The position numbers and the translations under genes were made by a program. 35,595 nt of DNA from Candidatus Oscillibacter excrementigallinarum. Its GTDB lineage: Bacteria > Bacillota > Clostridia > Oscillospirales > Oscillospiraceae. Positions 1 to 35,595 of the stretch are shown piece by piece. The notes beneath the pieces are model-generated. The model was given only the letters and a program-made list of their open reading frames with translations, had not been told where the DNA came from and did no database searches. The first letter of the stretch is position 1, and each line of letters opens with the position of its first letter. The stretch spans positions 1 to 35,595 of the forward strand of contig DWZJ01000012.1 of assembly GCA_019118245.1 (NCBI GenBank). The letters run 5' to 3'.

Positions 1-1
1 G

Positions 2-133
2 GGCAAGATCGTCAAGAACGGCAAGGGCAAGAAGATCCGCATCTTCAAGTACAACGCCAAGAAGGGTTACCGCAAGCGTCAGGGCCATCGTCAGCCTTAC
101 ACCAAGGTCGAGATCGGCAAGATCTCTGTCTGA
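2..133 (+). CDS. rplU: 50S ribosomal protein L21, C-terminal part (partial)
   Basis: The window opens inside this gene; 43 C-terminal codons and a TGA remain. The visible protein is Lys/Arg-rich, with a [19 protein letters not shown] stretch followed by KVEIGKI, which is the conserved 23S rRNA-binding end of L21. Only two bases separate its stop from the next start, and prp, rpmA and obgE follow, which is the classical Firmicutes L21-Prp-L27-Obg order. The 5' end and its leader lie outside the window. Confidence 0.95.
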
Positions 134-135
134 GT

Positions 136-468
136 ATGACCACTGTCGTATTCCGCATGGAGGACGACCGGATCACCGGGTTTGAGGCCAAGGGCCACAG
201 CGGCTACGCTGAGGCGGGCGAGGACATCGTCTGCGCCGCCGTCACCAGCGCTGTCCGTCTGGTGGAGGCCACCGTCAATGACGTGCTGGGTCTGGCCGCA
301 TCGGTGAAGGTCCGGGAGCAGGACGCGTCCATCTCCCTCCGCCTGCCGGGGGGCCTGGATGAGGTCACGGAGAGCACCTGCCAGTCCCTGATGACAGGGC
401 TGATGGTCTACTTCGCGCAGCTCCATGACGAGTATCCCGACAACATCGAAGTTCTGGAGGACGACTGA
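136..468 (+). CDS. prp: Ribosomal-processing cysteine protease Prp
   Basis: This 110-aa protein belongs to the YsxB/Prp family, the cysteine protease that trims the N-terminal extension of ribosomal protein L27 in Firmicutes. The catalytic pair is visible as His21 in GHSGYA and Cys33 in DIVCAAV. The length is normal for the family. It sits two bases after rplU and directly before rpmA, whose product carries the expected cleavage motif (LQFFA followed by HKKG). There is no strong Shine-Dalgarno, so translation is probably coupled to rplU. Family assignment is firm; activity on this L27 is inferred from the conserved motifs on both partners. Confidence 0.93.
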   Translation: MTTVVFRMEDDRITGFEAKGHSGYAEAGEDIVCAAVTSAVRLVEATVNDVLGLAASVKVREQDASISLRLPGGLDEVTESTCQSLMTGLMVYFAQLHDEYPDNIEVLEDD

Positions 469-509
469 TCCTCCCCATCTAAAATCTTTCAGAAAGGATG
501 GTCCGTATC

Positions 510-791
510 ATGATTCGCATTGGTCTTCAGTTCTTCGCCCACAAAAAGGGCGGCGGCTCCACCAAGAACGGCCGTGATTCCAAGGCTAAGCGCCTGGGCG
601 CCAAGCGTGCCGACGGTCAGTTCGTGCAGGCCGGCAACATCCTGGTGCGTCAGCGCGGCACCCACATCCACCCCGGTGTGAACGTGGGCAAGGGCACCGA
701 CGACACCCTGTTCGCCACGGTCAGCGGCACGGTCCGCTTCGAGCGGCTGGGCAAGGATCGCAAGCAGGTCTCTGTCTACGAGGCTGAATAA
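510..791 (+). CDS. rpmA: 50S ribosomal protein L27 with cleavable N-terminal extension
   Basis: L27 lies near the peptidyl-transferase centre of the large subunit. The 93-aa product begins [16 protein letters not shown]; the LQFFA prefix is the Firmicutes-type extension that Prp removes, exposing a new N-terminus at His11. The body (GSTKNGRDS, the RQRGT motif, HPGVNVG) is canonical. I chose the ATG at 510 because AGAAAGGA at 491-498 is then 11 bases upstream; an in-frame ATG at 498 would overlap that site. A strong terminator follows 9 bases after the stop. Confidence 0.96.
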
Positions 792-800
792 GGACGCCAA

Positions 801-832
801 ACCGCCCCGGTCAGTTGACCGGGGCGGTTTTT
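801..832 (+). terminator. Rho-independent terminator after rpmA
   Basis: A perfect 13-bp stem (801-813 with 816-828), GC-rich, with a two-base loop is followed by TTTTT. It closes the rplU-prp-rpmA transcript, so obgE needs its own promoter. Confidence 0.93.
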
Positions 833-861
833 CTGTAGAAGTCCGGACGAAGCGCCCGCAC

Positions 862-890
862 TTGACGCGCGGGAGGTTTTCGGATAAAAT
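862..890 (+). promoter_or_regulatory. Sigma-A-type promoter of obgE
   Basis: TTGACG at 862-867 and TAAAAT at 885-890 are separated by 17 bp, directly downstream of the rpmA terminator and 53 bp before the obgE start. Confidence 0.75.
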
Positions 891-943
891 AGGCAGGACT
901 CAGAAATCTGTTTTCAACATGAGAACGCACGAGAGGTACGACA

Positions 944-2230
944 ATGGCAACTTCTTTCATCGATAAGGCCCGGATCTCCGTCCGGGCGGGGAGCGGCGGC
1001 AATGGCGCCGTCTCCTTCCACCGGGAGAAATACGTGGCCGCCGGCGGGCCGGACGGCGGCGACGGCGGACGGGGCGGCTCCATCATTCTGCAGGTGGATG
1101 ACAATATGTCCACCCTGATGGACTTCCGCTACAAGCGCAAGTATGTGGCCGGCAACGGCGCCGACGGCCAGGGGGCCCGGAAGACCGGCAAGGACGGCCA
1201 GGACCTCATCATCAAGGTCCCCCGCGGCACCCTGGTGCGGGACGCGGAGTCCGGCGAGATCATGCAGGATATGTCCGGCAGCGAGCCCTACGTCCTCTGC
1301 AAGGGCGGACGGGGCGGCTGGGGAAACAGCCACTTCGCCACCCCTACCCGGCAGGTGCCCCGGTTCGCCAAGGCGGGCCTGCCCGGCGAGGCCCACGACG
1401 TGGTCCTGGAGCTGAAGCTGCTGGCGGACGTGGGCCTGGTGGGCTTCCCCAATGTGGGCAAGTCCACGCTGCTGTCCGTGGTCTCCAAGGCCCAGCCCAA
1501 GATCGCCAACTACCACTTCACCACGTTGTTCCCCAACCTGGGCGTGGTCTGGGTGGAGGACGGCGTCAGCTTCGTCATGGCGGACATCCCCGGCATCATC
1601 GAGGGCGCCAGCGAGGGCGCCGGCCTGGGCCACGACTTCCTGCGGCACGTGGACCGCTGCCGGCTGCTGGTCCATGTGGTGGACGTGTCCGGCAGCGAGG
1701 GCCGGGACCCGGTGGAGGACTTTGACGCCATCAACGCCGAGCTGCAGCAGTACAGCCCGGACCTGGCCACACGGCCCCAGATCGTGGCCGCCAACAAGGT
1801 GGACATCCTGCCCCCGGACTCCGACAACCTGGAGCGGCTCCGGGCCCATGTGGAGGCCCAGGGCTACACGCTGATCGAGATCTCCGCGGCGGCGCACCAG
1901 GGCACGCGGGAGCTGGTGAAAAAGGCGGCGGAGATGCTGTCCGTCCTGCCGCCCGTCACGGTGTACGAGCCGGAGTATGTGCCCAAGGCCCCGGTGATCG
2001 ACGCCTCCGCCCCCCTGGACATCCACCGGGAGGACGACGGCACCTGGATCGTGGAGAGTCCCTGGCTGCGGCAGGTCATGGGCAACGTGAACTTCGCCGA
2101 CTACGAGAGCCGGATGTGGTTCGACAAGGTGCTGCGGGACAACGGCTTCTTCCAGAAGCTGGAGGACGCAGGCATCCAGGACGGGGATATCGTGTCCCTG
2201 TACGACTTCGAGTTCGAGTATCAGCGGTGA
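944..2230 (+). CDS. obgE: GTPase Obg (ribosome assembly GTPase)
   Basis: Obg is an essential GTPase acting in late 50S assembly and stress signalling. This 428-aa protein has all three parts. The N-terminal glycine-rich Obg fold covers about residues 1-158, with repeated GG/GGDGG turns. The G domain has the P-loop GFPNVGKST at 167-175, DIPG at 214-217 and NKVD at 284-287. The C-terminal OCT domain spans about 345-428 and ends in YDFEFEYQR. GAGAGG at 931-936 lies 7 bases before the ATG. It follows rpmA in the conserved order but has its own promoter and terminator here. Confidence 0.97.
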   Translation: MATSFIDKARISVRAGSGGNGAVSFHREKYVAAGGPDGGDGGRGGSIILQVDDNMSTLMDFRYKRKYVAGNGADGQGARKTGKDGQDLIIKVPRGTLVRDAESGEIMQDMSGSEPYVLCKGGRGGWGNSHFATPTRQVPRFAKAGLPGEAHDVVLELKLLADVGLVGFPNVGKSTLLSVVSKAQPKIANYHFTTLFPNLGVVWVEDGVSFVMADIPGIIEGASEGAGLGHDFLRHVDRCRLLVHVVDVSGSEGRDPVEDFDAINAELQQYSPDLATRPQIVAANKVDILPPDSDNLERLRAHVEAQGYTLIEISAAAHQGTRELVKKAAEMLSVLPPVTVYEPEYVPKAPVIDASAPLDIHREDDGTWIVESPWLRQVMGNVNFADYESRMWFDKVLRDNGFFQKLEDAGIQDGDIVSLYDFEFEYQR

Positions 2231-2253
2231 CCGCTCCACAGACAGATACTGGC

Positions 2254-2287
2254 AGGCCCGCCGGAAGATCCGGCGGGCCTTTGCTGT
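2254..2287 (+). terminator. Rho-independent terminator after obgE
   Basis: A perfect 12-bp GC-rich stem (2254-2265 with 2269-2280) with a 3-base loop is followed by TTGCTGTT. The U-tract is modest but the hairpin is very stable and lies 24 bases after the obgE stop. Confidence 0.8.
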
Positions 2288-2349
2288 TCCATCCGCCGGC
2301 CTCGCGCTTTTCCGTCCGGGCGGACGGCACCGAAAGGCGGTCTCCTCTG

Positions 2350-2355
2350 TATAAT
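2350..2355 (+). promoter_or_regulatory. -10-like TATAAT before the deacetylase gene
   Basis: A perfect TATAAT lies 61 bp upstream of the GTG start at 2416. No good -35 is present 16-18 bp upstream, so it may depend on an activator or a different sigma factor; the element is suggestive only. Confidence 0.35.
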
Positions 2356-2415
2356 CGACAAGCAGTCTGCGCAAACTGTGACCGGAACATTTTGCCCGGA
2401 CTGGAGGAATGCCAC

Positions 2416-3237
2416 GTGTCAAATCCCGACCGCCGGGGCGCCATGGCCCTGGTGTCCGCGTCCCTGTGCCTGACGCTGGCCGTACTGTTCTATTTCAGCG
2501 ACCCGGCTCCCGCCCTCACCGCCTCCGCCCCTGTGGCGGTGCCCGCAGCTGCGGACTGGGGCCTGTCCTTCCCCACAGAGGGGGCCTCGCCGGTGGGAAA
2601 CGCCACCGCGGAGGAGCTGGCCCAATACGATGCCTACTATCTGGGGGATACCAGCCAAAAGGTCCTCTACCTCACCTTTGACTGCGGGTACGAGAACGGC
2701 AATACGGAGGCCATCCTGGACGCCCTGAAAAAGCACGACGCCCCCGCCGCCTTCTTCGTGGTAGGGCATATGATCGAGTCCGCCCCGGACATCGTCCGCC
2801 GGATGGCGGAGGAGGGCCACATCGTGGGCAACCACACCTATCACCACCCGGATATGTCCAGCATCTCTGACCTGGCCGCCTTCCAGAAGGAGCTGACGGA
2901 CCTGGAGACGCTGTACCTGGAGACCACCGGGCAGCCCCTCTCCAAGTTTTACCGCCCGCCCCAGGGGAAGTACAGCGTGGAGAATCTGAAGCAGGCCCAG
3001 GAGCTGGAGTACACCACCGTCTTCTGGAGCCTGGCCTATGTGGACTGGAACACGGACGCCCAGCCCTCGGCGGAGGAGGCCTATGCCAAGCTTCTGCCCC
3101 GCATCCACGACGGCGCTATCGTGCTGCTCCACTCCACCTCCGCCACCAATGCCGCCATCCTGGACGACCTGCTGACCCGATGGGAGGATATGGGCTACAC
3201 CTTCGCCTCCCTGGACCAGCTGCCCGGGCTGGCCTGA
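2416..3237 (+). CDS. pdaA: PdaA-like polysaccharide deacetylase (muramic-delta-lactam type)
   Basis: This is a NodB-fold carbohydrate esterase; its closest recognisable family is PdaA, which de-N-acetylates muramic acid while the spore cortex is made. The 273-aa product has a hydrophobic N-terminal segment (about residues 10-27: signal peptide or anchor), then TFDCGYENG at 87-95 and NHTYHHPDMS from 139 with metal-type His140 and His144. FYRPPQGKYS and a C-terminal LLHS motif follow. The second acidic residue of the usual TFDD motif is Cys90; PdaA proteins also lack an acidic residue there. I chose the GTG at 2416 because GGAGGA at 2403-2408 is 7 bases upstream; the ATG at 2409 is out of frame. 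Confidence 0.85.
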   Translation: MSNPDRRGAMALVSASLCLTLAVLFYFSDPAPALTASAPVAVPAAADWGLSFPTEGASPVGNATAEELAQYDAYYLGDTSQKVLYLTFDCGYENGNTEAILDALKKHDAPAAFFVVGHMIESAPDIVRRMAEEGHIVGNHTYHHPDMSSISDLAAFQKELTDLETLYLETTGQPLSKFYRPPQGKYSVENLKQAQELEYTTVFWSLAYVDWNTDAQPSAEEAYAKLLPRIHDGAIVLLHSTSATNAAILDDLLTRWEDMGYTFASLDQLPGLA

Positions 3238-3264
3238 GTTTCAGAGCCCGGAGCTCGTTTTTTC
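3224..3264 (+). terminator. Possible terminator after the deacetylase gene
   Basis: CCGGGCT at 3224-3230 can pair with AGCCCGG at 3245-3251, or GAGC can pair with GCTC inside 3244-3256. Either hairpin is followed by GTTTTTT at 3257-3263. The stem is short, so this is moderate evidence. Confidence 0.45.
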
Positions 3265-3267
3265 CTC

Positions 3268-3296
3268 TTGCCCCCAGCCGCCAGACATGATAGGAT
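3268..3296 (+). promoter_or_regulatory. Candidate promoter of the CmpB-like membrane protein gene
   Basis: TTGCCC at 3268-3273 and TAGGAT at 3291-3296 with a 17-bp spacer lie 28 bp before the start codon region. Confidence 0.45.
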
Positions 3297-3323
3297 GGTA
3301 GAGACGAAAGGGGGCGGCGTCCC

Positions 3324-3884
3324 ATGCGGTATCTCTCCAAGGCCAAACGATTTGAGGCCGTGCAGGCCTATGTGCTCTATTTCTTTTTCTATTCCATCCT
3401 GGGATGGCTGTATGAGGTGTTCCTGGAGGTCGTGGTCTACCGTTGGGGCTTCACCAACCGGGGCGTGCTGCTTGGGCCCTACTGTCCGGTGTACGGTGTG
3501 GGGGCCCTGGTGTTCCTGCTGTGCTTTTCCAAGCTCATGGCCAAGCGGGAGCCGGAATGGCTCCGCTGGGTGAAGCCGGTTCTGGTGTTCCTGGGTTGCA
3601 TGATCGCCGCCACCGCCATCGAACTGTTCACCAGCTATATCCTGGAGGCCCTGACCGGTGCCTGGCCCTGGCAGACCTACCTGGATTATGCCATCAACTT
3701 CCAGGGCCGCATCGCCCTGTCTCCATCCATCCGGTTCGGTCTGGGCGGGCTGCTGTTTCTCTATGTGCTCCAGCCCCTGTTCCAGAAGCTGGTCCACAGC
3801 CTGTCTTCCCGGGTAAGGCTGGCGGCCTCCGCCGCCGTGGTGGTGCTGCTGGCAGCGGACTGTGCGCTGCTGCTGGTGCGTTGA
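3324..3884 (+). CDS. Putative ABC transporter permease-like membrane protein (CmpB/DUF1113 family)
   Basis: A 186-aa integral membrane protein. The N-terminal signature (FFFYSILGWLYEVFLE, then RGVLLGPYCPVYGVGA) is typical of the family often labelled 'putative ABC transporter permease' (PF06541). About five hydrophobic segments are visible, near residues 17-35, 52-73, 85-110, 130-154 and 165-185. No ATP-binding partner lies nearby, so the transporter label is weak and the real role is unknown. AAAGGGGG lies about 9 bases before the ATG. The gene stands alone between a deacetylase and a convergent regulator gene. Confidence 0.8.
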   Translation: MRYLSKAKRFEAVQAYVLYFFFYSILGWLYEVFLEVVVYRWGFTNRGVLLGPYCPVYGVGALVFLLCFSKLMAKREPEWLRWVKPVLVFLGCMIAATAIELFTSYILEALTGAWPWQTYLDYAINFQGRIALSPSIRFGLGGLLFLYVLQPLFQKLVHSLSSRVRLAASAAVVVLLAADCALLLVR

Positions 3885-3887
3885 CGA

Positions 3888-3919
3888 TAAAAAAGGAGGG
3901 CTGACGAGTCAGCCCTCCT
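3888..3919 (-). terminator. Terminator of the metalloregulator gene, overlapping its stop
   Basis: Read on the minus strand, a perfect 12-bp stem (3908-3919 with 3894-3905) with a 2-base loop is followed by a T-run. The last codons and stop of the regulator (3909-3911) form one arm. It also stands between the convergent membrane-protein gene and the regulator. Confidence 0.9.
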
Positions 3920-4295
3920 CTTGTTCCTCCAGCATCTTTTTCAAATAGTTCTGGATGCAGTGGAAGGTCTCCTCACTGAGGTCATGTTCCACCTTACAGG
4001 CATCCTCGGAAGCTACTTCCGGCGTCACCCCCAGCAGGATGAACAGCTTTGCCAGTGTAGTGTGCCGCCCGTACACTCTGCGGGCGATCTCCATGCCGCT
4101 CTCATTGAGCGTGATGAGCCCATCTGCATCCATGGAGACATATCCGTTTTCCCGCAGCTTCTTCATGGCGATGCTGACGCTGGGCTTGGAGTACCCCAGC
4201 TCGTTGACGATGTCGATGGACCGTACTTGGCCACGCCGCTGCTGCAAAACCAGGATCGACTCCAAATAGTCTTCCGCGGACTCGTGGATCACCAT
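3909..4295 (-). CDS. DtxR/MntR-family metal-dependent transcriptional regulator
   Basis: This 128-aa protein has an N-terminal winged helix (about 1-65, DIVNELGYSKPSVSIAMKKL as recognition region) and a metal-binding dimerisation helix region, like MntR (142 aa). Aligning to B. subtilis MntR with an offset of one residue places the ligands at Asp9, Glu12, His78, Cys100, Glu103 and His104. The position of MntR Glu99 is thus Cys, as in iron-type DtxR/IdeR, giving a mixed ligand set. I chose the ATG at 4295 because AGGAAAGG at 4307-4314 precedes it by 11 bases; an upstream extension would run into the tRNA. No transporter gene is adjacent, so its targets lie elsewhere. Confidence 0.88.
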   Translation of the reverse strand: MVIHESAEDYLESILVLQQRRGQVRSIDIVNELGYSKPSVSIAMKKLRENGYVSMDADGLITLNESGMEIARRVYGRHTTLAKLFILLGVTPEVASEDACKVEHDLSEETFHCIQNYLKKMLEEQEEG

Positions 4296-4370
4296 GGCTC
4301 TCTCAACCTTTCCTATTGAAATAAGCCCGCTCCGCACGATCAGCCTGTACAGACAGGGGCTCGATATAGT

Positions 4371-4409
4371 AAAAAAGAAAGGTATGCCATAAACATACCT
4401 TTCTTTTTT
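4371..4409 (-). terminator. Terminator after tRNA-Ala
   Basis: A perfect 16-bp inverted repeat (4371-4386 with 4394-4409) with a 7-base loop starts immediately after the CCA end and ends in a T-run on the minus strand. The A-rich outer arms make it near-symmetrical. Confidence 0.9.
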
Positions 4410-4485
4410 TGGTGGAGATAAGCGGGATCGAACCGCTGACCTCATGACTGCCAGTCATGCGCTCTCCCAGCTGAGCTATACCCCC
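4410..4485 (-). tRNA. tRNA-Ala (GGC anticodon)
   Basis: 76 nt including an encoded CCA end. The acceptor stem pairs GGGGGTA with TATCTCC (two G-U pairs). The anticodon arm has stem CATGA/TCATG and loop CTGGCAG, so the anticodon is GGC, which reads GCC/GCU alanine codons. The T arm is AGCGG-TTCGATC-CCGCT. GCC is heavily used in this GC-rich DNA. It has its own promoter and terminator. Confidence 0.96.
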
Positions 4486-4528
4486 GAACCGCTTGTTCCG
4501 TTTGAGTCTCGCGCTCGGAACATTGCTT

Positions 4529-4557
4529 AGTATAGCAGGCAGGAGCGGAATTGTCAA
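4529..4557 (-). promoter_or_regulatory. Strong sigma-A-type promoter of tRNA-Ala
   Basis: On the minus strand a perfect TTGACA (4557-4552) and TATACT (4534-4529) are separated by 17 bp, 43 bp upstream of the mature tRNA 5' end. Confidence 0.9.
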
Positions 4558-4609
4558 CACTTAATTTTCATTTTTTTCGATTTTTTTCAAAGGCCTACTT
4601 CGGGGGGAT

Positions 4610-5299
4610 TCAGGCCCCCTCCCTCCACCGCAGGCTGCGGAGATACGTCTTCTGCTCCGGCGTGATCCGGTAGCTCTCCACCGCCTTTTGGATGGTCTTG
4701 TTGTGGGTCCAGCGGTCCAGCCGGCGGCCTACCAAATAGGGCAGGGCCGCGTCGTACTGCTTGGCCAGGGCGGTTGCGAAATACCAGGCCACCATCATCC
4801 TCACATAGTACTCCTCCCGCCGGACGCCGGCGGCCAGGGCCAGATATTCCGGTCGGAAGTCCTCGTCCAGGTAGAAGCTCAGCAGCATCCCCAGGCCGAA
4901 GCGGACGGTGTAGGGGTGCGGGTCCCCCACCCAGCGGCGGATCTGCCCCGGCAGCTCCGGCGGATGATCCTGGAATGCCTTGGGGCTCAGCAGGTCGCAG
5001 GTGGCCCAGTTGTCCACATGGGGCAGGAATGCCTCCAGCGCCGCCACAGTGGGACCATAGTTCGGGATGGATGAGATCAGCAGACCGTGGAGGTTGTTCT
5101 CCTCATAGTAGCGGTGGGGCAGCTGCCGGAGGAAATCCTCAGCCAGCAGCATCCTGGCCAGCTCCTTCGCCAGCTTCCGCAGCACCGGCATCCGGACGCC
5201 GATCACCGTCTCCGGATCCACGGTGGGCATCAGCTTGCTCTGGAACGCCCGGTAGGCCGGGTCCTGCCGGTCAAACAGCAGCTTTTGGATCTCTGTCAT
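4610..5299 (-). CDS. DNA alkylation repair protein (AlkD-like HEAT-repeat family)
   Basis: 229 aa, the usual size for the PF08713 DNA alkylation repair family, whose best-known members AlkC/AlkD are 3-methyladenine/7-methylguanine DNA glycosylases built of HEAT-like helices. Visible signatures are GVRMPVLRKLAKEL near 38, YYEENNLHGLLI near 79, DNWATCDLL near 117 (family catalytic Asp region) and WTHNKTIQKAVESYRI near the C-terminus. The ATG at 5299 is preceded by GGAGGG at 5311-5306; an upstream extension would overlap the phosphodiesterase gene. It is probably the last gene of the PPC-YfcE-AlkD transcript. Glycosylase activity is inferred from the family only. Confidence 0.87.
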   Translation of the reverse strand: MTEIQKLLFDRQDPAYRAFQSKLMPTVDPETVIGVRMPVLRKLAKELARMLLAEDFLRQLPHRYYEENNLHGLLISSIPNYGPTVAALEAFLPHVDNWATCDLLSPKAFQDHPPELPGQIRRWVGDPHPYTVRFGLGMLLSFYLDEDFRPEYLALAAGVRREEYYVRMMVAWYFATALAKQYDAALPYLVGRRLDRWTHNKTIQKAVESYRITPEQKTYLRSLRWREGA

Positions 5300-5313
5300 G
5301 CCGGTCCCTCCAT

Positions 5314-5862
5314 TCAGCGCAATTCGTCCTTTACGTTCCCATCCAGGTCCAGCCATTGGATGGCGTCCTCCGTCATCCGGATGCAGCCGTGCCAGCTGCC
5401 CTCCTTGGGGATGGAGACGGAGCCGGGATTCAGGTACCACACGCCGTCCTCCTGCCGCTTCATGGGCACGTGGAAGTGGCCGTAGACCACATACTCCGCC
5501 CCGTCCAGCAGCTCCGCAGACGGCCGCTGGTCCACGTTGTAATGGTGGCCGTGGGTGAAAAACAGCCGGCATCCGCACAGGTCCTCCACCCGGAAATCCG
5601 CCCCGATGGGGAAGTCCAGCACCATCTGGTCCACCTCCGCGTCGCAGTTGCCGTGGACGCAGAGGATGCGGTCCTTCCGCATATTCAGCATGGCGAATAC
5701 CTGCTTGGGGTCATAGCCCGCCGGCAGGTCATTTCGGGGGCCGTGGTACAGCAGGTCGCCCAGCAGCACCAGGCGGTCTCCCCCCTGCCGCTCCATCAGG
5801 TCCAGCAGCTGCCGGCAGTACAGGGCGCTGCCGTGGATGTCCGACGCGATCCATACGTTCAT
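5314..5862 (-). CDS. YfcE/MJ0936-family metallophosphoesterase
   Basis: A 182-aa calcineurin-like phosphoesterase of the YfcE family, which hydrolyses phosphodiesters with a two-metal centre. The metal motifs appear in order: ASDIHGS (6-12), LGDLLYHG (34-41), VHGNCD (69-74), THGHHYN (103-109) and YGHFHVP (127-133). The protein is full length. Its ATG overlaps the stop of the upstream PPC-domain gene (ATGA at 5862-5859), so they are translationally coupled. The natural substrate cannot be told from sequence. The AlkD-like gene follows 14 bases downstream. Confidence 0.88.
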   Translation of the reverse strand: MNVWIASDIHGSALYCRQLLDLMERQGGDRLVLLGDLLYHGPRNDLPAGYDPKQVFAMLNMRKDRILCVHGNCDAEVDQMVLDFPIGADFRVEDLCGCRLFFTHGHHYNVDQRPSAELLDGAEYVVYGHFHVPMKRQEDGVWYLNPGSVSIPKEGSWHGCIRMTEDAIQWLDLDGNVKDELR

Positions 5863-6290
5863 GGTCCTTCTCTCCTGTCATTCATAGTCTCTTTGGAGGG
5901 CGCGGGGGCAATCACCAGCTCGTCATAGCCGGTCTCGCTGTCCGGCTGCCGGGTGAACACCCGGTCTGGGATCTCCGCCAGCACGATCTCCGCCGTGGTG
6001 TTCACCACGCACCCCGGCAGCAAGTGGCCGCCGAAGGCGGAGAGATCCGCCCGGCTGAAGCTGGCGTGGAGGTGGCAGCCGTGTTCCGACACGGTGCCCA
6101 TCAGGGAGACGATCTCCACGTCCTCCTCCCCGCCGCGCACCTGGATGCCGGTGGCGTCCCGCAGCCGCCAGCGGGAGACGCACCCCACGCCGGAGACCAC
6201 CGCCCCGGCGGCGATGTGGTGGTCGTTCACATAGGCCTCGATGGCCTCATACAGGTCCTGCCCCCGATGGAGGCGGAAGCAGTGGTACAT
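5859..6290 (-). CDS. PPC-domain (DUF296) protein, copy 1
   Basis: 143 aa, covering one PPC/DUF296 domain (PF03479). Recognisable parts are AAGAVVSGVGCVSRWRLRD (27-45), a central LMGTVSE, and HLHASFSRADLSAFGGHLLPGC (73-94), which holds the family's metal-type histidines. In plants this fold is part of AT-hook proteins; in bacteria it stands alone and its function is unsettled. It is the first gene of a three-gene operon with the phosphodiesterase and the AlkD-like gene. A second, diverged copy lies at 26959-27378. GGGGAGGGA precedes the ATG by a few bases. Confidence 0.85.
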   Translation of the reverse strand: MYHCFRLHRGQDLYEAIEAYVNDHHIAAGAVVSGVGCVSRWRLRDATGIQVRGGEEDVEIVSLMGTVSEHGCHLHASFSRADLSAFGGHLLPGCVVNTTAEIVLAEIPDRVFTRQPDSETGYDELVIAPAPSKETMNDRREGP

Positions 6291-6320
6291 CCCGTTCCCT
6301 CCCCGTTCCGATTTGCAGCT

Positions 6321-6349
6321 ATTATACCATGGGATCCCGTCTATGACAA
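6321..6349 (-). promoter_or_regulatory. Promoter of the PPC-YfcE-AlkD operon
   Basis: On the minus strand TTGTCA (6349-6344) and a perfect TATAAT (6326-6321) are separated by 17 bp, 30 bp upstream of the PPC-domain gene start. Confidence 0.85.
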
Positions 6350-6350
6350 C

Positions 6351-6376
6351 AGGGGCGCGGCTCTCGCCGCGCCCCT
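6351..6376 (-). terminator. Hairpin after pepD
   Basis: A perfect 11-bp GC stem (6366-6376 with 6351-6361) with a 4-base loop lies 5 bases after the pepD stop. The following TGTTGTC is a poor U-tract and already overlaps the next promoter's -35, so termination may be partial. Confidence 0.6.
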
Positions 6377-6381
6377 GGTCT

Positions 6382-7821
6382 TTACTTGGACCGCTTCAAG
6401 ACTTCCAGCATGAATCGCCACACCCGCTGGACGGAGGCGATGTCCATCCGCTCTCTAGGGGTGTGGATCTCCAGCAGGTCCGGGCCGATGGACACGCAGT
6501 CCAGGCCCGGCAGCTTGCCCGCCAGGATGCCGCACTCCACGCCAGCGTGGATGGCCTCGATCTGCGGCTCCCGGCCGTACTGCTCCCGGAACACCTCCGT
6601 CATCAGGTCCCGGAGGGGGGAGTCGGGCCGGTACTCCCAGGCGGGGTAGTCCCCGGAGATCTCCGCCGTGCCGCACAGCTGGGCCATCAGCGCTCGGAGG
6701 CGGCGGTGGAGCATCTCTTTCTGGCTGCCCACGCTGCTGCGGACGCAGAAGGTGGCCGTCAGGCAGTCCTCCGTCGTGGTGAGGACTCCCAAATTCAGAG
6801 AGGTCTGCACCAGGCCGGGGATGTCCATGCTCATGGCCTGGATGCCGTTTGGCAGGCAGGTCAGCAGACAGACCGCCCGCTCCGTGGACGCCTTGTCCAT
6901 GGGTGTCTCCGAGGCCGTGCAGGCCGTCACCTCCACCCGGAGGCCCGGATCCGCCGCGGCGTACTCCCGGGCCAGGTCAGCGGCCATCCGCTCCGCCGCC
7001 TGCCGGGCGGCGGTCTCGTCGGCGGCCACCACCCGGGCGGACGATCCCACGGGGATGGCGTTGTCCTTGCTGCCGCCCTGTGCCGTCACCAGCCGCAGCG
7101 CCGTCTCCTCTCCCATGGCCTGGAGCACCCGGCCCAGGACCACATTGGCGTTGGCCCGGCCCTTGTGGATCTCCGTGCCGGAGTGGCCGCCCGCAAGGCC
7201 GCCGATCCGCACCTCCAGGGCCGCGCCGTCCCAAGCCGCCCGGGTCACCGGCAGAACGCACCGGACCATGCTGCCGCCGGCGCAGCTGACGGTAAAGACG
7301 CCCTCTGTCTCGGAGTCCAGGTTCAGCAGCTTCCGGCCCCGGAGGGGGGAGACGTCCAGGGCCACCGCGCCCAGCATCCCGATCTCCTCCTCCGTGGTGA
7401 GGACCACCTCCAGCCGGGGATGGGGGATCGACGAGTCGTCCAGTATGGCCAGGGCCATGGCCACGGCGATGCCGTCATCGCCGCCCAGGGTGGTGCCCCG
7501 GGCCCGGACATAGCCTCCCTCCACGCAGAGGTCCAGGCCCTCCCTCGCCATATCCTTGGCGCAGTCCGGGTCCTGGGCGCACACCATGTCCATGTGGCCC
7601 TGGAGGATGATAGGCTCCGCTGCCTCGTAGCCGGGAGTTGCCTCCTGGATGAGGATGACGTTTCCCGCCTGGTCCTGGTAGTGCTCCAGTCCCCGCTCCC
7701 TGGCAAAGGCTACGCACCAATCGCTGACGGCCTGGCAGTTCCTCGAGCCGTGGGGAATGGCGCACAGTTCCTCAAAAAAACGGAACACCCCCTGGGGCTC
7801 CAGCTGTTCCAACACGCGCAT
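6382..7821 (-). CDS. pepD: Aminoacyl-histidine dipeptidase PepD (M20 family)
   Basis: A 479-aa cytosolic di-zinc dipeptidase of the PepD (carnosinase-like) branch of M20, normal length about 485. Metal and catalytic motifs are His76/Asp78 in QGHMDMV, Asp115 in LGGDDG and Glu144-146 in TTEEEIG; GGLAGGHSG and a C-terminal ECGILAGKLPG with the RERMDIASV signature follow. It cleaves Xaa-His and other unspecific dipeptides. The ATG at 7821 follows AAAGGAG by about 7 bases. It is monocistronic, with its own promoter and a hairpin terminator. Confidence 0.95.
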   Translation of the reverse strand: MRVLEQLEPQGVFRFFEELCAIPHGSRNCQAVSDWCVAFARERGLEHYQDQAGNVILIQEATPGYEAAEPIILQGHMDMVCAQDPDCAKDMAREGLDLCVEGGYVRARGTTLGGDDGIAVAMALAILDDSSIPHPRLEVVLTTEEEIGMLGAVALDVSPLRGRKLLNLDSETEGVFTVSCAGGSMVRCVLPVTRAAWDGAALEVRIGGLAGGHSGTEIHKGRANANVVLGRVLQAMGEETALRLVTAQGGSKDNAIPVGSSARVVAADETAARQAAERMAADLAREYAAADPGLRVEVTACTASETPMDKASTERAVCLLTCLPNGIQAMSMDIPGLVQTSLNLGVLTTTEDCLTATFCVRSSVGSQKEMLHRRLRALMAQLCGTAEISGDYPAWEYRPDSPLRDLMTEVFREQYGREPQIEAIHAGVECGILAGKLPGLDCVSIGPDLLEIHTPRERMDIASVQRVWRFMLEVLKRSK

Positions 7822-7878
7822 ACTTGCTCCTTTCCCGGCGGGCCGCGTCTCCGGCGCCGCCGACTGTTTCCGCCTTGT

Positions 7879-7907
7879 AGTATATCCCATCCCGGAGCAG
7901 TCCGCAA
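7879..7907 (-). promoter_or_regulatory. Promoter of pepD
   Basis: TTGCGG (7907-7902) and TATACT (7884-7879) on the minus strand with a 17-bp spacer, 57 bp upstream of the pepD start. Confidence 0.65.
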
Positions 7908-7920
7908 GGCGTACGGCGGA

Positions 7921-7961
7921 AAATGCGGAGCGCACCGGCCTTTCTGGCCGGTGCGCTCCGC
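7921..7961 (-). terminator. Terminator of the two-component operon
   Basis: A perfect 16-bp GC-rich stem (7946-7961 with 7925-7940) with a 5-base loop followed by ATTTTCC on the minus strand, 8 bases after the kinase stop. Confidence 0.88.
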
Positions 7962-7969
7962 GCGCTTCT

Positions 7970-10015
7970 TTAGGAGAGGATCCCGAACCGCAGGACCACC
8001 TTGAACAGGTCCCCGTCCACAGTCAGGTCCAATGTGCCCTTCTGGAGCTCCGTCAGGCTCTTGGCGATGGAGAGGCCTAGGCCGTTGCCCTCGCCGCCCC
8101 GGGCGGCGTCCCCCCGGACGAACCGCTCCAGCAGCTCCTCCGCCGGGATGTCCAGGGGTGCCCGGGAGGTGTTCTTGAAGGAGATCACCGCCTGGCCGTC
8201 CCGCTCCTCCAGGGTCAGGTACACCCGGGTGCCCCGCTGGGCGTACTTGCAGATGTTGTTCATCAGGTTGTCGAACACCCGCCACAGCCGCCGGCCATCC
8301 GCCAGGATGGTCACCGGAGCCTCCGGCTGCCGGGTCACCAGGTCCAGGCCCGCGTCCTTCAGCTTCTGCTCGTACTCCCCCGCCGCCTGGGTCAGCAGCA
8401 CGCCGGGCTGGCAGGGGGCCAGATCCACCTCCAGGTTGCCGGTGGAGGCCTTGGACGCCTCCACCAGGTCCTCGATCAGCCGCTTCAGCCGCTCCGACTG
8501 GCGGGTGAGGACGGCGGCGTACTCCGGGATCTTGTCGCTGTCCTTCGGCTCCTTGCCGATGAGGTCCGCGTAGTTGATGATGGAGGTCAGGGGCGTCTTG
8601 ATGTCGTGGGACACGTTGGTGATGAGCTCCGTCTTCATCCGCTCGCTGCGCATCCGCTGGTCCACCGCCGCCGCCATGCCCTGGGCGATGTGGTTCAGGT
8701 CCTCCCCGTGGGCCTTGAAGTCCAGCACCATCCGGCTGGTGTCCACCTGATAGCTCAGGTCCCCGGCGGCCAGGGCCCGGCCGCCCAGCAGCAGCTTCCG
8801 GCACATGAGGGCCACGGCCAGCACCGCCAGGAACAGCAGGAGCTTCTCAACCACCCACAGGAACGCCAAGACGCCCCAGCTCCAAAAGAAGCCCAAGCTG
8901 ACCAGAATCCCAAGTCCTTCCAGGATGCAGAGGCCCAGGAAGATCAGCACCGTCTTGCCCACCAGGGGAACGCCGCCCAGCAGGCCCGCCAGCCCGCGGC
9001 CAGCGGCCCGCAGTCCGCCGCCCAGCTTTCTCAGCACCTTCCAGGCCCAGCGGAGGGCCACATAGATGACGGTGTTCCGCCACCAGCCCCCCAGCTTGAG
9101 CCGCAGGGCCAGGGACATGCACCAGCCGGTGAAGATGCCCGCCAGGATGGCAGGGCCCAGCACCACAACCAGCACCACGCCAATGCCCCCGAAGTTGGCC
9201 TCCACCACCATCTGGATGCCCAAAAATAACACCAGGGCCACGGCCGCCGTCAGCAGGTCCAGGGGGATCTTCGTCCCCCAGCCGGGACGGACGCCCTCCA
9301 CGCCGGGACGGTGTCCGGCGGCGCACAGCAGGAACACGAAGCAGACCGCCACCAGCAGCGCCGCCGCGGCAATGATGGCGTAGATCCAGTAGCGTAGGGC
9401 GTAGGCCATGCCTGCCACCCAGTTGGCCAAAGCGTAGTCATCCTGGATGGGAAACGCGCTGTTCAGCACGAGTTGTACCGTATAGGCGTTCTCCACCGCG
9501 CCCATGCTGGGACGCTCCGGGTCCGCCCAGTCATAGGAAAACGAAAACTGCCAGGGGCTGTCCGCGTCGGTGTTGGCGCCGCTGCGCCAGATTTCTCCTT
9601 GCCCCTTGGCCTCCACCGCCGCGAAGGCGATGTTCCGTTCACCGCAGAACCACTCCGCCGCCTCCTGGTCCATCTGATAAGACAGATTCTCGCTGTCCCA
9701 GGTAACATAGCTTGCCAGTGTGTACCCATCCCCCCGGGCGATGCCGGAGAAGATCTCATGCTTGAATGTTGTCTCACTGGTGCCGTAAATACCGGTGTCA
9801 TACAGCAGCAATGCCCCCAAAATGCCGCCGGCGGTGACGGCGGTCATCACCAGCAGCAGCAGAAAGGCCGCGACCTTGGCCGCCGTGCGCTCGGTCAGCT
9901 TCGTCTTCCGCCGGGGAGGCTCCGCTTCCGGCGGGGCGTCCTCCCCCACCACCGCCTGGGCGATCTCCTGCTTGATGTCCTGTTCCATATTTCCATTGAC
10001 GAAAACCGCTTTCAT
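7970..10015 (-). CDS. Membrane sensor histidine kinase
   Basis: 681 aa. Cytoplasmic tail 1-45, first membrane helix about 47-72, an extracytoplasmic sensor region about 75-205, then further hydrophobic stretches near 208-233, 252-272, 278-305, 353-378 and 384-405. A linker (GDLSYQVD, HAMP-like) leads to the HisKA domain with the phospho-acceptor His470 in SHDIKTP. The ATPase domain has NLMNNICKYA (N box) and GNGLGLSIAK (G2 box). Its ATG overlaps the stop of the response regulator gene (ATGA at 10015-10012), so the two are coupled partners. The multi-helix middle region is unusual; the signal is unknown and no obvious target transporter is adjacent. An upstream in-frame extension would overlap the regulator gene. 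Confidence 0.93.
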   Translation of the reverse strand: MKAVFVNGNMEQDIKQEIAQAVVGEDAPPEAEPPRRKTKLTERTAAKVAAFLLLLVMTAVTAGGILGALLLYDTGIYGTSETTFKHEIFSGIARGDGYTLASYVTWDSENLSYQMDQEAAEWFCGERNIAFAAVEAKGQGEIWRSGANTDADSPWQFSFSYDWADPERPSMGAVENAYTVQLVLNSAFPIQDDYALANWVAGMAYALRYWIYAIIAAAALLVAVCFVFLLCAAGHRPGVEGVRPGWGTKIPLDLLTAAVALVLFLGIQMVVEANFGGIGVVLVVVLGPAILAGIFTGWCMSLALRLKLGGWWRNTVIYVALRWAWKVLRKLGGGLRAAGRGLAGLLGGVPLVGKTVLIFLGLCILEGLGILVSLGFFWSWGVLAFLWVVEKLLLFLAVLAVALMCRKLLLGGRALAAGDLSYQVDTSRMVLDFKAHGEDLNHIAQGMAAAVDQRMRSERMKTELITNVSHDIKTPLTSIINYADLIGKEPKDSDKIPEYAAVLTRQSERLKRLIEDLVEASKASTGNLEVDLAPCQPGVLLTQAAGEYEQKLKDAGLDLVTRQPEAPVTILADGRRLWRVFDNLMNNICKYAQRGTRVYLTLEERDGQAVISFKNTSRAPLDIPAEELLERFVRGDAARGGEGNGLGLSIAKSLTELQKGTLDLTVDGDLFKVVLRFGILS

Positions 10016-10710
10016 GTTCCCATCCCCTTTTCCAGTTTGTACCCCTGGCCCCAGACCACTTTCAGGTACCGGGGCTCCGCGGGGTCGATCTCCAATTTCT
10101 CCCGCAGGTGGCGGATGTGGACCGCCACCGTGTTCTCGCTGCCGAAGGGGGCGTCCTTCCACACCTTGCGGTAGATTTCCTTGGGGGAGAACACCTGTCC
10201 CGGGTGCTCCAGCAGCAGCTTCAAAATGTCGTACTCCGTGGGGGTCAGGGGCACCGGGTCCCCGTCCAGGGTGACGGCCTTCTCCCGGTCGTCCATCTGG
10301 ATGCCGCCCAGGGCCAGCACCTCCGGCCGGAGGTTCCCGCTCCCCAGCTGGAAGTACCGCCGCAGCTGGCTGCGGACCCGGGCCGCCACCTCCACCGGGT
10401 TGAAGGGCTTGGTGACGTAGTCGTCCGCCCCCACGTTCAGTCCCAGGATCTTGTCCGTGTCCTCGCTCTTGGCGGTCAGCAGGATCACCGGCACGTTGCT
10501 CACCTGCCGGAGCTTCGCCAAGGCGGTGATGCCGTCCATCTCCGGCATCATGATGTCCAGCAGCACCAGGTGGATGTCCTCCCGCTCCAGGACGTCCAGG
10601 GCCTCCTGGCCGGTGTGGGCCTCAAACAGGGTATAGCCGGGGTCGGCCAGATAGATCTTCAGGGCGTTGACGATGTCCCGCTCGTCGTCGCAGATCAGAA
10701 TGTTGTACAT
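10012..10710 (-). CDS. OmpR/PhoB-family response regulator
   Basis: 232 aa. The receiver domain has acidic Asp8-Asp9, phospho-acceptor Asp52 in LVLLDIMMPEMDG and Lys101 in VTKPF. The C-terminal winged helix (about 130-230) has EYDILKLLLEHPGQVFS, the recognition helix around NTVAVHIRHLREKL and the GQGYKLE end. AGGAGGG lies a few bases before the ATG. It is the first gene of the operon with the kinase, overlapping it by four bases. It resembles VanR/PhoP-type regulators of cell-envelope responses, but the regulon cannot be told from the window. Confidence 0.95.
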   Translation of the reverse strand: MYNILICDDERDIVNALKIYLADPGYTLFEAHTGQEALDVLEREDIHLVLLDIMMPEMDGITALAKLRQVSNVPVILLTAKSEDTDKILGLNVGADDYVTKPFNPVEVAARVRSQLRRYFQLGSGNLRPEVLALGGIQMDDREKAVTLDGDPVPLTPTEYDILKLLLEHPGQVFSPKEIYRKVWKDAPFGSENTVAVHIRHLREKLEIDPAEPRYLKVVWGQGYKLEKGMGT

Positions 10711-10859
10711 GGGGCTCCCTCCTTGGTGTCTATGATAAGGAAAAGCGGTTTAATAAAAAACCGGGAAAATGTTTAAGATTTTATGAAGGCCGTCGGCCAT
10801 CTCTCCATAATACCCTAAAGGCGGCCGCCGGGCAACCGGAAATCTCCGGCCGGGGCACA

Positions 10860-10897
10860 AAGCAGGCCGCCCAGCGGGAACTCCCGCCGGGCGGCCT
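10860..10897 (-). terminator. Terminator of the desulfidase gene
   Basis: A 16-bp near-perfect GC-rich stem (10882-10897 with 10864-10879, one G-U pair) with a 2-base loop, followed by GCTTTG on the minus strand, 28 bases after the stop at 10926. The U-tract is short. Confidence 0.75.
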
Positions 10898-10925
10898 TGC
10901 TCAGTCTGTTTTGTTTTGTCCGCGC

Positions 10926-12209
10926 TTACGCCTGGGCGTCCTTCTTCATCATGATGTCCAGGATGGTCTTGTCGGTCTGCACCATGCCGGGGGTGCTGAC
11001 CTGGCCCATGTTGCGGATGGCCTGCTCCGGCGTGGCGCCGCAGATGCCGTCCGTGGCCTGGAGGACCACGTCGCTCATGGCCAGCTGGGCGCACATGATG
11101 GCGGCGTTGGTGGCGGTGGCCAGCTTCAGGGCGCAGCCGATCTTGCCGCCGTCGCAGATCATGCCGGTGAGGTTGCCGCTCATGTTGATGATGGCCTTGC
11201 CGATCTGCTCGTCGCTGCCGCCCATCAGCCACACCATGGCGGCGGCCGCGGCGGTGGCGGCGGAGACGCCGCACCCGCAGGTGGCGGACAGCTTGCCGGT
11301 GAAGATCTTGATATACACGTTCAGGGTGTGGGAGAAGGCCAGTGCCTTTTCCAGCTGCTCCTTGGAGGAGCCCAGGTGCTTGGCCAGCTCCACCACGGGA
11401 ATGATGGCGGTGATGCCGTGGTTGCCGCTGCCGGCGCTGCTCATGACGGCGTAGGGGCAGCCGCTCATGCGGCCCTCGGCGCTGCTGGCCACCCGCAGCA
11501 TGGTCTCGGCGGCGAAGCCCTGGCCCAGCAGGTCTGCCTTCTTCAGGGCGGTGGCGATGCCCACGCCCAGGGTGTGCTCCAGGCCGAAGTCCGCCAGCTT
11601 CTCATTCATGTCCATGCCGTCCAGCATGAAGGACAGATCCGCCTCGCCGCACTGGTCCACCAGGGCGCGGATCTCCGCCACGGTCATGGGGGCCAGCCGC
11701 TCGTGGAGCTCGTCCTGGCCGCCGGCCACATACTCCTTCTTCACCAGCACGTCGTTGTTCCGCACCGTGAGGATGATGTTGGAGTGGGTGCCCCGGATCT
11801 CGCTGATGCCGATGCCGGCGGTGGTGATGACCTCCGCCCGGGCGTACAGCTGGGTCTCATCCTGCTTGATCATCACCACGACATGACGGTCCTCCACCAG
11901 CTGGATGGCCGCGTCGCTGACCTCCGGGGTGATGTCCTCCAGCAGCTGGAGGCTCTTGTCCGGGTTCCGCAGGCAGGCGCCCAGGGCGGCGGCGTACTTC
12001 AGTCCCACCCGGGAGAAGCCGGGGATGCCCACGCTCATGCCGTTCTTATAGATGCCGGGGTTGACCTCAACCTTGACGGAGACGATGTCGCCGCCGATGG
12101 CGTGGCTGGCGTCGGCGGTGGCCAGGGCCACGCACACGGGCTCCGTGCAGCCCAGGGCGGGGACCACCTCCTGGTGCAGCAGGGTCAGCAGTTCTTCTTT
12201 CGTGATCAT
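10926..12209 (-). CDS. L-cysteine desulfidase / serine dehydratase alpha-family protein (CyuA/YhaM-like)
   Basis: 427 aa, full length for the SDH-alpha (PF03313) UPF0597/CyuA branch. These Fe-S enzymes release H2S, ammonia and pyruvate from L-cysteine; E. coli CyuA and clostridial CdsB are examples. Cysteines fit for an Fe-S cluster are Cys21 (LGCTEP), Cys311/Cys313 (ATCGCGVS), Cys352 (MICDGGK) and Cys359. [17 protein letters not shown] (250-266) is another family hallmark. AAAGGAG precedes the ATG. It diverges from a sigma-54 activator gene and has a near-perfect sigma-54 promoter, which supports substrate-induced cysteine or serine degradation. Choice between cysteine and serine is inference from family and neighbours. 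Confidence 0.87.
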
Positions 12210-12278
12210 ATGAGAAGCTCCTTTCTGTATCGAGACAAATCTCCATTGGCCCACAACCTATTCGACTGGATAAGTTAA

Positions 12279-12293
12279 GCAAATCCCATGCCA
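12279..12293 (-). promoter_or_regulatory. Sigma-54 (-24/-12) promoter of the desulfidase gene
   Basis: The minus strand reads TGGCAT-N5-TTGC (12293-12279), followed by T; the consensus is TGGCAC-N5-TTGC(A/T), so only the last base of the -24 box differs. GG and GC are 10 bases apart as required. Transcription should start about 12 bases downstream of GC, leaving a leader of about 60 nt. A sigma-54 activator gene lies directly upstream. Confidence 0.85.
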
Positions 12294-12376
12294 ACTCTAT
12301 TTTGCCGGACCGGGCCTGAAAAATCAAGTGCTCCCCCTTGCAAATCTGTTGGAACTATGCAAAAATGGTCAAAGTA

Positions 12377-12389
12377 ACTGGTTAATTGG
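12377..12389. promoter_or_regulatory. Candidate activator (UAS) site upstream of the desulfidase promoter
   Basis: ACTGGTTAATTGG matches the motif ACTGGTCAACTGG at 14436-14448 in 11 of 13 positions. It lies about 85 bp upstream of the -24 box, a usual enhancer distance, and abuts the ribosome binding site of the activator gene, which would also allow autoregulation. A related TGGTCAA lies at 12366-12372. The function is inferred from position and recurrence only. Confidence 0.45.
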
Positions 12390-12401
12390 GAGGCGTGGTA
12401 C

Positions 12402-14468
12402 GTGGAAAAAAAGAAGATCTCCATCATCGCACTGGACCCCCGGGCCGCCCGGTCCTATGGCCGGGACGTGGAGGGCCTGTTCGGGGACGTGGCGGATATC
12501 TCCGTGTTCTCCGTGCGGGACGGGTCCGCCATGGGGGTGCTGCCCCACGCGGACCTGTTCGTGGCGTCCACGGACGCCTTCGGCTCCCCGGAGGAGCTGG
12601 CCCGCCACGTGCCCATCGACAGCCAGACCATGGCCATTGAGGTTTCCTTCCGCTGGCGGGAGCTGCGGCGGCTGAAGGAGCTGCCCGCCGGCAGCCGGGT
12701 GCTGTTCGTCAACATGACGGAGACCATGGCCCGGGAGGCCATCGCCCAGCTGGAGCAGTTCGGCATCACCCAGGTCCGCTGGATCCCCTTCTCCCCTGGA
12801 GCGGAGCTGCCGGCGGACGTCCATATCGCCGTGACGCCGGACGAGATGCGGTATGTGCCGGAGGAGATCGAGACCAAGATCGACATCGGCCAGCGGGCCT
12901 GCACCTCCGGCATGATGATCGAGATCGCCCTGCGGCTGGGACTGGAGCACCTGCTGGAGACGGAGAAGTTCCAGACCTATTTCCAATCCATCGCCACCAG
13001 CAACTACAGCTTTGACCAGATGTTTGCCCGGTCCATCCGGCTGGAGAGCCAGTTCCATATTTTAATGGAGACGCTGGAGGACGGCGTGGTGGGCGTCAAC
13101 GAAAAGGGCGAGGTCTTTGCCTGCAACCGCCACGCGGAGGAGATCACCCGCACCAGCGCCGACCTGGTGATGGGCAAGCCCGCCTCCCAGGTGTTTCCCT
13201 ATCTGCCCTTCTCCAAGTGTCTGCAGGAGCGGGAGCGGCTGCCGGTGAAGATCATCCGCCTCAACGGCGTCAACGTCAGCGCGGAGGTGGTGCCGGTGAT
13301 GCGGCAGAGCGCCTGCATCGGCGCCTTTGCCATCCTCCAGCGGTTCAACGACGTGGAGGCTCGGCAGAGCCAGCTGCGGGGCCAGCTGCTGCACAAGGGG
13401 TACCGGGCCAAATACGGCTTTGAGGACGTCATCGGGGAGTCGGAGGCCATCCAGCGGACCAAGGACGTGCTGCGGCGGATGGCCGCCAGTGAGAGCCCCA
13501 TCCTGCTGATCGGCGAGACCGGCACCGGCAAGGAGCTGTTCGCCCACGCGGTCCACCGGGCCTCCCGCAGGAAGGACGGGCCCTTTGTGGCCATCAATGT
13601 GGCGGCCTTCCCGGAAAACCTGCTGGAGAGCGAGCTATTCGGCTATGAGGAGGGGGCCTTCACCGGCGCCAAAAAGGGCGGCCGGCTGGGCCTGTTCGAG
13701 ATCTCCCACAGGGGCACGCTGTTTTTGGACGAGGTGGAGGGCATGAGCCTGTCCCTCCAGGTGAAGCTGCTGCGGGTGCTCCAGGAGCGGGAGATCATGC
13801 GGGTGGGCGGCACCTCCATCATCCCCATCGACGTGCGGATCGTGGCCGCCACCAACGAATCCCTGGAGCGAAAGGTGGCGGAGGGCACCTTCCGCCGGGA
13901 CCTCTACTATCGTCTGTGCACCCTGCCCATCGTCATCCCGCCCCTGTCGGAGCGGGGAGACGACCTCTTTTTGATCCTGGAGCAGTTCCAAAAGGAGCTG
14001 GGCGGCAGCTTCCGGCTGTCGCCCCAGGTGCGGGACTTTCTGAAGGGCTACGCCTGGCCCGGCAACATCCGGGAGCTGCGGAACGTGGTGGAGTATTTCC
14101 TTTACACCGGCCACGACCCCATCACCACGGAGGACCTGCCCCCCACGGTGCTCCATCAGATGCCCCATCCGGCCATTCGCAGGCCGCCGGAGGCATCGCC
14201 CCAGCCCCCCTCTGATGTGTTCCGCTTCGTGCTGGAGCAGCTGTATCAGGCGTCGGAGGCCCGGCAGCCCATCGGCCGGGACCGGCTGCTGGAGCTGGCC
14301 CACGAGGCCTTCCTCCCCACCTCCCAGCAGGAGATCCGGAGCATCCTGGCCCGCATGGCCCAGCAGGGGCTGGTCCGGGTCAGCCGGGGCCGGGGCGGCA
14401 GCCAGCTGACCCCGGAAGGGCGGCGGCTGTATGAAACTGGTCAACTGGCCTCAATAAATAACCAATAA
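12402..14468 (+). CDS. Sigma-54-dependent enhancer-binding transcriptional activator
   Basis: 688 aa, starting at GTG 12402 with TGGGAGG 8 bases upstream. Residues 1-~200 form a PrpR-N-like sensory region of unknown ligand. A PAS domain follows (about 222-330: [25 protein letters not shown]). The AAA+ domain (about 345-580) has Walker A GETGTGKE at 371-378, the sigma-54 contact loop GAFTGA at 418-423 and Walker B Asp443-Glu444. Instead of the usual Fis-type helix-turn-helix, the C-terminus (about 606-683) looks like a winged helix. Its neighbours on both sides have sigma-54 promoters, so it is the likely activator of both; in C. difficile a comparable activator (CdsR) controls the cysteine desulfidase CdsB, which is a precedent and not a proof of orthology. 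Confidence 0.93.
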
Positions 14469-14476
14469 AACCAATT
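14436..14476. promoter_or_regulatory. Candidate UAS cluster upstream of the lyase operon
   Basis: ACTGGTCAACTGG at 14436-14448 is two direct ACTGG half-sites; ACCAATAAAACCAATT at 14461-14476 is a similar pair in the opposite orientation. The first pair lies within the last codons of the activator gene, about 180 bp upstream of the -24 box at 14629. The same motif occurs upstream of the desulfidase promoter at 12377-12389. Confidence 0.42.
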
Positions 14477-14515
14477 GTTGTTAAAAAACGTGTACCGTGC
14501 CACGGTGCGGTCCCG

Positions 14516-14558
14516 CCGGGCGGCTTTGGCGAATCGCCAAAACCACCCGGTCCTTTTT
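14516..14558 (+). terminator. Terminator of the activator gene
   Basis: An imperfect GC-rich hairpin (arms 14516-14531 and 14535-14550 with two mismatches) is followed by TCCTTTTTT. It lies between the activator and the sigma-54 promoter of the next operon, isolating the two. Confidence 0.75.
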
Positions 14559-14628
14559 TGTAGGAACCTCTGAACCTGTCGGCTCTTTCCGGTATTTTCT
14601 GAGATGGTCGAGAGGAAGCTGCAATTTT

Positions 14629-14643
14629 TGGCACAATTTTTGC
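14629..14643 (+). promoter_or_regulatory. Sigma-54 (-24/-12) promoter of the lyase-symporter-RidA operon
   Basis: TGGCAC-N5-TTGC, followed by T, is a perfect consensus with the correct 10-base GG-GC spacing. It is 47 bp before the lyase start, so the leader would be about 35 nt. A TATAAT-like TATAATA at 14644-14650 just downstream lacks a -35 at a proper distance. Confidence 0.93.
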
Positions 14644-14689
14644 TATAATAACAGGGCATCAGCGCACATGATCACTGTAGAAAGGAAGG

Positions 14690-15865
14690 ATGACTGTGAC
14701 GTATCAATTTGACGCCATTGTGGACCGCTCCAATAACCACTCCGCCAAGTACGACGAGCGGAAGAAGAAATTTGGCACCGACGACGTGATCCCCCTGTGG
14801 ATCGCGGACATGGACTTCAAGACCGCCCAGCCCATCATCGACGCCCTGAAGGCCCGGGCCGAGGAGGGCATCTGGGGCTACACCGCCCGGCCGGACAGCT
14901 ATTTTGAGGCCATCCGGGGCTGGCAGAAGCGCCGCAACGGCTGGGACATCGACCAGAGCCTGATGAGCTTCAGCCTGGGCGTGGTGCAGACCCTCTCCGC
15001 CTGTGTGAAGCTGTTCACCCCGGAGGGGGGCAGCGTCCTGATCCAGACGCCGGTGTACTCTGAGTTCTATGACATGACCGAGGCCTGGAACCGCAAGGTC
15101 CTGGAAAACCAGTTCGTGGAGAAGGACGGCAAGTGGACCGTGGACTGGGCGGACTTTGAGGAGAAGCTGAAGGAGGCGGACCTGTTCCTGCTGTGCTCTC
15201 CCCACAACCCGCTGGGCATCGTCTGGACGGAGGAGGAGCTGCGCCGGATGATGGAGCTGTGCCTGCAGCATCATGTGCCGGTGGTCTCTGACGAGATCCA
15301 CTCCGACCTGATCTTCCACGGCAAGAAGCACATCCCCACCGCCTCCCTGTCCCCCGAGATCGCCGCCAACGTCATCACCGGCATCTCCGGCACCAAGACC
15401 TTCAACCTGGCGGGACTCCAGGCCAGCACGGTGGTGTTCCCCAACGCGCACAAGAAGCAGGTGTTCGACCACTACTGGCAGTGCATGGACATCCACCGGA
15501 ACAACGCCTTCTCCCTCACCGCCATGGAGGCGGCCTTCAACCAGGGCGAGGAGTGGCTGGAGCAGCTGCTGCCCTATCTCTCCGCCAACTTCGACTATGT
15601 GGTGGACTACTGCGAAAAGCACATCCCCAGGATCAAGACCTACGCCCCCGACGCCACCTATCTCATGTGGCTGGACTGCCGGGAGCTGGGGATGACCAAT
15701 GAGGAGCTCCACGACTTCATGATCCAGAAAGCCAAGCTGGGTCTCAACGACGGCTACTCCTTCGGCCGGAGCCTCAACGGCTATATGCGCCTCAACGCCG
15801 CCTGTCCCCGGGCCACCCTGGAGAAGGCCATGCGCCAGCTGGAGGCGGCCGTCAACAGCCTGTAA
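14690..15865 (+). CDS. PatB/MalY-type PLP-dependent C-S lyase (cystathionine beta-lyase-like)
   Basis: 391 aa, fold-type I aminotransferase family, MalY/PatB branch, which performs alpha,beta-elimination of cystathionine or cysteine-type substrates. Signatures are PLWIADMDF (35-43), GYTARPDSY (63-71), SPHNPLG (170-176), Asp201 in VVSDEIHSDL and the PLP lysine Lys236 in SGTKTFNLAGLQ. AAAGGAAGG at 14681-14689 abuts this ATG; the in-frame GTG at 14696 has better spacing, so the real start may be two codons later. It heads an operon with a symporter, RidA and a thiol protein. Products would be pyruvate, ammonia and a thiol or H2S, with free 2-aminoacrylate as intermediate. Confidence 0.88.
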   Translation: MTVTYQFDAIVDRSNNHSAKYDERKKKFGTDDVIPLWIADMDFKTAQPIIDALKARAEEGIWGYTARPDSYFEAIRGWQKRRNGWDIDQSLMSFSLGVVQTLSACVKLFTPEGGSVLIQTPVYSEFYDMTEAWNRKVLENQFVEKDGKWTVDWADFEEKLKEADLFLLCSPHNPLGIVWTEEELRRMMELCLQHHVPVVSDEIHSDLIFHGKKHIPTASLSPEIAANVITGISGTKTFNLAGLQASTVVFPNAHKKQVFDHYWQCMDIHRNNAFSLTAMEAAFNQGEEWLEQLLPYLSANFDYVVDYCEKHIPRIKTYAPDATYLMWLDCRELGMTNEELHDFMIQKAKLGLNDGYSFGRSLNGYMRLNAACPRATLEKAMRQLEAAVNSL

Positions 15866-15937
15866 ATCCCGCAAAGCACCCCGACGCCATACCTGTCAAA
15901 CGCAAATATAGAGAATATGGGAAAAGGAGAACAAGAT

Positions 15938-17200
15938 ATGGCAACCATCGAAAAGAAGAGCTTCTGGCAGCAGTACGGAAGTCTCATCCTCATCCTGGGC
16001 GGCATCATCATCGGCGCGCTCATCGGCGCCTTTGCCCCCTCGGTAGGCACCACCATCAAGCCCATCGGTGACATCTTCCTGAACCTGCTGTTCACCATCG
16101 TGGTGCCCCTGGTGTTCGTGTCCATCGCGTCCGCCGTCGGCAGCATGGCCAACATGAAGCGCTTGGGCAAGGTGCTGGGCTCCACCATCGGGACCTTCAT
16201 TTTCACCGGCCTCATCGCCGCGGCCTGTGTGCTGGTGTGGGTCAACCTGTTCAGCCCCTCCGCCGGCACCACCATTGCCATGACCGCCAGCGAGGTCAGC
16301 GAGGCTCCCACCGCCAGTGAGCTGCTGGTCAGCAGTCTGACCGTGTCCGACTTCTCCGACCTGTGGGACAAGTCCAATATGCTGCCCCTGATCATCTTCG
16401 CCATCATCTTCGGCTTCTGCGTGTCCGCCTGCGGCGGTGACGAGAGCCCCATGGGCAAGCTGCTGAACAACTTGAACGAAATCATCATGAAGTTCGTGGG
16501 CGTCATCATGTTCGTCGCTCCCCTGGGCCTGGGCGCCTACTTCGCCAACCTGGTGGCCACCTACGGCCCCGAGATCGTGGGCGACTACGGCCGGTCCATG
16601 CTGGTATACTATCCCCTGTGCGCCCTGTACTTCATCATCTTCTTCCCCCTGTATTCCTTCCTGGCCGGCGGCAAGCAGGGCGTGAAGGTCATGTTCAAGC
16701 ACATCTTCCGCCCCGCCATCACCGCCTTTGCCACCCAGTCCTCCGCCGCCACCATCCCGGTGAACAAGGAGGCCTGCAACTCCATCGGCGTGCCCGAGGA
16801 CATCAGCGACCTGGTGCTGCCCATGGGCTGCACCATGCACATGGACGGCTCCGTCCTCAGCTCCATCGTGAAGATCGCCTTCCTGTACGGCATCTTTGAT
16901 ATGCAGTTCACCGGCGCGGACACCTATGCCATGGCCATCATCGTGGCCATCCTGTCCGCCTTCGTCCTCTCCGGCGCCCCCGGCGGCGGCCTGGTGGGCG
17001 AGATGCTGATCGTCTCCATGTTCAACTTCCCCGCCGAGGCCTTCCCCATCATCGCCACCCTGGGCTTCATCTTCGACCCCGCCGCCACCTGCCTGAACTC
17101 CTCCGGCGACACCATCGCCTCCATGATGGTCACCCGGATCGTGGAGGGCAAGGACTGGCTGGTGAAGGCCACGGCCGCCAAGAAGGCGGAGCAGGCCTGA
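15938..17200 (+). CDS. DAACS-family sodium (or proton):amino acid symporter, probably for neutral substrates
   Basis: 420 aa, about eight membrane helices plus two re-entrant hairpins, as in GltPh. HP1 carries QSSAATIP (267-274); TM7 reads GCTMHMDGS (297-305) where most members have a NMDGT motif. TM8 reads DPAATCLNSSGD from Asp380 to Asp391. Aligned to GltPh, Asp380 matches D394 (amino group binding), Thr384 T398, Asn387 N401 and Asp391 D405, but Ala383 replaces Arg397, which binds the side-chain carboxylate of aspartate. The carrier is therefore unlikely to take acidic amino acids; serine, threonine or cysteine fit the neighbours. AAAAGGAGA lies 7 bases before the ATG. It follows the lyase gene by 72 bp. 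Confidence 0.9.
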   Translation: MATIEKKSFWQQYGSLILILGGIIIGALIGAFAPSVGTTIKPIGDIFLNLLFTIVVPLVFVSIASAVGSMANMKRLGKVLGSTIGTFIFTGLIAAACVLVWVNLFSPSAGTTIAMTASEVSEAPTASELLVSSLTVSDFSDLWDKSNMLPLIIFAIIFGFCVSACGGDESPMGKLLNNLNEIIMKFVGVIMFVAPLGLGAYFANLVATYGPEIVGDYGRSMLVYYPLCALYFIIFFPLYSFLAGGKQGVKVMFKHIFRPAITAFATQSSAATIPVNKEACNSIGVPEDISDLVLPMGCTMHMDGSVLSSIVKIAFLYGIFDMQFTGADTYAMAIIVAILSAFVLSGAPGGGLVGEMLIVSMFNFPAEAFPIIATLGFIFDPAATCLNSSGDTIASMMVTRIVEGKDWLVKATAAKKAEQA

Positions 17201-17255
17201 GCGGCACCATCCCTGTGATTTCCATCAACTGATTTTAGAAAAGGAGTATCCAACT

Positions 17256-17624
17256 ATGAACGTCATCGATACCAAGAACGCCCCCGGCGCCATCGGCCCC
17301 TATTCCCAGGCCTACGAGGCCAATGGCTTCGTCATCACCTCCGGCCAGCTGCCGGTAAACCCCGCCGACGGCTCCATGCCCGACGGCATCGCCGCCCAGG
17401 CAGACCAGAGCTGCAAGAACGTGGGCGCCATCCTGGAGGCCGCCGGCTCCGGCTTTGACAAGGTGGTCAAGACCACCTGCTTCCTGGCAGACATCGCCGA
17501 CTTCGCCGCCTTCAACGAGGTGTATGCCAAGTATTTCACCTCCAAGCCCGCCCGCAGCTGCTTCGCCGTGAAGGACCTGCCCAAGGGCGCCCTGTGCGAG
17601 ATTGAGGCCATCGCGGTCAAGTAA
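17256..17624 (+). CDS. ridA: RidA-family 2-iminobutanoate/2-iminopropanoate deaminase
   Basis: 122 aa, single-domain YjgF/YER057c/UK114 protein. RidA hydrolyses enamine/imine products of PLP enzymes, notably 2-aminoacrylate, to keto acid and ammonia, and so protects other PLP enzymes. The key Arg100 (KPARSCFAV) and Glu115 (CEIEAIAV) match E. coli R105 and E120, and GPYSQA and TSGQLPVNP are standard. AAAAGGAG lies before the ATG. Its place after a C-S lyase and symporter fits the removal of 2-aminoacrylate made by that lyase or the divergent desulfidase. Confidence 0.95.
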   Translation: MNVIDTKNAPGAIGPYSQAYEANGFVITSGQLPVNPADGSMPDGIAAQADQSCKNVGAILEAAGSGFDKVVKTTCFLADIADFAAFNEVYAKYFTSKPARSCFAVKDLPKGALCEIEAIAVK

Positions 17625-17636
17625 GGAGGCGCGGAT

Positions 17637-17888
17637 ATGAAGGTCACCGTCATCGGCAGCCATCTGTGCCCCGACACGCTGTACGCCCTCAACAAGCTCA
17701 GCGAGGCCAAGGCGGATATCGAGTTCAAGAATCTCTCCGCCAGCCTGCCGGACCTGAAGGCCTATCTGGCCCTGCGGGACAGCAGCCCCCTGTATGATGC
17801 CGTCAAGAAAAACGGCGGCATCGGCATCCCGGCCTTTGTCCTGGAGGACGGCACCGTCACCCTGTACCTGGCGGATGTGCTGAAATAA
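17637..17888 (+). CDS. Small glutaredoxin-like protein with CPDT motif
   Basis: 83 aa, thioredoxin-fold glutaredoxin-like: beta strand KVTVIGS, active-site motif CPDT at 11-14 (a monothiol form lacking the second Cys), then a cis-Pro region GGIGIPAFVLEDG. It follows ridA by 12 bases with a GGAGG ribosome binding site and is the last gene before the terminator. Placement suggests a role in thiol or polysulfide handling linked to cysteine breakdown, but its partner is unknown. It has no other cysteine, so any disulfide must be with glutathione-like thiols or another protein. Confidence 0.8.
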   Translation: MKVTVIGSHLCPDTLYALNKLSEAKADIEFKNLSASLPDLKAYLALRDSSPLYDAVKKNGGIGIPAFVLEDGTVTLYLADVLK

Positions 17889-17901
17889 GCAAATGAAAAA
17901 G

Positions 17902-17947
17902 CGCCCCGGCGGGAAACCTGAACGGTCCCCGCCGGGGCGGCTCTTTT
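17902..17947. terminator. Bidirectional terminator between convergent operons
   Basis: A 12-bp GC-rich stem (17902-17913 with 17928-17939), 14-base loop. On the plus strand it is followed by GCTCTTTT and on the minus strand by GCTTTTT, so it serves both the lyase operon and the convergent DUF2812 operon. Confidence 0.88.
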
Positions 17948-17952
17948 GCCGC

Positions 17953-18135
17953 TCAAAACTCCGTGATGGACTCCGCGCCGCCCTCTTCCAGCTGCCGCAG
18001 GGCGGCCAGCGTGCCCAGGGTGGTGCCCAGCTGGGTCAGCAGGATGGCTGTGCGGGACAGTTCCTCCGTGGTCATGCACTTGGCCATGGCCACCGCCGCC
18101 GCGTAGATCCCCGTGCTCCAGTCATAGGCGTCCAT
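17953..18135 (-). CDS. Small 60-aa conserved-type hypothetical protein
   Basis: I do not recognise the family. The 60-aa product starts MDAYDWSTGIYAAAVAMAK and continues as an amphipathic helical protein with CMTTEELSRTAILLTQLGTTLGTLAALRQLE, ending ESITEF. The helical region resembles a small helix-hairpin. It lies 65 bp downstream of the last DUF2812 gene on the same strand and before a shared terminator, so it may be the last cistron of that operon. GGAGGGGG lies close before the ATG. Codon use matches its neighbours, which supports a real gene. Confidence 0.65.
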   Translation of the reverse strand: MDAYDWSTGIYAAAVAMAKCMTTEELSRTAILLTQLGTTLGTLAALRQLEEGGAESITEF

Positions 18136-18200
18136 TCTCCGGCCCCCTCCCTGGTGAACAGTGTATGAGGCGGCGGGGGATTTCTTGACGGGTCGGGGGC

Positions 18201-19400
18201 TCATTCCATCAGCAGCGAGGCCAGGTACGCCGTCTCCGTCCGCAAGTCTGTGGGGCCGGTGTACCCCACCGCCAGCACCCGCCGCCCCAGCCGGGCCACG
18301 GCATATTGGATGGTATCGCCGTCCTCGTACCGGGTCTCCGTCCACCAGAAGCCGTCCAGCGCACTGGCGGGCACCGGCTCAGCTGTGCCAGGGACCCAGG
18401 CCAGAAAGCCGGGCTGCTCCGCCAGCAGCTCTTCCGCCAGCTCTGCCGCGAGCCCCTCTGTCAGCATCTCGTAATAGGCCGTGGCGGCCCGCGGCCTCCG
18501 CTCCGCCCCTTCGTGCCAGGGGGCGGTCTGGTCCACCCAGTACATTCTGGGCGCCAGCTCTTGGCACTTGGTCCGAATGCGGAAGTATTCCACATTCTGT
18601 GCCCCATCCAGCGCCCGCAGGTCCACATACCGGACCTCCTGCTTTGGGCTCCCGTCCTCTTCCGCACTCCAAGTAAAGTGAGGGCCGGTCCCATAGGACA
18701 GCCCCATGCCGACAAAGCACATGGCATAGAACAGACACATCAGCAGATACGCGGCGCCGCCAAAAATCTGCCCCCGGCGGTAAGGCCTCGGCCGGGTCAG
18801 GGGCACACCCGCGGTCAGTGTCCGCCACAGGCCCCGCATATTCCGGACGTTGAGCACGATCTGTATGAGCCCGAGGATGCTGAGGGGCACCGCACACAGC
18901 CAGTAGCCCGGCAGGGCATCCTCGACGGCGTTCAGCAGGGGCGCGCTGACGATGAACCAGTTCAGAATACACACGCCCACGAACACTGCCAAAAGCAGGG
19001 ACGTCCAGATCAGGGACCGGGCCATCCGACGCTTCAGATACCGGTACCCCTCCCCCTGGACCACCGGGTCCGTGTCCAGCTCCGGGGCGGCTGGGTCATC
19101 ACACCGCCAGACCCAGAAGGGGCCCAGCTGTCCCACCAGCTGCCAGCCCATGACCCGGTAAGCCTCCACCCGCTCCGGGTTCAGCGTCTCTTTTCTCCGC
19201 TGGAGGGGCTGGAGCCGGAAGCGGCTCTCCCTGGGCTCGTCCGGCAGGAGTTCCACCTGGGCGCCTGTGAAGCCCACAGGCCGGTAGCCCCTGCGGGCCA
19301 GGTCCTCCAGCCAGGTCTCCACCGCCGCCACGTCATAGAGGCTGATGGGGCAGGTCTCCCGGAATTTCTCATTTTTTACGTAAGGATGGCCGGTGCTCAT
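18201..19400 (-). CDS. DUF2812-like membrane protein, paralog A
   Basis: 399 aa and the most diverged of four tandem paralogs. The N-terminal soluble part (about 1-130) has the family pattern: DVAAVETWLEDLARRGYRPVGF, a basic RFRLQPLQRRK stretch, YRVMGWQLV, then WRCDDPAAPELDTDP. About three membrane helices follow (near 137-155, 167-190 and 218-236), then a C-terminal domain of roughly 160 residues. DUF2812 genes are commonly next to PadR regulators and have no assigned activity. It starts 15 bases after paralog B stops, with GGAGGGGG before the ATG. It lacks the AAVLAEF C-terminus shared by the other three. Confidence 0.8.
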   Translation of the reverse strand: MSTGHPYVKNEKFRETCPISLYDVAAVETWLEDLARRGYRPVGFTGAQVELLPDEPRESRFRLQPLQRRKETLNPERVEAYRVMGWQLVGQLGPFWVWRCDDPAAPELDTDPVVQGEGYRYLKRRMARSLIWTSLLLAVFVGVCILNWFIVSAPLLNAVEDALPGYWLCAVPLSILGLIQIVLNVRNMRGLWRTLTAGVPLTRPRPYRRGQIFGGAAYLLMCLFYAMCFVGMGLSYGTGPHFTWSAEEDGSPKQEVRYVDLRALDGAQNVEYFRIRTKCQELAPRMYWVDQTAPWHEGAERRPRAATAYYEMLTEGLAAELAEELLAEQPGFLAWVPGTAEPVPASALDGFWWTETRYEDGDTIQYAVARLGRRVLAVGYTGPTDLRTETAYLASLLME

Positions 19401-19415
19401 TCGTGTCCCCCTCCT

Positions 19416-20531
19416 CTACCGAAACTCCGCCAGGACGGCGGCGTATTGGGGCAGCAGTTCCGCCAGCGGCGCGTCTGTCTCCGCCTCCACGCTCCACACC
19501 TGGTCCCCCAGCCGGAGCAGCAGATACTGATCGCCGTTCACCGCCGCCCCGGTCCAGGCCTCGTCCAGGCCGGGGTATTCGGTCTCCGTGGGGGCATATT
19601 CGTCCCCGTACTCCGCCAGGAGACTGTCCGCCAGGTCGTCCGCCAGAGACGGGAAGCGGAGGCGGTAATACCGGGCTTCGCTGTACCGATAGTACCGCCG
19701 CCCCTCCGTATAGTCCTCTATGGTCCACCACTGTTCGCTGGTGAGCCAGTTCTCCTGGGGACCTGCCACCACTTCCCCGTTCTGGGACACCGCCACATAG
19801 GGCACCGGCTCGGCAATGTCCTTCAGCTGATAAAACGTCTGGCGGCTGGTGTGGGCCCCGTGGCACCAGACGGCGACGATATAGAACACCCATAGCAGAT
19901 CGATCACCAATGTCAGGAAACAGGCCAGCCGGTAGGGCCGCCGGCGTGGCGCCTCCACACCGGCCCGCATGGTCCGTAAGGCTCGCCGCAGGACGCGGGT
20001 CTGCCACCGGGCCATCTTGCCGACTGCCCAAAAAAAGCCCACACACGCCGCCAGATACCACAGGGGCAGCCAGCTTCCCACCAGATGTGCCAGGTACGTC
20101 TCCCCAGAAGAGTATAGGGTAAAGGCGATGAGCCCCACGAGGACTGCCAAGATCCCCCAGCTGAGATACTTGTTGATTCTCTCCTGCCGGGAGAGGCGGT
20201 CATAGGCCCGTGCCTCTGTCTCCGGGTCCGTGTGGAGCTCCGGAGCCTCCGGGTCGTCGCACCGCCACAGGTGCATGGTCTTTCCGATGGTGTCCACGTA
20301 CTCCCAGCCCAGGAAACGGTAGGTGTCCCGGCGCTCCCAGTCCGGGCATTTCTCCTTTTTGGCCGCGGGCTCCAGCCGGTAACGGACGGCCTTGGGCGTT
20401 CCCCATTCAAAAGAGGCAAAACCGAACCAAATCCAGCTGGGAACGTAAAACCAGCCCTTGGCGGCCAGGTCCTCCAAACGCGCCTGCCAGGCGGCCACGT
20501 CCTCCACGTACCCCGGCATCAGCTTGACCAT
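19416..20531 (-). CDS. DUF2812-like membrane protein, paralog B
   Basis: 371 aa, closest to paralog C. The N-terminal domain has EDVAAWQARLEDLAAKGWF, KAVRYRLEPA, YRFLGWEYVDT and LWRCDDPEAPELHTDP, the last shared almost exactly with C. About three membrane helices are near 125-150, 152-172 and 205-230. The C-terminal region reads YYRLRFPSLADDLADSLLAEY, then PGLDEAWTG, LRLGDQVWS and YAAVLAEFR at the end. The role is unknown. It lies 21 bases after paralog C and 15 before A, so the array is one operon. The duplicated 3' ends keep near-identical DNA (for example around 19431 and 20562). Confidence 0.82.
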   Translation of the reverse strand: MVKLMPGYVEDVAAWQARLEDLAAKGWFYVPSWIWFGFASFEWGTPKAVRYRLEPAAKKEKCPDWERRDTYRFLGWEYVDTIGKTMHLWRCDDPEAPELHTDPETEARAYDRLSRQERINKYLSWGILAVLVGLIAFTLYSSGETYLAHLVGSWLPLWYLAACVGFFWAVGKMARWQTRVLRRALRTMRAGVEAPRRRPYRLACFLTLVIDLLWVFYIVAVWCHGAHTSRQTFYQLKDIAEPVPYVAVSQNGEVVAGPQENWLTSEQWWTIEDYTEGRRYYRYSEARYYRLRFPSLADDLADSLLAEYGDEYAPTETEYPGLDEAWTGAAVNGDQYLLLRLGDQVWSVEAETDAPLAELLPQYAAVLAEFR

Positions 20532-20552
20532 GGTGCTTCCCCCTCTCGTTTT

Positions 20553-21656
20553 CTATTGGAACTCCGCCAGGACGGCGGCGTATCGCTCCGCCAGTTCCAC
20601 CGTGGGCTCCGTGGTGCCGGTGGAGATGCTCCACACCTGGTCCCCCAGCCGGACCACCAGGAACCAATACCCGTAGTCGCTGCGGGTGGACACCCAGGCC
20701 TCGTCCAGGCCGGGGACCTGCCAGGCGGTGACGGGCCAGCCCTTCTCCTCATAGTCCGCCAGGATGCTCTCCACCAGATCGTCCGCCGTCCAGGGGAACC
20801 GGAGGCGGTAGTAGCGGTTCTCTGTCTCCCAGCCGCCCATGCCCTCAAAGGTCCACCACTGGTCCGTGGTGAGCCAGTTGTCCCAGTGAAGGGCCTGCAC
20901 GCTGTTCCGTCCCTGTTCTGTGACATATGGGATGGGCGCATCGATGGTCTCCGCTGGTTCAAAGGGCCGCGATCTGGGGTCTGCCATGTCGGCGCAGAGC
21001 GATGCGATGTAGAATCCCCACAGCAGCATGACCGCCACAGACAGCCAGCAGGCCAGCCGGTAGGGTCGCCCGTGGGGCGCGGGTACGCCCGCCCGGAGGA
21101 GCCGCAGATACCGCCGCAGAGACCACCACTGCTGGAACGCCGCCAACGCAAGTGCCAGCAGAAAGCCCCAATAGGCGGCCTCCCGCCACAGCGGCTGCCA
21201 CTCCTCCACACGCCAGGTGAAAAGAGTTCTGTCTGTCAGGAGAGTCTGTATCGCCAGCACGGCCAGAAGCGCGGTGATTGCGGCCCAGAACTGCGTCACC
21301 TTTCGATGCCGGCAAAACAGCCGGTCATAGGCCTGGGCCTCCGTCTCCGGGTCTGTGTGGAGCTCCGGGGCCTCCGGGTCGTCGCAGCGCCACAGGTGCA
21401 TGGACTTGCCGGAGGTATCCACATACTCCCAGCCCATGGCCCGGTAGGCCGCCAGACGCTCCGGGTCCGGGCGGCTCTCCTTCACCGGGGCGGGCTCCAG
21501 CCGGTAGCGGACCGCCTTGGGCTCTCCCTTCTCAAAGACCGCCAGGAAGAAAATGCCGGGGACCGAGGCGGCGAACCACCCCCGGGCCGCCTGGTCCTCC
21601 ATCCGGGCCTGCTGGGCGGCCACGTCATAGATGTTCATGGGCATCAGCTTCAGCAC
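20553..21656 (-). CDS. DUF2812-like membrane protein, paralog C
   Basis: 367 aa. The same order of motifs as paralog B: YDVAAQQARMEDQAARGWF, KAVRYRLEPA, YRAMGWEYVDT, LWRCDDPEAPELHTDP, then about three membrane helices (near 125-148, 158-178 and 205-228), and a C-terminal YYRLRFPWTADDLVESILADY, PGLDEAW, VVRLGDQVWS and YAAVLAEFQ. B and C are clearly the most recent duplicates. It follows paralog D by 17 bases. Topology puts the C-terminal 130-140 residues on the outside if the N-terminus is cytoplasmic and there are three helices; this is inference. Confidence 0.82.
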   Translation of the reverse strand: MLKLMPMNIYDVAAQQARMEDQAARGWFAASVPGIFFLAVFEKGEPKAVRYRLEPAPVKESRPDPERLAAYRAMGWEYVDTSGKSMHLWRCDDPEAPELHTDPETEAQAYDRLFCRHRKVTQFWAAITALLAVLAIQTLLTDRTLFTWRVEEWQPLWREAAYWGFLLALALAAFQQWWSLRRYLRLLRAGVPAPHGRPYRLACWLSVAVMLLWGFYIASLCADMADPRSRPFEPAETIDAPIPYVTEQGRNSVQALHWDNWLTTDQWWTFEGMGGWETENRYYRLRFPWTADDLVESILADYEEKGWPVTAWQVPGLDEAWVSTRSDYGYWFLVVRLGDQVWSISTGTTEPTVELAERYAAVLAEFQ

Positions 21657-21673
21657 GGTGTCTCCTCCTCTCT

Positions 21674-22819
21674 CTATTGGAACTCCGCCAGGACAGCGGC
21701 GAAATCGTCCAGGTGAGCGGATAGGTCTCCATGGAGCCGGACCGCTTGATAAATGACCGCCCGTCCCTGCCGGGCCACCAGAAGCTGCCGTGCGCGGCCA
21801 TCATTAGTTCCTGTGCCGTTGTCCAGCAGGGCCACTTGGTCGAATCGGGAATCCTGATGCACAGTGACCGCAGCTCTTGGCAGACGCGTTTCGGCTTCTG
21901 ACAGCCATTCTTGATACAGCAGATCCGCCAGGGGCGCGGCACAAACCCGAGCCATCTTTGCCTCCAGATAGGGTCCCTCCCATTGAAATTCCTCTACGCT
22001 CCGTAGGGTGAGCAGCAGCCCCCCGCTCTCCCGATAAAACGCCGCATCCATCGGTAACACGGCCTCCTCCGGGGCCAGCACCTCCATGGCCACATAGGGC
22101 AACGGCTCCGGCGCGTCGGACAGGGGCATCTCCCGCTGGCCGGCAGCAAGGCCCACCACGAACACATACAGCAGAACGATCGTTGCCCAGCCGATCACCT
22201 CAGACCGCATCCGTCGTTTTACGGCTCTGGCCGGGTCTCCCCGCTCCAGGGGGACACCCGCCTCCAGCTGCTTTCGCTGACGCCGGATGCCCCGGATCTG
22301 CCGGGCCAGCCGCCAGAGCTCCCCTCCCACAAACAACACCACAAACAGCCAGACGGCCCACATCCCCCGGAGGAACAGCTCCACCACATTGTCGCTGAAA
22401 AGATCGTCAAATTGCAGCGCCGTCCACACGGCCAGAAGCAGCAGCGCCAGCGCATTTCGCCGCACGGTCCGCTTCAGCAGCTTCTCCCAGGCCCAGGCCT
22501 GGCTGGCGGGGTCTGTGTACAGGTCCGGGGCCGCTGGGTCGAAGCAGTAGTAGACCAGATAGCCGTCCCCCAGGGGACAGGCCCGGCGCCAACCCATGTC
22601 CCGGTACAGGGCGTCCGCCTCCTCCTGCTCCACCTGGATCCGCTGGCTCTGGGGGTCCAGCCGTACCCGGCAGGGGCGGGGCTCTATCCGCTCGAATCGG
22701 GGATAGGAGCCCCACTTCTCCAGGATCCAGCCCTGGGCGGCCTTCTCCTCCAGCCAGGCCTCGATGGTGCCCACGTCCCACAGGTCCATGGGGGCCAGGA
22801 ATCGCTTGTGGTTTTTCAT
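21674..22819 (-). CDS. DUF2812-like membrane protein, paralog D
   Basis: 381 aa, first DUF2812 gene after the repressor; its ATG overlaps the padR-type stop (ATGA at 22819-22816). The N-terminal domain has WDVGTIEAWLEEKAAQGWIL, RVRLDP, YRDMGWRRA and FDPAAPDLYTDP. Membrane helices are near 124-142, 150-168 and 212-230. The C-terminus ends AAVLAEFQ as in C. Tight coupling with PadR means the repressor and the membrane protein are made together. Function unknown. Confidence 0.82.
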   Translation of the reverse strand: MKNHKRFLAPMDLWDVGTIEAWLEEKAAQGWILEKWGSYPRFERIEPRPCRVRLDPQSQRIQVEQEEADALYRDMGWRRACPLGDGYLVYYCFDPAAPDLYTDPASQAWAWEKLLKRTVRRNALALLLLAVWTALQFDDLFSDNVVELFLRGMWAVWLFVVLFVGGELWRLARQIRGIRRQRKQLEAGVPLERGDPARAVKRRMRSEVIGWATIVLLYVFVVGLAAGQREMPLSDAPEPLPYVAMEVLAPEEAVLPMDAAFYRESGGLLLTLRSVEEFQWEGPYLEAKMARVCAAPLADLLYQEWLSEAETRLPRAAVTVHQDSRFDQVALLDNGTGTNDGRARQLLVARQGRAVIYQAVRLHGDLSAHLDDFAAVLAEFQ

Positions 22820-23172
22820 GTCGGTTCCTCCTCTCTCCGCCCCGGCAGCAGGTGTTCCGCCGCCCGCTCCTCCCGTTCGCCGTCGGCCACGCAGAGCCGC
22901 AGGCGGCTCAGCTCCTGCCGGAACAGGGCCCGGCCCCGGTCCGTGATGGCGTAGGTCCGCTTCCGGCCCTCCACCGCCGTCTCCCGGATCAAGCCCTCCT
23001 CCTGGAATTTTGCCAGAATGGTGTACAGGGTCCCCGGCCCCAGAGGCACCCGGCCGGCGGTGGCGTCGTCCACATACTGGACGATCTCCGTGCCGCACCG
23101 CTCCTGCCGCAGCAGGCTCAGCAGCACGTAGAACATACTCTCTGTCAGGACTTTCAGCGGCTCCCTGGCCAT
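22816..23172 (-). CDS. PadR-family transcriptional repressor
   Basis: 118 aa with the PadR winged helix: TESMFYVLLSLLRQERCGTEI, LGPGTLYTILAKFQEEGLI (recognition helix and wing, about 50-70) and KRTYAITDRGRALF, then a short C-terminal dimer helix. The ATG at 23172 follows GGGAGGGAG. An upstream in-frame extension would run through the promoter and operators, so I reject it. Two ATATCG-N5-CGATAT palindromes at the promoter are the likely binding sites, giving negative autoregulation of the whole DUF2812 operon. PadR-DUF2812 pairing is a recurrent arrangement in Firmicutes. Confidence 0.92.
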   Translation of the reverse strand: MAREPLKVLTESMFYVLLSLLRQERCGTEIVQYVDDATAGRVPLGPGTLYTILAKFQEEGLIRETAVEGRKRTYAITDRGRALFRQELSRLRLCVADGEREERAAEHLLPGRREEEPT

Positions 23173-23186
23173 GGTCTCCCTCCCCG

Positions 23187-23203
23187 ATATCGAAACACGA
23201 TAT
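23187..23203. promoter_or_regulatory. PadR operator 2 (near transcription start)
   Basis: ATATCG-AAACA-CGATAT, a 6-5-6 palindrome with the same half-sites and spacing as operator 1, with centre 34 bp away. It would cover about +5 to +21 of the transcript, just before the ribosome binding site. Confidence 0.72.
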
Positions 23204-23214
23204 TCCTTGATTTC

Positions 23215-23243
23215 ACTATAATATCGTTTCACGATATTGTCAA
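23215..23243 (-). promoter_or_regulatory. Promoter of the PadR-DUF2812 operon
   Basis: On the minus strand a perfect TTGACA (23243-23238) and TATAGT (23220-23215) with a 17-bp spacer. The spacer is the operator palindrome itself. Confidence 0.88.
23220..23238. promoter_or_regulatory. PadR operator 1 (inside the -35/-10 spacer)
   Basis: AATATCGT-TTC-ACGATATT is a perfect 8-3-8 palindrome containing the ATATCG-N5-CGATAT core. It occupies the whole promoter spacer, so a bound PadR dimer would block RNA polymerase. Confidence 0.8.
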
Positions 23244-23282
23244 TACAGATATTGGATTTCCAGGTCTGGAAGGTTTTGAGGG

Positions 23283-23311
23283 TTGCGGCCCGGCCCGCCC
23301 TCCTGTATGCT
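23283..23311 (+). promoter_or_regulatory. Candidate promoter of the SleB-like gene
   Basis: TTGCGG (23283-23288), 17-bp spacer, TATGCT (23306-23311), 40 bp before the start codon. A sporulation sigma factor would also be plausible for this gene, so the assignment is tentative. Confidence 0.4.
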
Positions 23312-23351
23312 TTTCCATAGCAGCGATAAACCTGAAAGGACGATCATCCCC

Positions 23352-24146
23352 ATGAAACGAAAACTTCTCTGCGGCCTGCTGGCCGCGCTTGTCCTGACCT
23401 GCGTCTCCGCTAAGGCGGCCCCCTGCCGGGTGGTCCCCGTCCAGGTGGATGGCACCGTGCTGAGTCAGGGCGTCAACTATCTGGAAAACGGCGTGACCTA
23501 CGTACCCCTCCGGGGGCTGCTGAACGCCTTCGGCGGCTGGAGCGTCTGGTGGGACAGCGGCAAAAAGGTGGCGGCCGCTTCCTCCGGCAGTACCTCTATC
23601 ACCGCGAACCCCTCCAAAAACACGGTGACGGTCAACGGCCGTACATACAGCGGCAAGGTCTTTGTGGAGCGGGGCCGCACCTACATCCCCCTGCGCATCC
23701 TGGTGACTGCCCTGGGCGGTCAGGTGGCCTGGGACCCCTACCTGGGGGGCGCGGCGGTCACCTCTCCCGGCGCGGACTATGACGCCATGGACCTCTACTG
23801 GCTCAGCCGCATCATCAGCGCCGAGAGCCGGGGCGAGACCCTGACCGGTCAGATCGCCGTGGGCAACGTGGTGCTGAACCGGGTGAAGAGCGCAGAGTTC
23901 CCCAACTCCATCCCCGCCGTCATCTTTGACCGCAAGCATGATGTGCAGTTCACCCCCGTCTCCAACGGCACGGTGTATCTGCCCCCCACGGCCCAGTCCG
24001 TGGAGGCGGCCAAACGGGCCCTGAGCGGGGAGAGCACCGCCGGCAGAGCCATGTACTTTTACGCCCCCGCCCTGTCCCAGGGGGTGTGGATCAACGCCAA
24101 CCGGACGTATCTCATGACTATCGGCTGCCACCGGTTCTACCTGTAA
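23352..24146 (+). CDS. SleB-family cell wall hydrolase with copper-amine-oxidase-N-type domain
   Basis: 264 aa. A Sec signal peptide (1-22, MKRKLLCGLLAALVLTCVSAKA) is followed by two copper-amine-oxidase N-terminal-like repeats (about 25-140, with YVPLRGLLNAFGG and YIPLRILVTALGG). The C-terminal hydrolase_2/SleB domain (about 145-264) has the catalytic-type Glu158 in IISAESRGE and GQIAVGNVVLNRVK. SleB enzymes are lytic transglycosylases that break spore cortex; non-spore roles exist too. AAAGGA lies about 10 bases before the ATG. The amine-oxidase-N fold is a common wall- or polymer-binding module in Clostridia, not an oxidase. Confidence 0.9.
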   Translation: MKRKLLCGLLAALVLTCVSAKAAPCRVVPVQVDGTVLSQGVNYLENGVTYVPLRGLLNAFGGWSVWWDSGKKVAAASSGSTSITANPSKNTVTVNGRTYSGKVFVERGRTYIPLRILVTALGGQVAWDPYLGGAAVTSPGADYDAMDLYWLSRIISAESRGETLTGQIAVGNVVLNRVKSAEFPNSIPAVIFDRKHDVQFTPVSNGTVYLPPTAQSVEAAKRALSGESTAGRAMYFYAPALSQGVWINANRTYLMTIGCHRFYL

Positions 24147-24175
24147 TTGACTTTTGCCCGCCGGGGCGCTAAAAT
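24147..24175 (+). promoter_or_regulatory. Promoter of the TIGR04255-like gene
   Basis: TTGACT (24147-24152), 17-bp spacer, TAAAAT (24170-24175), immediately after the SleB-like stop and 31 bp before the next start. Confidence 0.75.
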
Positions 24176-24205
24176 AGGGCCATCAAGAGCAAAGGAGCAC
24201 GCCAT

Positions 24206-25000
24206 ATGCTGTTTTCCGATCATCCCCGGACCCACTACCGCAACGCACCGGCCCATGAGGTCATCTGCCAGCTGCGTTTCCCGGCCATCCTCACCATCAA
24301 CAATACGGAGCCGGCCGACTTTCAGGAGGCCATCCGCGCCGAATTCCCCCAGTACGCCCGTCGGCAGGACGCCGCGCCGCCCCGGATCACCGGCCTGGGC
24401 GGCCCCAGCCCCAAGGTGGAACAGCAGCCCCCGGTGACCAACCACAACTTCGTCTCCGAGGACAACCAGTGGAAGCTGAATTTGACCAAGGACTTCATCG
24501 CCCTGTCCACGCTCCACTACTCCGGGTGGGAGGAATTCGCCCGGCAGCTGGACAAGCCCCTGGCGGCCTTCATCCGGCTGTACAAGCCCGCCTACTTCCA
24601 GCGGGTGGGGCTGCGGTATGTGAACGTGTTCTCCCGGGCCCGGCTGGGGCTGGAGGGCACCCCCTGGGCGGAGCTGTTCGCCCCCGCCTACACCGCCCCC
24701 ATGCGGGACGCGGAGCTGCCGGAGGACCGCTTCCTCAACTGCGCCTGCGACCTGACGGTGAAGCTGGACTCCAGCTGCCAGGCCAAGATCCACGCCGGAC
24801 CCGGCGTGGTGAAGCGGCGGGGCCCCAACGTGCCCCAGGACCCGGAGGTGAAGTTCATCCTGGACATGGACCTGTCCATGACGGGCAACACCCCCTGCAC
24901 CCTGGCCGCCGGGGCGCTGGAGACGCTCCACGGCCACTCCACCCGGATCTTTGAGGGCGCTGTCACCGACAAGCTGCGGGAGGCCATGGAGGCCGTATAA
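24206..25000 (+). CDS. TIGR04255-family protein of unknown function
   Basis: 264 aa, resembling the sporadically distributed TIGR04255 family: PAHEVICQLRFP near the N-terminus, FIALST near 95, YFQRVGLRYVNVF near 133-145, and a C-terminal helix ending in HGHSTRIFEGAVTDKLREAME. No transmembrane segment or known catalytic motif is visible. AAAGGAG lies before the ATG. It has its own promoter and a strong terminator, so it is monocistronic. Some members of this family occur in variable genome regions, but nothing here shows transfer. Confidence 0.75.
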   Translation: MLFSDHPRTHYRNAPAHEVICQLRFPAILTINNTEPADFQEAIRAEFPQYARRQDAAPPRITGLGGPSPKVEQQPPVTNHNFVSEDNQWKLNLTKDFIALSTLHYSGWEEFARQLDKPLAAFIRLYKPAYFQRVGLRYVNVFSRARLGLEGTPWAELFAPAYTAPMRDAELPEDRFLNCACDLTVKLDSSCQAKIHAGPGVVKRRGPNVPQDPEVKFILDMDLSMTGNTPCTLAAGALETLHGHSTRIFEGAVTDKLREAMEAV

Positions 25001-25010
25001 CGCAAAACGA

Positions 25011-25047
25011 GCCCGGGAGACGTCAAAAGACGTCTCCCGGGCCTTTT
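25011..25047. terminator. Bidirectional terminator between the TIGR04255-like gene and cysK
   Basis: A perfect 14-bp GC-rich stem (25011-25024 with 25029-25042), AAAA loop, then CTTTTG on the plus strand and CGTTTTG on the minus strand. It serves two convergent genes. Confidence 0.93.
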
Positions 25048-25052
25048 GTTGT

Positions 25053-25982
25053 TCAGTTCTGGAACATGGGGGTGGAGAGATACCGCTCCCCGCTGTCCGG
25101 CAGCAGGGCCACGATGGTCTTGCCCGCGTTCTCCGGCCGCACCGCCAGCTGGGCCGCCGCCCACACGGCGGCGCCGGAGGTGATGCCCACCAGGATGCCC
25201 TCGGTCCGGGCCAGCTCCCGGCCTGTGGCATAGGCGTCTCCGTCGGTGACCGTCAGGATCTCGTCCAGGACGCCGCGGTCCAGGTTCTCCGGCACGAAGT
25301 TGGCGCCGATGCCCTGGAGGCCGTGGGGGCCCGCATGGCCCTCCGTCAGCAGGGGCGAGGAGGCGGGCTCAAAGGCTACGATCTGGATCTTCGGGTTCTG
25401 GGCCTTCAGATACCGGCCCACGCCGCTGACGGTGCCGCCGGTGCCGGCGCCGGCCACGAAGATGTCCACCTTTCCCTCGGTGTCCGCCCAGATCTCCGGG
25501 CCGGTGGTCCGCTCGTGGGCCTCCGGGTTGGCGGGGTTCTCAAACTGCCCGGCGATGATGCTGCCGGGGATGCTCCGGTGGAGCTCCTCCGCCTTGGCCA
25601 CCGCCCCGGCCATGCCCTCCGCGCCCGGCGTCAAGACGATCTCCGCGCCGTAGGCGGCGATCAGGGCCCGGCGCTCCACGCTCATGGTGTCCGGCATGGT
25701 GAGGATCACGTGATACCCCTTGGCGGCGGCCACGGCGGCCAGGCCGATGCCGGTGTTGCCGGAGGTGGGCTCGAGGATGGTGCCGCCGGGGGCCAGACGG
25801 CCCTCCGCCTCCGCCCGGGCGATCATGTTGGCGGCCACCCGGTCCTTGGCGCTGCCGGCGGGGTTCCCGCACTCCAGCTTGGCCAGCACCGTGGCCCCCA
25901 GGCCGTGGTGTTTCTCGTAGTTGCACAGCTCCAGCAGGGGCGTGCGGCCGATCAGCTCTGTGACGCTGTGATAGATGGGCAT
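25053..25982 (-). CDS. cysK: Cysteine synthase A (O-acetylserine sulfhydrylase)
   Basis: 309 aa, fold-type II PLP enzyme making L-cysteine from O-acetylserine and sulfide. The PLP lysine is Lys46 in NPAGSAKDR; the substrate loop EPTSGNTGIG follows at about 71-80, then GAGTGGTVSGVGRYLK as the phosphate-binding loop region and GITSGAAVWAA near the C-terminus. GGGAGGG precedes the ATG at 25982. It is monocistronic here. Together with the desulfidase and lyase at 10926-15865 the window encodes both synthesis and breakdown of cysteine, which would need opposite control. Confidence 0.96.
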   Translation of the reverse strand: MPIYHSVTELIGRTPLLELCNYEKHHGLGATVLAKLECGNPAGSAKDRVAANMIARAEAEGRLAPGGTILEPTSGNTGIGLAAVAAAKGYHVILTMPDTMSVERRALIAAYGAEIVLTPGAEGMAGAVAKAEELHRSIPGSIIAGQFENPANPEAHERTTGPEIWADTEGKVDIFVAGAGTGGTVSGVGRYLKAQNPKIQIVAFEPASSPLLTEGHAGPHGLQGIGANFVPENLDRGVLDEILTVTDGDAYATGRELARTEGILVGITSGAAVWAAAQLAVRPENAGKTIVALLPDSGERYLSTPMFQN

Positions 25983-26015
25983 AACGGTCCCTCCCGTTTT
26001 CTGTAAGATGGTACC

Positions 26016-26044
26016 ATGATACACCTGCCGCCCCGGCTTTGCAA
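26016..26044 (-). promoter_or_regulatory. Candidate promoter of cysK
   Basis: TTGCAA (26044-26039), 17-bp spacer and TATCAT (26021-26016) on the minus strand, 33 bp before the cysK start. Confidence 0.6.
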
Positions 26045-26070
26045 CCGGACCTTTTCCCAAAGTTCTTCCC

Positions 26071-26099
26071 TAAAATCATAGTGTTTTAGTATGATTTTA
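26071..26099. promoter_or_regulatory. AT-rich palindrome upstream of cysK
   Basis: TAAAATCATA (26071-26080) and TATGATTTTA (26090-26099) are perfect inverted repeats around a 9-base centre that itself contains GTTTTAG. It lies 27 bp upstream of the candidate cysK -35 and strongly contrasts in base composition with the surrounding DNA. It could be an operator for a cysteine-metabolism regulator or the 3' hairpin of the XRE gene; no T-run makes the latter weaker. Confidence 0.5.
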
Positions 26100-26161
26100 T
26101 AGAGAGGAAAACGACCAGCCGGCGCCGGGCGGGACAGCTGGCCTCCATGGGAACCGGCGTT

Positions 26162-26818
26162 TTACCGATTCAGTCCCAGAAACATCATGCACCCTGCCAG
26201 GAACAGGGAGCCGTTCCGCACCAGGGACCAGTTCAGCAGCCATAAATACCAGTCCCGCAGGAGCGGATACAGGGTGTTGCCCAGCAGAGGCACCGCCCCC
26301 CACAGGACGTAATGGGCCAGAATCAGCAGGCTCAGGATCACCAGTGTCCGCCGCGCTCTGCCGGAGCGCAGCCGGATGTCCCCCCACAGGGAGATGACAC
26401 TGGGCAGGAATACCCCTGCCGCGGTATACATAAGGAGCGACACCGTAATACCGTAGACAAAGATGGGCCAAAGAAGATATTCCTTTCTCAACCGCTGCTC
26501 CACCAAATACGGCACCAGCGTCAGCTCCAGTGCGATCCACACCAGAAACACCAGGCCGCAGGCAACGGCGCAGACGATGTATCTCCGCTGGAACCGGGCG
26601 TAGGGCCGGGGTGCCTGCTCCGGGCCGTAGAGCAGCTCCCGGACGTCGGCGTGCAGGGCCTCCGCCAGGTCGGTCAGGGTCTCGATGTCCGGCTGGGTCT
26701 TGCCTGTCTCCCAGGAGGACACCGCCTGCCGGGTCACGTGGAGCCGCTCCGCCAGGGCGTCCTGGGTCAGTTCCGCCCGCTGGCGCAGCTGCTTCAAATT
26801 TTTTCCCACCGCGTTCAT
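26162..26818 (-). CDS. XRE-family helix-turn-helix regulator with membrane domain
   Basis: 218 aa. An N-terminal Cro/CI-type helix-turn-helix (about 4-60: NLKQLRQRAELTQDALAERLHVTRQAVSSWETGK) is followed by a basic linker and about four hydrophobic segments near 80-104, 112-139, 150-172 and 185-210. Such membrane-anchored XRE regulators are frequent in gut Clostridia; ligands are unknown. GGGAGG lies 7 bases before the ATG. It diverges from the second PPC-domain gene with 140 bp between the starts, so it could act on itself or on that gene. Confidence 0.88.
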   Translation of the reverse strand: MNAVGKNLKQLRQRAELTQDALAERLHVTRQAVSSWETGKTQPDIETLTDLAEALHADVRELLYGPEQAPRPYARFQRRYIVCAVACGLVFLVWIALELTLVPYLVEQRLRKEYLLWPIFVYGITVSLLMYTAAGVFLPSVISLWGDIRLRSGRARRTLVILSLLILAHYVLWGAVPLLGNTLYPLLRDWYLWLLNWSLVRNGSLFLAGCMMFLGLNR

Positions 26819-26837
26819 GGCCTCGCCTCCCAATCCC

Positions 26838-26867
26838 AGCATACCACATTTCTTCCTAGTTTGTCAC
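26838..26867 (-). promoter_or_regulatory. Promoter of the XRE gene
   Basis: GTGACA (26867-26862), 18-bp spacer, TATGCT (26843-26838) with an extended -10 TGG just upstream, on the minus strand. Confidence 0.6.
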
Positions 26868-26898
26868 GCAATGATCCGTTGCGCCCGCCGCAGGGGGC

Positions 26899-26927
26899 TT
26901 GCAGCAAAGAGGAAAATGTGATATGGT
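26899..26927 (+). promoter_or_regulatory. Promoter of the second PPC-domain gene
   Basis: TTGCAG (26899-26904), 17-bp spacer, TATGGT (26922-26927), 32 bp before the start codon. Divergent from the XRE promoter. Confidence 0.6.
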
Positions 26928-26958
26928 GACCTGGTATCTCAAAACAGGAGGAACCATT

Positions 26959-27378
26959 ATGGAGTATCGGAAATTCGGAGACACCTACATCGTCCGCATC
27001 GACAAGGGTGAGGAGATCCTGACCCAGCTGAAGGTCTTTGCGGAGGCAGAGGGGGTCAAGCTGGCCTCCATTACCGGCCTGGGGGCTGTGAAGGACTTCA
27101 CCGTGGGGGTATTTGACCCCAACGCCAAGGTCTATCAGTCCAACCGCTTCCAAGGGGTGTACGAGATCGTCTCTCTGGTGGGCACCATCAACACCATGGA
27201 CGGTGCCTTTTACTGCCACGTCCATATGTGCGCCGCGGACCAGCAGGGCCGCGCCTTTGGCGGGCATTTGAACGAGGCCGTCATCAGCGCCACCTGCGAG
27301 CTGACCGTCACCTGCCTGCCGGGCCGGACGGACCGGGTGTTCAGCGACGAGGTGGGGTTGAACCTGATCTCCTTCTGA
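26959..27378 (+). CDS. PPC-domain (DUF296) protein, copy 2
   Basis: 139 aa, one PPC/DUF296 domain: GEEILTQLKVFAEAEGVKLASITGLGAV (17-44), then SLVGTIN, and CHVHMCAADQQGRAFGGHL (85-103) with metal-type histidines. It has the same core as the copy at 5859-6290 but differs clearly in sequence and in neighbours. AGGAGG lies 6 bases before the ATG. It is transcribed alone with its own promoter and terminator, divergent from the XRE regulator. No DNA-binding AT-hook is present. Function unknown. Confidence 0.87.
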   Translation: MEYRKFGDTYIVRIDKGEEILTQLKVFAEAEGVKLASITGLGAVKDFTVGVFDPNAKVYQSNRFQGVYEIVSLVGTINTMDGAFYCHVHMCAADQQGRAFGGHLNEAVISATCELTVTCLPGRTDRVFSDEVGLNLISF

Positions 27379-27387
27379 ACAGGTGGA

Positions 27388-27425
27388 AGCGAGACCGGAG
27401 GACGGCGTTCTCCGGTCTCGCTTTA
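27388..27425. terminator. Bidirectional terminator between PPC copy 2 and the dihydrouridine synthase gene
   Basis: A perfect 13-bp stem (27388-27400 with 27410-27422) with a 9-base loop; the T-rich flank TTTATCC is short. It lies directly after the stop of the convergent gene at 27423. Confidence 0.75.
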
Positions 27426-28388
27426 TCCAAACGCGCCCTCCGCGTGGTCCCGCAGGGGCAGTTCCTGAAAAATGGATGATTCCACCGCCTCGTACTCCGC
27501 CGGGGTCCGGAGGCGGCGCATTTTTTTATCGTGGCGCTCGCCGCCCTGGAAGAGGTGGATCAGGAAGAACCAGACCTCCTTCATCCGCTGGGCCGCCGGG
27601 CCCACCTGGCCGTAGAAGTCCTGGTAGGACTGGTACAGCGTCCGGGTGAAGGTCTGGATCTCCTGCCGGGTGGCGGCGGGGCCGCCCCGGAGCTTGCGGA
27701 ACAGGGCCGGGTCCGCGATGGCCCCCCGGCCGAGCATCACCGCGTCGATGGCGGGAAAGTCCGCCGCGAAGGCCGCGCAGTCCTCCACCGTCACCAGGTC
27801 CCCGTTGTAGCACAGGGGATTCCGGCTGCGCTCCGCCGCCCAGGCGAACCAGTCCCGGTGGACCGTGCCCTTGTAGAACTGCTTCTGCACCCGGGGGTGG
27901 ATGGTGAGGCAGGCGATGGGGTAGCGGTTGTAAATGTCCAGCAGCCGTTCAAATTCCTCCGGCTCCCTCACCCCCAGCCGGGTCTTTACGGACACCGGCA
28001 GCTTGACCGAGGCGAACACCTCGTCGAAGAACCGCTCCAGCTCCTCTGGCTTTGCCAGGAAGCCGGATCCCTTGCCCTTGGCGGTGACGGTGCCGGAGGG
28101 ACAGCCCAGATTCAGGTTCACCTCGGTGTAGCCCATGTCCGCCACCACCTCCGCCGCCCAGAGGAAGTCCGGCGCCCGGCGGGTCATCACCTGGGGCACC
28201 ACATGGAGTCCTGCGTTGGCGGCCGGGTCCAGCTCCCGCTGATCCCGCTTGGTGAGGATGTGCTGGTCCGTGGGGGAGAAAAAGGGGGTGAAATACCGGT
28301 CCGCGCCGCCGAACAGCCGGTGGTACACCTGCCGGAACACCACCTTGGTGATGCCGTCCAGGGGGGCGAAGTCGTACCGCTGGATCAT
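27423..28388 (-). CDS. tRNA-dihydrouridine synthase family protein
   Basis: 321 aa, FMN TIM-barrel of the Dus family, which reduces uridines in tRNA D-loops. Signatures: DFAPLDGITKVVFR at the N-terminus, the catalytic Cys96 in NLNLGCPSGTV, KTRLG near 142, LTIHPR (the tRNA/FMN His), and MLGRGAIADPALF. I chose the ATG at 28388, whose codon overlaps the stop of the ArsC-like gene (ATGA). An upstream extension would lie in that gene. Which D-loop position it modifies cannot be told. The last residues overlap no neighbour. Confidence 0.92.
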   Translation of the reverse strand: MIQRYDFAPLDGITKVVFRQVYHRLFGGADRYFTPFFSPTDQHILTKRDQRELDPAANAGLHVVPQVMTRRAPDFLWAAEVVADMGYTEVNLNLGCPSGTVTAKGKGSGFLAKPEELERFFDEVFASVKLPVSVKTRLGVREPEEFERLLDIYNRYPIACLTIHPRVQKQFYKGTVHRDWFAWAAERSRNPLCYNGDLVTVEDCAAFAADFPAIDAVMLGRGAIADPALFRKLRGGPAATRQEIQTFTRTLYQSYQDFYGQVGPAAQRMKEVWFFLIHLFQGGERHDKKMRRLRTPAEYEAVESSIFQELPLRDHAEGAFG

Positions 28389-28735
28389 CCCAGGGCCGTC
28401 TCCCACTCCGCCGGGCGGAAGCCGGTGCGGACGAAGTCCTCCCCCACCAGGATGGGCCGCTTCACCAGCATCCCATCAGTGGCCAGCAGGGCCAACTGCT
28501 CCTCCTCGCTCATCTCCGGCAGCTTGTCCTTCAGGCCCAGGGCCTTGTACTGGAGGCCGCTGGTGTTGAAGAACTTCTTCAGGGGCAGGCCGCTCCTCTG
28601 CCACCAGGCCCACAGCTCGTCTGCCGTGGGGTTTTCCAGCTTGATGTCCCGGGCCTCATAAGAGACGCCCCGCTCATCCAGGAAGGCCTTGGCCTTCTGG
28701 CAGGTGGTGCACTTGGGGTACCACAGAAATAACAT
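28385..28735 (-). CDS. ArsC/Spx-family thioredoxin-fold protein
   Basis: 116 aa with the ArsC fold: LFLWYPKCTTCQKAKAFLDE contains a CTTC redox motif at 9-12, then FFNTSG and the conserved DGMLVKRPILV (the anion-binding Arg). Family members are arsenate reductases, the regulator Spx and YffB-like proteins; no arsenic genes are nearby, and the CxxC resembles Spx/YffB types more than plasmid ArsC. AAGGAGAG precedes the ATG. It is coupled to the dihydrouridine synthase gene by a four-base overlap. Confidence 0.87.
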   Translation of the reverse strand: MLFLWYPKCTTCQKAKAFLDERGVSYEARDIKLENPTADELWAWWQRSGLPLKKFFNTSGLQYKALGLKDKLPEMSEEEQLALLATDGMLVKRPILVGEDFVRTGFRPAEWETALG

Positions 28736-28765
28736 GATGCTCTCTCCTTCTTTTTGTATCTTCGC

Positions 28766-29269
28766 TCAATAGCTGCTGATCTCCATGCTCTCGTCGTCCC
28801 GGCCCTTTTCGATGGCCCGGATCTCCACCCAGTATTTCAGCTCCGGGCTCACCTCCACCTGGACCCGGTCCCCCACCTGATGGCCCAGGAGGGCGCGGCC
28901 CACCGGGGACTCCTTGCTGATGAGGCCCTTCAGGGCGTCCTGCCGCAGGGTGGTGACGATCTGGAGGGTCATCTCCTGCTTGGCCAGCTCGTTGTAGATG
29001 GTGACCTTGTCGAACAAGCCCGCCCGGTCCCCCTGGTCCTTCACCTCGATGACTTTGGCGGTGCGGATCATCCGCTCCAGGTAGCGGATGCGGCTGTCGT
29101 TGCGATTCTTGGCCTGCTTGGCGCATTTGTACTCATAATTCTCGCTGAGGTCGCCGAAGGCTCTGGCCGTCTGCACCTCCTCGATCAGCTGGGGACGCAG
29201 GACCCGGGTCCGGTAGTTGATCTCCTCCTGCATCTTCTTGATGTCCACTTCCGTCAGTTCGTCGTACAT
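28766..29269 (-). CDS. greA: Transcription elongation factor GreA-family protein
   Basis: 167 aa. GreA rescues backtracked RNA polymerase by promoting cleavage of the 3' RNA end. The N-terminal coiled-coil carries the tip acidic pair Asp40 and Glu43 in AFGDLSENYEY (E. coli D41/E44); the C-terminal FKBP-like domain has SPVGRALLGHQVGDRVQVE. I chose the ATG at 29269 because AAAGGA lies about 9 bases upstream; a TTG in frame at 29287 is not supported. The ArsC-like gene follows 30 bases downstream. Confidence 0.93.
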   Translation of the reverse strand: MYDELTEVDIKKMQEEINYRTRVLRPQLIEEVQTARAFGDLSENYEYKCAKQAKNRNDSRIRYLERMIRTAKVIEVKDQGDRAGLFDKVTIYNELAKQEMTLQIVTTLRQDALKGLISKESPVGRALLGHQVGDRVQVEVSPELKYWVEIRAIEKGRDDESMEISSY

Positions 29270-29301
29270 GCTCTCGTTCCTTTCCAAGCCGCTTTGCGGC
29301 T

Positions 29302-29330
29302 ATTCTACCACGCCCCGCCGGAAAGCACAA
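29302..29330 (-). promoter_or_regulatory. Promoter of greA and downstream genes
   Basis: TTGTGC (29330-29325), 17-bp spacer, TAGAAT (29307-29302) on the minus strand, 32 bp before the greA start. Confidence 0.6.
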
Positions 29331-29409
29331 CCCCGGAGGCCCCCGCCGGGCACCATTTCCGCCGCCCGGCATAGACTGGACTGTATCACGAGTTGAGGAG
29401 GCAATGGAA

Positions 29410-29643
29410 ATGGAGAGCACTTCCTGCGAGGCCGTCACCATGTGCGCCACCGTTCTGCGGGTCTGCCCCTGCGAGCTGTGCGTCTGCGACCACGAGACCT
29501 GTCAACAGGTCCTGGTCCATACCGACAGCGCCTGCTGCTTCCGGGTGGGGCAGCAGGTCTGCATCGAGTACAGCGGTGCCATGACCCGGAGCTGCCCGCC
29601 CCAGATCACCGCGGACTGCGTCCGGCCGGTGAACTGCTGCTGA
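29410..29643 (+). CDS. Small cysteine-rich protein of unknown function
   Basis: 77 aa with 14 cysteines. The pattern is C-rich at 15-35 (VCPCELCVCDHETC), then EVLVHT-like QQVLVHTDSACCFRVGQQVCIEYSG and SCPPQITADC, ending NCC. The central part looks like a small beta-barrel (OB-like) conserved in some Clostridia, with cysteines added at both ends. GAGGAGG at 29395-29401 is 2 bases from an ATG at 29404 but 8 from the ATG at 29410, which I prefer. It has no signal peptide, so the cysteines are probably for metal binding or thiol chemistry in the cytoplasm. Function unknown; it is monocistronic and divergent from greA. Confidence 0.75.
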   Translation: MESTSCEAVTMCATVLRVCPCELCVCDHETCQQVLVHTDSACCFRVGQQVCIEYSGAMTRSCPPQITADCVRPVNCC

Positions 29644-29653
29644 GGCGCTTGAA

Positions 29654-29688
29654 AACGCCGCCCGGAGCGTCTGGCTCCGGGCGGCGTT
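29654..29688 (-). terminator. Terminator between the cysteine-rich gene and the nuclease gene
   Basis: A perfect 15-bp GC-rich stem (29654-29668 with 29674-29688) with a 5-base loop; on the minus strand it continues GTTTTC, so it best serves the nuclease gene, but it can also end the short plus-strand gene. Confidence 0.85.
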
Positions 29689-29691
29689 CAC

Positions 29692-30549
29692 TTACGGTTG
29701 ACACTGTCCGCAGGGCGTGTAGCCCTGGGCGATCAGGTCCTCCCGGCTGCCAGTGTACTCCTGCCGGTTGGTTTCGCTCATGTTGGCCACGCCGGCACAG
29801 TCCGGGTAGTGGAACTTATGGCTGTTGGTATTCAGGATGTACGTCACGTCCCCGTCCGACGGCTCCGCGCCCTCCTGCCAGCTCTCTCCGGTGGCATAGT
29901 CGATGGTGATGCCGGGCTGGACGTTGTATACATAGACATTGAAGCACACGCCGTCCCCTTCGTCCTCCACGGACCAGGCCTCCATCTGGACGCCGCTGGC
30001 CACCAGGTTTTGCCCCTCGAACACCGGGGTCACCCGGTAAAGGACGTGGTTGTCCGTCTCTTTCACATAGTCCGCCACCAGGTTTTCAAAGGGCAGCATC
30101 CCGTCCACGTTCAGGTACCGGGTGCCGGTGATGAGATTTTCCTCATTGGCGTTCTCCCCTGTCAGCTGGAAGCCGATCAGGTGGCAGCGGTTGTACAGGT
30201 ACTCGCCGTCATACTCCCGGTTGATCCAGCCGGAGGGGGTGACGGAGCTGATGCTCTCCCGGTCCTCGGTGGGCATCAGGTCCTGGCCGATATTGGCGTA
30301 GGCCACGCCGCAGCGGCCCAGGGCGTCCAGAGGGCTATAGGTCTCAAAAGACTCCGTGGAGGTCTGGTCCTCCTCCGGAAAGTCCGGCTGGTTGCCGTCG
30401 ATGGCCACATAGGGGTCCCCGGCGTAAGCGGGGATGTCCTCCAGGGAAAAGGAGGTGGCGGTCCCCTCCCCCGGGGGCATCATGCAGCCGGTGAGGAACA
30501 GGCACAGGTACAGCAGCGCCGCTGTCATGGAAATGCGGGTTCGATTCAT
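29692..30549 (-). CDS. Lipoprotein DNA/RNA non-specific endonuclease
   Basis: 285 aa. A lipoprotein signal peptide ends in the lipobox LTGC with Cys22, so the enzyme is anchored outside the membrane. The nuclease domain has SGWINREYDG, NRCHLIGFQLTG (120-131, His123; the usual DRGH is NRCH here) and ENLITGTRYLN with Asn138 as metal-type residue. The C-terminus adds a zinc-binding Ada-like tail: HKFHYPDCAGV, then MSETNRQEYTGSREDL and CGQC. Such nucleases degrade external DNA for nutrition or competence. AAGGAAG precedes the ATG. It overlaps the upstream hypothetical gene (ATGA) and is thus co-expressed. Confidence 0.88.
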   Translation of the reverse strand: MNRTRISMTAALLYLCLFLTGCMMPPGEGTATSFSLEDIPAYAGDPYVAIDGNQPDFPEEDQTSTESFETYSPLDALGRCGVAYANIGQDLMPTEDRESISSVTPSGWINREYDGEYLYNRCHLIGFQLTGENANEENLITGTRYLNVDGMLPFENLVADYVKETDNHVLYRVTPVFEGQNLVASGVQMEAWSVEDEGDGVCFNVYVYNVQPGITIDYATGESWQEGAEPSDGDVTYILNTNSHKFHYPDCAGVANMSETNRQEYTGSREDLIAQGYTPCGQCQP

Positions 30550-30953
30550 GGGAAATAGACTTCCTTCGTGATGATCTCGTGGGAAAAACCGGGGAACTCC
30601 TCCCGCCGGGCCAGGGTCCAACCCTCCAGGGGCAGGTCCCAATATAGATCCGCCGGATAGGCCCGGTCCCAGCGGTACAGCACCACCTGCTCCACACGGC
30701 CGGAACAGGCCGCCACGGAGCAGTCCTCCACAAAGCAGGGCTCCCCCGGCCCCGCCTTTTCCAAAAACGACGCGTCCACGCAAAGGCGGCTCTGCTCCTC
30801 CGGGGCAAACTGTCGGGCCGTGGCCGCGTTCACCCAGAGACGGGCCTCTCCGGCCTCTGCCAGCAGATCTGCCCGCACCGCCCGGTCCCGGCTCTGCCGG
30901 CGGCAGTTGAAGGCCATGCCGTTCCGCCCGTCCACACAGGCCATCAAAATCAT
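30546..30953 (-). CDS. Conserved-type hypothetical protein coupled to the nuclease
   Basis: 135 aa, family not identified. It starts MILMACVDGRNGMAFNCRRQSRDRAVRAD and has LWVNAATARQFA, a GEPCFVEDC stretch and a C-terminal YRWDRAYPADLYWD. The opening ACVDGRNGMAFN pattern resembles the strand-loop start of small alpha/beta enzymes, but no function can be assigned. AAAGGAGGGG lies before the ATG at 30953. No signal peptide is visible, so it is cytoplasmic while its partner is exported. Its stop overlaps the nuclease start, so the pair forms a two-gene operon. Confidence 0.72.
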   Translation of the reverse strand: MILMACVDGRNGMAFNCRRQSRDRAVRADLLAEAGEARLWVNAATARQFAPEEQSRLCVDASFLEKAGPGEPCFVEDCSVAACSGRVEQVVLYRWDRAYPADLYWDLPLEGWTLARREEFPGFSHEIITKEVYFP

Positions 30954-30984
30954 GGTCCCCCTCCTTTCGCGGTTTTTCCTCTCT

Positions 30985-31013
30985 ACCATACCGAATTCGC
31001 CGGAAAATTGCAA
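30985..31013 (-). promoter_or_regulatory. Promoter of the hypothetical-nuclease operon
   Basis: TTGCAA (31013-31008), 17-bp spacer, TATGGT (30990-30985) on the minus strand, 32 bp before the hypothetical gene. Confidence 0.6.
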
Positions 31014-31044
31014 GCGTTTTCCCACAGCTATGCCGTGAGGAGAG

Positions 31045-31154
31045 TTAGGAGTTAGGAATGAGGAATTGATGTGTTCCGCCTCCGGCGGAACGATTTGAAT
31101 CCGTCCGGCTCCGCCGGACTCCATAACTCCTAACTCCTAATTCCTAACTCCTAA
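31045..31154. repeat. Composite palindrome with two internal GC hairpins
   Basis: Arms at 31045-31067 and 31132-31154 are inverted copies (21 of 23 positions). Between them sit two perfect hairpins, TTCCGCC/GGCGGAA (31074-31090) and GTCCGGC/GCCGGAC (31103-31119), each with a TCC loop. The element has no coding capacity and resembles a MITE-like or REP-like structure. It fills most of the 300-bp gene-free interval 30954-31253. Confidence 0.75.
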
Positions 31155-31191
31155 TTACTCTTCACTCTTCACTCTCAACTCTTAACTCTCA
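31126..31191. repeat. Tandem heptamer tract
   Basis: Variants of a 7-bp unit run in phase: ACTCCTA three times with one ATTCCTA (31126-31153), a 3-base slip, then ACTCTTC twice, ACTCTCA, ACTCTTA and ACTCTCA (31157-31191). The left arm of the palindrome contains the complementary GAGTTAG units. No spacers are present, so this is not CRISPR. Confidence 0.8.
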
Positions 31192-31213
31192 ACCTTTTTC
31201 CGCCATGGAAGAG

Positions 31214-31242
31214 CAGGACCAGAGGCTCCGCCTCTGGTCCTG
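31214..31242 (-). terminator. Terminator of the hydrogenase operon
   Basis: A perfect 13-bp stem (31230-31242 with 31214-31226) with a TCC loop, 11 bases after the hydA stop; followed on the minus strand by CTCTTCC, a weak U-tract. Confidence 0.7.
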
Positions 31243-31253
31243 TATGCCGACTG

Positions 31254-32960
31254 TTACGCCTTGTCGGGATGTTGATAGTGCACGTGTAGCAGCTCATGGG
31301 TGCGGCCCTTGATGGGGCCCTCCAGCAGGCGCTGGACCATGGGGTTGCGCTCGGACCGCTTGATCAGGGCCGTGCGGTCCGCCTCATAGAGACCCTCCGC
31401 CCGCTGCCGCTTGATGGGGTTCAGCCCGTAGGGCTGGCCCGCGCCGCCCACGCAGCCGGTCTTGCACGTCATGACCTCCACCAGGTCGAAGTACTCCCGG
31501 CCCGCCTCGATGTCGTCCAGCAGCTTCTGCGCGTTCACCAGCCCGTGGACCACCGCGATCCGTAGCGCCCGGTCTCCCACCGGCAGCGTCACCGCACGGA
31601 TGGTCTCGCTCCCACGGATGCCGGAGAACTGGATGGCCTGCAGGGTGTTCCGGGATTTGTCCTCCACCACCCGGCGGGCCACGGCCTCCGCCACGCCGCC
31701 CGTGGTGCCGAAGATCACCGCCGCGCCGGTGCCCATGCCGAAGGGCATCTCCGGAGACTCGCCCTCCAGCTCCGCGAACCGGATGCCGGACTCCTTGATC
31801 ATCGTGATGATCTCCTGGGTGGTCAGCACCAGGTCCACGTCCGGCTTCCCGTCATGCCGGAACTCCGGCCGCTTGGCCTCCATCTTCTTCGCCGTGCAGG
31901 GCATGATGGCGATGTGGTAGGTGGTGCGGCCGTCCTCCGCGTCCTTCTTTGCGTACTGGTCCTTCAGCACCGCCGCGAACATCTCCATGGGGGACTTGCA
32001 GGTGGAGATGTTCTTCAGGAAGTGGGGACGCTCCTCCTCCACGTACTTCACCCACGCCGGGCAGCAGCTGGTGAACATGGGGAAGGGCCCGCCCTTCTTC
32101 AGCCGTTCCAGGAACTCCTCCGACTCCTCCATCACCGTCAGGTCCGCGCCGAAGTTGGTGTCGTACACCTCATCGGCCCCCATCATCTTCAACGCCGACA
32201 CCAGCTTGTCGATGGCGTTGACGCCGGGCTCCAGCCCGAAGGCCTCGCCCACCGCCACACGGACCGCCGGCGCGATCTGGAACACCACCCGCTTCTTGGG
32301 GTCGTACAGCTCCCGCCACGCCTTGCCGATCTCGTCCCGGATGGTGATGGCCCCGGTGGGGCACGCCGCCGCGCACTGCCCGCAGCTGATGCAGTTGGTC
32401 TCGCTGAGCTTCCGGTCAAAGGCCGGGCACACCACCAGGTCGCTGCCCCGGTGGGCGAAGTTCAGGATGCTCATCCCCTGCATCTCCTCGCACACCCGCA
32501 CGCAGTCGCCGCAGAGGATGCACTTGTTGGGGTCCCGCACGATGGCCGGCGAGGAGTGGTCCTTCTCATAGACCGGCCGGGTGTCCTGGAAGCGCACGTG
32601 CCGCACGCCGAACCGCAGCGCCAGGTCCTGGAGCCGGCAGTTGCCGCTCTTCTCGCAGGTGGTGCAGTCCCGGCAGTGGGAGGACAGCATCAGCTCCAGG
32701 ATCATCCGCCGGTGCTTCAGGAGCCGGGCGGTGTTGGTCCGGATCACCATGCCGTCCCGGGGCTCCATGGAGCAGGACGCGTCGATCTTTCCCTTCTCGT
32801 CCTCCACCACGCACATCCGGCACGCGCCGTAAACACTTAATTCCGAATAGTAGCAGAAGGTGGGCATATCGATGCCGGCCTTCCGGATCACAGCCAGGAC
32901 GTTCTTCTCCCCGTCGAAGGGCACCCGCTGGCCGTCGATGTACATGATTCCCTTTGCCAT
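31254..32960 (-). CDS. hydA: [FeFe] hydrogenase catalytic subunit HydA
   Basis: 568 aa. N-terminal [2Fe-2S] domain (Cys36, 47, 50, 63), His-ligated [4Fe-4S] (His95, Cys99, 102, 108), two [4Fe-4S] ferredoxin clusters (Cys147/150/153/157 and 190/193/196/200), then the H-cluster domain with TSCCPAW (Cys299-300), MPCTAKK (Cys355) and TCKTGCVGG (Cys499, 503). The H-cluster Cys numbering and proton-relay residues Glu279, Glu282, Cys299 and Ser319 coincide with C. pasteurianum CpI, so it should be catalytic. The third motif ends GGAGQP where GGGGQP is usual. With HydB and HydC it should couple NADH and ferredoxin oxidation to H2 formation (electron bifurcation/confurcation). Confidence 0.96.
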   Translation of the reverse strand: MAKGIMYIDGQRVPFDGEKNVLAVIRKAGIDMPTFCYYSELSVYGACRMCVVEDEKGKIDASCSMEPRDGMVIRTNTARLLKHRRMILELMLSSHCRDCTTCEKSGNCRLQDLALRFGVRHVRFQDTRPVYEKDHSSPAIVRDPNKCILCGDCVRVCEEMQGMSILNFAHRGSDLVVCPAFDRKLSETNCISCGQCAAACPTGAITIRDEIGKAWRELYDPKKRVVFQIAPAVRVAVGEAFGLEPGVNAIDKLVSALKMMGADEVYDTNFGADLTVMEESEEFLERLKKGGPFPMFTSCCPAWVKYVEEERPHFLKNISTCKSPMEMFAAVLKDQYAKKDAEDGRTTYHIAIMPCTAKKMEAKRPEFRHDGKPDVDLVLTTQEIITMIKESGIRFAELEGESPEMPFGMGTGAAVIFGTTGGVAEAVARRVVEDKSRNTLQAIQFSGIRGSETIRAVTLPVGDRALRIAVVHGLVNAQKLLDDIEAGREYFDLVEVMTCKTGCVGGAGQPYGLNPIKRQRAEGLYEADRTALIKRSERNPMVQRLLEGPIKGRTHELLHVHYQHPDKA

Positions 32961-32973
32961 GGTCTTCCCCTCC

Positions 32974-34872
32974 TCACTTGCTGGCCGCGATGGCGCCGAA
33001 CGGGCAGTTGCTCACGCAGGCGCCGCAGTTGATGCACTTCTCCGGATCGATGATGTGGACCTGCTTGGCCGCGCCGGTGATGGCCTCCATGGGACAGTTC
33101 TTCCGGCACTTCCCGCAGCCCTTGCACTTCTCCGGATCAATGGTGGGGTGGGGCTTCTCCTTGTTGCAGATGGGGCAGTGGTGGTCCACCACGTGGGCCA
33201 GATACTCCTCCCGGAAATACTTCAGCGTGCTCTGCACCGGCTTGCAGGCGCTCTGCCCCAGGCCGCACAGGGCCGTCTTGCTGATGGTGTCCGCCAGCTC
33301 CTCCAGAAGGTCCAGGTCCTCCAGCGTCCCCTTGTTGTCGATGATCCGGTCCAGGATCTCCAGCATCCGCTTGGTGCCCTCCCGGCAGGGCACGCACTTG
33401 CCGCAGGACTCCTTCTGGGTGAACTCCATGAAGAACCGGGCCGTCTCCACCATGCAGGTGTCCTCGTCCATCACCACCAGGCCGCCGGACCCGATCATGG
33501 CCCCGATGCTCTTCAGGCTGTCAAAGTCCAGCGGCAGGTCCAGGTGCTCCGCGCTGGCGGTGGTGGCGCCGCCGGAGGGCCCGCCGATCTGCACCGCCTT
33601 GAACTGCTTCCCGTTCCGGATGCCGCCGCCGATGTCGAACACCACCTCCCGGATGGTGGTGCCCATGGGCACCTCGATGAGGCCCGTGTTCACCACGTTG
33701 CCCGTCAGGGCAAAGGCCTTGGTGCCGGGGCTGGTCTTGGTGCCGATGCTCCGGTACCAGTCCACGCCCCGCCGGATGATCAGCGGTACGTTGGCAAAGG
33801 TCTCCACGTTGTTCAGCACCGTGGGCTCCGCCCACAGCCCGTGCTCGATGGTCCGGGGCGGCTTGACCCGGGGCATGCCCCGGTTGCCCTCGATGGACGC
33901 CGTCAGGGCGCTGCCCTCGCCGCAGACAAAGGCGCCGGCGCCCATGTTCACATGGATGCGGAAGGAGAAGTCCGTCCCCATGATGCGGTCGCCCAGCAGG
34001 CCGTACTCCTCCGCTTTGGCGATGGCCGCTTTCAGCCGGCTCACCGCCAGGGGGTACTCCGCCCGGACGTAGATGTACCCCTCGTCGCTGCCCACCGCCA
34101 GGCCCGCGATCATCATGCCCTCCAGGATGCTGTGGGGGTTGCCTTCCATGATGGACCGGTCCATGAACGCGCCGGGGTCCCCCTCGTCGCCGTTGCAGAC
34201 GATGTACTTCTTCTCCGCCTTCTGCTTCCGGGCGCCGTCCCATTTCCGGCCCGCGGGGAAGCCGCCGCCGCCACGGCCCCGGAGGCCGGAGTCGATGATG
34301 TCCTTGCAGATCTCCTCGCCGGTCATCTCGAACAACGCCTTCTCAAAGCCGGCGTAGCCGCCCTTGGCGATGTACTCCTCGATGTCCTCGGCGTCGCTGC
34401 TGCCGCAGTTCTCCAGCACCACCCGGTGCTGCTTCTTGTAAAAGGGGATATCCTCCTGCCGGGGATAGGCCACGCCGTCCAGGTGGTACACCAGGCGGTC
34501 GATGATCTCCCCGCCCAGCACCGTCTTCTCCAGGATCTCGTGGCAGTCCTCCGGCTTCACATGGATGTACATGACGCCCATGGGCTCGATGTGGACCAGG
34601 GGGCCCATCTCGCAGAAGCCGTGGCAGCCGCTCATCTTCACGTGGAGGCTCTTCTCGGCGTCCGTGTCGTGCTTCAGGCCCACATAGACCTTCAGCCCCC
34701 GCTGCTCGCACTCCGTCTTCAGGTTCTCGTAGATCTTCATGGCCCCGCCGGCGATGCAGCCGGTGCCGGCGCAGATCAGCACAGAGGGCACCTGCTGGCT
34801 CTGCTTCAGCGCGTTCCGGGCGTTGGCCTGGAACACATGGAAGCTGTCCCGTGTCAGTTTTACCTGTGTCAT
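32974..34872 (-). CDS. hydB: NADH-binding hydrogenase subunit HydB (NuoF-like)
   Basis: 632 aa, as long as T. maritima HydB (about 626). It has an N-terminal thioredoxin-like [2Fe-2S] domain (Cys34, 39, 83, 87), the NuoF core with the FMN/NADH glycine loop GLRGRGGGGFPAG at 196-208 and YIVCNGDEGDPGAF, an ESCGKCVPCREG [4Fe-4S] site, and two C-terminal ferredoxin clusters (CKGCGKCRKNCP and CINCGACVSNCP). It passes electrons between NADH, ferredoxin and HydA. The ATG overlaps the HydC stop (ATGA); HydA follows after 13 bases. Confidence 0.95.
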   Translation of the reverse strand: MTQVKLTRDSFHVFQANARNALKQSQQVPSVLICAGTGCIAGGAMKIYENLKTECEQRGLKVYVGLKHDTDAEKSLHVKMSGCHGFCEMGPLVHIEPMGVMYIHVKPEDCHEILEKTVLGGEIIDRLVYHLDGVAYPRQEDIPFYKKQHRVVLENCGSSDAEDIEEYIAKGGYAGFEKALFEMTGEEICKDIIDSGLRGRGGGGFPAGRKWDGARKQKAEKKYIVCNGDEGDPGAFMDRSIMEGNPHSILEGMMIAGLAVGSDEGYIYVRAEYPLAVSRLKAAIAKAEEYGLLGDRIMGTDFSFRIHVNMGAGAFVCGEGSALTASIEGNRGMPRVKPPRTIEHGLWAEPTVLNNVETFANVPLIIRRGVDWYRSIGTKTSPGTKAFALTGNVVNTGLIEVPMGTTIREVVFDIGGGIRNGKQFKAVQIGGPSGGATTASAEHLDLPLDFDSLKSIGAMIGSGGLVVMDEDTCMVETARFFMEFTQKESCGKCVPCREGTKRMLEILDRIIDNKGTLEDLDLLEELADTISKTALCGLGQSACKPVQSTLKYFREEYLAHVVDHHCPICNKEKPHPTIDPEKCKGCGKCRKNCPMEAITGAAKQVHIIDPEKCINCGACVSNCPFGAIAASK

Positions 34873-35351
34873 TGTGCAGCGCCCTCCTTCTTCCGGATCT
34901 CCTCCACCAGCGCCAGAGCGGCCTCCGGCGTCATCTTCGCATGGACCTCACCATCCAGGGTCATCACCGGCGCCAGCCCGCACGCGCCCAGGCACGCCAC
35001 CGTCTCCAGCGTGAACAGCCCGTCCGCCGACGTCTTTTTCTTTCCGGTCAGCCCCAGGGCCTCCCGCAGGGCGTCATAAATGGGGCCGGATTTGCGCACG
35101 TGGCAGGCCGTGCCTGTGCACACTTTGATGATGTGCCGGCCTTTTGCCTCCAGCGAGAAGTTCTCGTAGAAGGTGGCCACGCTGTACACCTTTGCTGTGC
35201 TGATGCCCAGCTTTTCCGCGATCAGGGTCAGCGCGCCTTCGCTCAGGTACTTATACTCCCCCTGGATCTCCTGCATGATCGCGATCAGATTGCTCTGCTC
35301 GCAGCCATACTGTTCGATGATTGCTTCCGCTCTGTCCAGATTCTGCTCCAT
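34869..35351 (-). CDS. hydC: [2Fe-2S] hydrogenase subunit HydC (NuoE-like)
   Basis: 160 aa, NuoE fold: a helical N-terminal half (GEYKYLSEGALTLIAEKLGI, VYSVATFYENF) and a thioredoxin-like half binding [2Fe-2S] through Cys78, 83, 120 and 124 (VCTGTACHV, ACLGACGLAP). It is the first gene of the hydC-hydB-hydA operon, coupled to hydB. GGGGAGA lies just before the ATG. Only about 33 bases separate it from the upstream terminator hairpin, so the promoter may lie within or before that hairpin; no clear promoter is seen. Confidence 0.94.
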   Translation of the reverse strand: MEQNLDRAEAIIEQYGCEQSNLIAIMQEIQGEYKYLSEGALTLIAEKLGISTAKVYSVATFYENFSLEAKGRHIIKVCTGTACHVRKSGPIYDALREALGLTGKKKTSADGLFTLETVACLGACGLAPVMTLDGEVHAKMTPEAALALVEEIRKKEGAAQ

Positions 35352-35384
35352 AAAGTCTCCCCTCGTTTTTGATTTTTGATAGCA

Positions 35385-35423
35385 AAAATGCGCGGGGTCC
35401 GCACCCCTTGGCGGATCCCGCGC
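35385..35423 (-). terminator. Terminator of gdhA
   Basis: A 13-bp GC-rich stem (35411-35423 with 35390-35402, one G-T pair) with an 8-base loop and a following ATTTTTGC on the minus strand, 38 bases after the gdhA stop. Confidence 0.87.
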
Positions 35424-35460
35424 AGTGTGCCCTTGGTCGCTATGCCCTTATCGCGTGTCC

Positions 35461-35595
35461 TCAAAATACGCCCTGCTCCATCATGGCCTCGGCCACCCGC
35501 TTGAAGCCGGCGATGTTGGCGCCTGCCACCAGGTTATAGCCCAGGCCGTACTCCTCCGCGGCCTCCACGCTCATCTGGTAGATGGTGTTCATGAT
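35461..35595 (-). CDS. gdhA: Glutamate dehydrogenase, C-terminal end (partial)
   Basis: Only 44 residues and the stop remain. Their pattern (IYQMSVEAAEEYGLG, then NLVAGANIAGFKRVAEAM and EQGVF) is the conserved C-terminal helix of hexameric GDH of the NADP-type gdhA. It makes or breaks down glutamate at the 2-oxoglutarate step. The 5' part lies beyond the window edge. Confidence 0.88.
   Translation of the reverse strand: MMNTIYQMSVEAAEEYGLGYNLVAGANIAGFKRVAEAMMEQGVF

Follow-up and report, generated by a model that had tools for sequence, protein, structure and literature searches.

A probable one-component sigma-54 regulon that controls two promoters for cysteine-type catabolism in an Oscillibacter genome

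The arrangement described here has known precedents in the CdsR-cdsB system of C. difficile and in the predicted XcyR-malY regulon. The cdsB gene has a mapped sigma-54 promoter whose start lies 63 bp before the start codon, and it requires SigL and CdsR; cysteine induces it, and the by-products of cysteine do not (PMC5767170). Under the conditions of a later study, control of cdsB by SigL was not seen (PMC7438776). CdsR itself is a protein of 591 aa with PAS, AAA and Fis domains, a GAFTGA motif and a putative inverted-repeat upstream activator sequence, or UAS (PMC5767170). XcyR is a predicted sigma-54 activator of malY-pepT-hyp in Flavonifractor, Lachnoclostridium and others, with a distinct UAS (PMC6615313). 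The CyuPA system of E. coli unites an importer with an inducible cysteine desulfidase (PMC9040844) and is regulated by CyuR (PMC11408624).

The locus studied here lies in a stretch of 35,595 bases (the window), which is contig C104 of a draft Oscillibacter assembly (2,408,516 bases in 108 contigs, 96% complete). From its sequence and that of its relatives, we consider it very probable that the locus forms a one-component sigma-54 regulon for cysteine-type catabolism, in which two promoters are the targets. As in CdsR-cdsB, a cysteine desulfidase gene is preceded by a sigma-54 promoter and accompanied by an adjacent GAFTGA activator (PMC5767170); unlike that system, the locus has a second target operon with patB, a symporter gene and ridA. 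Membership in CdsR was rejected on three counts: the DNA-binding domain is a predicted winged helix and not Fis, the protein has 688 rather than 591 aa, including an extra N-terminal domain, and the cyuA-side UAS consists of same-strand repeats rather than an inverted repeat. Given the Fis domain and inverted-repeat UAS of CdsR, the activator of the window appears to work like CdsR without being CdsR. With XcyR it shares the status of a predicted sigma-54 activator with a malY target, and the locus adds a desulfidase, a symporter and ridA, none of which the XcyR entry lists (PMC6615313). The pairing of an importer with a cysteine desulfidase recalls E. coli CyuPA, although the regulator there is CyuR (PMC9040844, PMC11408624). 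In searches of the open-licence PMC literature, we recognised no description of this combination of genes and switch. CyuR is not known to act with sigma-54, nor is the E. coli cyuPA operon known to carry patB or ridA.

The sequence TGGCAY-N5-TTGC occurs without mismatch in only two places in the window: at 12279-12293 on the minus strand (TGGCATGGGATTTGC), before the desulfidase gene, and at 14629-14643 on the plus strand (TGGCACAATTTTTGC), before the patB operon. The first-pass annotation of this DNA had reported near-perfect -24/-12 elements at these positions, and both proved exact. At up to two mismatches there were 37 matches in the window versus 66 expected from shuffles; matches with one or two mismatches, being rarer than in shuffles, were discarded, and only perfect matches are informative. 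The extended pattern TGGCAYRN4TTGCW matches three places in the whole genome, the two window sites and C53:103-118 on another contig, while its reversed control matches one.

To place these sites among their relatives, a genome collection was scanned with the activator, which returned 115 relatives; the best 80 of the 115 were used as loci. Their titles include Oscillibacter, Flavonifractor, Gemmiger, Enterocloster and Lachnospiraceae. Among these best 80 loci, CyuA (at least 60%) was found in 55, PatB (at least 55%) in 73, the symporter (55%) in 63, RidA (55%) in 41 and the small protein described below (at least 45% identity) in 51. With the window added, the 81 sequences gave 54 promoter regions on the cyuA side and 74 on the patB side; regions were left out where the gene was not in place or a contig ended, the motif played no part in the selection, and of regions longer than 400 bases only the 400 next to the start codon were kept. 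The locus sequences are related, and the counts that follow are therefore not independent.

The sigma-54 site was present on the coding strand, at no more than one mismatch, in 54 of 54 cyuA-side regions (45 exact, 9 with one mismatch) and in 74 of 74 patB-side regions (58 exact, 16 with one mismatch), the window included. By comparison, a reversed-pattern control at the same threshold matched 0/54 and 2/74 regions, and the true pattern on the opposite strand 0/54 and 6/74; among the latter, some loci truly carry a further, divergent sigma-54 site. Judged by rarity in the genome and conservation in related loci, both promoter sites are real and not chance matches.

A UAS pattern initially taken by eye from two window sites, AAYTGGTYAAYTGG, was circular and was replaced by cross-locus footprinting, in which the motif is RACCANTT. 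On the cyuA side of the window, a putative UAS at 12363..12383 (minus strand) comprises two half-sites 13 bp apart, AACCAGTT at 12376-12383 and GACCATTT at 12363-12370, and lies 70-90 bp upstream of the cyuA -24 box. On the patB side, a putative upstream activator region at 14435..14476 has one half-site at 14435-14442 (minus), within the 3' end of the activator gene, and another at 14469-14476 (plus). Across loci RACCANTT is strongly enriched, with 96 copies versus 5.6 in shuffles on the cyuA side (about 17-fold, 54 regions) and 139 versus 10.0 on the patB side (about 14-fold, 74 regions). At least one copy is found in 51/54 and 66/74 regions, respectively, and within the same loci the density is 6.61 per kb in promoter regions versus 0.204 per kb elsewhere. 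An unguided count of six-letter words common to both sides ranked TAACCA first, ahead of the -24 word TGGCAC; it occurs in 38/54 cyuA-side and 55/74 patB-side regions, where 5.3 and 10.3 are expected. In a seven-letter count the -24 word came first and TTAACCA second.

The arrangement of the repeats differs between the two sides. All 96 cyuA-side copies have the same orientation and form 25 pairs spaced 13 bp apart. The patB-side copies, by contrast, run 92 in one direction and 47 in the other, and the half-sites on that side of the window are opposed, with a spacing other than 13 bp; these features count against the regulon, as does the lack of RACCANTT in 3/54 cyuA-side and 8/74 patB-side regions. 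The median distance to the -24 box, 85 bases on the cyuA side and 162 on the patB side, is near the range of 100-250 bp reported for Clostridiales (PMC6615313). The product of the activator gene between the promoters would bind the RACCANTT repeats, and the occurrence of this motif on both sides ties both promoters to that gene. The first-pass annotation had noted the single activator gene lying between its targets and had assigned sigma-54 by sequence; conservation on both sides favours each claim, as does the common activator site, which that annotation had missed.

Several searches bear on how selective the repeat is. The pair pattern, allowing two mismatches, has one match in its own genome (12363-12383, with no mismatch), and its reversed control has three. 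In eight genomes of the same genus, hand-chosen from the 34 of 86 that carry a relative of the activator, the pair pattern at no more than one mismatch gave 11 matches and reversed controls gave 4. Eight of the 11, one per genome, lie in the stretch that separates the activator gene from a divergent, perfect sigma-54 site, the gene downstream of that site being outside the count; of the other three, one lies beside another sigma-54 site (G122) and two lie elsewhere, unexplained. These two and the reversed-control matches, those in the source genome included, count against the regulon. Perfect extended sigma-54 sites number 3 to 11 in each of these eight genomes, so that some relatives have more sigma-54 targets than the source genome. 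In four of 20 stretches with more distant activators (L183, L185, L191 and L196, tallied by eye), a RACCANTT half-site precedes a sigma-54 site by no more than about 170 bases, indicating that the motif is neither general to the wider family nor confined to the window's group.

The activator is encoded at 12402..14468 on the plus strand, and its identification as a sigma-54 activator (bEBP) of 688 aa rests on domain scans, alignment and structure prediction. An alpha/beta N-terminal domain (1-196) is followed by PAS (~221-314), by the AAA+ sigma-54 interaction domain (PF00158, 2.3e-67) and by a predicted C-terminal winged helix (~605-678). The GAFTGA motif is at 418-423, and G418 to A423 are invariant in an alignment of 49 hand-chosen activators with identities of 42 to 88%. 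Neither the Fis-type HTH (PF02954) nor PrpR_N (PF06506) was among the 24 families matched by the 49 members at E <= 0.01, and winged-helix-type families were matched in a few of them. The identity of PrpR, which had been considered on account of domain order, was dropped for want of PrpR_N. A Fis-type HTH is not required of all bEBPs; it is reported in 335 Clostridiales EBPs (PMC6615313).

Only single domains of the AF2 model of the activator were used, because the full model has a pTM of 0.46. The C-terminal winged helix has a pLDDT mostly above 90 and is the putative DNA-binding domain. Modelled alone, the N-terminal domain has a mean pLDDT of 89.7 and a pTM of 0.81; it matched no Pfam family, and a fold search gave no solved match at E <= 0.001. 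Weak LacI-type and binding-protein-like matches appeared in that search, from which nothing was drawn. As modelled, the activator is of an unusual type, with an N-terminal domain that matches no Pfam family and a predicted winged helix in place of the usual Fis HTH. A wider search found the N-terminal domain in 32 of the 391 genomes sampled from the class, and it was joined to a winged-helix profile in one protein in all 20 of the stretches fetched from those genomes. In a tree of 86 rows (reduced from 106 by similarity), which has many long branches and an unsure deeper order, the window's group forms a 69-row clade with an SH-aLRT of 100. Two loci separate from it on the tree, L192 and L201, have different targets: they pair an activator that has the N-terminal domain and the winged-helix profile with a permease and a gene like that for gamma-glutamyl-GABA hydrolase, the best model in L192 (95.8 bits, below the cut-off of 266). 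The GamR regulon covers puuDT (PMC6615313, PMC7438776), and we infer that these two are GamR loci.

The activator gene may also be subject to its own product. An inverted repeat followed by a T-rich stretch at 14516..14550 (plus strand; 17-nt arms, 88% complementary) sits between the patB-side activator site and the patB promoter and is the likely terminator of the activator gene, although it was not among the three sites returned by a terminator scan. At its other end, TTGCAA at 12338..12343 (plus strand), 25 bases 5' of the first half-site (12363), is the putative -35 element of a sigma-70-type promoter. Because no site in the window passed the threshold of a sigma-70 promoter scan, this assignment leans on the relatives: TTG[AC]NA occurs within 80 bases of the first half-site in 42/54 cyuA-side regions (a raw count), and a TTGACA/TTGCAA box precedes that half-site at a distance of 25 in 23 loci and of 45-47 in 12. 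In the relatives the half-sites overlap the activator gene's own putative promoter or start region, which suggests autorepression, and since the cyuA-side sites lie just ahead of the activator's start codon, the activator probably limits its own synthesis.

The cyuA-type L-cysteine desulfidase is encoded at 10926..12209 on the minus strand, with its ATG at 12209 (PF03313, 1.6e-54). Among solved structures, L-cysteine desulfidases alone matched it at E <= 0.001 (best E 2.6e-28). Six CyuA signature residues are all present, C22, E24, C312, C314, C353 and C360 (in a numbering that counts one residue before the ATG), and are kept in 93-100% of 54 sequences, C22 being the lowest at 93%. For MmCyuA, the reported cluster ligands are Cys287, 289, 329 and 336, with a Cys23-Glu25 dyad that distinguishes CyuA from SdaA/B (PMC12647591); the cluster cysteines and the Cys-x-Glu dyad of this Methanococcus enzyme align with the conserved residues. 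Based on the six residues, cysteine is better supported than serine as the substrate. On the L-serine dehydratase alpha model the protein scores 18.9 bits against a cut-off of 243.2, and serine is reported to inhibit an archaeal homologue (PMC12647591).

The operon on the other side begins with a PatB/MalY-family C-S beta-lyase gene at 14690..15865 (plus strand; TIGR04350, 477.7 bits, cut-off 340), whose product has solved relatives that include PatB and MalY. It continues with an SDF-family amino acid symporter gene at 15938..17200 (plus strand; PF00375, 1.9e-99). In a solved aspartate transporter, the acidic side chain is bound by an arginine of the last substrate-binding helix. The symporter has Ala at this position, as do 64 of 65 sequences, the window included, the remaining one having Gly; this does not fit a transporter for acidic amino acids, and a neutral substrate is predicted. 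Next is a RidA-type enamine/imine deaminase gene at 17256..17624 (plus strand; TIGR00004, 160.5 bits, cut-off 106.25), whose product would remove 2-aminoacrylate. A further gene, at 17637..17888 (plus strand), encodes a small conserved protein of 83 residues, perhaps thioredoxin- or glutaredoxin-like, in which C11, D13 and T14 are conserved. Its Pfam matches are weak (Thioredoxin_9, E 0.11; Glutaredoxin, E 0.021, in one homologue), two homologues had no Pfam match, and the protein had no solved relative at E <= 10. The first-pass annotation had assigned all of these products to one pathway for thiol and hydroxy amino acids. The thiol part holds up well, given the CyuA residues, PatB, RidA, a symporter of neutral type and, in some relatives, a third sigma-54 promoter ahead of an ORF of disulfide-reductase type, but the hydroxy (serine) part is weak in view of the desulfidase results above.

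These observations suggest the following model. A cytoplasmic metabolite of cysteine catabolism (or of cystine or another C-S compound) would be sensed by the activator through its N-terminal and PAS domains. The C-terminal winged helix would bind the RACCANTT repeats, and the repeat-bound activator would loop onto the sigma-54 polymerase at each promoter, where the AAA+ GAFTGA domain would open the polymerase complex at the divergent cyuA and the downstream patB promoters. The symporter would then import the amino acid and CyuA and PatB would split its C-S bond, yielding pyruvate, ammonia and sulfide or a thiol, while RidA would clear 2-aminoacrylate; through the cyuA-side sites, the activator would also limit its own synthesis. 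We infer the common inducer, the looping and the transport substrate. A bolder version of this model, on balance doubtful, is that the protein represents a distinct activator class with an undescribed sensor domain, whose winged helix recognises ACCA repeats arranged in tandem on one strand at a spacing of 13 bp, and that the protein acts as a bidirectional hub: from one site it would activate the divergent desulfidase promoter and shut its own sigma-70 promoter, and from a second site, at the 3' end of its gene, it would activate the lyase-importer operon.

The machinery that the model calls for is encoded in the source genome. Absence of rpoN had been named by the first-pass annotation as fatal to a sigma-54 reading; the gene was found on contig C53 (PF04552, E 1e-53). 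Among genomes of the genus, rpoN was found in 29 of the 34 that carry a relative of the activator versus 32 of the 52 that do not (Fisher p 0.015); its absence from the other five of the 34 counts against the regulon, and all five are incomplete (65-93%). That the -24/-12 matches arose by chance and have no function is scarcely credible, considering their rarity in the genome and their conservation on both sides set against the reversed-pattern controls. The genome does contain a second sigma-54 activator (only it and that of the window match at E <= 1e-60), which would allow the two promoters to obey different activators, the patB promoter, for example, answering to the second one. We regard this as very improbable: in locus after locus RACCANTT repeats accompany both promoters, and the second activator gene immediately precedes rpoN on C53 and adjoins the further perfect sigma-54 site there.

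Two other explanations are compatible with a single regulon and concern its identity and its signal. There is a nearly even chance that it is the predicted XcyR regulon (malY-pepT-hyp; Nie et al. 2019) found in more genomes. XcyR is listed with a malY target for Flavonifractor and Lachnoclostridium (PMC6615313), and in Flavonifractor plautii (L113) an activator 57% identical to that of the window precedes patB. The XcyR entry, however, is labelled peptide degradation and has no cdsB/cyuA, symporter or ridA (PMC6615313); XcyR and the present activator may be one protein, whose regulon was reconstructed in a smaller form. Somewhat less likely, though a plausible sharper form of the regulon, is that the signal is a substrate of PatB (cystathionine, an S-conjugate or a cysteinyl peptide) and the desulfidase a later addition. 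The activator is accompanied more constantly by patB, present in 70 of 73 loci with sufficient downstream sequence, than by cyuA, present in 50 of 67 with sufficient upstream sequence (at the thresholds given above). Moreover, in five Lachnospiraceae-type loci an AbgT-type carrier ORF, recognised by its start sequence, follows patB, with an M24-type peptidase next in three (protein scans were made for L085 only). Mapping the cyuA label onto the activator tree takes 12 changes, of which starred branches force 11; this figure is too high, since short loci of the same genus, among them the row of the window itself, were left unscored for cyuA. On the other hand, five loci that lack a divergent cyuA (L076, L077, L078, L083 and L088) have a distant cyuA paralogue (30-36%) downstream of the operon, which points back to cysteine.

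The proposed regulon, with cysteine as its focus, provides a regulatory model for how gut Oscillospiraceae and Lachnospiraceae make sulfide and pyruvate from this amino acid. It also draws attention to a set of sigma-54 activators with DNA-binding and sensor domains unlike the textbook ones. The RACCANTT repeats are a ready search motif for further targets. Six loci were picked for a third sigma-54 site that diverges from patB. Half-sites are present within 400 bases upstream of this site in five of the six; these may belong to either promoter, since the 400 bases partly coincide with the patB-side region. Five of the six also have a long ORF with a similar start sequence behind the third site; the one that was scanned encodes a pyridine-nucleotide disulfide reductase with a rhodanese domain, which points to thiol and sulfane sulfur chemistry.

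Six loci related to the one in the window (L049, L061, L066, L068, L071 and L080) carry an additional, third sigma-54 site that diverges from patB. In all of these except L049, where the divergent site is present and no long open reading frame was found after it, an open reading frame of one kind lies 3' of the site. The L061 copy, the one of the five that was submitted to a family scan, is a disulfide reductase with a rhodanese domain. The patB operon varies in its carrier gene: in five loci from Enterocloster and other Lachnospiraceae (L085, L092, L103, L109 and L114) an AbgT-type carrier follows patB in place of the SDF-family symporter, and a gene for an M24-type peptidase comes next in L085, L092 and L114. 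These family assignments are based on the open reading frames of all five loci and on a protein family scan of L085 only.

Elsewhere in the window, the segment 18201-23232 holds four tandem genes for DUF2812 proteins as well as a PadR regulator gene, all on the minus strand. The gene for cysteine synthase, cysK, is located at 25053-25982, and a zero-mismatch pattern scan of the whole window detected no perfect sigma-54 site there.

One same-genus genome, G122, encodes a second relative of the window activator (contig C172, 44512-45660), which is 49% identical to it across the first 330 residues. Beside this gene are a perfect sigma-54 site of its own and an activator-site pair with one mismatch.

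In the genome to which the window belongs, the third perfect sigma-54 site is on contig C53 (L035, 103-118), where it adjoins rpoN and a second activator, whose C-terminus appears Fis-like when inspected by eye; the gene 3' of the site is truncated by the contig end. The corresponding side in L245, from the same-genus genome G203, carries genes for an enoyl-CoA hydratase, a CoA-transferase, an HpaB-family protein and an acyl-CoA dehydrogenase; these genes perhaps form a butyrate-type operon under sigma-54 control.
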